From Mammaliicoccus sp. Dog046 (GTDB lineage Bacteria; Bacillota; Bacilli; Staphylococcales; Staphylococcaceae), in the NCBI RefSeq assembly GCF_034039665.1, contig NZ_CP120131.1, positions 2,348,499 through 2,412,498 of the forward strand: a stretch of 64,000 bases of DNA, given 5' to 3'. The notes beneath the pieces were generated by a model. The model was not told the origin of the DNA and made no database searches. It saw only the letters and a list, made by a program, of their open reading frames with translations. Numbering within the stretch: position 1 is the stretch's first letter; each line of letters starts with the position of its first letter. Below, one piece after another: positions 1 to 64,000 of the stretch. The position numbers and the translations under genes were made by a program.

Positions 1-75
1 ATAAATTACCTTCTACGTCATATTTATTTACATCATTATTTTTTTAATCTTTTCCTTTCACAACAATGTAAAAAG

Positions 76-105
76 TTGAGTCAGTGAAGCCATTTCTAGT
101 ATGAT
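76..105 (+). promoter_or_regulatory. Candidate sigma-A promoter of hemQ
   Basis: A TTGAGT -35 box and a TATGAT -10 box are separated by 18 bases, about 45 bases before the hemQ start codon. Both match the vegetative consensus well. This is read from sequence only; no transcription start is known. Confidence 0.5.
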
Positions 106-148
106 AGAATTATATTGAATATAAGATTCTAAAAGGAGCGAAAGTAAA

Positions 149-901
149 ATGAACGAAGCAGCAAAAACTTTAGACGGTTGGTATAGCTTGCATTTATTCT
201 ATGCAATAGATTGGACAAGCCTTAAAAATGTACCAGAAGAAGATAGAAACACAATGATTCAATCTTTCAAAACATTCCTTGAAGGATTAGAAACAGTTCA
301 TAATAATAAAGAAGGTTCACATGCGTTTTACAACATTACAGGACAAAAAGCAGACCTAATGTTATGGTTCTTACGTCCAGATGTTAAACAACTCAATGCA
401 CTAGAGAATGAATTCAACAAGTTAGATATTAGTGACTTCTTAATACCAACTTATTCATACGTTTCAGTAGTTGAACTTTCAAATTATCTTGCAGGTGACT
501 CAAACGAAGATCCATATGAGAACCCACATGTTAAAGCAAGATTATATCCAGAAGTACCACGTTCAGAATACGTTTGTTTCTACCCAATGGATAAACGCCG
601 TGACGGAGAAGACAACTGGTATATGCTAGATATGGAACAACGCCGTAGCTTAATGCGTTCACACGGATTAATCGGACGTAGTTATGCAGGTAAAGTAAAA
701 CAATTCATTACCGGTTCTGTAGGTTTAGATGACTACGAATGGGGCGTAACATTATTTAGTGATGATATGTTACAGTTTAAAAAATTAATCTATGAAATGC
801 GTTTTGATGAAGTATCTGCAAAATACGGTGACTTCGGTGCATTCTACGTAGGAAACTTATTAAATATCGATGAATTAGATACATTCTTTAAATTAAATTA
901 A
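149..901 (+). CDS. hemQ: HemQ, coproheme decarboxylase (coproporphyrin-dependent haem synthesis)
   Basis: This enzyme converts Fe-coproporphyrin III to haem b in the cytoplasm, the last step of the Gram-positive coproporphyrin pathway; it belongs to the chlorite-dismutase-like family. The 250-residue length equals that of the S. aureus protein. Visible landmarks are the N-terminal [11 protein letters not shown] block, the catalytic Tyr in CFYPM (Tyr145), and the candidate haem-ligand His in SHGLIGR (His172). A good ribosome site (AAGGAG) precedes the ATG. It appears to be a single-gene unit with its own promoter and terminator. Older annotations call it 'chlorite dismutase', but no such activity is expected. 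Confidence 0.95.
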
Positions 902-906
902 TATGT

Positions 907-947
907 AAAAGCCTGAGAAACGATTTATTCGTCTCTCAGGCTTTTTT
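907..947 (+). terminator. Rho-independent terminator of hemQ
   Basis: GCCTGAGA pairs with TCTCAGGC around a short internal loop and is followed by a run of T. It is flanked by A-run and T-run and lies just after the hemQ stop. It belongs to the CTGAGA-stem terminators that recur in this window. Confidence 0.85.
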
Positions 948-961
948 GCGAATGAAATAGT

Positions 962-1470
962 GAGAGATATCGTGCGTTTGACCTTGAATCGCACGATATC
1001 TCAGCCCTACCCCCTAACTCTTCGTGCGATTCACACCTAATCGCACGATATCTCAGCCCTACCCCCTAACTCTTCGTGCGATTCACACCTAATCGCACGA
1101 TATCTCAGCCCTACCCCCTAACTCTTCGTGCGATTCACACCTAATCGCACGATATCTCAGCTCTACCCCCTAACTCTTCGTGCGTTTGACATCTAATCGC
1201 ACGATATCTCAGCCCTACCCCCTAACTCTTCGTGCGATTCACACCTAATCGCACGATATCTCTGCTCTACACCCTAAGTCTTCGTGCGTTTGACACCTAA
1301 TCGCACGATATCTCGGCTCTACACCCTAAGTCTTCGTGCGTTTGACACCTAATCGCACGATATCTCGGCTCTACCCCCTAACTCTTCGTGCGTTTGACAC
1401 CTAATCGCACGATATCTCGGCCCAACCCACTAACTCTTCGTGCGTTTGACACCTAATCGCACGATATCTC
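962..1470. repeat. Tandem array of ten 52-bp palindromic units
   Basis: Ten units begin with TCGTGCG at 970, 1022, 1074, 1126, 1178, 1230, 1282, 1334, 1386 and 1438, a strict 52-base period. In each unit TCGTGCG and CGCACGA face each other across a short loop, followed by TATCTC and a C-rich linker (such as CTACCCCCTAACTCT). Four units carry TCGTGCGATT/AATCGCACGA, a perfect 10-bp stem; the rest carry GTTTGACA in the left arm. The first unit has a longer stem, GAGATATCGTGCG (964-976) against its exact complement (990-1002). Units 2 and 3 are identical. The array fills the gap between the convergent genes hemQ and the DUF423 gene and codes for nothing convincing. Function unknown. Confidence 0.95.
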
Positions 1471-1503
1471 TGCACCACTACTCACCCTTATAATTCCACA
1501 AAT

Positions 1504-1553
1504 AAAAAAAGATACAGAACTTGAAATCTTCTATCTCTAGATTTCTGCTCTGT
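1504..1553 (-). terminator. Terminator of the ung-YwdI-DUF423 unit
   Basis: Read on the minus strand, ACAGAGCAGAAATC pairs imperfectly with GATTTCAAGTTCTGT and is followed by a T-rich tract. It sits just after the stop codon of the DUF423 gene. Confidence 0.7.
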
Positions 1554-1578
1554 ACCTCTCTAAACTTCAATATTTAAC

Positions 1579-1941
1579 TTATAACTTCCATACTGCAATG
1601 ACAAGTAGTATCCAACTTACGATAAAGAGTACTCCACCGATTGGCGTAATTGCACCTAGTATTTTAATTTGTGTCACTGCCAAAATATATAATGATCCAC
1701 TAAAGAATACAATTCCAAATGTCATTAACCATCCTGCAACATTTAAACTTGCAGTCGTTGTTCCTGAAATAATACCGATTAAAATTAATCCTAATGCATG
1801 ATACATTTGATAAGTTGTTGCTTTCTCCCAAATATCTAAGTATTTAGCAGTTAATTTATTCTCTAAACCATGTGCACCAAAAGCACCTGCTGCAACTGCG
1901 ATCATCGCATTGATTGCACCTATTATTATAAATAATTTCAT
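1579..1941 (-). CDS. DUF423 family small membrane protein (YwdK-like)
   Basis: A 120-residue protein made almost entirely of hydrophobic segments, with about four membrane helices. The start resembles the DUF423 pattern: [20 protein letters not shown] followed by a YQMYHALG motif. DUF423 proteins are widespread small inner-membrane proteins without a proven function. It is the last gene of a three-gene minus-strand unit (ung, a YwdI-like gene, this gene), the same neighbours as the ywd genes of Bacillus subtilis. A ribosome site (AAGGAAGG) precedes the ATG. Confidence 0.85.
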
Positions 1942-1962
1942 ATTATACCTTCCTTTCTATCA

Positions 1963-2301
1963 TTAAAAATCAAATAATGAATCTCCATTGCCAATGCCAT
2001 CATCTGTAGTTAACTGATTCTCTGTTAATTTTTCTGTAGATGGTTGTGATACTTTACCACCCATTTTTCTAATTTCTTCATTAGATATTTGAGTACTTGA
2101 TTGTGTATTTGATGGTTTTGCTTTTATCGTTGTATTGTTTTGTACTTGTATGTCATGTGTCACACTTTCTTCTTTCGTGAATAACCCACTTAAAGTATGA
2201 ATGGTATACATATGTTTATTAAACGTTTCATCTGTAGACGCATTATCTGCACCAACAAGTTCTTCTTCTATAGCTGCAATAATTTTATCTTTACTTATCA
2301 T
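1963..2301 (-). CDS. DUF5327 (YwdI-like) hypothetical protein
   Basis: A 112-residue hydrophilic protein. The N-terminal stretch ([20 protein letters not shown]) looks helical and is followed by a Ser/Thr/Gln-rich, probably disordered middle and an acidic end (GDSLFDF). No catalytic motif is visible. Its place between ung and the DUF423 gene matches B. subtilis ywdI, which is the main reason for the family name. Its ATG overlaps the ung stop by four bases (ATGA), so translation is probably coupled. Function unknown. Confidence 0.7.
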
Positions 2302-2957
2302 AAACTTTCACCTCCACACCAATTAATCGGTTGGATACCTTTTGAGGCAAGATATTCATTCGTTTGACTAAATGGTTTAGAACCAAAGAATCCTCGATAG
2401 GCAGACAAAGGACTTGGGTGAACGGATTTCACAATATGATGTCGCTCAGTATCTATTAATTTAATCTTCGTCTGCGCTGGTTTCCCCCACAAAATAAACA
2501 CGACATCTTCTTTTTCACGAGAAACTGCTTTTATAATTTCATCCGTGAACACTTCCCAGCCAATATTTTTATGTGAATGCGCTTGATGTGCTTCGACTGT
2601 TAATACTGTGTTTAACAACAATACGCCCTCTCTCGCCCAGTCTTGTAGATGCGGAGATTCACGTTTACAGCCTAAATCTGATTCCAACTCTTTATATATA
2701 TTTCTTAAAGACGGCGGGAATGCAGCATCTGGTTGCACTGAGAAAGCAAGTCCATGTGCTTGGTTCGGACCGTGATACGGATCTTGTCCTAATATGACTA
2801 CTTTCACTTGATCTAAAGGCGTTAAATCAAACGCTTGATATATATTTTCTCTATCTGGATACACCGTTTTATGTTGATAAGCTTCTTCTAAAAAAGACTC
2901 CATTTCAGAAAAATCATATTGCGATTTTATATTTTGAAATATATCCTGCCAATCCAT
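2298..2957 (-). CDS. ung: Uracil-DNA glycosylase
   Basis: Removes uracil from DNA as the first step of base-excision repair. It is family 1 UDG: the water-activating loop [13 protein letters not shown] lies near residues 57-69 (catalytic Asp59), and the DNA-intercalation motif [11 protein letters not shown] starts at His180. Length is 219 residues from the ATG chosen here. An upstream in-frame GTG exists at 2966, but it overlaps the GAGGTG ribosome site, so the ATG eight bases later is preferred. It is the first gene of the unit with the YwdI-like and DUF423 genes and is divergent from pdxK. Confidence 0.96.
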
Positions 2958-3071
2958 ATAATTCACCTCATTAAAAATGATAACATAGCCTTAATGAAAT
3001 AATCATAACTATTTTTTACAATTTAAAAACATGATATGATAAAGCATATGAAATATTGGGAGGAATCATCA

Positions 3072-3902
3072 ATGGCATTAAAAAAAGTCTTAACAATCGC
3101 AGGGTCTGATACAAGTGCTGGCGCTGGTATGCAAGCAGATTTAAAAACATTCCAAGAACATGATACTTATGGAATGGTTGCATTAGCAGCAATCGTTACT
3201 ATGGATCCAAAAACTTGGGGTCATGATGTAACACCATTACCTCTTGATTTACTTGATAAACAGTTAAATACTGCTATTTCAATTGGTCCAGACGCAATTA
3301 AAACCGGGATGCTTGGTTCTGAAGAAGTAATTAAACGCGCTCGTCAAGCATACGATGAGTCAGGATCCGAAATATTTGTAGTCGATCCTGTAATGGTATG
3401 TAAAGGGGAAGACGAAGTACTTAACCCAGGAAATACTGAAGCAATGATTACTGAACTATTACCAAGAGCAACAGTTGTAACACCAAATTTATTTGAAGCA
3501 GGTCAATTATCAGGTTTAGGTAAACTGACTTCAATTGAAGATATGAAAAAAGCAGCAGAAAAAATACATGAACTCGGTGCTCAATATATCGTCATTAAAG
3601 GCGGAAAAGCATTAGAATCAGATAAAGCATATGATTTATACTATGATGGAAAACGCCACGTACTATTATCAACAGATAAATTCCAATCAAGTTATAATCA
3701 CGGTGCAGGTTGTACATTTGCGGCAGCAACGACAGCTAACTTAGCAAATGGTGAATCACCAGAAGACGCGATTATTCATGCAAAAGCATTCGTAGCATCA
3801 GCAATTAAAAACGGATGGAAAATGAATGAATTCGTTGGACCTGTTGATCACGGTGCATCAAACCGTATCGAAAAAATCGAAGTTTATACTGAAGAAGTGT
3901 AA
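3072..3902 (+). CDS. pdxK: Pyridoxal/pyridoxine kinase of the ThiD-like ribokinase superfamily
   Basis: Phosphorylates B6 vitamers to give pyridoxal phosphate; the family is often annotated as hydroxymethylpyrimidine kinase (ThiD). The 276-residue protein starts MALKKVLTIAGSDTSAGAGM, nearly identical to S. aureus PdxK. The Cys-containing HGAGCTFAAA motif near the C-terminus is the ATP/anion-hole region of this superfamily. The ATG at 3072 is chosen because a GGGAGG ribosome site lies nine bases upstream; an in-frame ATG at 3036 lacks one. Whether HMP is also a substrate cannot be seen. Confidence 0.9.
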   Translation: MALKKVLTIAGSDTSAGAGMQADLKTFQEHDTYGMVALAAIVTMDPKTWGHDVTPLPLDLLDKQLNTAISIGPDAIKTGMLGSEEVIKRARQAYDESGSEIFVVDPVMVCKGEDEVLNPGNTEAMITELLPRATVVTPNLFEAGQLSGLGKLTSIEDMKKAAEKIHELGAQYIVIKGGKALESDKAYDLYYDGKRHVLLSTDKFQSSYNHGAGCTFAAATTANLANGESPEDAIIHAKAFVASAIKNGWKMNEFVGPVDHGASNRIEKIEVYTEEV

Positions 3903-3908
3903 ATGATA

Positions 3909-3964
3909 CAAAACAAAGAAGAGGATAGGACATAATATAATGTCTTAGCCTCTTCTTTTGTTTT
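3909..3964. terminator. Bidirectional terminator between pdxK and the VraC-like gene
   Basis: AAAGAAGAGG and CCTCTTCTTTT pair around an inner GACATAATATAATGTC hairpin, with A-run and T-run on both flanks. It can serve pdxK on plus and the convergent gene on minus. The inner hairpin recurs at about 17,500. Confidence 0.8.
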
Positions 3965-4310
3965 ATTGTTCTACACTAAATTCTGCAACGATTTTAGCGA
4001 TGACTTTGTGTTTTTTATATAATTTAAATTGATATTCGTAAAATGTATTCCCTAAATTACGTTCTGTATTTAGGCACTCTAGTTCAGCAGAATAATTTTC
4101 CAATGTCATTATACGTTCTGTCTGTTCAAATTCACTTTTAATTTGTTTAATTTTCTTCCCTCTAAATTGGCTGAAACTACTAAACTCTCTAAGCATACTC
4201 AATAAATATTGTACCGGTACTTCTTCACGATAATGATACCCCATTATATTACAATAATCTAAAACGGATTCATCATTAAATGAAACTTTTATTCTTTCCA
4301 CACATTCCAC
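3963..4310 (-). CDS. VraC-like hypothetical protein
   Basis: A 115-residue soluble protein. The spacing of conserved residues (RIKVSF near the start, then YHYREEVP, a middle hydrophobic stretch, and IVAEFSVEQ at the end) resembles the small protein VraC that follows vraA-vraB in S. aureus in the same neighbourhood; that comparison is from memory. A hot-dog-like fold is possible. Here no vraA or vraB gene is next to it, so it stands as an orphan single-gene unit. The longest frame starts at a GTG at 4310; a second GTG at 4301 after GGTGGAAT could be the true start. Function not established. Confidence 0.5.
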   Translation of the reverse strand: MECVERIKVSFNDESVLDYCNIMGYHYREEVPVQYLLSMLREFSSFSQFRGKKIKQIKSEFEQTERIMTLENYSAELECLNTERNLGNTFYEYQFKLYKKHKVIAKIVAEFSVEQ

Positions 4311-4393
4311 CCGCCATTTCTTAAGGCATATTTTCCACTAATTATTGTACTTCAAACATATGCATCATTCAAGTTTGGGCTGGTGGCATTACT

Positions 4394-5122
4394 TTATTGA
4401 TTAGGATATGCGTCTGCATCTAATATTACTTCAACGCTTGGATGATTATAAAGTACTGACGCAGGTAATTGTGTCGTTATTTCTCCAGATAATAATTGTT
4501 GAACCGCTTCTTTCTTTTTAGGTCCATATGCTAATAATATAATGCGTTTTGCTTTTAGTATAGACTTGATCCCCATCGATATCGCTTGTTTTGGCACTTC
4601 ATTTACGTCATCAAAATACCTGCTATTCGCTTCTATTGTTGATTCTGTTAAATTAACCACACTTGTTAAGCTATTAAATGACGTCCCTGGTTCATTAAAC
4701 CCAATATGTCCATTTTCGCCGATACCTAAAATCTGTACATCTATAGGTCCTTGTTCATCAATCAGCGCTTCATATCTTTCCGCTTCAACATCTAATTGTT
4801 CTACTGAACCGTTTGGAAGGTGTATATGTTCTTCATTCCAAGATGAAAAGTGATCAAACAACACTTGATGCATGTATGTGTTATAACTTTCAGGGTGATC
4901 AGAATCAATACCAATATATTCATCTAAATTGAAAGTTTTTATTTCACTTAAATCAAGTTGATTCATTTGGATTAATTCCACGAGACGTGCATAAACATCC
5001 TTCATCGTTCCACCAGTTGCAAGTCCTAAGACACTTTGATGATCCGAAATCATTTGCTTTAACAATTCATTAGCAACGTAATGGCACGCTTCCTCTTTCG
5101 TCCCTAAATTTATAAATCGCAT
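4394..5122 (-). CDS. nagB: Glucosamine-6-phosphate deaminase
   Basis: Converts glucosamine 6-phosphate to fructose 6-phosphate plus ammonia, feeding amino sugars into glycolysis. The 242-residue protein shows LATGGTM (about 34-40), the catalytic NLDEY motif (65-69) and GIGENGHIGFNEPG (133-146), all typical of NagB. It follows nanE by two bases, downstream of the PTS gene on the same strand, so the three form one operon. No nagA deacetylase is in this window; it would have to be elsewhere if N-acetylglucosamine is the substrate. Confidence 0.95.
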   Translation of the reverse strand: MRFINLGTKEEACHYVANELLKQMISDHQSVLGLATGGTMKDVYARLVELIQMNQLDLSEIKTFNLDEYIGIDSDHPESYNTYMHQVLFDHFSSWNEEHIHLPNGSVEQLDVEAERYEALIDEQGPIDVQILGIGENGHIGFNEPGTSFNSLTSVVNLTESTIEANSRYFDDVNEVPKQAISMGIKSILKAKRIILLAYGPKKKEAVQQLLSGEITTQLPASVLYNHPSVEVILDADAYPNQ

Positions 5123-5124
5123 GA

Positions 5125-5793
5125 TTATCCCTCAATTTCTTTAATAAATCGTTTTGTTATCTCCAATGGTCTCGTTATTGCGCCACCAACAACTGTACAA
5201 TGTACACCTAAGTCAGTTACACGTTTCAACATTTCAGGTGTAATCACATTTCCCTCAGCGACTACTTTAGCTTCAACTAAGTTCATGACATCTTTTAAAA
5301 ATTGAAAGTCATTTTCATATAAGATGTGACCTTTCGTATATTCAGTATACCCTCTTAAAGTTGTTCCTATATAATCGAAACCAAGTTTATCAGCTTGTAC
5401 CGCTTCTTCTAAATTAGAAATATCCGCCATAATTTCTACATCGGGTGCCTGTGTTCTAATATAGTCAACAAGTGCTTCTAATGATTCTTTCGGTCTTGTT
5501 TGTTTCGTCGCATCTAATGCGATGACTTCACAACCACTTTCTATTAACTCATCTACTTCTTGTGATGTTGCTGTAATGAATACATTTGATCCTTCATAGT
5601 CCCGTTTCACAATTCCAATGACAGGAATATCTACTTCTTTCTTAATAGCTATTATATCTTCTTTCGAATTTGCTCTAATACCTTTAGCACCTGCTTGATA
5701 TGCCGCTAATGCCATTTTACTCATAATAAATGATGAATGTAATGGTTCATCTGGTAAAGCTTGGCACGACACAATTAATCCCTTTGGTAACAT
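5125..5793 (-). CDS. nanE: N-acetylmannosamine-6-phosphate 2-epimerase
   Basis: Interconverts ManNAc-6-P and GlcNAc-6-P, a step of sialic acid and ManNAc use. A TIM-barrel protein of 222 residues, the same length as S. aureus NanE. The start [20 protein letters not shown], the VKRDY motif and the GGAITRP phosphate-binding loop near the C-terminus are family features. The ATG at 5793 is chosen because GGAG lies about ten bases upstream; the longer in-frame ATG at 5811 overlaps that site. It lies between the PTS transporter gene and nagB. Confidence 0.94.
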
Positions 5794-5811
5794 ATAACAT
5801 ACACTCCTCAT

Positions 5812-7344
5812 TTATTGTTCTAATACTTCTTCAACTTCATTTTTTATCGTTGTAACATGTGGACCATAAATAATTTGAATACCTGTCCCTTTTTTCACAA
5901 CACCTTTAGATTCAGTCGATTTAATCAAATCTTCATCAAATAACTCGCCATCTTTAACTGTGACTCTTAATCTTGTTGCACAGCAATCTACTGTGTCTAT
6001 ATTTTCTTTTCCACCTAAGCCTTCAATAATCGTCATCGCACGTTCACTCGCATCCACTGCTTGAACAGCAGCTTCTTCTTCACGACCCGGTGTCTTAAAG
6101 TTGAATTTCGTAATCATAAATCTAAACGTTACATAATAAAGTAAGAACCAAACAATCCCAATTGGTATTACAAGTAAATAATTTGTTTTAGCATTACCTT
6201 GTAAAACACCAAAGAGCACGTAATCAATAAATCCACCACTAAATGTCTGCCCTACTGTGATATTAAATATATCTGCCATCATAAATGCTAAACCATCAAA
6301 AATTGCATGTATCACATATAACGCTGGTGCGATAAATAAGAAACTAAATTCTAATGGTTCAGTGATACCTGTTAAGAAAGAAGTCAACGCTGCTGAAAGC
6401 ATTAAACCACCGACTATTTTTTTCTTTTCAGGTTTGGCAGTATGGTAAATCGCTAATGCTGCACCTAGCAGACCAAACATCATCGTAATAAATCGCCCTG
6501 ACATATAGCGAGAAATACCTGAATAGTAATGTGTTAAATGCGAATCTCCCAATTGTGCAAAGAATATATTTTGTGTACCTTGAACAATCTTACCGTTAAT
6601 TTCCATCGTTCCACCAAGCGCTGTTTGCCAAAATGGTAAATAGAAAATATGATGTAATCCGAATGGCCCTAGCATACGCAATACAAATCCATATATAAAC
6701 GTCCCGATAACCCCTGTTTTATTAACAAGACCGCCTGCGTTAAAAATCCATCCTTGTATCGTTGGCCAAACAAAGAACAAAACCACACCAAGTACAATTG
6801 AAGCAACAGATGTAATGATAGGTATAAATCTTGATCCTCCAAAAAATCCTAAAAACGGTGGTAATGTAATCTTGTTATATTTATTGTGGAGCATTGCCGT
6901 CATGATACCGACAATAATCCCGCCAAACACACCCGTTTCAACTGTTTGAATACCCAAGACCATTCCTTGACCTGCTTTGGCCAAATTCTCTTGTGTAGCA
7001 ACATCATCAGTAATCGTTAACGATGCATTCATTGTTGTATTCATGATTAAGAATCCTAACATTGCTGCTAAACCGGCTGTTCCTTTGTCACTCTTTGCTA
7101 AGCCAATCGCTACCCCGATAGCAAATATGACTGGTAAATTCGCAAATACAATATTCCCCGCTGACGACATCAATATGAATACATATTGTAATAAATCTAT
7201 ATCTAATATTGGATACGCCTTAATTGTATTTGGATTACTTAGCGCGCCACCTATCCCAAGCAACAAACCTGCTGCAGGTAGTATTGCAATAGGCAACATA
7301 AATGATTTCCCGAACTGTTGTGCTTTATCAAATACTTTACTCAT
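5812..7344 (-). CDS. PTS transporter EIICB, glucose/N-acetylglucosamine family
   Basis: Membrane permease that imports and phosphorylates a sugar. The first roughly 365 residues form an EIIC domain with about ten membrane helices, including GITEPLEFSFLF, the conserved substrate-site region. A linker leads to an EIIB domain with CCATRLRV; the phosphorylated Cys is at about 454-455. No EIIA domain is present, so EIIA must be supplied in trans. Neighbours nagB and nanE point to an amino sugar (GlcNAc, ManNAc or similar) rather than glucose, but the substrate is inferred. The start at 7344 (MSKVFDK) is preferred over upstream codons that lie in the GAGAGGTGG ribosome site. Confidence 0.88.
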   Translation of the reverse strand: MSKVFDKAQQFGKSFMLPIAILPAAGLLLGIGGALSNPNTIKAYPILDIDLLQYVFILMSSAGNIVFANLPVIFAIGVAIGLAKSDKGTAGLAAMLGFLIMNTTMNASLTITDDVATQENLAKAGQGMVLGIQTVETGVFGGIIVGIMTAMLHNKYNKITLPPFLGFFGGSRFIPIITSVASIVLGVVLFFVWPTIQGWIFNAGGLVNKTGVIGTFIYGFVLRMLGPFGLHHIFYLPFWQTALGGTMEINGKIVQGTQNIFFAQLGDSHLTHYYSGISRYMSGRFITMMFGLLGAALAIYHTAKPEKKKIVGGLMLSAALTSFLTGITEPLEFSFLFIAPALYVIHAIFDGLAFMMADIFNITVGQTFSGGFIDYVLFGVLQGNAKTNYLLVIPIGIVWFLLYYVTFRFMITKFNFKTPGREEEAAVQAVDASERAMTIIEGLGGKENIDTVDCCATRLRVTVKDGELFDEDLIKSTESKGVVKKGTGIQIIYGPHVTTIKNEVEEVLEQ

Positions 7345-7415
7345 TCCCATCCCCACCTCTCAATTTACCCTTAATATAACACCTTGAAAATACTAGTCAA
7401 TGTTTACAATAGAAT

Positions 7416-7446
7416 TGAAAAAGTTTTTCATATATACTAGTATATA
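7416..7446. promoter_or_regulatory. Candidate RpiR-family operators between the PTS gene and its regulator
   Basis: Two adjacent palindromes occupy the divergent gap: TGAAAAA-G-TTTTTCA (7416-7430) and the perfect 16-base TATATACTAGTATATA (7431-7446). A further partial TACTAGT lies near 7391. Their place between divergent genes and close to the regulator's own ribosome site suits autoregulation plus control of the amino-sugar operon. Binding is inferred. Confidence 0.45.
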
Positions 7447-7469
7447 ATTCATAAATAGGAGTGTTATCG

Positions 7470-8276
7470 ATGAAATTTGAAAATCGTATTCAACAATTTT
7501 CATATCTTTTCACTAATGCAGATGATACAATCGCAAATTACATTCTCGAAAATCCTGTTGGTGATCATTTCTCAACAATTACATCACTGGCTTATGCGAT
7601 AGGTGTTTCTACTTCAAGTATTACAAGATTTAGCCATAAGTTAGATTATCAGAACTTTCAAGATATGAAATTTAATATTCAACAAACGTATGAGAAGACA
7701 GATATTCATAACGTTCCTCTCATCAAACGTATTCATGAGTACCATCAAACGTTACTCCAGCAAACAGGTGAATTTATCTCTAATGAAAAAATCCATCAAC
7801 TCATTACAACTTTAACGCAAAGCAAACAAACTTTATTTGCCGGTCTTGGAAGTTCAGGTCTAAGTGCGACTGAATTCTATTACCGTACAATGCGAATGGG
7901 CATTATTGGCAACGCTGTAACAGATGCACATCAAATGAAAATTGGTGCTTCTTTACTGACAGAAGATGATGCATTAATTATCTTTTCAAATAGTGGACAT
8001 ACAGAGGAAGTCATTAACGCAGCTAAAATTGCCCAAGCACAAAAAGCTACCGTCATTTCCATTACAAATTATGCTGGTAGTGAACTTACTGCACATTCTG
8101 ATATTGTCATCATGACGATTGATCAAACTCGAGTAAATGATAAAAGGTTTATTAACACACAAATTTCAGCACATTTTCTGATTGATGTTGTAAGTTATAT
8201 GTTGCTTGAACATGGAAACCATATGGAACATTATCAACATACGAGAGATGTCATCTTAAAAGGTAATAATTCGTAA
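7470..8276 (+). CDS. RpiR/MurR-family transcriptional regulator
   Basis: A 268-residue repressor type with an N-terminal winged-helix HTH (roughly residues 1-75; the SSITRFSHKL recognition segment is near 50) and a C-terminal SIS sugar-isomerase-like domain (about 115-240, with GLGSSGLSA and SNSGHTEEV). SIS domains bind phosphosugars, so the effector is probably an amino-sugar phosphate made by the divergent nagB-nanE-PTS operon. The ATG at 7470 follows AGGAG by eight bases; an in-frame GTG at 7461 overlaps that site. A role in regulating the neighbouring operon is inferred from position. Confidence 0.88.
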   Translation: MKFENRIQQFSYLFTNADDTIANYILENPVGDHFSTITSLAYAIGVSTSSITRFSHKLDYQNFQDMKFNIQQTYEKTDIHNVPLIKRIHEYHQTLLQQTGEFISNEKIHQLITTLTQSKQTLFAGLGSSGLSATEFYYRTMRMGIIGNAVTDAHQMKIGASLLTEDDALIIFSNSGHTEEVINAAKIAQAQKATVISITNYAGSELTAHSDIVIMTIDQTRVNDKRFINTQISAHFLIDVVSYMLLEHGNHMEHYQHTRDVILKGNNS

Positions 8277-8353
8277 CTTGTGAGCAGAATATATATAAAT
8301 TTAGTCTATAATTTAGTAGAATAGAAAAGTATATACTATGAGGAGTGGAAGGC

Positions 8354-8713
8354 ATGGAATTAATTCAAGTAGATCACGTACAATCACTAATATCAGAATA
8401 TGAAAACAAACCAGTTTATCTCCATGTTGAAACAACAAATGGCGCTTACGCAAACCATTTTGATAACAAAGTATTTAATGCTGGTACATTTTTAAGAAAT
8501 ATTCAAGTTACATTTACGCATGCACATTTAACAGGCGGGAATAAAGAGCCCCATCGTGTCGGTTTAAAATTAGACAACAATGGCTGGGTATATGTACAGG
8601 GACTTACACATTATGAAGTAACAGAAGATAAAGAATTATTATTAGCAGGACTAAATTACGAAGGACAACTTGCTGCAGCATTACACATCAGTAGCAACCC
8701 GTTCAAGGATTAA
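8354..8713 (+). CDS. YojF family protein (DUF1806), partner of bshB2
   Basis: A 119-residue protein with the beta-rich pattern of DUF1806 (MELIQVDHVQSLI..., YVQGLTHYEV, LLLAGLNYEGQLAAALHIS). In Bacillus and Staphylococcus it always precedes the bacillithiol deacetylase gene, as here, where bshB2 follows after 12 bases. Its biochemical role is not known to me; a part in bacillithiol metabolism is guilt by association. The start at 8354 is chosen because GGAG is just upstream, inside the longer frame. Confidence 0.85.
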   Translation: MELIQVDHVQSLISEYENKPVYLHVETTNGAYANHFDNKVFNAGTFLRNIQVTFTHAHLTGGNKEPHRVGLKLDNNGWVYVQGLTHYEVTEDKELLLAGLNYEGQLAAALHISSNPFKD

Positions 8714-8725
8714 GAGGTGCATACA

Positions 8726-9394
8726 ATGGAAGACGAAAGACAAGTATTAGTTATATTCCCCCATCCAGATGATGAAGCATTTGGTGTTTCAGGGACACTA
8801 AGTCAATTTGTTGACCGTGGCGTTCCTGTCACTTACGCTTGCTTAACTTTAGGTCAAATGGGACGTAACTTAGGAAATCCACCGTTTGCTACACGCGAAT
8901 CATTACCATTCATAAGGGAACGTGAACTTGATGAAGCGGCAGCAGCAATTGGCATTAAAGATTTAAGAAAAATGGGATACAGAGATAAAACACTCGAATT
9001 TGAACCTAAAGATAACTTAGATAATATGGTGAAATCTTTAATAGATGAATTAAATCCATCACTTATCATTTCATTCTACCCTGGTTATTCCGTTCATCCT
9101 GACCATGAAGCAACTGCAGATGCAGTAGTAAGAACAGTTGGTCGCATAGACGAAGCATCAAGACCTAAATTACATTTAGTTGCATTTAGCAACGATACGT
9201 TGAGTGATTTAGGAGAACCTGATATTAAAGTAGATATTAGAGGTTATGAAGATCGCAAGATGAAGGTCCTTCAAGCACACGCATCACAAACTGGACCAAT
9301 GTTACAAAATCTCGCTTCAAATACACAAGAGAGTGAAGCGGCTAAAGATATGTGGTTAAAAACAGAACATTTCTGGACATATCATATTGAATAG
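8726..9394 (+). CDS. bshB2: BshB2, bacillithiol biosynthesis deacetylase
   Basis: Zinc-dependent N-acetylglucosaminyl malate deacetylase of the LmbE/PIG-L family, making GlcN-malate for bacillithiol, the main low-mass thiol of staphylococci. The metal motif HPDDEAFG lies at about residues 13-20 and the second metal His is in GYSVHPDHEA. Length 222 residues. The AGAGGTG ribosome site supports the ATG at 8726. It is co-transcribed with the YojF gene and perhaps with folE2 downstream (18-base gap). Confidence 0.92.
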   Translation: MEDERQVLVIFPHPDDEAFGVSGTLSQFVDRGVPVTYACLTLGQMGRNLGNPPFATRESLPFIRERELDEAAAAIGIKDLRKMGYRDKTLEFEPKDNLDNMVKSLIDELNPSLIISFYPGYSVHPDHEATADAVVRTVGRIDEASRPKLHLVAFSNDTLSDLGEPDIKVDIRGYEDRKMKVLQAHASQTGPMLQNLASNTQESEAAKDMWLKTEHFWTYHIE

Positions 9395-9412
9395 ATAGTG
9401 GAGGCAATGTGA

Positions 9413-10291
9413 ATGACACAATTAGATTTATCAACACGTGAAGCGAGATGGAAGCATTTCGGTTCAGTAGACCCAATTAAAGGTAACAAACCTACTGAAA
9501 AAGAAAAAATGCCCGATTTACAAAGTTCTAAGAAAGACTTCCTTTTCGAAATTGAACATGTTGGTATTAAAAACTTAACTTATCCTGTCAAAATAGATCA
9601 TTTTCAAACTGTTGGTAACTTCGAATTTTCAACAAGTTTGAATCAAGATGAAAAAGGCATCAACATGAGCCGTATCATAGAAAGTGTTGAAAAACATTAT
9701 GATAACGGTGTCGAACTTGAATTTGATGCATTAACAACATTACTCAATACTTTACAAACAGTAATGTTACAAGACACTGCATCAGTTGATGTAACAGCTA
9801 AATGGTTCTTTAATCGTTATAGCCCAATTACACAACAAAAAGCTGTAGGTAACGCAGATGTTCGTTATATCCTTTCAGTTTCAGATGATAAAGTGACTAA
9901 AAAATCCTTAGGTATTAAAGTACCAGTGACGACATTATGTCCTTGCTCTAAAGAAATTAGTGAATACTCCGCACATAACCAACGTGGTATTATCACAGTA
10001 CTAATTGATTTAGATCCTGAAATTGACTTACCTAACAATTACAAAGAGATTGTATTAGATGGTATGGAAGCTAACGCAAGTTCAATGTTATATCCAATAT
10101 TGAAACGTACTGACGAAAAAGCAGTAACAGAAAAAGCATATGAAAACCCAAGATTTGTTGAAGATTTAATTAGATTAGTAGCTGCTGATTTAGTTGAACT
10201 CGATTGGGTTAACGGCTTTGAAATAGAATGTAGAAACGAAGAATCTATACATCAACACGACGCATTCGCACGATTGAACTATACAAAATAA
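9413..10291 (+). CDS. folE2: GTP cyclohydrolase FolE2 (type IB)
   Basis: Opens GTP to dihydroneopterin triphosphate, the first step of folate synthesis; FolE2 is the zinc-independent type. The 292-residue protein has the conserved active-site Cys in [11 protein letters not shown] (about residues 180-190) and the AHNQRG motif after it. GGAGG stands nine bases before the ATG. It closes a plus-strand run (YojF, bshB2, folE2) that ends at a strong terminator. Confidence 0.94.
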
Positions 10292-10296
10292 ATAAC

Positions 10297-10329
10297 AAAA
10301 GGCTGAGACACAATGTCTCAGCCTTTTGT
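10297..10329 (+). terminator. Terminator of folE2
   Basis: AAAAGGCTGAGACA and TGTCTCAGCCTTTT form a perfect stem with a very short loop. It is the clearest member of the GGCTGAGACA terminator family in the window. Confidence 0.9.
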
Positions 10330-10352
10330 TCGTATTGGGAGATTGGGAGAAA

Positions 10353-10494
10353 AGATATCGTGCGTTTCATACCTAATCGCACGATATCTCGTCTCTATCT
10401 CCAAACTCTTCGTGCGTTTCACATCTAATCGCACGATATCTCAGCACTATCCCTAAAGTCTTCGTGCGTTTCATATCCAATCGCACGATATCTC
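10353..10494. repeat. Second array of the 52-bp palindromic repeat, three units
   Basis: Units start with TCGTGCG at 10358, 10410 and 10462, again exactly 52 bases apart, each with CGCACGATATCTC as the right arm. The sequence is the same family as the array at 962-1470, here with GTTTCATA or GTTTCACA in the loop side. As in the first array, the first unit has an extended stem: AGATATCGTGCG (10353-10364) against CGCACGATATCT (10378-10389). It lies between the terminators of two convergent genes. Apart from the two terminators it is all that this gap of about 290 bases holds. Confidence 0.93.
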
Positions 10495-10526
10495 GATACT
10501 ATACTCCAACCACAATACTTAAAATT

Positions 10527-10574
10527 TAAAAAGAGCTGGAACAACATTCGAAAACGTTGTTCCAGCTCTATCTT
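10527..10574 (-). terminator. Terminator of the flavin reductase gene, possibly bidirectional
   Basis: AGAGCTGGAACAAC (10532-10545) pairs perfectly with GTTGTTCCAGCTCT (10556-10569) with a 10-base loop. On the minus strand a T-rich tract follows, consistent with ending the reductase transcript. Confidence 0.85.
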
Positions 10575-10577
10575 TTC

Positions 10578-11156
10578 TTACTGATTTACTTCTTCTGTTT
10601 CTATCCATGGATTATTTTGCATCAATTTCACAATTTGTTCTGAGAATAATTTAGCACGTAGTTTAATATCATCTACATCTATATAGTATGTGCCTTGCTC
10701 TGTTTTCGCAAAGTCAGCATCTTGTGTAGATATTTGTACAGGTACTGCAATTGCTAATAAGTTTCTCATAATAATTCTTAAATGTGATAATGGTTCTGTA
10801 CTTCTCATACCACCACTATTACAAATTAAGCCTACTGGTTTCATCTTAAATTGATCCATAGTGAGATGGTCTAATGCATTTTTCAATATACCAGAATAAG
10901 ATCCATGATAATTTGGTGTTCCAATTATAATAGCATCTGCTTCTTCTGCATAAGCTTTCAATTCATTAACGTTATTCTTAATACGTTCGTCATTCAAGTG
11001 TTGCCCGGACACGTCTAAATAAGGTATTGGCTTATCATATAAATCAAACAATGTCACTTCTGCACCTTGTTCTTCTAACGTTCCTCGAACAAATTGTGCA
11101 AGTGCATGTGTATGTGAATATTGTTTAGCGCTACCTACAATAAGTAATACTTTCAA
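10578..11156 (-). CDS. NADPH-dependent FMN reductase family protein
   Basis: A 192-residue flavodoxin-like oxidoreductase. The start (LKVLLIVGSAK...SHTHALA) is the FMN phosphate-binding loop, and GTPNYHGSYSGILKNALDH is the family's second flavin-binding motif near residue 80. Such proteins reduce FMN, quinones or azo dyes; the true substrate is unknown. The best ribosome site (GAGGTG) stands six bases before a TTG, so a TTG start at 11156 is preferred; a GTG at 11165 overlaps the site. Confidence 0.85.
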   Translation of the reverse strand: MKVLLIVGSAKQYSHTHALAQFVRGTLEEQGAEVTLFDLYDKPIPYLDVSGQHLNDERIKNNVNELKAYAEEADAIIIGTPNYHGSYSGILKNALDHLTMDQFKMKPVGLICNSGGMRSTEPLSHLRIIMRNLLAIAVPVQISTQDADFAKTEQGTYYIDVDDIKLRAKLFSEQIVKLMQNNPWIETEEVNQ

Positions 11157-11254
11157 TGCTGTCACCTCAATATTTTAATGATATTTATATCATTATAACA
11201 TACTAATAAACTATGAATTAAATTTTAACAAAAATCATTCTTTTGGCCGATAAA

Positions 11255-12124
11255 TTAACGATCGTAATCTTTCAAAGCATGAATAATCGCTTTACCTACA
11301 CCGCTTCGTTCATTAGTCTCTGTTACATAATCAGCGATTTCTTTCACTTCAGGTGCGCCATTTTCCATAGCTACTGCAAATCCTGCTTTTTCTAACATAG
11401 ACACATCATTTAAATTATCACCAATCGCCATTACATCTGACATTGGTATGTTTAATTGACTCGCAATTTCTTCTAATGCAATACCCTTCTGTGCATCAGA
11501 ATGTGTAATTTCAATATTACCTCGTGAAGAAGATGACACTGCTAAACTTTGTGATGCTGCTATTTCTGCTTTAGCTCTATCTAACTTAGTTAAATCACTT
11601 GAAAACGCTAAGATTTTCAAGATAATTTCACCCGGACGACTTCTAATTTCATCATAGCTATCAACAACTTTCAATGTTCCGTTATCAATTCTATTTTGAA
11701 TTGTCGCACGTATTTTTTTCACGTCTGCCTTTTGGCCAGCTTTTTCAGCGATATCAATATAAATACTTAAATCCTTCTCTGGATCTTCTGTGTAAATCCC
11801 AAAATTCGTATACACTTGATAATAAATATCCTCAGTTTCCAATACTCCCGTAATTTTATTGATTAAAGGACGTGTTAATTTAGAGGTATGAACGATATTA
11901 AATTCTTCGTCTCTTACTTCAGCACCATTTAAACAAATATATGGTAAAGTTAAATCTGTTTTTTCAATTGGTCCGTTTGCTTCGTAAAATGCTCTCCCGG
12001 TAGCAATAACAACGGTAATACCTTTCGATTGTGCATACTTGATAGCCTCATAGTTTTCATTTGAAACTTCATGTGCTGCATTTAATAAAGTACCATCCAT
12101 ATCTGTTGCGATTAACCTTATCAT
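11255..12124 (-). CDS. Cof-type HAD phosphatase
   Basis: A 289-residue haloacid-dehalogenase hydrolase of the Cof/YidA subfamily. Motif I is DMDGTLL near residues 8-14, a Thr motif lies in VIATGRA, and motif IV is GDNLNDVSMLEKAG near residue 236, the usual Cof signature; a C2B cap lies between. These enzymes dephosphorylate sugar phosphates or cofactors with loose specificity. An AAGGGG ribosome site precedes the ATG. Physiological substrate unknown. Confidence 0.88.
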   Translation of the reverse strand: MIRLIATDMDGTLLNAAHEVSNENYEAIKYAQSKGITVVIATGRAFYEANGPIEKTDLTLPYICLNGAEVRDEEFNIVHTSKLTRPLINKITGVLETEDIYYQVYTNFGIYTEDPEKDLSIYIDIAEKAGQKADVKKIRATIQNRIDNGTLKVVDSYDEIRSRPGEIILKILAFSSDLTKLDRAKAEIAASQSLAVSSSSRGNIEITHSDAQKGIALEEIASQLNIPMSDVMAIGDNLNDVSMLEKAGFAVAMENGAPEVKEIADYVTETNERSGVGKAIIHALKDYDR

Positions 12125-12183
12125 GAACGTAACCCCTTTTCTTTATATTCAACATAAATTTTAACAAATTACTGATATAATCT

Positions 12184-12708
<525 letters not shown>

Positions 12709-12734
12709 CTATTTTAACACCTGGAGAGATAAAA

Positions 12735-13349
12735 ATGAAAAAAACCTTTATAGCAATAGAAGGACCTATCGGCGTCGGTAAAAGCTCCTTAACTAAAAAG
12801 CTTGCAGAAGCTTTAAATTACACTGTAGAATTTGAAATTGTTGACGAAAATCCATACTTAAGTGATTTTTATGATGATGTTTCTAAATGGAGTTTCCAAA
12901 CTGAAATGTTCTTCTTATGTCATCGATATAAGCAATTAACAGATTTAGAAAATATTAATGGCATTGTCAGTGATTATCATATATTTAAAAATAAAATATT
13001 CGCTAAAAATACATTAAATGACACTGAATTTGATAAGTTTAGTAGAATTTACGATATCTTAACTGAAGATATTCGTATGCCTGACCAAATCATCTTTCTC
13101 GATGCAACTTTAGAAGTCCTTCAACAACGTATTGCTCATCGAAATAGATCTTATGAAACACAAATTGAAAATGATTACTTAGCACAACTCAGAACAGACT
13201 ATCACCATTTCTATGAAGAAGTTAAACACGAAATTGACGCAATTCAAATTGACACTTCTGATTTAGATTTCGTTAATAACACCGCAGATTATCAGCATGT
13301 ATTAAATTTATTACAACCATTGATTGGAGAGAAAAACCATGACAAATAA
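12735..13349 (+). CDS. Deoxynucleoside kinase, probably deoxyadenosine kinase
   Basis: Salvages deoxynucleosides by 5'-phosphorylation. The 204-residue protein has a P-loop GPIGVGKSS at residues 10-18 and a DENPYL substrate-site motif near residue 39. Where most family members have an (E/D)RS motif it has SDYHIFK, a variant I associate with the deoxyadenosine-kinase branch. GGAGAG stands before the ATG. The stop overlaps the next kinase gene by 11 bases, as in other staphylococci and bacilli with a dAK/dGK pair. Exact nucleoside preference is inferred. Confidence 0.88.
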   Translation: MKKTFIAIEGPIGVGKSSLTKKLAEALNYTVEFEIVDENPYLSDFYDDVSKWSFQTEMFFLCHRYKQLTDLENINGIVSDYHIFKNKIFAKNTLNDTEFDKFSRIYDILTEDIRMPDQIIFLDATLEVLQQRIAHRNRSYETQIENDYLAQLRTDYHHFYEEVKHEIDAIQIDTSDLDFVNNTADYQHVLNLLQPLIGEKNHDK

Positions 13350-14007
13350 AGTCATTCCAAGTGATGCAATCATCACAATTGCAGGAACTGTTGGTGTTGG
13401 TAAATCATCATTAACACAAGCTTTGAGCGAACGTCTCAACTTTAAAACATCTTTTGAAAAAGTAGATAACAATCCTTATTTAGAAAAATTCTATAACGAT
13501 TTCGAACGTTGGAGTTTTCACTTACAAATATACTTTTTAGCAGAAAGATTTAAAGAACAAAAGAGAATGTTCGAATACGGTGGTGGTTTCATACAAGACC
13601 GTTCAATCTATGAAGATGTTGATATCTTTGCTAAAATGCACGAAGAACAAGGCACAATGACTAAAGAAGATTATGCAACATATAAAGATTTATTTGAAGC
13701 AATGGTCATGACACCATACTTCCCTAAACCAGATGCACTCATCTATTTAGAATGTAACTATGATGATGTGATACAAAGAATCCAAAGACGCGGACGTCAA
13801 ATGGAAATAGAGACTGATGAAGCATATTGGAAGAAACTATTCGCACGCTATGACAACTGGATTAATAACTTCACAGAATGTCCAGTTATTCGTGTAAACA
13901 TCAATGACTATGACTTGTACGATGATCCAGATTCAATCAATCACATTATTGATAAAATCGCACACGTCATTGAAACACACCGTTCAATAGATACAAGAGT
14001 AAAATAA
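13339..14007 (+). CDS. Deoxynucleoside kinase, probably deoxyguanosine kinase
   Basis: Partner of the preceding kinase. It has 222 residues, a P-loop GTVGVGKSS at 16-24, NNPYL near 45 and the canonical DRS motif at Asp87-Arg88-Ser89 (QDRSIYEDV). A lid segment with RRGRQME lies near residue 155. The ATG lies inside the end of the upstream gene, preceded by GGAGAG, so translation is probably coupled. The assignment of deoxyguanosine to this copy follows the usual naming of the pair and is not proven by sequence. Confidence 0.88.
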   Translation: MTNKVIPSDAIITIAGTVGVGKSSLTQALSERLNFKTSFEKVDNNPYLEKFYNDFERWSFHLQIYFLAERFKEQKRMFEYGGGFIQDRSIYEDVDIFAKMHEEQGTMTKEDYATYKDLFEAMVMTPYFPKPDALIYLECNYDDVIQRIQRRGRQMEIETDEAYWKKLFARYDNWINNFTECPVIRVNINDYDLYDDPDSINHIIDKIAHVIETHRSIDTRVK

Positions 14008-14014
14008 TTTAACT

Positions 14015-14069
14015 AAAAATAGCTAAGATACAATCAGAATTACTAGATTGCATCTTAGCTATTTTTTTA
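14015..14069 (+). terminator. Terminator of the deoxynucleoside kinase operon
   Basis: AAATAGCTAAGAT-CAATC pairs with GATTG-ATCTTAGCTATTT and is followed by T's. It ends the two-gene kinase operon. Confidence 0.85.
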
Positions 14070-14117
14070 TTCTTCATTGATGAATTATTTGATAAAAAGG
14101 AAGATTAATATTATACC

Positions 14118-14209
14118 GATTTTGTAACGTGCTGACGCCTGAGGGAATAGTATGCGTGAGAGACTACAGGCTCGAACCATACCCTAGACAAGCATGCACG
14201 AACAAAATC
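14118..14209. other. Uncharacterised folded intergenic element
   Basis: A roughly 92-base segment closed by perfect inverted ends GATTTTGT (14118-14125) and ACAAAATC (14202-14209). Inside, CGTGC faces GCACG and GGGAATAGTATG faces CATACCC, so the whole piece can fold into one long imperfect hairpin with a GAGAGACTACAGGCTCG apex. It is more GC-rich than its surroundings and lies between the terminators of two convergent genes, in a gap of about 290 bases with no open frame. It could be a small RNA, a non-autonomous repeat or a relic. I cannot tell which. Confidence 0.5.
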
Positions 14210-14222
14210 GTAGATTGAATAA

Positions 14223-14276
14223 TAAAAACAACTCATTTCATACTGAATCTATCAGCGTAATGAGTTGTTTTTTATT
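14223..14276. terminator. Bidirectional terminator before the HAD phosphatase gene end
   Basis: AAAACAACTCATT pairs with AATGAGTTGTTTT, flanked by A and T runs, so it can act in both directions. It probably serves the convergent HAD gene on minus. Confidence 0.75.
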
Positions 14277-14301
14277 TTGAGTAAGGTTTCAAGCTTTTTT
14301 A

Positions 14302-15012
14302 TTATCCATTCCACTCAGCTTCATTTTTATAAAATGAATAAATATCATCATAAATATAATCCGCTTCTGCTAAATCTTCTTTATTTCCAGTTCCACTGAG
14401 CACACCAACTACAACTTTGAAGTGTGCATTTTTCCCCATTTGAATATCTGTTGGTGTATCTCCTATAATCGCAATTTCCTCTGGTGATACATTCCATTTC
14501 TCATAAAAATCTTCTACCATTTTAGGGTTCGGTTTTTGATATCCATTGATAGATGCAGTAATTTTTTCATCTATCAAATGCGCTACGTCAGCGTCTTTTA
14601 TAAATCTTTCTGTACCATCTATATCATCACTTGTGATAATCGCGATGTTGTAGCCTTTTTCTTTAAAAGTAGTTAGTGTTTCTTTCATCTTATCTACGAC
14701 TACTGTTTCTGGTTGATATTCCTCCACGAGATCTTTACTTAACGTCACTGTCCACGTTTCAATTTCATCTGATGCTGCATGTGGTGCATATTGTTGAAAT
14801 ACACGTGCGACGTCTGATAATGTCCCTGAAGCAAGAATGCCACTTGAAAGAAATGTTCCTTGTTCATATCCTAATTCTTCTTGTAATGTTTTTTTATCTT
14901 CGATGTGATATTTTTCCACAAAACGATCTATCATGACTAAAGAAATCTCTGACCACGTTTCATCAAATTTAATTAATGTTCCATCTTTATCAAATAATAA
15001 CCATTTAATCAT
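14302..15012 (-). CDS. HAD-family hydrolase, phosphoglycolate-phosphatase-like
   Basis: A 236-residue HAD hydrolase with motif I FDKDGTLI (about residues 7-14), Thr/Ser motif ITSDD near 126, Lys motif GYQKPNP near 157, and motif IV IGDTPTDIQMG near 178-188. A helical C1 cap lies between the first two, as in Gph/PGMB types. The substrate is not determined by sequence. A GGAGAG ribosome site precedes the ATG; ilvE ends about 95 bases upstream on the same strand with a terminator between. Confidence 0.87.
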   Translation of the reverse strand: MIKWLLFDKDGTLIKFDETWSEISLVMIDRFVEKYHIEDKKTLQEELGYEQGTFLSSGILASGTLSDVARVFQQYAPHAASDEIETWTVTLSKDLVEEYQPETVVVDKMKETLTTFKEKGYNIAIITSDDIDGTERFIKDADVAHLIDEKITASINGYQKPNPKMVEDFYEKWNVSPEEIAIIGDTPTDIQMGKNAHFKVVVGVLSGTGNKEDLAEADYIYDDIYSFYKNEAEWNG

Positions 15013-15030
15013 TGTTCGTCTCTCCTATTT

Positions 15031-15070
15031 TACAAAATAAAGCTGGGGCATTGTTCAATGTCCCAGCTTT
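15031..15070 (-). terminator. Terminator of ilvE
   Basis: AAAGCTGGG-CATTG pairs with CAATGTCCCAGCTTT; on minus a T-rich stretch follows. The stem is of the GCTGGGACA type common in staphylococci. Confidence 0.8.
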
Positions 15071-15106
15071 CAAATGTTTATTCTCAATTTATAACCAAAT
15101 CCATCT

Positions 15107-16198
15107 TTATACTTCGATGTGACTTTCACTACCTACGACAACTCTCCAACCATGTTTATCTTCTTTCTTACCAGTTTGGATCGCTGTATATTCTTCAAAT
15201 AATTCTTTAGTGACTGGACCGATATCATTATTATTAATCGTAATTTCAACTTCTTCATATTTTAAGAAGCCTACTGGAGAAATAACCGCTGCCGTACCTG
15301 TACCAAAGATTTCAGTTAAGCGTCCATCTTGATGTGCATTGATAATATCATCAATAGATAAACGTTTCTCTTCTGTTTCATAGCCAAGTTCAGTCGCTAA
15401 CTCAAGGACTGTCTTACGTGTGATCCCTGGTAAGATACTACCATTTAGTTCTGGCGTAACAACTTTACCATCGATAACGAAGAAGATATTCATACTACCT
15501 ACTTCTTCGATATACTTTTGTTCAACACCGTCTAACCACAATACTTGGTCAAAACCTAACTCGTTGGCACGTGTTTGTGCGATTAAACTTGCCGCATAGT
15601 TCCCACCACATTTAGCAAATCCTACGCCACCTCTTACCGCACGTACATATTCATCTTCAACGTAAATGCTTGTTGGTTTCATTTGTTCGTCACCATAATA
15701 TGCGCCTACTGGAGAAAGAATCACTAGGAATTCATAATCTGTTGAAGAACGTACACCTAAATATGGTTCAGTCGCATAAACAAATGGTCTTACATATAAT
15801 GATTGACCTTCGCCACTTGGAATCCACTCACGTTCTAAATCAATCAGTTGAATTAAACCGTCTAATACTTTCGCTTCATCGATTTGTGGCATTTCAAGTC
15901 TTTTCAAAGATAAATTAATTCGTTCGAAATTTTGATCAGGTCTAAATAATGTAACGTCGTCTCCATCTTTATATGCTTTCATACCTTCGAATACCGTTTG
16001 CCCGTAATGCAATCCCTGTGCACTTGGTGATAATGTAATTGGCCCGTATGGAATAATTTTTGGCTCTGACCAGCCTTCACCCTGTTTATATGACATAGAT
16101 AGCATATAATCAGTGAAAATTTCGCCAAACACTAAATTTTGAAAGTCCGGTTTTTCTTTGAGCTGGTCACGCTTTTCTACGTAAAATGTTTCTGACAT
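15107..16198 (-). CDS. ilvE: Branched-chain amino acid aminotransferase
   Basis: PLP enzyme of fold type IV that transaminates Leu, Ile and Val with 2-oxoglutarate. It has 363 residues; the PLP Lys is in [14 protein letters not shown] (Lys196), and [10 protein letters not shown] and [11 protein letters not shown] are the family's cofactor and phosphate motifs. An AGGAGG ribosome site precedes the ATG. It is separated from the tdh-like gene by about 107 bases and has its own terminator. Besides synthesis it supplies branched-chain fatty acid precursors in staphylococci. Confidence 0.95.
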
Positions 16199-16305
16199 AA
16201 TGATTCCTCCTAGGCTAATTAATAATTAATGTTAACTAGTATAACAGGCATAGAGACGTTATTCAATGAATTTTTGGAAAATTTAAAAAATACATATTAT
16301 CAACA

Positions 16306-17268
16306 TTATTTTGTTGCTATATTGTCTTTTTCTTTAATCGCTTTCAGCATTAATTTTGTCATACTGTCTAAATCATATTTAGGGTTAAAGCCCCATTCTT
16401 CTTTTGCACAAGTCGCGTCAATAGAATTTGGCCAGCTATCTGCAATAGCTTGTCTTTCTGGATCTACGTCATATCCAAGTTCAAACTCAGGAAGCACTTT
16501 TTGAATTGAAGCTTTAACTAATTCCGGATCAACACTCATAGCAGTAACATTGTAAGCATTACGATTAATCAGTTGTTTACCATCCGCTTCCATCAATTGA
16601 ATGATTGCATCGATAGCGTCATCCATAAACATCATATCCATAAATGTATCTTTAGCAATATAGCTATCATATCTACCTTCACGAATCGCTTTAAAGTATA
16701 TTTCAACCGCATAATCCGTTGTTCCGCCACCTGGCTCTTTTACATATGAAATTAAACCCGGGAATCTCATGCTTCTCGTATCAACATTAAATTTGGTGTA
16801 ATAGTAATCACATAGTAATTCTCCAGCAACTTTATTTACACCATACATAGAAGTTGGTCTTTGAATTGTTACTTGTGGTGTCATATCTTTAGGTGTATTT
16901 GGCCCGAATGCACCAATTGAACTTGGCGTGAAGAATTGTAAGTCAAATTCACGCGCTACTTCAAGCGCATTTACTAAACCACCCATATTCAAATTCCAAG
17001 CAAATAGTGGATTTTTTTCTGCAGTAGCTGAAAGTAAAGCTGCCATATGCATTAATGTATCTGCTTTAAATGTTTGTACTAATTCGAATAATTTATCTTT
17101 ATCTGTTACGTCCAAAATTTCAAAAGGTCCATTATTAATTACGCTATCCGCTTCAGGTTCACGAATATCCGTTGCTAATACATTCTCATTACCATATTTC
17201 TCTCTTAATTTTAAAACCAATTCTGTCCCGATTTGCCCTAATGCGCCAGTGATAATAATTTTTTTCAT
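16306..17268 (-). CDS. NAD-dependent epimerase-family protein, probable L-threonine 3-dehydrogenase (SDR type)
   Basis: A 320-residue extended short-chain dehydrogenase. The NAD motif is GALGQIG (residues 8-14) and the catalytic Tyr-X3-Lys is MYGVNK (Tyr142, Lys146). The [11 protein letters not shown] and [11 protein letters not shown] motifs match SDR-type threonine dehydrogenases. Its upstream neighbour kbl makes the same pathway, threonine to glycine and acetyl-CoA, which strengthens the call. AGGAGG precedes the ATG. A generic epimerase remains possible. Confidence 0.82.
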
Positions 17269-17483
17269 TTATAAAATCCTCCTGTATAGTCGAAATGTTC
17301 ATTTGTATTTTTGAGGAATACAAAAAGCGCTTTCTTCCTCACTATTCTACTATAAATCACCTATTTTGTATACTTCAGAAGAACACAAATGCATTAAAAT
17401 CGTTACTTTATACAACAGAAATAATGTAGAAAATGTTATATATTAATGCGCACTAGCAATACGCCTGCGGAAAATCATGTGCA

Positions 17484-17526
17484 TAAAAAATAGGCTGAGA
17501 CATAATATAATGTCTCAACCTATTTT
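17484..17526 (-). terminator. Terminator of kbl in a 300-base gap
   Basis: AAAATAGG-TGAGACA pairs with TGTCTCA-CCTATTTT around TAATATAA. It ends kbl on the minus strand. The rest of the gap to the tdh-like gene (17269-17483) holds AT-rich DNA, presumably the tdh-like promoter. A small imperfect hairpin near 17,446-17,485 (ATGCGCAC against GTGCAT) contains ACGCCTG, faintly like the element at 14.1 kb. No gene is seen there. Confidence 0.82.
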
Positions 17527-17572
17527 AGTATCTTGTCTGTAGATAACTGAGCGGGACTACGAAATCTAATTT

Positions 17573-18760
17573 TTATATTAATCCTAGTTCTTTACCGATT
17601 TTCGCATATGTTTCAATTGCTTCGTCTAATTGTTCTTTTGTATGTGCAGCTGTTGGCATATTTCTAACGCGTCCTGTTCCTCTTGGTACTGTTGGGAATA
17701 CGATTGCTTTAGCATACACGCCTTCATCCATTAGTCGTTTACTAAATGTTTGTGCTTGTTTTTCTTCACCAATGATAACTGGTGTGATTGGTGTTTCTGA
17801 ATGACCAATATCGAAACCTTTTCCTTTTAGACCTTCTTTTAAATAATTAGCATTATCCCATAATTTATCATGTAATTCAGTTGAAGCCATTAATTTCTTC
17901 ACTGATTCTGTGATAGCTTTAGTATCTCCAGGCGCTAATGAAGTTGAGAATAAGAATGGTCTTGAAGCGACTTTTAACCAATCGATTAAATCTTTAGTTC
18001 CTGCAACATAACCACCGACAACGCCAATTGCTTTTGAAAGTGTACCGATTTGGAAGTCGATTTTATCTTGTAAACCAAAGTGTTTAACAGTTCCTGCACC
18101 TTTACCCATTACACCTGATCCATGTGCATCATCAACGTAAGTAATTAATCCAAATTCTTCAGCGATTTCAACGATTTCAGGTAATTTAGCAACATCGCCA
18201 TCCATTGAAAATACACCATCTGTAATGTACATTACTTTATTGTATTGTCCTGATTCAACTGCTTCTTTCGCTTTAGCTCTTAAATCTTCCATATCTGAAT
18301 GATTAACGCGAATGATTTTTGCTTTTGATAAACGACAACCGTCAATGATTGACGCATGATTCAATTCATCTGATAAAATTGCATCATTTTTATTCATTAC
18401 AGCTGAAATTGCTGCCATATTACAGTTAAAACCTGATTGATATGCAATTGCACTTTCAGTTCCTTTAAATTGTGCTAATGTTTCTTCTAATTCTCTGTGT
18501 AAATCAAGCGTACCATTTATTGTACGTACTGCCCCTGCACCAACACCATGCGTGTCGATTGCATTTTTTGCAGCGTTCTTAAGGTCTTCATCTGTTGCTA
18601 AACCTAAATAGTTATTTGATGATAAATTGATATAATTCTTACCATTGATAGTGATTTCCGCACCATTCGCCCCTTCAACGATATCAATCTCATTGTACAA
18701 CCCGTTATCTTTTAAATCGTTTAAATTTGTTTCTAAAAATGCATCTAATGTTTGTACCAT
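17573..18760 (-). CDS. kbl: 2-amino-3-ketobutyrate CoA ligase (glycine C-acetyltransferase)
   Basis: Splits 2-amino-3-oxobutyrate with CoA into glycine and acetyl-CoA, the second step of threonine breakdown. An alpha-oxoamine synthase of 395 residues, the S. aureus length. It shows NNYLGLA near 49-55, DDAHGSG at 210-216 and the PLP Lys in GTLSKAIG (Lys243). The ATG at 18760 is chosen for the AAAGGAGA ribosome site just upstream; the longest frame runs 12 codons further. It is divergent from the M20 hydrolase cluster. Confidence 0.95.
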
Positions 18761-18914
18761 TTGAACTATCTCCTTTAGCACGTTTTTATTTATCATAACA
18801 CATCAAAATCAAACAATTAAGCGTTATCATAGGAATTTGAATTGTTTAAATTTTCTATAAATTTTGCTACAATTATCATAATCTATTGTGAAAGAACTGA
18901 AAGAAGGTTAATAA

Positions 18915-20084
18915 ATGGTAAATTGGACTGAAGAAGTAAACAAAAAATTCGACCGATTAGTCGAAATTAGACGTTATTTACATATGCATCCTGAATTATC
19001 ATTTCATGAGGCGCAAACGCATGATTTTATTTTAACTGAACTGAAAAAATTACCGAATCTGACAATTAGATCACGCGTCGGAGAGTATGGCATCGTTGCG
19101 AAATTAGAAGGTGCACTTCCTGGACAAACAATCGCTTTTAGAGCAGATTTCGATGCATTACCGATTCAAGATGAGAAAGACGTTCCATATAAATCAACAG
19201 TCGATGGCGTCATGCATGCTTGTGGACATGATGGTCATACTGCTACGTTACTTACGCTATGCGAAATATTGCACGAACATCAACATTTACTTAAGGGTAA
19301 TGTTGTTTTTATATTCCAGTATGCTGAAGAACTGAGTCCCGGAGGAGCAAATCCAATGGTGAATGATGGTGCTTTAGATGATGTAGATAAAGTTTATGGC
19401 AATCACTTTTGGAGTGGTCATGATACATCTACCATTAGAACAACATCATCAGAAATGATGGCTTCTCCAGACTTTTTCGAAGTAACCATTCAAGGTAAAG
19501 GTGGACATGGTGCCAAACCTCATACATCTATAGACCCCATCGTCATTGTTGCAGAATATATTTCTAGCATTCAAAAAATCATTTCCAGACATGTTGACCC
19601 TATTGAACGTGGTGTCATTACTGTTGGGAAGATTGATGCAGGAAATGCTTTTAATATCATTAGCGACACTGCCACGCTGGAAGGTACCGTTCGCACATTT
19701 AAACCAGAAATTAAAGACATCATAGAAGAAGAACTAGAACGCATCTTAAAAGGACTCTGCATCGGTAATAATGCAACATATGAATTTAACTATCGCAGAG
19801 GTTATCCTACTGTAGTCAATCATGAAGATCAATATGACATCGTTAAACAATCAGCAGAATCATTGTCGTTATCATTTGAAGATATTCCTCCTATGATGAT
19901 TGGGGAAGACTTCTCTTATTACTTATTAAATAAACCAGGTTGTTTTTTCCTAACAGGAAGTGGCAATAAAGATAAAGCTTCTATTGCACCTCACCATCAT
20001 CCTATGTTTGATTTAGACGAAGAAGCAATGAAGACAACTACCGAAATGTTCTTAAAAATTTTAGAAATTGAAGGTGTTCTATAA
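18915..20084 (+). CDS. M20-family amidohydrolase, copy 1 of 3
   Basis: A 389-residue metal-dependent amidohydrolase of the hippurate hydrolase/N-acyl-amino-acid deacylase type (M20D). Metal ligands are in HACGHDGHT (residues 101-109), a catalytic Glu pair in QYAEELSPGG (about 135-144), and a late HHHPMFDLDE metal motif. A dimerisation lid lies in the middle (GKGGHGAKPH). GAAGG precedes the ATG. It is the first of three tandem paralogues; likely substrates are N-acylated amino acids, not determined. Confidence 0.88.
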   Translation: MVNWTEEVNKKFDRLVEIRRYLHMHPELSFHEAQTHDFILTELKKLPNLTIRSRVGEYGIVAKLEGALPGQTIAFRADFDALPIQDEKDVPYKSTVDGVMHACGHDGHTATLLTLCEILHEHQHLLKGNVVFIFQYAEELSPGGANPMVNDGALDDVDKVYGNHFWSGHDTSTIRTTSSEMMASPDFFEVTIQGKGGHGAKPHTSIDPIVIVAEYISSIQKIISRHVDPIERGVITVGKIDAGNAFNIISDTATLEGTVRTFKPEIKDIIEEELERILKGLCIGNNATYEFNYRRGYPTVVNHEDQYDIVKQSAESLSLSFEDIPPMMIGEDFSYYLLNKPGCFFLTGSGNKDKASIAPHHHPMFDLDEEAMKTTTEMFLKILEIEGVL

Positions 20085-20086
20085 GA

Positions 20087-21268
20087 ATGAATAATATTTT
20101 ATTAGATAAAGTTGAAGCATATTATGACGAAATGATTCAAATTCGAAGACATTTACACATGTATCCTGAGCTTTCTTTTGAAGAAGAAAAAACACCTGCA
20201 TATATTGCACAATATTTACGTGATTTAGGGATAGATGTACGTGAAGGTGTTGGTGGCAGAGGTGTTGTAGGAACTTTAAACAAGGATAAATCTGGACCTA
20301 CGCTAGCTATTAGAGCTGACTTTGATGCTTTACCCATTCAAGATGAAAAAGAAGTCCCATACAAATCAACAGTCGATGGTGTCATGCATGCGTGTGGCCA
20401 TGATGCACATACTGCAGTTCTATTAATGACAGCTAAGATACTCTCTGAACATAAAGATGATATCAATGGACGTGTCGTATTTATTCATCAACACGCTGAA
20501 GAAGTAGACCCAGGCGGCGCCATCCAAATGATTGCTGATGGATGTCTTACAGGTGTGGATGCAATTATTGGTCAACATGTATCAAGTAGCTTAGACGTTG
20601 GAAAGATCGGTTATAAATATGGTACAACAACAGGTATTCCCGATGATTTTTGGATTACTTTAAAAGGTAGAGGTGGACATGCCGCACATCCTGATCAACT
20701 CATTGATCCACTAGCTGCTGGAATACAATTATGTAATGACTTACAATATATTGTTTCACGTAAAACAAGTGCCCTCTCTCCTGCCGTTCTATCTATTACT
20801 ATGTTTAATGCAGGAGAAACAAATAATGTTATCCCAGACACATGTAAGATTGGCGGAACGATTAGAACATTTGATTCAAATACACAATCTAGTGTCATTG
20901 AAGGTTTCAAAAAAGCACTCGAGGGCTTAGTAACATCAACAGACGTTACATACGAATTAAAGTACAGTAAAGGATACCCACCAGTTATAAACACAGAACG
21001 AGAAACTGATTTAATATTAGAAGCGACACAAGAAATTAGTAGTGTCCAAGAATTAGTAGAATTAGAAGCTAGTTTAGGTGGCGAAGACTTCTCATATTAT
21101 CAACAACGTGTACCAGGGGCCTTTTTCTATACTGGAACGAGAAATGAACACTTTAAAGCTGATTTTCCACATCATCATCCAAAGTTCGATATTGATGAAC
21201 AAGGCTTAATCAATGCTGTCAAAGTATTTTTATTAACTACATTCAAGTTTATGGAAAGGATTGACTAA
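20087..21268 (+). CDS. M20-family amidohydrolase, copy 2 of 3
   Basis: A 393-residue paralogue of the preceding gene. Shared blocks include FDALPIQDEKEVPYKSTVDG and HACGHDAHT, then HQHAEEVDPGG and HHHPKFDID. It begins two bases after copy 1 stops, with only a weak ribosome site (GAAGGTG about 14 bases upstream), so coupled translation is likely. Divergence from copies 1 and 3 outside the metal motifs suggests an old duplication with different specificity; that is inference. Confidence 0.87.
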   Translation: MNNILLDKVEAYYDEMIQIRRHLHMYPELSFEEEKTPAYIAQYLRDLGIDVREGVGGRGVVGTLNKDKSGPTLAIRADFDALPIQDEKEVPYKSTVDGVMHACGHDAHTAVLLMTAKILSEHKDDINGRVVFIHQHAEEVDPGGAIQMIADGCLTGVDAIIGQHVSSSLDVGKIGYKYGTTTGIPDDFWITLKGRGGHAAHPDQLIDPLAAGIQLCNDLQYIVSRKTSALSPAVLSITMFNAGETNNVIPDTCKIGGTIRTFDSNTQSSVIEGFKKALEGLVTSTDVTYELKYSKGYPPVINTERETDLILEATQEISSVQELVELEASLGGEDFSYYQQRVPGAFFYTGTRNEHFKADFPHHHPKFDIDEQGLINAVKVFLLTTFKFMERID

Positions 21269-21269
21269 T

Positions 21270-22445
21270 ATGAATTTCACCTCTGAAGTTGAAAACCATC
21301 TGGATGAATTAATTGAAATCCGAAGATATTTGCATCAACATCCTGAACTCTCTTTTAAAGAAGAAAACACGAAAAAATATATCGCGGATTACCTTGAAAA
21401 TTTAGGCATCGAAGTAAAAAAAGATGTTGGAGGTAATGGCATATTAGGATATATTAAAGGCGGTCATGATGGACCAACCATTGCTTTGAGAGCAGATTTT
21501 GATGCTTTACCCATTCAAGATGAAAAAGATGTACCATATAAATCGAAAGTTGATGGTGTCATGCATGCATGTGGACACGACGCGCATACTGCAAGCCTAC
21601 TAATCACCGCAAAGATACTCAAGGCTCATGAGACAGAAATTCACGGAAATGTCGTGCTCATACATCAACACGCTGAAGAAGTGATACCAGGGGGCGCTAA
21701 GTCTATGATTGAAGCAGGTGCTCTTGATGGAGTTGATTATATATTCGGCACACATACTGCTAGTCATATCGACGCTAATAAAGTTGGATTTTGCGCAGGA
21801 CCAGCCTATGCAGCAGCTGATTCATTCGAAATTGACATACAAGGTTTAGGTGGCCATGGTGCAATGCCACAATTAGCTAAAGATCCAGTAGTTGCAGCCT
21901 CATCACTCATCGTACAAGCCCAAAGTATCGTTTCAAGAACAGTGGATCCATTAGAATCTGCTGTAGTCACATTTGGTACCTTTAAAGGCGGCACAGCATT
22001 TAACGTAATAGCTGATAAGGTTAAACTCACAGGTACGATTAGAACTTATTTACCTACTGTAAAAGACCAAATAAAAGAACGCCTAAACGGTATACTCAAT
22101 GGTATCGAATCAAGTTATGGGGTAAAATGTCATTTAACCTATAACGATGGCTATCCACCTGTCATTAACCATGAAAAAGAAACAACATGGATTAAAGGTT
22201 TAGCAAATAATATTGATACGGTTGAAGAAGCATTCGACTTTCCACCATCATTAGGTGGAGAAGACGTCGGTTATTACTTACAACACGTACCAGGCTCATA
22301 TTTCTTTACAGGTGTCGGTAACGAAGTGCTTAAAGCAACTTACCCACACCACCATCCAAAGTTTGATTTAGATGAGCAATCATTACAAAATAGCGTAAAA
22401 CTATTCTTATCGATTATTGAACATAGTACAGAATTAAAAGCCTAA
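21270..22445 (+). CDS. M20-family amidohydrolase, copy 3 of 3
   Basis: A 391-residue third paralogue with the same FDALPIQDEKDVPYKSKVDG and HACGHDAHT blocks, HQHAEEVIPGG and HHHPKFDLDE. The start at 21270 is one base after the stop of copy 2; AAAGGA stands nine bases before it. A TTG at 21261 is in frame but abuts that site. The three genes form an operon ended by the terminator before tuf. Confidence 0.87.
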   Translation: MNFTSEVENHLDELIEIRRYLHQHPELSFKEENTKKYIADYLENLGIEVKKDVGGNGILGYIKGGHDGPTIALRADFDALPIQDEKDVPYKSKVDGVMHACGHDAHTASLLITAKILKAHETEIHGNVVLIHQHAEEVIPGGAKSMIEAGALDGVDYIFGTHTASHIDANKVGFCAGPAYAAADSFEIDIQGLGGHGAMPQLAKDPVVAASSLIVQAQSIVSRTVDPLESAVVTFGTFKGGTAFNVIADKVKLTGTIRTYLPTVKDQIKERLNGILNGIESSYGVKCHLTYNDGYPPVINHEKETTWIKGLANNIDTVEEAFDFPPSLGGEDVGYYLQHVPGSYFFTGVGNEVLKATYPHHHPKFDLDEQSLQNSVKLFLSIIEHSTELKA

Positions 22446-22464
22446 ACAATATTTAAACATAAAA

Positions 22465-22504
22465 AAACAACGCACATTCTTGTAAACAAGAATGTGCGTT
22501 GTTT
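22465..22504. terminator. Bidirectional terminator between the M20 operon and tuf
   Basis: AAACAACGCACATTCTTG pairs perfectly with CAAGAATGTGCGTTGTTT around a four-base loop. A and T runs flank it, so it can end both the M20 operon and the convergent tuf transcript. Confidence 0.9.
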
Positions 22505-22537
22505 ATTATACTGTAAAATCAGTAGAACAATTTCGAA

Positions 22538-23728
22538 TTAAGCTTCGATGATTGTTACAACGCCTGATCCAACTGTACGTCCACCTTCACGGATTGAGAA
22601 ACGAGTACCGTCTTCAATAGCGATTGGTGAAATTAATTCAACGTCCATTTCAACGTTGTCGCCAGGCATAACCATTTCAGTACCTTCTGGTAATTGAACA
22701 ACGCCAGTTACGTCAGTAGTACGGAAATAGAATTGTGGGCGGTAGTTAGTGAAGAATGGAGTATGACGTCCACCTTCGTCTTTTGATAATACATAAACTT
22801 CAGCTTTGAATTTTGTATGAGGTGTAATTGAACCTGGTTTAGCTAATACTTGACCACGGTTTACATCTTCACGAGCAACACCACGTAATAAAGCACCGAT
22901 GTTATCTCCAGCTTCAGCGAAGTCTAATAATTTACGGAACATTTCTACTCCAGTAACAGTTGTTTTAGAAGACTCTTCCATTAAACCGATGATTTCGATT
23001 TCTTCACCGACTTTGATTTGTCCACGTTCAACACGACCTGTAGCAACAGTACCACGACCAGTGATTGAGAATACGTCCTCAACTGGCATCATGAATGGTT
23101 TGTCAGAGTCACGTTCTGGTGTTGGAATGTAAGTATCTACAGCTTCCATTAATTCAACAATTTTATCTTCATAAGCTTCGTCGCCTTCTAAAGCTTTTAA
23201 TGCTGAACCAGCGATTACAGGAACGTCGTCTCCAGGGAAGTCATATTCAGATAATAAATCACGAACTTCCATTTCAACTAATTCTAATAATTCTTCATCG
23301 TCAACCATGTCAACTTTGTTTAAGAATACTACTAATGCAGGAACACCTACGTTACGTGATAAAAGAATGTGTTCACGAGTTTGAGGCATTGGACCGTCAG
23401 CAGCAGATACTACTAAGATACCACCGTCCATTTGCGCAGCACCAGTGATCATGTTTTTAACATAGTCAGCGTGTCCTGGGCAGTCAACGTGAGCGTAGTG
23501 ACGGCTATCAGTTTCATATTCGATGTGTGAAGTATTAATTGTAATACCACGTTCTTTTTCTTCTGGAGCGTTATCGATTTGGTCGTAAGAACGAGCTTCT
23601 CCGTCACCAGAACGTTTTGCTAATACAGTTGCAATTGCAGCTGTTAAAGTAGTTTTACCATGGTCAACGTGACCGATAGTACCAATATTGGCATGTGTTT
23701 TTGAGCGATCAAATTTTTCTTTAGCCAT
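22538..23728 (-). CDS. tuf: Elongation factor Tu
   Basis: Delivers aminoacyl-tRNA to the ribosome. A GTPase of 396 residues with G1 GHVDHGKT, G3 DCPGHADYV and G4 NKVDM, followed by beta-barrel domains 2 and 3. The ATG at 23728 ([12 protein letters not shown]) follows AGGAGAG; the longest frame adds seven codons. It is the last gene of the str-type cluster (rpsL-rpsG-fusA-tuf) on the minus strand. Confidence 0.98.
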
Positions 23729-23773
23729 TATGAAATCTCTCCTATTCATATTAAAAATTATTTTTTATTTAAG

Positions 23774-23802
23774 CCTCATGATGGTTACTCACCATCATGA
23801 GG
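23774..23802 (-). other. Perfect hairpin between fusA and tuf
   Basis: CCTCATGATGGT pairs with ACCATCATGAGG over 12 bases with a five-base loop. No clear T-run follows on the minus strand, so it is not a standard terminator. It may be an RNA-processing or stabilising hairpin ahead of tuf. Confidence 0.6.
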
Positions 23803-23864
23803 ATAACCTATATTTACTTTATAAATCATTTTGATGAAAAAATCAATTTATTAAGATGACTTAA

Positions 23865-25946
23865 TTATTCACCTTTATTTTTCTTGATAATTTCTTCTGA
23901 AATTGATTTAGGTACTTCTTCGTAGTGGTCAAATACCATAGTATAAGTACCACGACCTTGAGTGTTAGAACGTAAGTTTGTAGCGTAACCGAACATTTCA
24001 GATAGTGGAACAAATGCACGAACAACTTGAGCGTTACCGCGCGCTTCCATACCTTCAACACGTCCACGACGACTTGTTACGTCACCCATGATGTCACCCA
24101 TGTACTCTTCAGGCATAACGATTTCAACTTTCATCATTGGCTCAAGAATTACAGGATCACATTTTTTAGCTGCTTCTTTAAGAGCTAATGATGCAGCTAC
24201 TTTGAAGGCCATTTCTGATGAATCGACATCATGGTATGAACCATCATAAAGTTTAGCTTTAACATCAACTAATGGATAACCAGCTAATACACCGTTTTCC
24301 AATGAGTCTTTAAGACCAGCTTCAACTGATGGAATGTATTCACGAGGAACTACACCACCGACGATAGCATTTTCGAATTCGAAACCGCCACCTTGTTCGT
24401 TTGGTGTGAATTCAATATGAACATCACCATATTGTCCACGACCACCAGATTGACGAGAGAATTTACCTTGTACTTGTGCAGATGATTTGAACGTTTCACG
24501 GTAAGATACCATTGGAGCACCAACAGTACATTCTACTTTGAATTCACGTTTCATACGGTCTACTAAGATATCAAGGTGTAACTCACCCATACCACCGATG
24601 ATAACTTGACCAGTTTCATGGTCAGTATGTGCATGGAATGTAGGGTCTTCTTCTTGTAATTTAACTAATGCGTTAGTCATTTTATCTTGGTCAGCTTTAG
24701 ATTTAGGTTCAACTGACAAGTGAATAACTGGTTCTGGGAATTCCATTGATTCTAAGATAATATTATCTTTTTCATCACATAGAGTGTCACCAGTAGCAGT
24801 ATCTTTAAGACCAACAGCACCAGCAATGTCTCCAGAATATACTGTAGAGATCTCTTCACGAGAGTTAGCATGCATTTGTAGGATACGACCTACACGCTCA
24901 CGCTTACCTTTAGTAGAGTTCTTCACGTATGAACCGGATTCCATTGTACCAGAATAAACACGGAAGAATGTTAATTTACCAACGAATGGATCCGTCATTA
25001 CTTTAAACGCTAATGCAGCGAATGGCGCTGAATCATCAGGTCTAGCAATTACTTCTTCTTCGTCATCGTCAGTTCTGTGACCAACGATTGGTTTAACATC
25101 TAATGGAGATGGTAAGTATTCAATAACAGCGTCCAACATTAATTGAACACCTTTGTTTTTGAATGCTGTACCACAAAGTACTGGATAGAATTCTACATCA
25201 CAAGTAGCTTTACGGATAGCCGCTTTAAGCTCTTCGATAGAGATTTCTTCTCCACCTAAGTATTTCTCCATTAATTCGTCATTTGATTCTGCAACAGCTT
25301 CGATTAACGCTTCACGCGCTTCTTCAGCTTGTTGTTTATGAGATTCAGGAATCTCAACTTCTTCAATTTCAGTACCTAAATCGTTATTGTATTGGAAACA
25401 TTTCATTTCTACTAAATCAATAATAGCACTGAAATCATCTTCCGCACCGATTGGTAATTGAATTGGGTGAGCATTTGCTTGTAAACGCTCATGTAATGTA
25501 CCAACTGAATATTCAAAGTTCGCACCCATTTTATCCATTTTATTAATGAATACAATACGTGGAACACCGTATGTTGTAGCTTGACGCCAAACTGTTTCAG
25601 TTTGAGGTTCAACACCTGATTGAGCATCAAGTACAGTTACAGCACCATCAAGTACACGTAATGAACGTTCAACTTCAACTGTGAAGTCTACGTGTCCTGG
25701 TGTATCGATGATGTTTACACGGTGACCGTCCCATTGTGCAGTAGTGGCAGCAGAAGTGATTGTAATACCACGTTCTTGCTCTTGTTCCATCCAGTCCATT
25801 TGTGAAGCACCTTCATGTGTTTCACCAATTTTATGGATACGGCCTGTGTAATAAAGAATACGTTCAGTAGTCGTTGTTTTACCAGCATCGATGTGAGCCA
25901 TGATACCGATATTACGAGTGTTTTTCAATGAAAAATCTCTTGCCAT
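23865..25946 (-). CDS. fusA: Elongation factor G
   Basis: GTPase that drives ribosomal translocation. It has 693 residues, equal to S. aureus EF-G. The G1 motif [15 protein letters not shown] (near 17-31), DTPGHVDF and NKMDKMGA are intact; domains II-V follow (GGRGQYGDV in domain IV). AAGGAGT precedes the ATG. This is the fusidic acid target; I did not identify resistance changes by eye and this cannot be settled without an alignment. Confidence 0.98.
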
Positions 25947-26007
25947 AGTATTCTTACTCCTTCCAAAATATTGGATATTTGGTTGTTGTTCGTATAGATA
26001 CTTTGAT

Positions 26008-26075
26008 ACCCTAAGTGTTTAAAAATTTAGAGATAACCTTGAAGAAGGAATCTTTATGATTTTAACGCTTAGGGT
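26008..26075 (-). other. Long hairpin between rpsG and fusA
   Basis: ACCCTAAG (26008-26015) pairs with CTTAGGGT (26068-26075), extended inward by partly matched T/A bases. The loop of about 40 bases is AT-rich. There is no T-run after it on minus, so a leader or processing structure is more likely than a terminator. Confidence 0.45.
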
Positions 26076-26088
26076 TTTAAGTACTATC

Positions 26089-26559
26089 TTACCAACGATA
26101 ATGAGCAAATGCTTTGTTAGCTTCTGCCATTTTGTGAGTGTCTTCACGTTTCTTAACTGCACCACCAGTGTTATTGGCAGCATCTAAGATTTCATTAGCT
26201 AAACGCTCTTCCATAGTTTTTTCACCACGAAGACGCGCGTAGTTAACTAACCAACGTAAACCTAAAGTTGTACGACGCTCTGGACGTACTTCTACAGGTA
26301 CTTGATAGTTTGAACCACCTACACGGCGAGCTTTAACTTCAAGTACAGGCATGATGTTGTTGATAGCTTCATCAAATACTTCGATAGCATCTTTACCTGA
26401 ACGTTCTTGAACAAGTTCGAATGCTGAATAAAGAATTCTTTGAGCAGTACCACGTTTACCATCAAGCATGATTTTATTGATTAATTTTGTTACTAATTTT
26501 GAGTTGTGAATTGGATCAGGTAATACATCTCTTTTTGCAACTGGACCTTTACGAGGCAT
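26089..26559 (-). CDS. rpsG: 30S ribosomal protein S7
   Basis: A 156-residue primary 16S-binding protein of the small-subunit head. The start [20 protein letters not shown] and the end AFAHYRW are standard bacterial S7. GGAGGATT-type ribosome site before the ATG. In many bacteria S7 is a regulator of the str operon; no regulation is shown here. Confidence 0.98.
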
Positions 26560-26643
26560 ATTGTAATCCTCCTTCCCTATTATAAAGTTTAATTAATTTA
26601 TCGTCATTTAAAAAACTGTTATTTACAGAAATTTAACGTTAGA

Positions 26644-27066
26644 TTATTTTTTAGCAGCTTTAGGTTTTTTAGCACCATAAAGTGAACGGCTTTGCATACG
26701 ACCGTCAACACCAGAAGTATCTAAAGCACCACGAACGATATGGTAACGCACACCAGGTAAATCTTTTACTCGTCCACCACGAATAAGTACAACACTGTGT
26801 TCTTGTAAGTTGTGTCCGATACCAGGGATATACGCGTTTACTTCGATGTTGTTTGATAAACGAACACGAGCATATTTACGTAACGCTGAGTTAGGTTTTT
26901 TAGGTGTCATAGTTCCCACACGAGTACATACACCGCGTTTTTGTGGAGAATATACAGTAGTCATTTTTTTCTTCATGCTATTGTAACCTCTGTTTAATGC
27001 AGGTGCAGTTGATTTTTGTGATTTACTAGTACGAGGTTTACGTACTAATTGGTTAATAGTAGGCAT
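26644..27066 (-). CDS. rpsL: 30S ribosomal protein S12
   Basis: Decoding-centre protein of 140 residues, starting [12 protein letters not shown] after an AGGAGG site; the longest frame adds 21 spurious codons. The streptomycin-relevant segments [11 protein letters not shown] and [14 protein letters not shown] carry wild-type lysines, so no classic rpsL resistance mutation is seen. The basic C-terminal tail ([10 protein letters not shown]) is slightly longer than in S. aureus. Confidence 0.98.
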
Positions 27067-27157
27067 CTTTAATGTCCTCCTCTCTTTATTTCTTAATTCC
27101 ACACATCCAGGTGGTTCATTTAAAGGCAAATAAAAATAGTAAGCTCAGCTTACAAAT

Positions 27158-27412
27158 TTATTTAAGTAATGCAACAACTGTTGCTTTTACTTCAATTCCA
27201 TAATACGATCCAAGTTCTTGTCTGCTAGGACGATAACTGATTGGAACGTCTGTCTCTAATGCTAAAGTTAGCACCTTTGACAAGATATGAACATTGACAT
27301 CTTGAGCTATGATCACTTGACGCACATCATGCTTCAATAATGCTTTAGTGGTTTGTTTTAAACCAATGACATAATTGTCTTGATTTAAGCTTAAGGCTTT
27401 TTCATTAGACAT
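27158..27412 (-). CDS. rplGB: L7Ae-family ribosomal-like protein (YbxF type)
   Basis: An 84-residue L7Ae/L30e-fold protein that in bacilli binds kink-turn RNA. Visible family features are the VIGLKQTTKAL segment and VIIAQDVNVHIL, followed by VPISYRPSRQELGSYYG. The ATG at 27412 follows GGAGGA; the longer frame is spurious. It lies between rpoC and rpsL, as in B. subtilis, and has its own promoter upstream. Its RNA target is not known from sequence. Confidence 0.88.
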   Translation of the reverse strand: MSNEKALSLNQDNYVIGLKQTTKALLKHDVRQVIIAQDVNVHILSKVLTLALETDVPISYRPSRQELGSYYGIEVKATVVALLK

Positions 27413-27452
27413 TTGATATCCTCCAAAGCGTCTGCTTTCATCAACCTTAACA

Positions 27453-27481
27453 ATAATAACATTATGACCACATAAAGTCAA
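27453..27481 (-). promoter_or_regulatory. Strong sigma-A promoter before the L7Ae-like gene and rpsL
   Basis: On the minus strand TTGACT and TATTAT are separated by exactly 17 bases. It lies after the rpoC terminator and about 40 bases before the L7Ae-like start codon, so it probably drives the L7Ae-rpsL-rpsG-fusA-tuf series. Confidence 0.7.
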
Positions 27482-27504
27482 TATAATTCAGTGTCTTTTT
27501 ATCA

Positions 27505-27542
27505 TAAAATACGAGCTGCTCTAGACACCTAGAACAGCTCAT
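27505..27542 (-). terminator. Terminator of rpoC
   Basis: GAGCTG-TCTAG pairs with CTAGA-CAGCTC across a four-base loop and is followed on minus by a T-rich tract, just after the rpoC stop. Confidence 0.75.
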
Positions 27543-27547
27543 ATAGA

Positions 27548-30500
27548 TTAATCAGTGACTACTGTTTCTTCAGGTACAACTTCTTTTTCAACTTTTTCGA
27601 AATCTACACCAGTATATCTTCTCATACCTGTACCAGCAGGAATCAATTTACCGATGATAACATTTTCTTTAAGTCCAAGTAAGTTATCACGTTTACCTTT
27701 TATCGCAGCATCTGTAAGAACTCTTGTTGTTTCTTGGAATGATGCAGCTGATAAGAAACTTTCTGTTTCAAGTGAAGCTTTAGTAATACCAAGTAATACA
27801 GGTTTAGCAGTTGCAGGACGTTTACGTGTAGCAAATACTTCTCTATTTGCATCTGTAAATGTATGAATATCAACTAAAGCACCTGGTAATAATTTAGTAT
27901 CGCCAGCTTCAATAATTCTTACTTTACGAAGCATTTGTCTAACCATAACTTCAACGTGTTTATCTGAAATTTCAACACCTTGCATACGGTAAACTTTTTG
28001 AACTTCTTTTAATAAGTAAGATTGTGTTGCATTTAAACCTGCTACAGCAAGTAATCCTTTAGGCTCAATAGAACCTTCTGTCATTACTTCCCCACGTTCA
28101 ACATATTGGCCTTCTTCAACTTTAAGTCGAGCAGTACCAGGAGCAAGGTATGTGCGGATCTCATTTTCACCTTTAACTTTAATTTCTTGTTGGCGATCTT
28201 TAACGATTGTAATTTCAGTTACTTCACCGTTAATTTCTGAGATGACAGCTTGTCCTTTAGGGTTACGTGCTTCAAACAACTCTTGGATACGAGGTAAACC
28301 TTGAGTGATATCGGCTCCGGCAACACCACCAGTATGGAATGTACGCATTGTAAGCTGTGTACCTGGTTCACCGATTGATTGTGCAGCAATTGTACCAACT
28401 GCTTCACCAACTTCAACTTGTTCACCAGTTGCTAAGTTTTTACCGTAACATTTTTCACATACGCCATGACGTGTATTACATGTGAATGCAGAACGGATAT
28501 GCATTTGATTAATACCAGCATCAACGATTTGTTTCGCAATATCAGCTGTAATCAATTCATTAACTGTAATGATAATTTCGTCAGTTTCTGGATGACGTAA
28601 TGTTTCTTTAGAGTAACGGCCTTCTATACGCTCGATAAATGGTTCGATTAATTCAGAACCCTCTCTAATATCTGAAACGAGTAATCCACGGTCAGTTCCA
28701 CAATCTTCTTCTCTAACGATTACATCTTGTGCAACGTCAACAAGACGACGTGTTAAGTAACCTGAATCGGCAGTTTTCAGTGCTGTATCGGCAAGACCTT
28801 TACGCGCACCATGTGTTGAGATGAAGTATTCAAGTACTGTTAAACCTTCACGGAACGAAGATTTAATTGGTAACTCGATAATTCTACCAGATGGATTGGC
28901 CATCAAACCACGCATACCAGCTAATTGAGTAAAGTTAGATGCGTTACCACGCGCTCCTGAATCACTCATCATGAAGATTGGGTTTAAGCTATCTAATGAC
29001 ATCATTAATTTTGCTTGAATATCATCTTTCGCTTTCGTCCAAATTTCAATAACAGCTGCATAACGTTCGCTTTCAGTAATTAAACCACGGCTGAATTGTT
29101 TTTGTACTTTTTCAACTTTAATTTCTGCTTCGCCTATAATTTCTTGTTTCTCAGGAAGAACCACAATATCAGAAACACCAACTGTAATTCCTGCACGAGA
29201 TGAATATTTGAAACCTAGGTCTTTCATTTTATCTAACATCATTGAAGTATCAGTAATATGGAATTTATTGAAGATTTCTGCAATGATTTGACCTAAGAAT
29301 TTTTTGTTGAATGGTTTAACTAATTCAACATCTTCAAGGTACTCAATCAATCCACCTTCTGGTAAATCAGTAGGTGAAACAAAGTATTTATCAGGTGTTG
29401 ATTGTTCTAAATTGAAATTAGTCGGTTCATTAATATATGGGAATGATTCCGGCATAATTTCATTAAAGATTACTTTACCAACAGATGTTAATAATAATTT
29501 GCTGTTTTGATCTTCGTTAAATGTTGGATTTTTCAATGATCTAGCTTGAATTGCTATTCTTGAATGTAAATGAACATAGCCATTTGCATATGCTTTAATA
29601 ACTTCTTCAGTTGAACCAAAGATATCTCCAGCTCCGATTGCACCTTTACGTTCAAGAGTTAAGTAATAGTTACCTAATACCATATCTTGAGAAGGTGTAA
29701 CTACTGGTTTACCATCTTTAGGGTTCAAGATGTTTTGAGCAGCTAACATTAACATACGTGCTTCTGCTTGTGCTTCTTTTGATAATGGAACGTGAACCGC
29801 CATTTGGTCACCATCAAAGTCAGCGTTATATGCTGTTGTAACAAGTGGATGAAGTCTGATCGCACGACCTTCAACCAATGTAGGTTCAAATGCTTGAATA
29901 CCTAGACGGTGAAGTGTTGGTGCACGGTTTAGTAATACTGGGTGTTCTTTAATAACATCTTCAAGTACATCCCAAACCTCTTCTTCCATTCTTTCGATTT
30001 TACCTTTAGCATTTTTAATGTTTGTTGCAATTTCACGTTCAACAAGTTCTTTCATGATGAACGGTTTGAACAATTCTAATGCCATTTCTTTAGGTAAACC
30101 ACATTGGTACATTTTTAAGCTTGGTCCTACTACGATAACCGAACGACCTGAATAGTCAACACGTTTACCAAGTAAGTTTTGACGGAAACGACCTTGTTTA
30201 CCTTTCAACATATGTGAAAGTGATTTTAATGGACGGTTACCCGGACCTGTTACAGGACGACCACGACGACCATTATCGATTAGCGCATCAACAGCTTCTT
30301 GTAGCATACGCTTTTCATTTTGAACGATAATACCAGGTGCACCTAAGTCTAATAAACGTTTCAAACGGTTATTACGGTTGATAACACGACGGTATAAATC
30401 ATTTAAATCACTTGTCGCAAAACGTCCACCATCTAATTGAACCATTGGACGGATTTCAGGTGGAATAATTGGTAGAACATCTAAAATCATCCATGATGGA

Positions 30501-31165
30501 TCATTTCCAGAATGACGGAATGATTCAACAACTTCTAGACGTTTGATTGCTCTAGTTAATCTTTGACCAGTTGCTGATTCTAATTCTTCACGTAATTCTT
30601 TTAATTCTCTATCTAAGTCAATATCACTTAATAAGTCACGGATAGCTTCCGCACCCATTTTAGCAGTGAATTTACCAGGATATTTATCATAGTATTCACG
30701 GAATTCGCCTTCTGTTAACAGTTGTTTCTTATCTAAACCAGTTGGACCTGGATCAATAACTGTATAAGATGCGAAATAAATTACTTCTTCAAGAGAACGT
30801 GGTGACATATCTAGTAATAGTCCCATACGACTTGGAATACCTTTGAAGTACCAAATATGAGATACTGGTGCTGCTAATTCAATGTGCCCCATTCTTTCAC
30901 GACGCACTTTTGATTTAGTTACCTCAACACCACATCTATCACAGACCATACCTTTATAACGTACTCTTTTATATTTACCACAACTACATTCCCAGTCCTT
31001 TGTTGGACCAAAAATTTTCTCACAGAATAAACCATCTCTTTCAGGTTTTAACGTACGGTAGTTAATTGTTTCTGGTTTTTTCACTTCACCGAATGACCAA
31101 GAGCGGATTTTTTCAGGTGAAGCAAGTCCTATTTTCATGTAATGGAAATTATTAACATCAATCAA
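27548..31165 (-). CDS. rpoC: RNA polymerase beta' subunit
   Basis: Catalytic subunit of RNA polymerase, 1205 residues. The zinc ribbon [20 protein letters not shown] lies near 60-80 and the catalytic magnesium motif [10 protein letters not shown] near 450. The bridge helix region and second zinc site ([13 protein letters not shown]) are intact. The start is a TTG ([13 protein letters not shown]) preceded by GAAGGAGG at the right distance, as in S. aureus; the longest frame adds six codons. It follows rpoB by about 100 bases. Confidence 0.98.
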
Positions 31166-31227
31166 GGAGCCTACCTCCTTCAATTTAAATTAGTTGTGCC
31201 GGTTGATTGATAATGTATAACAAATGA

Positions 31228-31257
31228 AAAGCGCAAATGCACTACCAAATGCGCTTT
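31228..31257 (-). other. Intercistronic hairpin between rpoB and rpoC
   Basis: AAAGCGCA and TGCGCTTT face each other around a 14-base loop. On minus a short T-run follows, so weak attenuation or processing between rpoB and rpoC is possible. Confidence 0.45.
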
Positions 31258-31265
31258 ATTAACTT

Positions 31266-34200
31266 TTAATCAGTTACTTGTTGTCCTTCTATTGATGCAT
31301 CTTGTGAAACGCCTAAATCAACTTTTTTATCTATCATATCTTCATCTTCTAAATCACGCATTTCAATTTCGTTATCATGTTCGTCCATAACTTTAACGTC
31401 AAGACCTAAACTTTGTAACTCTTTCATTAATACGCGGAATGATTCAGGTACACCCGGTTTAGGGATGTTTTCACCTTTAACGATAGATTCATAAGTTTTA
31501 ACACGACCTACAGTATCATCAGATTTGTAAGTTAAAATCTCTTGTAGTGTATATGCAGCACCATATGCTTCAAGTGCCCATACCTCCATCTCACCGAAAC
31601 GTTGTCCACCAAACTGAGCTTTACCGCCAAGTGGTTGTTGTGTAACAAGTGAGTATGGTCCTGTAGAACGTGCGTGTAATTTATCATCGACCATGTGTGC
31701 AAGTTTAAGCATGTACATTACACCTACAGATACACGGTTGTCGAATGGTTCACCTGTACGTCCATCATAAAGTACAGTTTTACCATCACGAGCCATACCT
31801 GCTTCTTCAATAGTTGTCCAAACATCATCATCGTTTGCACCATCAAATACTGGTGAAGCAACATGAATACCTAAATTCTTAGCTGCCATTCCAAGATGAA
31901 GTTCTAATACTTGTCCGATGTTCATACGAGAAGGTACACCTAATGGGTTTAACATGATATCAATTGGTGTGCCATCTGGTAAGTAAGGCATATCTTCTTC
32001 TGGAAGAATACGAGAAATTACACCTTTGTTACCGTGACGTCCACACATTTTATCTCCGACATGTATTTTACGTTTTTGAACGATATATACACGTACTAAT
32101 TGGTTTACACCTGGAGATAATGAATCATCGCCTTCTTCTCTATTAAATACTTTAACATCTAATACAATACCGCCTGCACCATGTGGTACACGTAGTGATG
32201 TATCACGAACTTCACGCGCTTTTTCACCGAAGATAGCATGTAATAATCTTTCTTCAGCTGTTAGTTCAGTTACCCCTTTAGGCGTTACTTTACCAACAAG
32301 GATATCTCCATCGTTAACTTCAGCACCGACATAAATGATACCACGATCATCTAAGTTTTTAAGTGCATTGTCAGAAACATTTGGAATATCACGCGTAATT
32401 TCTTCAGGTCCTAATTTAGTATCACGAGCTTCTGATTCATATTCTTCAACATGAATTGAAGTATAAACGTCATCTTTAACTAAACGTTCACTCATGATAA
32501 CGGCATCCTCATAGTTATAACCGTCCCAAGTCATGAAACCAACAACAACGTTACGTCCAAGTGCCATTTCACCTAGTTCCATTGAAGGACCGTCAGCTAA
32601 AATTTCACCTTTTGTTACGATGTCGCCACTAGCAATAATTGGACGTTGGTTGTAACAAGTACCTGAGTTACTACGTTTGAATTTAGATAATGGGTAACGG
32701 TCTAGTTCCGTTTCAATTTCTTTACCATTTTCTTCAACAATACGTCTAACTAGGATTTCTTTTGCTTCAACGTGTTCTACTCTACCTTTATACTTAGCAA
32801 CTACTGCTGCACCTGAATCACGTGCTGTAACGTGTTCCATACCAGTACCAACAAATGGTGCTTCTGGGTTCATTAAAGGTACCGCTTGACGTTGCATGTT
32901 CGCACCCATAAGTGCACGGTTAGAGTCATCGTTCTCAAGGAATGGAATACATGCTGTCGCAGCTGAAACTACTTGTTTAGGCGAAACATCCATATAATCC
33001 ATACGTTCTTTAGGTTTAGTAGTGTTATCACCACGGAAACGACAAAGTACTTCATCGTCAACAAATCGACCAGTTTCATCTAGAACTGAGTTTGCTTGCG
33101 CAACTACATAGCTATCTTCTTCATCAGCTGTTAAGTAGTCAATTCTGTCTGTAACTTGGTTTGTTTCAATGTTTACTTTACGATATGGTGTTTCAATGAA
33201 ACCAAATTCGTTAACTCTTGCATAACTTGACAATGAGTTAATTAAACCAATGTTTGGTCCCTCTGGTGTTTCAATTGGACACATACGACCATAGTGAGAG
33301 TAGTGAACGTCACGTACTTCCATACCAGCACGTTCACGAGTTAAACCGCCGGGTCCAAGTGCAGATAAACGACGTTTATGCGTTAACTCTGCTAATGGGT
33401 TTGCTTGGTCCATGAATTGTGACAATTGAGAACTACCAAAGAATTCTTTAATTGACGCAATAACTGGACGAATATTTATTAATTGTTGAGGTGTGATTGA
33501 ATCAGTGTCTTGAATTGACATACGTTCACGTACAACACGTTCCATACGTGATAAACCAATTCTAAATTGGTTTTGTAATAATTCGCCAACTGAACGTAAA
33601 CGACGGTTACCAAGGTGATCAATATCATCTGTATAACCTACACCATGCAACAAGTTAAAGAAATATGATAATGAAGAAATGATGTCTGCTGGAGTAATAC
33701 ATTTCACAGCATCATCAGGGAATGCATTACCAATAACTGTTGTTGTACGTTTTTCTTCGTCGCCATGAATATAAATTTTTACTGATTGAACTTCTACCGG
33801 CTCATCTAATACACCGCTATTAAGTTCATAAACATGAATATTGGCATTTGATTCTAATACGTCGATAATTTTATCTAAATTACGACGATCAAGAACTGTA
33901 CCTTCTTCAGCAGCAATTTCACCTGTTTCAACATCTACAATCGGTTCAGCCAAAGTTTGGTTGAACAAACGGTGTTTAAGGTGTAATTTTTTATTCATTT
34001 TATAACGACCAACACTCGCTAAGTCATAGCGCTTTGGATCGAAGAAACGAGAATAAAGTAAACTTTTAGCATTTTCTACTGTTGGTGGTTCTCCTGGACG
34101 TAAACGCTCATAGATTTCAAGCAATGCTTGATCAGTTGTTTCAGTATTATCTTTATCTAATGCATTTCTAAGATATTCATTATCACCAAGTAAATCTAAA

Positions 34201-34820
34201 ATTTCTTGGTCTGTTGAAAAGCCTAAAGCACGGACTAATACTGTAATTGGTAATTTACGTGTTCTATCTATTCTTACATATGGAACATCTTTAGCATCTG
34301 TTTCATATTCTAACCATGCACCACGGTTAGGAATTACAGTTGTTCCAAAACTCACTTTACCGTTTTTATCAACTTTTTCATTGAAGTAAACGGATGGTGA
34401 ACGAACAAGCTGAGATACAATAACACGTTCAGCACCATTAATTACAAAAGTACCTGTGTCTGTCATTAATGGGAAATCACCCATAAATACTTCTTGATCT
34501 TTCACTTCGCCTGTTTCTTTATTAATTAAACGGACTTTAACACGTAATGGCGCTGCATAAGTCGCATCACGGTTTTTAGACTCTTCTAAATCATATTTTG
34601 GTTCACCTAAACGGTAATCTACAAACTCTAAAGATAAGTTACCTGTAAAGTCATCAATCGGAGAAATGTCTCGGAACATTTCAAGTAAACCTTCTTTAAG
34701 AAACCAATCATATGATTTCGTTTGAATCTCGATTAAGTTAGGTAGTTCTAAAATCTCGGAAATTCGCGCATAACTTCTACGAACACGATGTCTTCCATAC
34801 TGGATAAGTTGACCTGTCAA
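31266..34820 (-). CDS. rpoB: RNA polymerase beta subunit
   Basis: 1184-residue subunit. The rifampicin region reads [20 protein letters not shown] then KRRLSAL, which is wild type at the usual resistance positions. [13 protein letters not shown] near the C-terminal third is the conserved active-centre block. The start is taken as TTG ([12 protein letters not shown]) with GAGGGG eight bases upstream; an in-frame GTG three codons earlier lies in that site. An attenuator-like hairpin precedes the gene. Confidence 0.98.
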
Positions 34821-34883
34821 CAGATTCACCCCTCAAATATTGTGAATATAACTTTGCGTCTTACAAAATAAATATAATAAGAC

Positions 34884-34917
34884 AAAAAGAAAACGGAAAG
34901 TCAATGATTCCATTTTC
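34884..34917 (-). terminator. Terminator/attenuator between the methyltransferase gene and rpoB
   Basis: On minus, GAAAATGGAA and TTCCGTTTTC pair with one G-U/mismatch and are followed by TTTTTG. It lies about 65 bases before the rpoB start. Because rpoB has no obvious strong promoter after it, it may act as a partial attenuator that sets rpoBC against the upstream ribosomal genes. Confidence 0.65.
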
Positions 34918-35026
34918 TATTTCGTACGACTTATTCCTAACATTCAATTAAGGGCGACGCAAAAGTACACACTTATTGAATATAATTTTTAACATTCTAT
35001 TACTATATCAGAACAAAACACCAAAA

Positions 35027-35635
35027 TCAAGCTTTTACACTTTTTAAAATGTAATAACCCTTGCTTTTTTCAATCGTTTCTGCATTACCAAAAATATCTT
35101 CCATTTTTTTCTTCGCTGAAGGCATACCTTGTTTCTTTTGAATGACTAACCAAAGTTCGCCATTTTTACATAAAACTTGACCACTTTGCTCAATAATTCG
35201 ATGAACAATTTCCTTACCAGCTCTGATTGGTGGATTCGTTAATACAAAATCAAATTCTAAATCTATAACTGCATCTAAGCAATTACTCACTTTGATATCT
35301 GCATTATCGATTTGATTCAACTTTTGATTATCTTTCGCTAATCCTATCGCACGTTCATTAACGTCTAACAGTGTAATTTCACTATATGGTTGCACTTTAG
35401 CACACATTAAACCAATAGGTCCATAACCACAGCCTACATCTAATATTTTCTTTTTAGGACCTGGGGGATAAGCATTCAGAAACGTAGAAATTAATAAGTC
35501 AGACCCAAAATCGATTTTTCCTTTAGAAAAAACGCCGTGATCTGTCTGAAGGGAGAGTTTGATGTCGCGGTATAAATAATCGAAATTTTCTCTTTCCGAT
35601 TTAACATTTGGATCATTATCATAATAATGACTCAT
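35027..35635 (-). CDS. RsmC-like 16S rRNA methyltransferase
   Basis: A 202-residue class I SAM methyltransferase. It has the SAM loop LDVGCGYGPIG (near 80-90) and the N6/N2 amino-group motif NPPIRAGK (about 134-141). It is the conserved gene between rplL and rpoB in staphylococci and bacilli (YbxB-like). The target is predicted to be rRNA guanine; not proven. The gene sits after the rplL terminator and is presumably expressed by read-through or its own promoter. Confidence 0.88.
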   Translation of the reverse strand: MSHYYDNDPNVKSERENFDYLYRDIKLSLQTDHGVFSKGKIDFGSDLLISTFLNAYPPGPKKKILDVGCGYGPIGLMCAKVQPYSEITLLDVNERAIGLAKDNQKLNQIDNADIKVSNCLDAVIDLEFDFVLTNPPIRAGKEIVHRIIEQSGQVLCKNGELWLVIQKKQGMPSAKKKMEDIFGNAETIEKSKGYYILKSVKA

Positions 35636-35667
35636 AACGCCACCTCTTTAATACATTTAATGAGTAA

Positions 35668-35702
35668 AGAAAAACCCGTTATCATGATAATAACGGGTTT
35701 TT
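35668..35702 (-). terminator. Terminator after rplL
   Basis: AAACCCGTTAT pairs with ATAACGGGTTT, flanked by A and T runs. It follows rplL on the minus strand. Confidence 0.85.
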
Positions 35703-35717
35703 GATTTAATACAGTGA

Positions 35718-36080
35718 TTATTTTACTTCTACAGATGCGCCAACTTCTTCTAATTTTTCTTTTAAAGCTTCAGCGTCTTCTTTAGATAATCCTTCTTTAA
35801 CAACTTTAGGAGCGTTGTCTACGATTTCTTTAGCTTCTTTTAAGCCTAAACCAGTTACTTCTTTAACTGCTTTAACAACTTTGATTTTTGAATCTCCAGC
35901 TGAAGTTAATTCAACGTCGAATTCAGTTTTTTCAGCTGCTGCGTCTCCACCAGCTGCGCCAGCTGCTGCTACAGGAGCTGCTGCTGTTACACCAAATTCT
36001 TCTTCAATAGCTTTTACTAAGTCATTTAATTCTAATACTGACATTTCTTTAATTGCTTCGATAATTTTTTCGTTAGACAT
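35718..36080 (-). CDS. rplL: 50S ribosomal protein L7/L12
   Basis: Stalk protein of 120 residues: N-terminal dimerisation domain, an Ala/Gly-rich hinge near 35-50 ([17 protein letters not shown]), and the factor-binding C-terminal domain with [17 protein letters not shown] precedes the ATG. It follows rplJ by 42 bases. Confidence 0.98.
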
Positions 36081-36122
36081 GATATATTTCCTCCGTTAAT
36101 TTTATTTTAGTTTGTTGCTGAA

Positions 36123-36629
36123 TTATTCAGCACTTTCTTCTTTTTGTTCTCCAACAGCTTTAACTGCATAAGCAAAGTTACGAACTGGAGCTTGTAATAC
36201 AGATAGTAACATTGATACAAGGCCATCTTTTGATGGTAATGAACCGATTGTGTTAACTTCTTCTGCCGTAACAACTTTTCCTTCAATAACACCTGCTTTG
36301 ATTTCTAACGCATCGTTCGCTTTAGCGAAGTCTGCAAGAATTTTTGCTGGTTCAACAACTTCTTCATTAGAAAAAGCAATTGCGTTAGGACCAGTTAAGA
36401 ATTCTTCTAAACCTTCGACTCCAGCAGCTTCAGCAGCACGACGAACTAAAGTATTTTTGTAAACTTTATATTCGATACCAGCTTCACGTAATTGTTTACG
36501 TAATTCAGTAACTTGTGCAACTGTTAAACCACGGTAATCCACAATGATAGTTGAAACAGAGTTTTTAAATTGATCAGTAATTACATCAACTTTTTGTTGT
36601 TTCACTTCAACGATTTTTGAATTAGACAT
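36123..36629 (-). CDS. rplJ: 50S ribosomal protein L10
   Basis: Stalk base protein of 168 residues that binds 23S rRNA and L7/L12 dimers. The [20 protein letters not shown] block and the C-terminal helix are typical. The L10-L12 complex regulates its own mRNA through the leader described next. GGAGG ribosome site before the ATG. Confidence 0.98.
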
Positions 36630-36644
36630 CTCTACACCTCCATA

Positions 36645-36800
36645 TTATTTGTTACGTGCTTTTATGATGAGGTTTCTCAACAAAAAAGCACTTTTTACCC
36701 ACGGCAAAAAGTGCTTGAAATTTATACGTTCAAGTCAATTTAGGCCTCGGTAGGATTGGATTTTAAGTTACAAAATGAACTCCTACTGTCTTAGGTTAAA
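36645..36800 (-). promoter_or_regulatory. L10 (rplJL) mRNA leader with attenuator
   Basis: The 5' leader before rplJ contains an AAGCACTTTTT / AAAAAGTGCTT hairpin (36686-36716) followed on minus by T's, a terminator-like attenuator. Upstream lies a conserved-looking segment with CCGAGGCC. This layout is that of the known L10 leader family, where L10-L12 binding stops rplJL expression. The exact limits of the binding motif are inferred. Confidence 0.6.
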
Positions 36801-36854
36801 TATTACACATCCAAAACTATAACGTGTTTTGGATGTGAAGTCAATATTTATTTA

Positions 36855-37547
36855 TTATAATTTAAAGCCAGCTGTATCGATCTTGATACCAGGGCCCATT
36901 GTTGTTGTAACAGCAACAGACTTGAAGTAAGTACCTTTAGATGATGATGGTTTAGCTTTAGTTAATGTATCTTGGATAGTTTTGAAGTTTTCAACTAATT
37001 GTTGTTCATCAAATGATACTTTACCAATAGATGCATGAACAATACCAGATTTTTCAGCGCGGTATTCTACTTTACCTGCTTTAATTTCTGCAACTGCTTT
37101 TTTGATATCCATAGTAACTGTACCAGTTTTAGGGTTTGGCATTAAACCTTTAGGTCCTAATACACGACCAAGTTTACCAACTTCACCCATCATATCAGGT
37201 GTAGCAACGATTACATCAAATTCGAACCAACCTTGGTTGATTTTATTAATGTATTCTTCACCTACATAATCTGCTCCAGCTTCTTCAGCTTCTTTGATTT
37301 TATCACCTTTAGCGAATACTAATACACGTTGTGTTTTACCAGTTCCGTGTGGTAATACTACAGCTCCACGGATTTGTTGGTCATTTTTACGAGTATCAAT
37401 ACCTAAACGGAATGCAACTTCTACAGATGCATCAAAGTTTACAGTGCTTGTTTCTTTTGCTAATTTGATTGCTTCTTCTACAGCGTATACTGAGTTTCGG
37501 TCAACTTTAGCAATTGCTTCTTGATACTTTTTACCTTTTTTAGCCAT
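36855..37547 (-). CDS. rplA: 50S ribosomal protein L1
   Basis: L1-stalk protein of 230 residues, starting [17 protein letters not shown] after AAAGGAGG. The [12 protein letters not shown] block, central to rRNA and mRNA contact, is intact. L1 also binds its own operon mRNA as repressor in many bacteria; candidate sites are marked below. The longest frame adds 23 spurious codons upstream. Confidence 0.97.
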
Positions 37548-37584
37548 TTTGATTTCCTCCTTTAGTGGTTTTAGCGGAATGTTA

Positions 37585-37592
37585 CCTCCCAC
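37585..37592 (-). promoter_or_regulatory. Candidate L1-binding motif between rplK and rplA
   Basis: On the mRNA strand GTGGGAGG followed by TAAC occurs about 40 bases before rplA. The same GTGGGAGG with TAA follows nusG ahead of rplK. L1 rRNA sites contain GGTGGGA, as in the 23S gene here (60921-60935), so mimicry is plausible. Confidence 0.35.
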
Positions 37593-37661
37593 GTGCATCG
37601 TCAAAAGACAATGCAATAGCAGACAGCGATATAGCCGCCTGCTTAAACTTTAAAATTTCAA

Positions 37662-38084
37662 TTATTCTACGACAATACCCATGCTACGTGCAGTACCTTC
37701 AACAATACGCATAGCTGCTTCTTCAGATGCCGCGTTTAAGTCAGGCATTTTAGTGTTAGCAATTTCACGTACTTGATCTTGAGTTACTGTTGCAACTTTA
37801 GTTTTGTTTGGTTCACCTGAACCTTTTTCAACTTTAGCTGCTTTTTTAAGTAATACTGCTGCAGGTGGTGTCTTAGTGATGAAAGTAAATGAACGATCTT
37901 CAAATACTGTAATTTCAACTGGAATGATTAAACCTGCTTGCTCTTGTGTACGAGCGTTGAATTCTTTACAGAATCCCATAATATTCACACCGGCTTGACC
38001 TAATGCAGGACCAACTGGTGGTGCTGGGTTTGCTTTACCTGCAGGAATTTGCAATTTAACTACTTTAACTACTTTTTTAGCCAC
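37662..38084 (-). CDS. rplK: 50S ribosomal protein L11
   Basis: GTPase-centre protein of 140 residues ([20 protein letters not shown]), with the proline-rich [14 protein letters not shown]-terminal domain and the [20 protein letters not shown] end. The start is a GTG preceded by AAGGAGG, as the S. aureus protein alignment requires; three upstream codons of the longest frame are dropped. Confidence 0.97.
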
Positions 38085-38136
38085 GATGTGCACCTCCTTG
38101 ATATCGTGATGTGGTCATGGGGTAATGATATTTTAC

Positions 38137-38144
38137 CCTCCCAC
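38137..38144 (-). promoter_or_regulatory. Candidate L1-binding motif between nusG and rplK
   Basis: GTGGGAGG followed by GTAA on the mRNA strand, within a stem that can form GGGTAA/TTACCC. It matches the copy before rplA. A further small ATTTCGT/ACGAAAT hairpin precedes it. The rest of this gap looks like leader DNA. Confidence 0.35.
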
Positions 38145-38231
38145 TCTTCATTTCGTGACGAAATGGTTGCGCATAGTCCGAGCGCGACCTTTAAATAATA
38201 ACATTGAAATCTTTAAATTTCAAGTGTTTTA

Positions 38232-38783
38232 TTACAACTTTTCAATTTGATCGAACTCTACTTCAACAGGTGTTTCTCTGCCGAACATATCAACAAGTAC
38301 TGTTAATTTATACTTTTCAACATCTATTTCTCTGATTTCACCAACTTGGTTACTAAATGGTCCACTTGTGACACGAACTTGTTCTCCAAGTTCAACTTCA
38401 ACGTCAACCGTTTTCTCTGACATACCCATTTGTTTCAAGATGAATTTCGCTTCATCAGGTAATAATGGGTTTGGCTTAGAACCTGCACCCGCTGATCCGA
38501 CAAATCCTGTAACACCTGGCGTATTTCTTACAACATACCATGATTCATCTGTCATGATTAATTCTACTAATACATAACCAGGGAAAGTCTTTTTGATTTG
38601 TGTTTTTGCTTTACCATCTTTAATTGAAGTTTCTTCTTCTTCTGGAATTACTACTCTAAAGATTTGCTCTTGCATGTTCATTGTGTCTACACGCTTTTCA
38701 AGGTTTGTTTTTACTTTATTTTCATAACCTGAATATGTGTGAACTGCGTACCATCGTTTAGCACTACTGATATCCTCTGACAT
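38232..38783 (-). CDS. nusG: Transcription elongation factor NusG
   Basis: A 183-residue factor that binds RNA polymerase and modulates pausing and termination. The N-terminal NGN domain (RWYAVHTYSGYENKVK) and the C-terminal KOW domain with GPFSNQVGEI are intact. AGGAGTG precedes the ATG. It is followed by rplK and preceded by secE. Confidence 0.98.
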   Translation of the reverse strand: MSEDISSAKRWYAVHTYSGYENKVKTNLEKRVDTMNMQEQIFRVVIPEEEETSIKDGKAKTQIKKTFPGYVLVELIMTDESWYVVRNTPGVTGFVGSAGAGSKPNPLLPDEAKFILKQMGMSEKTVDVEVELGEQVRVTSGPFSNQVGEIREIDVEKYKLTVLVDMFGRETPVEVEFDQIEKL

Positions 38784-38797
38784 TTCGTCACTCCTTA

Positions 38798-38977
38798 CTA
38801 TCTTATCAAATTAATTAACTCTGAAATTCCTAAATCTAATGCATAGAAAAAGATTAAGAAAAAGATTACTGTGCAAACTACTATTGTTGTATATTTAACA
38901 AGTTCTTTACCCGTTGGCCAACTTGTCTTTTGCATTTCTGATTTTACGCCTTGAAAGAAATTTTCTTTTTTAGCCAT
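38798..38977 (-). CDS. secE: Preprotein translocase subunit SecE
   Basis: A 59-residue short-type SecE, too short for a usual frame search. It starts [20 protein letters not shown] with the conserved W-P-T-G (Trp20-Pro21) amphipathic helix, then one membrane helix ([18 protein letters not shown]). GGAGG precedes the ATG. With SecY it forms the protein-conducting channel. It lies directly upstream of nusG as in most bacteria. Confidence 0.95.
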
Positions 38978-38991
38978 TGATTTTCCTCCTT

Positions 38992-39132
38992 TTAGATGGA
39001 TTCTTTATGCAATGTATGCGTATTACAAGTTTTACAAAACTTTTTCAGCTCTAAGCGTTGATTTGTTTCTTTCTTTGGGGCTGTGTAATTCCTAGCTCCG
39101 CATTTCTCGCAATTTAAAGGTACTTTTCTCAT
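38992..39132 (-). CDS. rpmG: 50S ribosomal protein L33, zinc-binding type
   Basis: A 46-residue L33 ([16 protein letters not shown]...[16 protein letters not shown]) with two CxxC pairs, Cys8/Cys11 and Cys33/Cys36, so it is the zinc-containing C+ form. It lies upstream of secE, as in staphylococci and bacilli. Paralogues lacking the cysteines would be elsewhere in the genome. Confidence 0.93.
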
Positions 39133-39182
39133 CTTCTCACCTAATTCATTCTAATCCTAGATTAATATACAAAACAAAACAC

Positions 39183-39797
39183 CTAATTGTCAAACAAAGC
39201 CGCAGTAATTTCGGCTCTATTTAATTTCTTTTTTACACGATATTGTGCGTTATATATAAGTTTGACTGGCACATTTAATTCTTTTGATATTTCTTTTTTG
39301 GTTTTCCCTGCCAAAGTCAATTTTACTACGTTTACTTCCATAGTAGTTAGTCTTTTATGTTTTAGTAGATTTAATAATACATTTTTGATTATCATCGCTT
39401 CTTCAAAAGTTTGCGATTTATTGTCTGAAATACACTCCGCCAATCGATAGCCTTCGCCACAATCATCGTCAATACGTAAAGATTCAAAATTCATTTTGTA
39501 CTTAAAACTTTGGGTTTTACGAATATAGTCAACTTTAGCGTTCTTAATAATAACGTTTACGCATTTAGAGAACGATTCACCGTTATCGATATTAAGCGTC
39601 AATAATTGCTTATATATCTTATATCTAATAATTTGTGCGATATCTTCTCGATCTTCTTTAGATATGCGTAATGTGTTTAACCTTCTAATAATGTCACAAT
39701 CAATCGATTTCAATAATTGATTAAATTTTTCAACGTTTCCTTTTTGAATGTCGTATATACATTCTAAAAGTTTATTCTCTGTATCGATGCCATTCAT
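39183..39797 (-). CDS. sigH: Sigma factor SigH (staphylococcal sigma-H type)
   Basis: A 204-residue protein at the position of S. aureus sigH, between rae1-rlmB and rpmG-secE. Region 2-like (EDIAQIIRYKIYKQL, KVDYIRKTQ) and region 4-like HTH (GKTKKEISKELNVPVKLIYN) segments are recognisable, but the sequence is weakly conserved as in that family. Sigma-H switches on competence genes in staphylococci and is usually silent. The ATG at 39797 follows AAGGA by nine bases; a longer ATG three codons earlier abuts it. Confidence 0.85.
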   Translation of the reverse strand: MNGIDTENKLLECIYDIQKGNVEKFNQLLKSIDCDIIRRLNTLRISKEDREDIAQIIRYKIYKQLLTLNIDNGESFSKCVNVIIKNAKVDYIRKTQSFKYKMNFESLRIDDDCGEGYRLAECISDNKSQTFEEAMIIKNVLLNLLKHKRLTTMEVNVVKLTLAGKTKKEISKELNVPVKLIYNAQYRVKKKLNRAEITAALFDN

Positions 39798-39875
39798 GAT
39801 GTTCATTCCTTATCATAGTCTTGAACATATTTTACAGAGCTTGAACAAATCTAATCAAACTTCAAAAATTGATTT

Positions 39876-40394
39876 TTATTTATTATTTCTACGCCACTTT
39901 TCAAATTGTGCCAATACTTCATCAGGTAAGTTCAATCTATTTCTTGGTGTCTTCGTCTCAATTTCAGATAAGTGCTTTGTTACTACAGATTCTTGATTTG
40001 AAATAGTCGTCCACATTTCTCTCGAAGAAATTCTGTATGCACCTGAACCAAATATAGCGTGTTGTTCACTCATATCACTAGTTACAACTGTAATATGCGT
40101 AATGTGTTTTCGGTATAGTTCATATGTGAGCTTTTCAATATAACTATCCGCAGTCTCTTTTCCTTTTGTATAAACAACTTTCACGCCATGTTTAATTTCA
40201 ATTGATTCTGTACCTTCTACACCATATGCATCGAATACGACAATCATTTCTCCATCATGTTGCGTGTTGTAATTAATAAGTGTAATTAACAGTTTATCTC
40301 TTGCTTCTTCCAAAGATACTTGTGCAATAGAAGAAAGCTCCTTTGACTGTCCTATTAAATTATAACCATCGATAATCAAATAGATATCTTTCAT
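39876..40394 (-). CDS. rae1: Rae1 (YacP), ribosome-dependent endoribonuclease of the NYN fold
   Basis: A 172-residue NYN/PIN-like nuclease. Acidic residues of the active site appear in LIIDGYNLIG (near 7-16), VVFDAYG (near 53) and VVTSDMSEQ (near 103). It cuts mRNA inside the translating ribosome in B. subtilis. Its start ATG shares one base with the rlmB stop (TAATG), a coupled pair. Confidence 0.88.
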   Translation of the reverse strand: MKDIYLIIDGYNLIGQSKELSSIAQVSLEEARDKLLITLINYNTQHDGEMIVVFDAYGVEGTESIEIKHGVKVVYTKGKETADSYIEKLTYELYRKHITHITVVTSDMSEQHAIFGSGAYRISSREMWTTISNQESVVTKHLSEIETKTPRNRLNLPDEVLAQFEKWRRNNK

Positions 40395-41140
40395 TATGAC
40401 TGTCCTATTGGATGCCTTTTTCTATAAACTTCATACATAAGCAAACTTGCTGCAACGGATGCATTAAGACTGTTTACGTGTCCAACCATTGGTAATTTAA
40501 TATAGAAATCACACTTATCTTTCACTAGACGGCTCATACCCTCGCCTTCACTACCTATAACTATCACTAATGGCATTCCCGCATCCATTTGACGATAGTC
40601 AGTAGCGTTGTTTGCATCTGTACCCGCTACCCAGTATCCTACTTCTTGAAGTCGCTCAATCGTTTGCGGTAAGTTCGTCACTCGTATAACTGGTACATGT
40701 TGAATCGCTCCCGTAGAAGCTTTAGCAACTGTTGCATTCAATTGTACTGATCTTCTCTTCGGAATAATGATGCCATCAATACCAATCGCATCTGCAGTTC
40801 TCATAATAGAACCTAAGTTGTGCGGGTCCTCTAATCCATCTAACATTAACAAGCAAGGTTGATGGTCTATATCTTTTGTTTCAGAAATATAATCTTCTAA
40901 CTCTTTATACGGATATGGCGCTATTTGTGCTGCAATACCTTGGTGTGGCACATCGGTAAGATAGTCAATTTTTGACTTTGGAACCGTCTGTACTACTATT
41001 TTTTCAGATTTTGCAATTTTTAAAATTTCACCAATTTGTTTTTTATTAATGCCTTCTTGAATAAGCACTTTGTTAATTGTGTGACCTGAAGTAATTGCTT
41101 CTTTCACAGCGTGCCTACCTACAATAATAGATTCATCCAT
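40394..41140 (-). CDS. rlmB: 23S rRNA 2'-O-ribose methyltransferase RlmB (TrmH family)
   Basis: SpoU/TrmH-class enzyme of 248 residues. The knot-fold motifs are [19 protein letters not shown] (motif 1), [13 protein letters not shown] (motif 2) and [15 protein letters not shown] (motif 3). It methylates G2251 in E. coli 23S rRNA; the site here is inferred. It overlaps mrnC by eight bases and rae1 by one. Confidence 0.92.
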
Positions 41141-41543
41141 TCGCACTCACCCTTTCCTCTGTTATTTCAATCATTTTATTTATCAATTCTTCTAGTCGTT
41201 CAATGTTGTCTATTAAATACAAATATCCGATTACCGCTTCGATAGCAGAACTTTTTCTATACGTTTGAATATCTGTATTTTTAGCTTTTGTATAACTTTT
41301 TGCGTTTCTACCACGTTTAATAACATCTAATTCTTCTTCGTTAAAATATCCTTCTTCAATTAAGTGGTTTAATACAAAGGCTTGTCCTTTAGCTGAAACA
41401 TATTGTTTAGAAAGTTGATGCAACCGATTTGGTTTTCCTTTAATTTTAATAATAATATGTTTACGAACATACGTATCTAAAATGGCATCTCCCATATACG
41501 CTAGCGATAAAGGGTTCAACATCTTCACAGATAATTTATCCAC
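41133..41543 (-). CDS. mrnC: Mini-ribonuclease III
   Basis: A 136-residue RNase III-like protein without a dsRNA-binding domain. [14 protein letters not shown] (with the catalytic Asp) and [13 protein letters not shown] (with the catalytic Glu) are the active-site motifs. It matures the ends of 23S rRNA. The start is a GTG overlapping the cysS stop, preceded by GTGAGG; it belongs to the cysE-cysS-mrnC-rlmB-rae1 operon. Confidence 0.92.
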
Positions 41544-42939
41544 GTTTAAACCTCACACCTTGAGCCGTATCTTCAAGTATAATGTTCTGTTCTTTTAATA
41601 AATCTCTGATTTCATCTGCTCTTTGGAAATTTTTAGCTTTACGCGCTTCATTTCTCTCTTCGATTAATGATTCAATTTCTTCATCCAATAGTTCATTTTG
41701 TGTTTTACCAACTAAAGGCACACCTAATACATCGCTAAAAATTTGATATACTTCTTTAAAACGTTGAATCGTTTGTGTCGAAGTTGTATTCTCTAATAAA
41801 TATTTATTCGCTAGTTTGTTTAAGTCATACCAAGCAGTCATCGCATTTGCAGTATTAAAGTCATCATCCATATATGTTTCGAAATCTTTTAAAATACGAT
41901 CAATATTTGAAATATACGCATCAGTTTCATCTGATTCATTTAATGCAAATTCTGTTCTGTCTTCTAATGATTTATAGCTATTACGAATACGTTCTAATCC
42001 TCTTTTAGCTGCATTCACTAAATCCAAATCATAGTTAATAGGGCTTCTGTAATGTGCACCGACCATAAAGAATCTCAACACGTCTGGATCAATTTCTTTA
42101 ATGATGTCATGTACTAAAATAAAGTTCCCTAAAGATTTACTCATCTTCTCGTTGTTAATATTTACAAAGCCATTATGCATCCAATAGTTAGCAAATGTCT
42201 TATCGTTATGTGCTTCTGATTGTGCAATTTCATTTTCATGGTGAGGGAATTGTAAATCAGTACCACCAGCATGAATATCAATTGTGTCACCTAAATGCAC
42301 TTGAGCCATAACTGAACATTCAATATGCCATCCCGGTCTACCTTCACCCCATGGACTTTCCCATTTAATTTCTCCTGGTTTAGCCTGTTTCCATAAAGTG
42401 AAATCTAATTCGTCTTCTTTTTGTTCGCCAGTTTCAATTCTTGCACCGACTTTCAAATCATCTAGTGATTGATGACTTAATTTACCATACTCATCAAAGC
42501 GACGCGTACGATAATAAACATCTCCACCACTTTCGTATGCATAACCTTTTTCTACAAGTACATTGATAAAGGCAATGATATCATCCATATGATCCATTAC
42601 ACGTGGGTTCGCAGTGCCACGTTTACAATTCAACGCGCCTGTATCTTCATAGAAAGCTTCAATGAAACGATCTGCTATTTCAGGTACGGTTTCACCTAGT
42701 TCATTTGCAGTTCTAATTAATTTATCATCAACATCTGTAAAGTTAGATACATATTGAACATCATATCCTCGATATTCTAAATATCTTCTAACAACATCAA
42801 ATGCGACAGTCGCTCTTGCATTCCCTATATGAATGTAGTTATATACGGTTGGTCCACAAACGTACATCTTAACTTTACCTTCTTCAATTGGAATAAATTC
42901 TTCCTTTTGTCTTGTTAACGTATTATATAACGTAATCAT
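41536..42939 (-). CDS. cysS: Cysteinyl-tRNA synthetase
   Basis: Class I synthetase of 466 residues with HIGNARATV (near 32), zinc ligands starting [10 protein letters not shown], the GWHIECS and HHENE zinc site, and KMSKSLGN (about 265-272). The ATG at 42939 ([11 protein letters not shown]) follows GGAGAG; the longer frame is spurious. It overlaps the end of cysE by 17 bases, so translation is coupled, and is under the Cys T-box upstream of cysE. Confidence 0.97.
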
Positions 42940-43564
42940 CAACAATCTCTCCATTCTTCGTCTTTTCAAGTTGACGTTCTAATTCTTTTAATTGTTCATA
43001 AATCGGGTCAGGTAAATTCGTATGATTAAAGTTTTTCCCTACTTTTAATCCATCTTGTTTAACGATACGACCTGGAATGCCAACTACCGTCGAATAATCT
43101 GGTACATCATTTAACACAACAGAGTTCGCACCAATATTCACATTACTTCCGACTTCGATATTCCCTAATACTTTAGCACCTGCAGCAATTAGTACATTAT
43201 CTCCAATATCCGGATGACGTTTACCTCGTTCTTTACCTGTTCCACCTAATGTCACGCCTTGATATATCGTTACATTATTGCCAATTCGACATGTTTCACC
43301 TATTACTATACCCATACCATGGTCTATAAATAATCGCTTCCCTATAGTTGCCCCAGGGTGAATTTCAACCCCTGTAAAAAAGCGAGAAATTTGTGATATT
43401 GATCGTGCAATGAAATACATTTTCTTCTTGAAAAACCAATTGGCTATTAAGTAACTCCATATTGCATGTATGCCTGAGTAAGTCATTACGATTTCAAATG
43501 ATGATCTTGCAGCTGGGTCTTGTTCAAATACCATTTGAATATCATCTTTGACTCTTTTAAACAT
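42923..43564 (-). CDS. cysE: Serine O-acetyltransferase
   Basis: Makes O-acetylserine for cysteine synthesis. The 213-residue protein has an N-terminal helical part and a left-handed beta-helix of hexapeptide repeats ([20 protein letters not shown] with the active His, then [20 protein letters not shown]). It is the first gene after the Cys T-box leader, so its expression depends on uncharged tRNA-Cys. Confidence 0.96.
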
Positions 43565-43580
43565 TAAAATCCCCCCTCAG

Positions 43581-43790
43581 ATAGCAAAAAGGCGCCTCTA
43601 ACAATAATTGCTAGAGGTGCCTTTCCTGCACGGTTCCACTCTTTTTAGCATATAAAATGCTCACTCATTAAATATCCATATATTCATCTTGTGTAATCAA
43701 GGTGCATTCGTTAAAGTCATGTGGCACATTCTCAGCTAACATGCGCTCTCTAATTTCACATTTCTAAAACTACTTGGCCTTCAAGTCATT
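43581..43790 (-). promoter_or_regulatory. T-box riboswitch, cysteine-specific, before cysE-cysS
   Basis: On the mRNA strand the leader contains the T-box core GAGTGGAACCGTGCAG (reverse of 43626-43641), then a terminator hairpin AGGCACCTCTAG / TTAGAGGCGCCTTTTT (43585-43624). Further upstream lies a stem region with a GAATGCACC loop, where TGC is the predicted cysteine specifier codon. Uncharged tRNA-Cys would stabilise the antiterminator and switch on cysE-cysS and the genes behind them. Confidence 0.9.
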
Positions 43791-43818
43791 TTTATAATAA
43801 TTTTTCGCGATTAAAAAA

Positions 43819-45273
43819 TCAAACGAAACGTTTTAATCTTGCTAATACTTTTTCTCTACCTAATAATGCAATTGTATTAGGAAGTTCTGGACCGTGTGTT
43901 TGTCCTGATACGGCAACACGAATTGGCATAAATAATTGTTTACCTTTTATGCCTGTTTCTTTTTGAACAGCTTTAATAGATTTCTTAATTTCAGCTGGTT
44001 CAAACGGTTCTAAACTTTCAAGTTGATTTGCAAGTTCAGCCATAACGGTTGGTACTTGTTCTTCATCTAATACAGCTTGTGCTTCTTCATTAAAGTCTAA
44101 ATGATCTCTAAAGAATAACTCAGATAAAGGAACAATTTCTCCAGCATAGCTCATTTGTTGTTGATATAATCCTACTAAGTCTTTCGCCCAAGACAATTCG
44201 TCTTCGGAAGGACTTTCTGATAATAAACCAGCTTTAACCATGTGTGGAATTGTCATTTCAAATACTGTATCAGCATCTTTTTCTTTCATGTATTGATTGT
44301 TAATCCATTCTAATTTCTTCTTGTCGAAGAAAGCTGGTGATTTAGAAAGACGCTTTTCATCAAAGATTTTAATGAATTCTTCCTTAGAGAAAATTTCCTC
44401 TTCACCTTCTGGAGACCAACCTAATAAACCAATAAAGTTAAAGATTGCTTCTGGTAAATAACCTAAGTCTCTATATTGCTCGATAAATTGTAGTATTTGT
44501 CCATCACGTTTACTTAATTTTTTACGCTCTTCATTTACGATTAAAGTCATATGCGCAAATTGTGGTGGTTCAAATCCTAAAGCTTCATAAATCATAAGTT
44601 GTTTAGGCGTATTTGAAATATGGTCGTCACCACGAATAACATGTGAGATTTCCATGAAATAGTCATCAATTGCTACCGCAAAGTTGTACGTCGGTACACC
44701 ATCTTTTTTAACGATGACCCAGTCACCGATACCATTAGATTCAAATGATACTTCGCCTTTAACGATATCATTAAATGTAAACACTTCATCTTGAGGTACT
44801 CTGAATCGAATACTTGGTTGTCTACCTTCTGCTTCAAATGCTTCTTGTTGTTCTTTAGTTAAATGTGCGTGTTTACCACCATAACGTGGCATTTCACCTC
44901 GTGCAATTTGTTCTTCACGTTCCGCTTCTAACTCTTCTGAAGTCATATAACATTTATATGCTTTATCTTCAGCTAACAGTTTATCGATATGTGGTTGATA
45001 TATATGTCCACGTTCTGATTGACGATATGGACCGTATCCTCCATTTTTATCAACAGATTCATCCCAGTTCAATCCTAACCACTCTAAGTTAGTAAACTGT
45101 GATGTTTCTCCATCTTCTAAATTTCTGGCTATATCTGTATCTTCAATACGTATAACAAAGTCCCCATCATAATGTTTAGCAAACAAATAGTTAAATAATG
45201 CGGTTCTTGCGTTACCGATGTGTAAGTAACCAGTTGGACTTGGCGCGTATCTTACTCTTACTTTGGTACTCAT
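43819..45273 (-). CDS. gltX: Glutamyl-tRNA synthetase
   Basis: Class I synthetase of 484 residues with [12 protein letters not shown] near 14 and KLSKRDG near 253. It charges tRNA-Glu and, as in other Gram-positives lacking GlnRS, probably also tRNA-Gln for later amidation. AGGAGTG precedes the ATG. The Cys T-box lies downstream between it and cysE, so the latter operon is read separately or through. Confidence 0.97.
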
Positions 45274-45295
45274 CGTCTCACTCCTGTTTTTTTCT

Positions 45296-45769
45296 TTACT
45301 TAGTTAATAATACCACAGCTTGTGCTTGTATGCCTTCTTCTCTACCTAGAAAACCTAATTTTTCATTGGTTGTCGCTTTCACATTAACATCGTCTACAGA
45401 CACGCCAAAGATCGTTGAAATAGTTTCTCTCATATGATCAATATGTGGTCTGAATTTAGGCTGCTCAGCTATAATTGTAGCATCTACATTTCCAAGTTTA
45501 TATCCTTTTTTCAAAACTTGTGCATATGCTTCAGCCAATAATTTTTTCGAATCTGCATCTTTGAAGGCTGGATCCGTATCCGGAAACAGTTTTCCGATAT
45601 CTCCTAAACTTGCAGCACCAAGGATTGCATCAGTAATTGCGTGTAATAAAACATCTGCATCACTATGTCCTTTAAGCCCCTGGCGATGTTCAACTTCAAT
45701 TCCACCTATGATCAATGGACGTGTTTCATCAAATGCATGAACATCATACCCATATCCTATTCTAAACAT
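45296..45769 (-). CDS. ispF: 2-C-methyl-D-erythritol 2,4-cyclodiphosphate synthase
   Basis: MEP pathway enzyme of 157 residues with the metal-binding GYGYDVHAF (Asp and His near 8-10) and [18 protein letters not shown] motif. It is coupled to ispD (13-base overlap). Note: S. aureus itself uses the mevalonate route and lacks these genes, while other Staphylococcaceae such as Macrococcus and the sciuri group may carry the MEP pathway. This pair is therefore useful for narrowing the genus. Confidence 0.93.
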
Positions 45770-46449
45770 TTTGTTTTACCTCGTCTTTCTAATATTGCCT
45801 CAGCAATGAAGATATCTTCTTCAGTTGTTATTTTTATATTATTATAATCCCCATCTGTAATATAAACATCATATCCATATTTTTCAGCTAACGAGGCATC
45901 ATCTGTGCCATTGTAATATCTTCTTTTCGCAAATTCATAAGAATTTATTAAAATTTCTTTTTCAAAGGATTGTGGCGTTTGTACTTGCCATACTGTTGAA
46001 CGATCATACGTTTCTTGAATGATCCCTTCCTTAACGCTTTTTATAGTATCTTTCGCAGGTACAGCTAATACCGCCGCATGATGTATTATTGTTTGTCGAT
46101 ATAAGCGCTGTACAACATCCTCAGTTACGAGTGGTCTTGCGCCATCATGAACCATGATAATTTCAGCATCTTGTATCACTTTTAATACTTTATAAATACT
46201 ATCTTGCCGTTCCTCGCCACCAGCAATGACATCGACCACTTTAGTAAAATCCTTTAAATGGTTTCTCATTTTATCTACTTCGTTTGGATGTGCAGCTACA
46301 TAGATTTGATTACATGATTCCATATTTTGAAATACGGATACAGTGCGGCGAATAATCGTTTCTCCAGCAATTTTTAAGAACAACTTATTGACGTTTCTCC
46401 CCATTCTTTTACCTTGTCCAGCTGCAGGTATAATCAATGTAAATCCCAA
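45757..46449 (-). CDS. ispD: 2-C-methyl-D-erythritol 4-phosphate cytidylyltransferase
   Basis: CTP transferase of 230 residues; nucleotide motif [18 protein letters not shown] near the start and HDGARPLV near 105. The TTG start at 46449 is chosen because GAAGGTG stands seven bases upstream, one base after the preceding stop; no ATG fits. The usual non-mevalonate pathway would also need dxs, dxr, ispE, G and H elsewhere in this genome. Confidence 0.93.
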
Positions 46450-46450
46450 T

Positions 46451-47509
46451 TTATGACACCTTCTTCGCAAATATAATTCTGCCTGAAGAAGTTTGCAGTA
46501 AGCTCATAACTTCTACAGGAATCGTCTTACCAATATATTCTCTTCCTCTTTCTATAACGACCATTGTGCCATCATCTAAATAACCGACACCTTGATCATC
46601 TTCTTTACCAATTTTCGTTATTAATAAATCAAATATATCACCTTGATGTAATACAGGTTTAATCGCTTCTGATAAATCATTTACATTCAAGACTTTAATG
46701 CCTTGGACAGCACAAACTTTATTCAAGTTATAATCCGTCGTAATAATACTTGCATTATACTTTTTAGCTAATGTAATCAACAATGCGTCAACATCTTTAT
46801 GTGTTGAGTTAGGTTCTATAATAGAAATTGAAAAGTCCGTTTCTTTTAATGAATTTAAAATATCTAACCCACGTTGACCTTTATCTCTCTTTATACTATC
46901 CTTTGCGTCCGCAATTACTTGTAACTCTTCAATGACACCTTGAGGAACAAGAATTTCACCGTCTAAAAAGTGACATTTAACAACATCTAGTATACGTCCA
47001 TCAATAATCGCACTTGTATCCAACAACTTTGCATATCTCACTGTTGTTTGTCTCGTTAATGAATTAGATATACTTTCTGGAAAAATCCTCAAAATTTCTT
47101 CGCGCTTTTGCAGCCCTATTTGGAAGCCTAAATAACTTAAGAAAGCAGCAATAATTATAGGTAATATATGCTTCAATACAGGCGCGCCAATCATTTCTAA
47201 TATGAATGAAACCATTACAGCAATCATTAATCCAATCATAACGCCAACAGTTGCAAAGAATATTTCTAGAATACTTTTCTTAAGTAAATATTTTTCACCT
47301 TGATCGGCCATGTCTACAATTTTGTCTATTAAAAAGCCAAATAATAAGAACATGACTACTGCCCCAATAAATCCATCGATATATGGATTAGATAGCACCT
47401 GTGTCGGTTGTATACTAAAAGCATTGATTAACTCAGGAATCACCATGATGCCGAGTGAATATCCAATGACTAAGTAACACAAAATAATGAGTCCTTTTAA
47501 AATTTTCAT
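46451..47509 (-). CDS. PIN/TRAM-domain membrane protein (YacL-like)
   Basis: A 352-residue protein with an N-terminal membrane part of about four helices (residues 1-130), a PIN nuclease-like domain (LLDTSAIIDGRI near 162-173, KDVDALLITLAKK, IITTDYNLNKV), and a C-terminal TRAM RNA-binding domain (GYLDDGTMVVIERGREYIGK). It sits between radA and ispD, as in bacilli. The acidic residues of the PIN site look intact. Function unknown; RNA degradation or a membrane-bound role is inferred. Confidence 0.88.
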   Translation of the reverse strand: MKILKGLIILCYLVIGYSLGIMVIPELINAFSIQPTQVLSNPYIDGFIGAVVMFLLFGFLIDKIVDMADQGEKYLLKKSILEIFFATVGVMIGLMIAVMVSFILEMIGAPVLKHILPIIIAAFLSYLGFQIGLQKREEILRIFPESISNSLTRQTTVRYAKLLDTSAIIDGRILDVVKCHFLDGEILVPQGVIEELQVIADAKDSIKRDKGQRGLDILNSLKETDFSISIIEPNSTHKDVDALLITLAKKYNASIITTDYNLNKVCAVQGIKVLNVNDLSEAIKPVLHQGDIFDLLITKIGKEDDQGVGYLDDGTMVVIERGREYIGKTIPVEVMSLLQTSSGRIIFAKKVS

Positions 47510-47531
47510 ACGTTAACCTCCTAATGGTTAA

Positions 47532-48902
47532 TTATGCATTAAACGCAATTTTCAATGCTTCTCTCGTTGTTGAAACCCCGATAACTTCAGTGCCTTCTGG
47601 GAATTCTAAACCTTTAATATTATTTTTAGGTATGACAATTCGTTTAAATCCTAATTTAGCCGCTTCTTGAACTCTTTGGTCAATTCTCGCAACTCTTCTT
47701 ACTTCACCAGTTAATCCAACTTCACCAACAAAACAATCATCACCTTTCGTCGGCTTATCTTGGAAACTAGATGCTATTGCTATTATAATACTTAAGTCAA
47801 CAGCTGGTTCGCTTAATTTAACACCACCGGCAATTTTGATGTATGCATCTTGTTGTTGTAATAAGAAGTTCTCTTTCTTCTCTAATACAGCCATCAACAG
47901 ACTTAATCGATTATGGTCAATACCTGTCGCCATCCTTCTCGGATTGTGGAAAGTTGTCGGTGTCACAAGCGCCTGAACTTCAACTAATATCGGCCTCGTC
48001 CCTTCCATTGTAGCAACGATTGTTGAGCCTGACACATGCTTCGTTCTTTCTTCAAGGAACATTTCAGATGGATTGGTCACTTCGTTAAGCCCTGTTTGTT
48101 TCATTTCGAAAATACCCATTTCATTCGTTGAGCCAAAACGGTTTTTCACCGCTCTCAATATACGATATGCATGATGTGTATCTCCTTCGAAATATAAAAC
48201 AGTATCCACCATATGTTCTAATAGTCGCGGTCCTGCAATTTGCCCATCTTTCGTTACATGTCCGACGATAAACGTAGCAATATTCATTTGTTTAGCAATA
48301 TGCATTAAATTTTGCGTACATTCTCTCACTTGAGAAACAGATCCAGGTGCAGATGTAACCTCAGGATGATATACAGTCTGAATTGAATCGATTACTAACA
48401 CATCTGGTTTTTCCTTTTGGACCATGCTATGTATAATCTCTAAATTGGTCTCTGCATAAACATTTAATTCTCCAGAATCTTCGACAAGACGTTCCGCTCT
48501 TAATTTAGTTTGTCTTACAGATTCTTCACCTGATACATACAACACATTCTTCTGTTGAGATAAAGCTGCACAAATTTGTAATAATAACGTTGATTTACCA
48601 ATACCAGGATCCCCACCAATCAATACAAGTGATCCTTCGACTACGCCACCGCCTAGAACGCGGTTAAATTCATTTATTTTTGTTTTGATTCTCGGTGTGT
48701 CTTCTTCTTTTACATCTTTTAATTTTTCAATCTTTTGAGCAGGAACATCTGATTTAAAAGTATTCTTCGGACCTTTAGTTTCTTTATGCTCTATAGATTC
48801 TTCCATTTGGTTCCATCCACCACAATTAGGGCATTTACCCATCCATTTTGGAGATTGGTATCCGCAGGCCAAACACTCAAATACTACTTTCTTCTTTGCC
48901 AT
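47532..48902 (-). CDS. radA: DNA repair protein RadA
   Basis: A 456-residue RecA-like ATPase with an N-terminal zinc finger (Cys10, Cys13, Cys24, Cys27: CLACG...CPNCGG), Walker [13 protein letters not shown] (about 94-105), the RadA-specific KNRFGSTNE motif and a C-terminal Lon-like domain. It promotes branch migration in recombination. The ATG is preceded by a good ribosome site. It is downstream of clpC with a terminator between. Confidence 0.96.
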
Positions 48903-48985
48903 ACATGTTACCTCCGTGTTAATTGAATAGTTATATTTTAAACTTGACTGCCTTTAAAAACAATTTTATATACTTTAACATTAAA

Positions 48986-49031
48986 AGAATAGCTCACAAA
49001 CTATTGGTATGAATAGTTTGCGAGCTATTTA
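48986..49031 (-). terminator. Terminator of the ctsR-clpC operon
   Basis: AATAGCTC-CAAACTATT pairs with AATAGTTTG-GAGCTATT across a six-base loop; on minus a T-rich tract follows clpC. Confidence 0.85.
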
Positions 49032-49055
49032 TATAATTAAAATCTATTTTTGAAA

Positions 49056-51518
49056 TTATGCTTTAGTTGCTTCTTGGTTATCTTTATCTTCTTTATGCTC
49101 AGACAAATCAAATTTAAATTCATCTTCTCTATAATCAACAACGATATCTTTACCAACTAAATCTTGACCAGATAGAATTAATTCACTTAAGTTATCTTCT
49201 ACATTTTTTTGAATTGAACGTGTTAATGGTCTTGCACCGTATTCTGGGTCGAATCCTTCGTCTGCAATTTTTTCTTGAGCAGCATCAGAAAGTGTAATAT
49301 GAATACCTTGTTCAGATAAGCGTTTTGTTAAATCGCTTGCCATTTTAGTAACAATTTCTTTTAGATGATCTTTCTCAAGTTTATGGAATACGATAATATC
49401 ATCTACACGGTTTAAGAATTCAGGTCTGAATTGTTGTTTAAGTTCGTCCATCATTGTTTTTCTAATTGTTTCATAGTCAGGACCACTTTCTTTAGCGCCA
49501 AATCCAACAAATTTAGCATTTTGAAGTTCTTGTGCCCCAACATTTGAAGTCATAATGATAACTGTATTTCTAAAGTCTACTTTGCGACCTTTAGAATCTG
49601 TTAAATGACCGTCATCTAATACTTGTAATAAGATATTAAATACGTCTGGATGTGCTTTTTCAATTTCATCAAATAGAATGACAGAGTATGGTTTACGTCT
49701 TACTTTTTCAGTTAATTGACCACCATCATCATGTCCAACATATCCCGGAGGAGAACCTACAAGACGGCTGACAGAATGTTTCTCCATAAACTCACTCATA
49801 TCGACTCTAATCATTGCATCTTCTTCACCAAACATAGCGTCTGCTAAAGTACGTGCAAGTTCTGTTTTACCGACACCAGTTGGTCCAAGGAATATAAAGC
49901 TTCCGATTGGTCTCTTAGGATCTTTCAAACCTGCTCTAGCACGTCTTACTGCTTTAGAGATAGATTTGACTGCATCATTTTGACCGATCACTCGGTTATG
50001 AAGAATAGATTCTAAGTTCAATAGACGCTCTGATTCTGTTTCGTTTAATTTTGTAATCGGAACGCCTGTCCAATTAGCAACAACAACAGCAATATCTTCA
50101 GCAGTTACACATGTGTTTTTCTCACCTTGTGCTTTTTTCCATTCGTTTTTAGTATCTTCTAATTGTTTTTCTAATTTAGTTTGTTTATCTCTTAGATTAG
50201 CCGCATTTTCAAACTCTTGTGAATGAACAGCAGCGTCTTTTTCTTTTTTAACTGTTTCTAATTCTGATTCAAGTTCTTTAAGACTTGGTGGTGTTGTATA
50301 ATTTCTAAGTCTTACTTTAGAACTTGCTTCATCTATTAAGTCAATCGCTTTGTCTGGTAAGAATCTATCAGATATATAACGATCACTCATGTTCACAGCC
50401 GCTTCAATAGCTTCGTCTGAAATATTGATACGGTGATGGGCTTCATAACGATCTCTTAATCCTTTTAAAATTGAAATAGAATCTTCTGTATTAGGTTCAT
50501 CTACTGTGACTGGTTGGAAACGTCTTTCTAACGCAGCGTCTTTTTCAATGTATTTACGATATTCGTCTAATGTTGTTGCACCGATACATTGTAGTTCTCC
50601 ACGTGCAAGTGCTGGTTTCAAGATGTTTGAAGCATCGATTGCACCTTCAGCGCCACCTGCACCGATAAGCGTGTGAAGTTCATCAATGAATAATACGATA
50701 TTTCCTGCTTGATGAATTTCTTCCATTACTTTTTTCAATCTTTCTTCAAATTCACCACGATATTTCGTACCAGCTACAACTGTTCCCATATCTAGTGACA
50801 TAACACGTTTACCTTTTAAAGTTTCTGGAACTTCATTTTGAACAATCGCTTGGGCTAAGCCTTCAACAATCGCTGTTTTACCGACACCTGGTTCACCAAT
50901 TAATACTGGGTTATTTTTTGTTCTTCTACTTAAAACTTCAATCACTCTTGTAATTTCATCTGAACGACCTATAACTGGATCTAACGTACCATCTTGTGCG
51001 ATGACTGTTAAATCTCTTGCAAGTCCGTCTAAAGTTGGCGTTGCTTGGTTTTTAGTCGTTTGTGCATTTTTAGATCCTTGTTCAGGACTGCCTAGTGATT
51101 TCACTACTTGAGCACGTGCTTTCGTAATATTTAAATCTAAGTTCGCAAATACTCGAGCTGCAACACCTTCGTTTTCACGAATCAGACCTAATAATAAATG
51201 TTCTGTGCCCACAAATGTATGATTAAGTTTTCTCGCTTCATCCATTGAAAGCTCGATAACTTTTTTCGCTCTAGGCGTGTAATGGATTGCCCCAACTTGC
51301 TCTTGGCCGTGTCCAATTAAGTTTTCAACTTCTTTTGTGACTTTTTCTTCAGTAATACCAAATGCTTCTAATACTTTAGCCGCAATACCTTCAGGCTCTT
51401 TCATTAAGCCCAACAATAAATGTTCTGTACCTATATTTGAATGATTTAATCTCATTGCTTCTTCTTGTGCGTGTGCAAGTACACGTTGTGCGCGTTCTGT
51501 TAATCTACCAAATAGCAT
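49056..51518 (-). CDS. clpC: ATP-dependent Clp protease ATP-binding subunit ClpC
   Basis: HSP100 AAA+ unfoldase of 820 residues. It has two N-domain repeats (1-140), a first Walker [16 protein letters not shown], a UVR coiled segment near 410-450, and a second Walker [17 protein letters not shown] with [20 protein letters not shown]. It works with ClpP and the adaptor McsB; last gene of the ctsR-mcsA-mcsB-clpC operon. Confidence 0.97.
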
Positions 51519-51541
51519 AAACTAACCTCCTATTTTTATAT

Positions 51542-52546
51542 TTATATATGGTTTCTTAAAAACATTGCTCGTTTTTCATCTACAGTTTGTTCAGCCGATT
51601 CTTCTTCAAAGAATGGTGTTTGTATTGTAACCATTAAATTATCAAAGTTAAAGTTATTACGCTCGATATGTCCTAAATCAATACCCAGTTTCATTTCACT
51701 TAACCTTAATGAAGCTTCTTCAACTGATATTAACTGTGCTGATTTTAAAATTCCTTGAGCACGAAAAACTCTATCTTTTGTCTCTAAATGATTGAAACGA
51801 TCTAATCTTTTTCTAATTTGTTCTTCTTCACTAATAATTTGTTCTACAATTTGTGTTAAATCTTCGATGATTTCTTCTTCAGTTTTTCCTAAAGTTAACT
51901 GATTAGAGATTTGATACACATGACCTAAAGCACCTGTACCTTCTCCATATATACCACGAATTGTATAACCAAATCGATTAATTGCCTGGGCAATTCTTTT
52001 CATACGTTTCATAATACTTAGTCCGGGCAAATGCAACATGACACTCGCTCTTAAACCAGTACCAATATTAGTTGGACACGTCGTTAAAAATCCATGTTGT
52101 TCATCATAAGATATCGTTAAATGTTTATCTAACTCATCATCTAATTTCGAAGCTGTTTCATAGAGTTCTTTTAAGACGAGGTTGTTCCCCATCACTTGAA
52201 TGCGTACATGATCTTCTTCATTGATCATTACACTTGTAGATTCGTCATCATTCAACAATACTGCACCTGCAATTTGTTTCGTTAGTGCAGGACTAATTAA
52301 GTGTTTGAACACAAGCTTATTCTGATCAAGTTCAGTCAAATCTGATAGACGTGTCAGTTTCAAATCTGATAATGCTTTGCTCACTTTCTCAATCACTTTG
52401 TTTCCTGATGCTTCATCTTCATATTTGAGTGGATGAACTTCGTCTTGAAGGTTACGCGCAAGTCTGATTCTCGAACTCATGATGATTGGTGTATCTTCTT
52501 TCTCTTTCATCCAATCACTCATATGTTCATTAATATGTTCTTCCAT
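51542..52546 (-). CDS. mcsB: Protein-arginine kinase McsB
   Basis: A 334-residue phosphagen-kinase-like enzyme that phosphorylates arginine in client proteins to mark them for ClpCP. Family features seen: [13 protein letters not shown] near residue 23, [20 protein letters not shown], and the [16 protein letters not shown] segment. It starts directly after mcsA on minus; activity needs McsA. Confidence 0.96.
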
Positions 52547-53083
52547 TTACTCGACCTCACCTTCTGCTTTCAAAGCTTTAATTTCATCTCGTACTACAGC
52601 TGCATCTTCAAAGGCTTGTTCTTCAATTAAACATTGTAGCACTTTTTCTTTTTCCGCAATTTGCTGTTTGAGTTGAATTTTACTTCTTGAAGAAACAGGT
52701 ATCTTACCTGTATGTTCGCCACTTCCTGCTTGAACTCTTCTAATGATTTGAGGAACATCATCTTTAAAAGTTTCATAACAATCATGACAACCAAACTTCC
52801 CTACTTTAGCAATGTCAGGGAGCGTCATACCACAAGTAGGACAGTGCTTTTCTTCTTGTGGTTGGACTTGTTTAAAGTTAATACCGTGCTTTCCTACGAG
52901 ATATTGTAAAAATTGGTTCACAACAAATTCTTGATCTACATTTTGATCATTCATTTGATCATCTTGAAAATAAAAATGTTCTGAAGCACAGTTTTTACAA
53001 ATCCATTGTTCTGTATTATGTTTCTTACCTGTTGATGTTAACTGAATGGTAGCTTCTTCTTTTCCACAAATTTCACAAAGCAT
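52547..53083 (-). CDS. mcsA: McsA, zinc-binding activator of McsB
   Basis: A 178-residue protein with N-terminal zinc ligands (MLCEICGKEE, WICKNCASEHF), a second CPTCG...CHDCYE pair and a C-terminal UVR motif (LKQQIAEKEKVLQCLIEEQAF). The ATG at 53083 follows AAGGAGTG; the longest frame adds 13 spurious codons. It activates McsB and controls CtsR. Confidence 0.95.
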   Translation of the reverse strand: MLCEICGKEEATIQLTSTGKKHNTEQWICKNCASEHFYFQDDQMNDQNVDQEFVVNQFLQYLVGKHGINFKQVQPQEEKHCPTCGMTLPDIAKVGKFGCHDCYETFKDDVPQIIRRVQAGSGEHTGKIPVSSRSKIQLKQQIAEKEKVLQCLIEEQAFEDAAVVRDEIKALKAEGEVE

Positions 53084-53099
53084 ACTGTCACTCCTTTTT

Positions 53100-53561
53100 T
53101 TAACTATAATGTATGACGGCAAGTATACGTTTCAATATATTTGCTCGAATAATATCTCTATATGGTATATCTATTTGTAAAGTATCTCGATGAATGGTTT
53201 GCAAAATCATTTTCTTTTCTCTATCCGTAATTAAATCATTGTTGAACAAACCATCAACGATTCTAAATGCATTTGCTTGAGATATTTGATCACCCGTTAA
53301 ATCGATTAGATGTCTAATAAAAGCTGATTGACTATTTGTTTCGACTTTGGAAATACGGATATAACCTCCACCGCCTCTTTTACTTTCAATAGCATATCCA
53401 TGTTCATTAGTAAATCGTGTCTTAATAACATAGTTTAACTGAGAAGGTACGCAGTCAAACTTTTCTGCTATGTGGGCACGTTTAATTTCAACGACATCAC
53501 CTTGAGCTTCATCTAATAATTGTTTCAAATATTGCTCAATGATATCCGACATATTGTGCAT
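53100..53561 (-). CDS. ctsR: CtsR, repressor of clp stress genes
   Basis: A 153-residue DNA-binding repressor with a winged HTH (residues 20-65: [17 protein letters not shown] and the glycine-rich wing KRGGGGYIR) and a C-terminal dimer/McsB-contact domain ending [14 protein letters not shown]. It starts MHNMSD, as in S. aureus, with AGAGGTG just upstream. It represses its own operon through the operator at 53576. Confidence 0.96.
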
Positions 53562-53575
53562 TCATCATCACCTCT

Positions 53576-53592
53576 TTTGACCTTCTTTGACT
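53576..53592 (-). promoter_or_regulatory. CtsR operator
   Basis: The minus strand reads AGTCAAAGAAGGTCAAA, two direct GTCAAA heptamer-type repeats with three bases between, matching the known CtsR consensus (R)GTCAAANAN(R)GTCAAA. It lies between the -10 box and the ribosome site of ctsR. Confidence 0.85.
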
Positions 53593-53594
53593 AT

Positions 53595-53623
53595 ATTATA
53601 TGTTCTGTACTTTATTATTTCAA
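53595..53623 (-). promoter_or_regulatory. Sigma-A promoter of the ctsR operon
   Basis: On the minus strand TTGAAA and TATAAT are exactly 17 bases apart, and the CtsR operator directly follows the -10 box. Both boxes match consensus closely. Confidence 0.75.
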
Positions 53624-53735
53624 TTAATTTGTTTCTATAAAAATTTCAAAATATGTATACCGCTTTCAAATGAAATAAGTTATGATATATGATAGGTTAT
53701 TAAAGTGAGATTAATTTGGGAGAGGTGTGTCTAGT

Positions 53736-54956
53736 ATGCATTATATTATCGGGATTATTGGTATCTTATTGTTCCTGTTTTTGGCTTGGATAGTGAGTTC
53801 AGATAAAATGCGCGTAAGATGGCAGTACATAGGTTTAATGATTGTTATTCAATTTATATTTGCTTTCTTATTATTAAAAACAACAGGTGGTTTAACAATC
53901 ATCGGTGGTATTTCAAGCGGTTTTAGTTATATTATCGCTAAAGCAATGGAAGGTATTAACTTTGTATTTGCTGGTATGGCAAATATTGATCCAAAATCGG
54001 ATAAACCGGTTTCTGTTTATTTCCTTAATGTATTAATGCCAATCGTATTTGTTTCAGCTTTAATTGGTATCTTACAATATATAAAAGTTTTACCGCTTAT
54101 CATTAAATATTTAGGTCTAGTTATCTCAAAAATTAACGGTATGGGAAAATTAGAGTCATATAACGCAGTTGCTTCTGCGATTCTAGGTCAATCTGAAGTG
54201 TTTATCTCAATTAAGAAACAACTTCCATTAATTCCTAAACATCGTATGTATACTTTAACAGCATCTGCAATGTCTACTATTTCAGCATCTATTATTGGTG
54301 CATACTTTACTATGGTTGAACCGAGATATGTTGTTACGGCAATTGTATTAAACTTATTTGGCGGATTCATCATGGCATCCATCATTAATCCTTATACTGT
54401 AGATCCTAAAGAAGATGACATTATGATTCAAGAATCTGAAGAAAAACAGTCATTTTTCCAAATGCTTGGAGAATATATTTTAGATGGATTTAAAGTAGCT
54501 GTTATTGTTGCAGCAATGTTAATTGGTTATGTTGCTTTAATCGGTCTTCTAAATGGTGTAACAACAAGTATTATTACTTTTGCATCTGGCGGATCAGTTT
54601 CATGGGACTTCCAAACATTGATTGGATTTATCTTTGCACCATTTGCATTCTTCACAGGTATTCCTTGGTCAGATGCTGTTCAATCAGGTAGTATCATGGC
54701 AACTAAAGTACTTTCAAATGAATTCGTTGCAATGGGTATCTTACCAGACGCTAACATTTCTGAAAGAGCTACAGGTATCATTTCTGTATTCTTAGTTTCA
54801 TTCGCAAACTTCGGATCAATTGGTATCATTGCAGGTGCAGTTAAATCATTAAACGATAAACAAGGCGATAATGTTGCAAGATTTGGTCTAAAATTATTAT
54901 ACGGTGCTACACTCGTATCATTCTTATCTGCAACAATTGCTGGATTCTTCTTATAA
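53736..54956 (+). CDS. nupC: NupC-family nucleoside transporter (CNT)
   Basis: A 406-residue concentrative nucleoside permease with about nine to ten membrane helices. Family motifs are GISSGFSYIIAKAMEG, GQSEVFISIKKQL and SFANFGSIGIIAG near the C-terminus. The ATG at 53736 follows AGAGGTGTG; the GTG three codons earlier is inside that site. Substrates (pyrimidine or purine nucleosides) are not determined. It is convergent with pdxT. Confidence 0.93.
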   Translation: MHYIIGIIGILLFLFLAWIVSSDKMRVRWQYIGLMIVIQFIFAFLLLKTTGGLTIIGGISSGFSYIIAKAMEGINFVFAGMANIDPKSDKPVSVYFLNVLMPIVFVSALIGILQYIKVLPLIIKYLGLVISKINGMGKLESYNAVASAILGQSEVFISIKKQLPLIPKHRMYTLTASAMSTISASIIGAYFTMVEPRYVVTAIVLNLFGGFIMASIINPYTVDPKEDDIMIQESEEKQSFFQMLGEYILDGFKVAVIVAAMLIGYVALIGLLNGVTTSIITFASGGSVSWDFQTLIGFIFAPFAFFTGIPWSDAVQSGSIMATKVLSNEFVAMGILPDANISERATGIISVFLVSFANFGSIGIIAGAVKSLNDKQGDNVARFGLKLLYGATLVSFLSATIAGFFL

Positions 54957-54960
54957 ACAA

Positions 54961-55006
54961 AACAGGCACGAGTAAAGAATTTAAATTCTTTACTCGTGCC
55001 TTATTT
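54961..55006. terminator. Bidirectional terminator of nupC and pdxT
   Basis: GGCACGAGTAAAGAATTT pairs perfectly with AAATTCTTTACTCGTGCC, an 18-bp palindrome (54965-55000) with A-rich and T-rich flanks, between the two convergent genes. Confidence 0.9.
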
Positions 55007-55582
55007 TTATATTTGTTTTACGCGATGTTTTTCTACTATCTCTTCAATAAAATAATTCATTATTTTATAATCATCAGTTAATTCTGGATGGAATGAAATA
55101 CCCAAGTATTGGTTCTGTCTTACCGCTACAATTTTATCTTCAACAGTAGATAACACTTCCACATTATCTCCCACTGACTGAATATGTGGCGCTCTGATGA
55201 ATACTGCATTCACTTGTTCTTCAATACCACTCACATCCAAATATTGTTCAAAACTATCCACTTGTCTACCGAATGAATTTCTTTCAACGACAACATTTAA
55301 TTTATTTAAATGGCTTTCTTGATCGACTACATCTGTTGCTAGTAGAATCAATCCTGCACATGTACCATACATTGGTATGTCGCTTTCTCTCAACACTTCC
55401 GTAAAACCATATAAGTCCATCAATCGACGCATCGTTGTTGATTCTCCACCAGGTAATACAAGTCCATCTATCGTTTCTAATTCATCTACACGCTTTATAG
55501 AGACACCTTCATGACCAGATTGTTCAATATGCTTAATATGTTCTCTAACTGCACCTTGTAATCCTAAGACGCCTATTCTCAT
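55007..55582 (-). CDS. pdxT: Pyridoxal 5'-phosphate synthase glutaminase subunit
   Basis: Class I glutamine amidotransferase of 191 residues that feeds ammonia to PdxS. The catalytic Cys is in [11 protein letters not shown] (about 74-84) and the triad His/Glu in ISFHPELT near 166. GGESTT near 43 completes the oxyanion loop. The ATG at 55582 lies one base after the pdxS stop, so it is translated together with it. Confidence 0.96.
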
Positions 55583-55583
55583 A

Positions 55584-56471
55584 TTACCATCCACGCTCTT
55601 GCATACGTTCTTCTAATGATAATTGATTAATGTCTAAACCTTTCATCGCTGGTCCTAGTTCTTTTGAAAGTTCAGCAATCAATTTATAATCTTGATAATG
55701 CGTCGTAGCTTGAACAATCGCTTTAGCAAATTTTTCTGGTGCTTCAGATTTAAAGATACCTGATCCAACGAATACGCCATCTGCACCTAATTCCATCATT
55801 AATGCTGCATCAGCTGGTGTAGCTACACCGCCTGCTGCGAAGTTTACGACTGGTAATCTGCCTAAGTCTTTAATTTCTTTTAATATTTCATAAGGTGCAC
55901 CTATATTTTTAGCTTCGGTCATTATTTCATCATCACTCATAACAACTAATTTACGTACCTCAGCATTCACTTGTCTCATATGACGTACAGCTTCAACGAT
56001 ATTACCTGTACCAGGTTCCCCTTTCGTACGAAGCATTGCTGCACCTTCACCAATTCTACGCGCAGCTTCACCTAAATTACGACAACCACATACAAATGGT
56101 ACTGTGAAGTCATCTTTTTTTAAATGATATTCTTCATCTGCAGGTGTTAACACTTCAGATTCATCTATATAGTCAACGCCCATAGATTCTAATACACGCG
56201 CTTCTGTAATATGACCTATTCTACCTTTAGCCATGACAGGAATTGATACAGCTTTCATTACTTCTTCAACAATTCTAGGGTCTGCCATTCTTGCAACGCC
56301 ACCTGCTGCTCTAATATCTGAAGGTACACGTTCTAACGCCATAACAGCTACAGCTCCAGCTTCTTCAGCTAACTTTGCTTGTTCTGCGTTAACGACATCC
56401 ATGATGACGCCACCTTTTTGCATTTCTGCCATACCTCTTTTAACTTTATCTGATCCAGTAATTTTAGACAT
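55584..56471 (-). CDS. pdxS: Pyridoxal 5'-phosphate synthase lyase subunit
   Basis: A 295-residue TIM-barrel enzyme that makes PLP from ribose 5-phosphate, glyceraldehyde 3-phosphate and PdxT-derived ammonia. Active-site Lys residues lie in [10 protein letters not shown] (about 81) and in the [12 protein letters not shown] loop (about 149). GGAGG precedes the ATG. It is divergent from pdxR, the regulator. Confidence 0.97.
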
Positions 56472-56537
56472 TTTAAATATTTCCTCCTTTTAAATCGCTT
56501 ATTAGTAGGTTATACTAAATTCTGAACTGGTAAAAGA

Positions 56538-56568
56538 GTCAGATTTATTAAAAAAATAGTGGTCAGAT
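56538..56568. promoter_or_regulatory. Candidate PdxR operator, GTCAGAT direct repeats
   Basis: GTCAGAT occurs twice in the same orientation (56538-56544 and 56562-56568), 24 bases apart, in the divergent pdxS-pdxR gap. MocR/PdxR regulators typically bind direct repeats in such a gap. Binding is inferred. Confidence 0.45.
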
Positions 56569-56582
56569 AAGGGAGATTAATC

Positions 56583-57971
56583 ATGGAAATGCTTATGTTC
56601 AATATTAATAGAGATATTAGCACGCCAATTTACTTACAACTTTATGAGAATATCAAACAAAATATCATTAATAATACGATGCAACATAACGAAAAGCTAC
56701 CCTCAAAAAGACAGCTCAGTCATTACTTGTCTGTCAGCCAAACGACTATTGAACATGCTTATCAACTGCTTTGCGATGAAGGTTATATATTAAGTAGAAG
56801 TCGTTCTGGCTTCTACATCAACGATATTGTTAATCTGCCTGTAACGTATAAAACACAATTACCAACAGAGTCAGATGAGAATGAATCATTATATCAGTAC
56901 CGTTTTAAACTAGGAGCTATTGATAAATCTCACTTTCCGAATGACCTTTTCCGAAAATATGCGAAAGAATCTTTCGACGATCATCAAATTTGTTTATTAG
57001 ACAGCGGTCATAAACAAGGTGACTATAATCTTAGAAAAGAAATCCGAAATTATATTTTTCACAGTCGAGGTGTAAATTGCTTACCCCAACAAATTATTAT
57101 TGGTTCATCTACGGAACAACTATTATCTATACTGACAGATATATTATCTGATGCTAAATACATGATTGAAGACCCTATTTATAAACAAGTCAGAAATTTA
57201 CTCAAAAGAAAACACGTTCCATTCGAATTTATCCCAGTTAATTCAAATGGTATAGACATAGAACAAATCATACGTACTGACTTCGATGTCGTCTATATAA
57301 CTCCGAGTCATCAATTCCCTACAGGTGTCATTATGGATTTAAAACGAAGAACACAATTAATAAAATGGGCTTCCGAAAAAAATAGCCGCTATATTATTGA
57401 GGATGATTATGATTCCGAATTTAGATATAGTGGAAGACCTATTCCTGCCCTACAAAGTTTAGACAATACTGGACGAGTAATTTATGTCAGTACATTTTCA
57501 AAATCAATTTCCCCTTCTATTCGTGTCGCATATGCTGTATTACCACAAGAGCTACTCTCTATTTATCGCAAGAAAACAAATATAGAAGGAGGCACTGTAC
57601 CAAGACATACACAATATACTTTAGGACGATTTATGAGTGATGGACACTTCGAAAGACATCTTAACCGAATGAGGAAGATATATAGAAATAAAAGAGACAT
57701 CATCATTCGTGAACTCAAAAAATATCCTGATATCTTTTCAATATCCGGTGAGCTAACAGGAATGCATTTTATCTTAACAGTAACAAATGGGCTTTCTTTA
57801 GAAGATTGTGTTCATCGTGTCGAACAAATGAATATTGATATTAAACCACTTGCTCACTACCGATTTAAACAAAATGATCATATCCCTCAGTTTGTACTAG
57901 GATTTGGTGGTATTCCCGACGAAGATTTAGAAAATCATATTCATGCACTTATACAATGTTTCACAAAATAA
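56583..57971 (+). CDS. pdxR: PdxR, MocR-type (GntR/aminotransferase) regulator
   Basis: A 462-residue fusion of an N-terminal GntR winged HTH (residues 10-75, PSKRQLSHYLSVSQTTIEHA) and a fold-type I aminotransferase-like domain. The domain keeps EDDYDSEFRY (near 278) and a PLP-Lys in STFSKSISPS. PLP is the likely effector. It is divergent from pdxST, the arrangement of PdxR in other Gram-positives. The ATG follows GGGAG. Confidence 0.93.
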   Translation: MEMLMFNINRDISTPIYLQLYENIKQNIINNTMQHNEKLPSKRQLSHYLSVSQTTIEHAYQLLCDEGYILSRSRSGFYINDIVNLPVTYKTQLPTESDENESLYQYRFKLGAIDKSHFPNDLFRKYAKESFDDHQICLLDSGHKQGDYNLRKEIRNYIFHSRGVNCLPQQIIIGSSTEQLLSILTDILSDAKYMIEDPIYKQVRNLLKRKHVPFEFIPVNSNGIDIEQIIRTDFDVVYITPSHQFPTGVIMDLKRRTQLIKWASEKNSRYIIEDDYDSEFRYSGRPIPALQSLDNTGRVIYVSTFSKSISPSIRVAYAVLPQELLSIYRKKTNIEGGTVPRHTQYTLGRFMSDGHFERHLNRMRKIYRNKRDIIIRELKKYPDIFSISGELTGMHFILTVTNGLSLEDCVHRVEQMNIDIKPLAHYRFKQNDHIPQFVLGFGGIPDEDLENHIHALIQCFTK

Positions 57972-58014
57972 AAGCGTTAAATTTCTATGTACATAGAAAT
58001 TTAACGCTTTTTAT
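57971..58014. terminator. Bidirectional terminator between pdxR and the FUSC gene
   Basis: A perfect 40-base palindrome: AAAGCGTTAAATTTCTATGT (57971-57990) and its exact complement (57991-58010), followed by T's. It ends pdxR on plus and the FUSC-type gene on minus. Confidence 0.88.
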
Positions 58015-59904
58015 TTATACAATACGCCCGCGGCTAATATTTTGTAATTTCATTAACTCTGTTCGAATACTCGCAATTCCTTTTATCTGTGGCAAGTCTA
58101 CGATTTCATAACTAATATTAAATTCTACTTCTTTACATATATTTTCATATGTTGTTAAATATAGCCCTATTGATTGATCTGGCAATGCACTTATATTTCC
58201 ATCTTGATAGGCACGCTCTATTGTAAATGCCAATTGTTCTACGGTAAATATTATAGGATATACATATTCAATTTGCTTCACATTATTATCCGTTTCATGT
58301 AAAGCAGCTTGATACATTGCCTTTGTATTCATAATTTCCGTTTGCATTTTTCTTATTAATTTTGAATGAATCACACTTTGATGATATTTATTAGTTGAGA
58401 ACAAAGTATGTAATAAATTAGCCTGTATTCTCAATGTATTATTGATTGTTTTTGGTAATTTTTTAGATGCTTGCTTTCTATTAATGACTAATACTCCAAT
58501 TAATCCAATGAGAGATCCAATTATAACATCAGTAATTCTTGGAAAAACAAGATGTGTATCAAAATGGTGTGTTATTGCTGCCGACATTAATAACACATTA
58601 GGTGTAATAAACATAACCGCAATCGTATAGTTAAATGCGATTAATAACTCAGCAGTTCCCATTAATATCGCCATTAAAATAACTATTTCCCATGTATTTG
58701 GTTCAAAATACAATATAATTACAGCTACTAACATACCAACAATTGTTCCAAAAGTTCTTTGCAATGCTCGTTGTATCGTTGATTGTGATGTTGAACCTAA
58801 CAACACTGAACAACATGACATTGGAATCCAATATGCACGTTCAAAACCAATACCAAAAGCAATAATAACCGAAGCAAATAAAATAATACCGTACTGCATT
58901 GAAGACATTAACACCATTGAATTCTTTGAAAGATTGTCTTTTATAATAGTTGAATACATTGGTTTTCTATAATTGATTTGTTTATTCAATTTAACATCAG
59001 TATCATCCAATAATGCTACTGTTGTATTTACTAATTCAGTTAATTCATCAATGTGCTCATCTTTTTTATTAATGCTTATTTGCTGAAAAGATGCCTTTTC
59101 TCTTCCTTCAATTCTTTCACTTATATATTTAATTCCGTCTATAATTTCGATTGGAATGGATTCATTACCTCTTGATGACAGTTCTAAACAACTTGACCAT
59201 ATTGCTTCAGCATTACTCTTTAATTGTAATAACTTGTGATAATCTTTATTTTTATTCCAAAATGCATTTGCAGTCGTTAAAGTTGTTGTAGCACTATGTA
59301 TAGCATTTAAAGTCTCGCCTCGTGCATCATCAAAGTTTTTACCAGAAAAATGTTCCATTAAATATGTTAGTTTTTTATAAATATTTAATACACTTTCCTT
59401 TTCTGGCTTTTTATGATTAAACACTGCATCTATAATTACTGCAAGTGTACTAATAACACCACCACATAAGATAAGTAAACCACGATTCCAAACTTCTTCT
59501 GGCATAATTGGCATAATAGATGCAATGCTATATGTTAACACAAAAAATAATGAAGATGGCCCAGGAATTTGAAAGGCTTTTAAAACGAAGTGTGCAATCA
59601 TACCAATCAATCCTAATACTAATGCATATAAGAATGGCACTGTAATAGTAAGCGTACCTAACATTAGAGATAAACTTAGCATCAAGGTTACAACAATTAC
59701 TTTTCGTATTCTTGAAGGATACGAACCATTTATAACATATATATTACTAAATGAACCTAATACAGCAGTTAATCCAAGATCAAATCTACCAAATACAAAA
59801 CTTGTCATCAAAATTACGAATACAATACACGCTTGCATTATAGCTTTTTTTATAGCTAAGTTACTCTTGTTTAATTTAAATAACATATCAAAATATTTCC
59901 ACAT
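58015..59904 (-). CDS. FUSC-family membrane protein (aromatic-acid-exporter-like)
   Basis: A 629-residue inner-membrane protein. About six N-terminal helices (residues 20-165) are followed by a soluble coiled central domain (about 165-320), a second set of helices (330-480, with SCCSVLLGSTSQSTIQRALQ) and a C-terminal soluble domain. This is the two-half FUSC layout of YccS and aromatic acid exporters. The ATG at 59904 follows AAAGGAT; the longer frame starts earlier. Substrate unknown. It stands just after the rrn operon terminator. Confidence 0.83.
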   Translation of the reverse strand: MWKYFDMLFKLNKSNLAIKKAIMQACIVFVILMTSFVFGRFDLGLTAVLGSFSNIYVINGSYPSRIRKVIVVTLMLSLSLMLGTLTITVPFLYALVLGLIGMIAHFVLKAFQIPGPSSLFFVLTYSIASIMPIMPEEVWNRGLLILCGGVISTLAVIIDAVFNHKKPEKESVLNIYKKLTYLMEHFSGKNFDDARGETLNAIHSATTTLTTANAFWNKNKDYHKLLQLKSNAEAIWSSCLELSSRGNESIPIEIIDGIKYISERIEGREKASFQQISINKKDEHIDELTELVNTTVALLDDTDVKLNKQINYRKPMYSTIIKDNLSKNSMVLMSSMQYGIILFASVIIAFGIGFERAYWIPMSCCSVLLGSTSQSTIQRALQRTFGTIVGMLVAVIILYFEPNTWEIVILMAILMGTAELLIAFNYTIAVMFITPNVLLMSAAITHHFDTHLVFPRITDVIIGSLIGLIGVLVINRKQASKKLPKTINNTLRIQANLLHTLFSTNKYHQSVIHSKLIRKMQTEIMNTKAMYQAALHETDNNVKQIEYVYPIIFTVEQLAFTIERAYQDGNISALPDQSIGLYLTTYENICKEVEFNISYEIVDLPQIKGIASIRTELMKLQNISRGRIV

Positions 59905-59942
59905 ATATTTGCATCCTTTCCAATCCAATCTAAATAATAAAC

Positions 59943-59967
59943 AAAAAAAAGAGACCTAACAGGTCTC
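59943..59967 (-). terminator. Terminator of the rRNA operon
   Basis: GAGACCT (59951-59957) pairs with AGGTCTC (59961-59967) around AAC; on minus it is followed by eight T's. It ends the rrn transcript after 5S. Confidence 0.8.
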
Positions 59968-60001
59968 GAGTGCGGCTCATCGCATCCATTTTAAAAATAT
60001 T

Positions 60002-60117
60002 TGCCCGGCAACGTCCTACTCTCGCGGAACGTAAGTCCAACTACCATCGGCGCTAAAGAGCTTAACTTCTGTGTTCGGCATGGGAACAGGTGTGACCTCT
60101 TTGCCATCATCACCAGA
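60002..60117 (-). rRNA. rrf: 5S ribosomal RNA
   Basis: About 116 nt on the minus strand, TCTGGTGATGATGGCAAAGA at the 5' end and GTTGCCGGGCA at the 3' end, with the conserved CCGAACACAGAAGTTAAGC block. The spacing to 23S (about 87 bases) is typical for staphylococci. Confidence 0.95.
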
Positions 60118-60204
60118 CAAATAGTAAAAATATTAAGAATGATATTACACATTCAAAACTAGATAGTAAGCAGATTTTACGGCATAAACCGAGTTAAAAA
60201 TTTT

Positions 60205-63129
<2,925 letters not shown>

Positions 63130-63301
63130 TAATATTTCCTTATACATCACTGTTTAAGAAAATAAATGTTATTAATCTGTGATGTCGTCTAAAAAGACGA
63201 CGCGCGATTATTAAGCTTGAATTTCGTTAGAAATTCACTCGGTTTTTTGCTTGGTAAAATCTATTTGCTTACTTATCTAGTTTTCAATGTGCAATTAAAA
63301 A
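63130..63301 (-). other. 23S-tRNA intergenic spacer
   Basis: About 170 bases of AT-rich spacer containing two small hairpins (TCGTCT/AGACGA near 63,184-63,201 and AATTTC/GAAATT near 63,220-63,236), probably processing structures. No gene is seen. Confidence 0.7.

Positions 63302-64000
<699 letters not shown>

Follow-up and report, generated by a model that had tools for sequence, protein, structure and literature searches.

The window analysed here comprises 64,000 nucleotides of the chromosome of Mammaliicoccus sp. Dog046 (contig NZ_CP120131.1, positions 2,348,499 to 2,412,498). Near its left end, ten copies of a palindromic sequence stand in a row between two convergent genes. What is this array, by which route did it reach its site, and does it serve the cell or only itself?

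Layout of the array and anatomy of its unit

The left neighbour is hemQ (149..901, plus strand), which lies on the lagging strand in this chromosome arm and presumably encodes a coproheme decarboxylase/chlorite dismutase-like protein. Its convergent partner (1579..1941, minus strand) is a gene that we take, as a candidate name, to specify a DUF423-type small membrane protein. Both genes end in intrinsic terminators: that of hemQ (about 907..945, plus strand) is a hairpin with 17-nt arms followed by T6 (fold z -6.1), that of the DUF423 gene (about 1507..1561, minus strand) an imperfect hairpin followed by T7 (fold z -4.7). Both were recognised by folding; a strict consensus terminator scan missed them. 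The array occupies 963..1471 in forward element orientation. At 970-1470, Tandem Repeats Finder counts 9.6 copies with a period of 52, which match at 94% and have 0% indels, and the pattern TCGTGCG-N-CGCACGA occurs ten times in exact 52-base steps (970, 1022 ... 1438; 0.00 expected in shuffles). Units 2 and 3 (plus strand, 1022..1125; 1022-1073 and 1074-1125) are identical 52-mers. No ORF of at least 60 aa overlaps the array, and a coding array was also rejected because the periods 52, 41 and 40 found here and in the families described below are not multiples of three. On all these points the sequence-only reading, which had described a strict ten-unit array with identical second and third units, devoid of coding content and flanked by two terminators, is confirmed.

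The same reading had seen a TCGTGCG/CGCACGA hairpin in each unit. This applies to all ten, with the refinement that only the first has a 13-bp stem. This cap unit, (A)GAGATATCGTGCG-N13-CGCACGATATCTC (963..1003, plus strand), has a stem of at least 13 bp and folds at -14.3 kcal/mol on either DNA strand. Units 2-10 have a 7-bp core stem, which reaches 10 bp if the ends of the loop can pair. The array ends right after CGCACGATATCTC of the final unit (1438..1470, plus strand). A second array of 2.8 copies lies in the window at about 10352..10502 on the plus strand, in the same orientation as the first and likewise between the terminators of convergent genes. A known RNA family was rejected for both, since no Rfam family scores above its gathering threshold near 962-1471 or 10358-10502. 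An ordinary L10 leader (Rfam RF00557) is present at 36673-36813.

Both arrays belong to a family designated F1. Its unit is the inverted pair TCGTGCG-N13-CGCACGA, of which neither the arms nor the loop length of 13 bases varies much. Across 160 units, the loop measures 13 nt throughout, 94-100% retain any given base pair of the 7-bp arms, and the sequences of loops and spacers vary. The unit folds about equally well on both DNA strands. Internal units (n=74) have, with almost no exception, TCT as the three bases before the stem and TAT as those after it. About 80% of the cap units are flanked by ATA/TAT, the same flanks that give the hemQ cap its 13-bp stem. Since the TCT/TAT flanks of internal units cannot pair, an array consists of a cap hairpin with a long stem and, behind it, units with short stems. 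These are joined by a spacer of the form TATCTC(G/A)GC...(G/C)TCT; on the forward strand, F1 spacers are C-rich and G-poor. A KOPS-like motif, GGGTAGGG, is found in some spacers and was dropped as an explanation because the spacers vary. All units of an array stand head-to-tail. Identity between units is 0.895 within arrays versus 0.810 between arrays (0 of 2000 permutations), and there is no gradient of similarity between neighbours inside an array.

Placement and replication orientation of the F1 loci

The genome-wide search for the repeat that the sequence-only reading had proposed revealed that the array is not alone. A 15-mer arm query yields 205 matches in the 2.57-Mb chromosome at up to 2 mismatches, versus 1 for the reversed control. 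All of them (126/126 and 79/79) fall inside the analysed stretches, so the inventory is complete at this stringency. It comprises about 160 hairpins at 52 loci; 34 of these are arrays with 2-10 units each, and 18 consist of one hairpin only. Known plasmid and phage records contain no F1 match, and a plasmid or phage origin was therefore rejected.

F1 is a repeat of convergent gaps: 39 of the 52 loci have convergent neighbours and the other 13 tandem ones; no locus has divergent neighbours. The background was taken from 28 unbiased control stretches of 20 kb each, which together with the array regions make up the sample; there, convergent gaps account for 57 of 338 (~17%). Gene settings come from ORF-based gene calls, so single cases may be wrong. 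Tandem arrays of any family occupy 10/57 convergent, 9/219 tandem and 2/62 divergent gaps of the control stretches. At the 39 convergent F1 loci, an intrinsic terminator is found on the left in 24 and on the right in 25, and most have one on at least one side. In some cases, no intrinsic terminator separates the F1 array from one adjoining gene. A stretch of 709 kb, from 997,208 to 1,706,651, is free of F1. Its midpoint lies close to the site opposite the origin, and it has no equal in 20,000 random placements of 52 loci. As other families are present there, the empty terminus is a trait of F1 and not of all arrays.

The orientation of F1 follows the replication fork. The origin lies at the contig start (dnaA at 352). 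Orientation was read from the spacer in arrays and from the loop in single hairpins. By this measure 44 of 52 loci (p 4e-7) are concordant with the fork and 8 are discordant. The concordant loci comprise 27 of 34 arrays and 17 of 18 single hairpins, whose loops were judged by eye, one (804976) being ambiguous. In concordant loci, the purine-rich strand is the leading strand, i.e. the lagging-strand template. The purine fraction of the leading strand amounts to 0.62 in concordant F1 arrays, 0.50 in discordant ones and 0.51-0.52 in array-free gaps; for concordant arrays of all families it is 0.57-0.64. The spacer-inverted arrays are located at 183367, 477246, 502269, 997208, 1906498, 1916352 and 2194178. 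The loops of spacer-discordant arrays are still lagging-like by 18 to 6, as if loops had been flipped inside inverted arms.

Several sources of this polarity were considered and rejected. Neighbouring genes do not set the orientation, because F1 arrays keep to the fork even where both neighbours are lagging-strand genes (3/3). Growth of arrays cannot be the source, since unamplified single hairpins are oriented, too. For the same reason, selection against inversions between repeats of the same arm was set aside: single hairpins of only 35 bp are also oriented. A triplex repeat of E. coli, whose motif shows no strand preference, was considered in view of the purine bias.

Other palindromic families and the sister species

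F1 is not the only family of its kind. The control stretches of this genome (G000) contain at least five further palindromic tandem families with periods of 39, 40, 41, 41 and 131, and 30 of 31 sampled arrays of five other families are fork-concordant. In a genome-wide search for F2, a 41-bp family, the right arm holds 17 of the 18 clusters on the plus strand; this figure rests on plus-strand clusters, as reverse-strand positions were available only among the matches listed. The 131-bp palindromic repeat (CTAACGAGAT...ATCTCGTTAG) is joined directly to F2 arrays and forms a recurrent composite with them (near 1.626, 0.232, 1.756, 2.134, 2.487 and 0.807 Mb). A 40-bp family, F4 (TTATTTGCA...TGCTAATA), was encountered solely between 0.58 and 1.64 Mb (near 1.204, 1.638, 0.577 and 0.945 Mb) and is perhaps a terminus-side family complementary to F1.

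HemQ is 94% identical to its M. lentus counterpart and 93-96% identical to that of same-genus genomes, which places the chromosome in Mammaliicoccus. Seven of eight genomes of the genus carry an array in the gap downstream of hemQ; G002 has none. The gene next to hemQ in the congeners differs from that in the window. Their hemQ gap contains mainly tandem hairpins of a GGACCG type (GGACCGATAA...TTATCGGTCC), and in G006 several families lie side by side. Composite arrays of G006 join two to three unrelated palindromic families (TCGTGCG with 40 bp, CGCCAAAG with 42 bp, GGACCG with 41 bp). In G007, the GGACCG family, which is unrelated to F1, occupies the minus strand at four places (0.37-0.61 Mb) and the plus strand at five (2.21-2.68 Mb), and does not extend beyond about 0.7 Mb from the origin. 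In G006 it lies mostly on the plus strand before the origin and on the minus strand after it, with a few exceptions. The purine fraction of the leading strand in sampled arrays is 0.58 in G002 and 0.605 in G007 versus 0.52 in gaps (p 2e-4 and 4e-4, respectively). Thus, several unrelated families in one genome and others in two sister species obey one orientation rule set by the fork, and this shared rule means that either copying or retention is tied to replication.

F1 itself was found in none of 16 orthologous gene-pair comparisons (15 loci; sampled DNA of G002 and G007). Most of these F1-free sites have a terminator alone; four have sequence of another family, one of them degenerate. The orthologous sites without F1, together with the higher identity of units within than between arrays, indicate that F1 loci were gained within lineages and their arrays homogenised. 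Relatives share the TCGTGCG/CGCACGA arms with different intervening DNA and with short and long intervals swapped. The centre-to-centre distances of the arms are 20 and 31-32 bp in G000, 30-31 and 21 in G002, 20 and 20 in G006, and 29 and 21 in G005. Being near two or three helical turns, these distances hint at recognition by a protein on one face of the helix, although only four species are compared. A hairpin loop of 13-14 nt on one side of each arm would also account for the shorter spacing.

Known repeat systems and explanations for F1

F1 is a new family with a known lifestyle, that of STAR, REP and RUP-like repeats. It is a member of none of the systems tested, and its replication polarity, common to unrelated families, is unusually strong. 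A literature search found nothing on F1 or on intergenic repeats of Mammaliicoccus or S. sciuri; sequence strings gave only unrelated papers among the matches listed.

STAR elements of Staphylococcus aureus and S. lugdunensis are intergenic, occupy ~35 loci and consist of 1-7 tandem motifs in units of roughly 50 nt (PMC3532100). Spacers of one locus resemble each other more than those of different loci, the loci are species-specific, and their function is unknown (PMC3532100). F1 resembles them in its intergenic tandem units of ~50 nt, in the similarity of spacers within a locus and in its species-specific loci, none of the 16 orthologous comparisons holding F1. In contrast to STAR, the F1 unit is an inverted pair, lies between convergent genes and follows replication. 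The STAR motif T(G/A/T)TGTTG(G/T)GGCCC(C/A) (TNTGTTGNGGCCC) has 0 matches in G000, G002, G006 and G007 and 59 in the S. lugdunensis control, which excludes membership. In S. lugdunensis, STAR motifs are found on both strands, intermixed along the same contigs.

The sequence-only reading had called the array REP/BIME-like. As to lifestyle, this is apt: F1 is dispersed, extragenic and palindromic, its arrays are homogenised, and, like REP, BIME and REPIN, it is a short high-copy palindrome with possible protein-binding sites (PMC3733652, PMC2817692). Membership has to be denied. A GTAG is near 1 of 160 units and a CGTC near 4 of 160, no PF01797 (RAYT/Y1) protein was found in the genome, and the copies stand head-to-tail with a fixed period instead of alternating. 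BOX, RUP and SPRITE of Streptococcus pneumoniae, which are interpreted as non-autonomous parasites, are likewise small interspersed repeats enriched between convergent genes, BOX having a tandem core (PMC3049150). They are likened to F1 by description, not by sequence, and only 61-63% of them lie on the leading strand, mirroring the coding bias (PMC3049150), whereas F1 reaches 85%, mostly in convergent settings, in which the coding bias is cancelled out. A CRISPR array was rejected, since there are no unique spacers and both arms and spacers recur within and between arrays. MIRU, SIRU and VNTR loci are interspersed intergenic tandem units of 40-100 bp; F1 differs from them in its palindromic unit, its convergent gaps and its replication polarity.

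The preferred explanation, with a probability of about 0.45, views the array downstream of hemQ as a single representative of a non-coding, species-specific family of palindromic interspersed repeats that disperses by replication-coupled spread, grows locally and is parasitic or near-neutral. Copying of F1 is probably coupled to lagging-strand replication. Single hairpins would reach new sites through a replication-coupled event on the single-stranded lagging-strand template, perhaps at the palindromes of terminators. They may then expand locally into arrays through slippage or unequal exchange. Copies would persist where they are least harmful, so that the element would probably be a parasite or nearly neutral and no evolved insulator. 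The conserved arms could be the recognition target of the copying machinery or of a host protein exploited by the repeat. Against replication-coupled dispersal speaks that no mobilising enzyme was found, that the genome lacks the Y1 transposase family and that 8 of the 52 loci are discordant. Under dispersal, the F1-free 709 kb at the terminus require an additional assumption, e.g. on origin-proximal copy number. Near-invariant arms and apparent helical phasing exceed the needs of a neutral parasite and count against this explanation, too. Moreover, the purine bias common to all families suggests that composition, beyond the mechanics of insertion, is selected or shaped by the strand.

The main rival, possible but less likely, is sequence-specific protein binding: A host protein would bind inverted TCGTGCG half-sites on one helical face, and the arrays would label the part of the chromosome near the origin and be kept out of the terminus. 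Sites of nucleoid-occlusion factors are likewise excluded from the terminus. The sequence-only reading had considered a binding array, and the comparison of sequences lends this some support through the invariant arms amid variable loops and spacers and through half-site spacings near whole helical turns in G000, G002, G006 and G005 despite different intervening DNA. The position of the F1-free stretch opposite the origin and the confinement of the unrelated G007 family to the origin region would fit as well. However, four species provide few independent spacings, the family was kept at none of the compared orthologous sites, other families occupy the terminus region, and inverted sites do not need a replication polarity. 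If the arms do bind a protein, origin-proximal territory and empty terminus would indicate a chromosome-organising factor.

An improbable alternative is a one-way insulator. Here, the pyrimidine-rich strand would correspond to the RNA of head-on (lagging-strand) transcription, and a C-rich Rho-type or structural terminator would act against head-on or antisense read-through and spare leading-strand transcription. The mostly convergent loci, the polarity independent of neighbouring genes, the C-rich, G-poor spacers and the arrays that adjoin a gene with no intrinsic terminator between would agree with it. However, most loci already possess an intrinsic terminator at one flank or both, and array-free orthologous sites between convergent genes manage with a terminator alone, which makes the insulator proposed by the sequence-only reading superfluous. 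Rho-independent terminators were rejected, as TATCTC instead of a T-run follows the hairpins and the array gave no match in the terminator scan, and hairpins work against Rho loading.

Strand-biased mutation combined with slippage is a similarly implausible sole cause: Palindromes near terminators would amplify locally, and their orientation would mirror the purine skew of the chromosome. The leading-strand purine excess of all families and the lagging-like loops even in spacer-discordant arrays would be expected. However, mutation bias alone does not yield 0.62 when array-free gaps stay at background level, unamplified hairpins are oriented as well, and the same sequence at 52 loci requires copying, not local birth. 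Very improbable, finally, is a known REP/BIME or IS200/IS605-derived element whose lagging-strand hairpins are moved by a Y1 (HUH) transposase. Single-strand transposition would be expected to leave extragenic hairpins in lagging-strand orientation, and the replication-coupled transposition of IS608 and ISDra2 targets the lagging-strand template (PMC6006769), but PF01797 has no match in the genome (the control search was positive in 5 of 14 known genomes), and the GTAG or CGTC foot and the alternating arrangement are missing.

More broadly, and only tentatively, Mammaliicoccus may possess a system of unrelated palindromic array families that lie mainly between convergent genes, are oriented by the fork with the purine-rich strand leading, are in part origin-proximal and replace each other at some sites. 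It would represent either fork-coupled, transposase-free dispersal of hairpins or fast-evolving binding arrays with a role in chromosome organisation. Bacteria commonly carry short interspersed repeats, and the spread of families without a transposase is an old question. F1 arrays might also be of practical use in strain typing. A similar-style array (GTGTCCG...CGGACAC) lies between hemQ and the next gene in Macrococcus brunensis, so that this style of array reaches beyond Mammaliicoccus.
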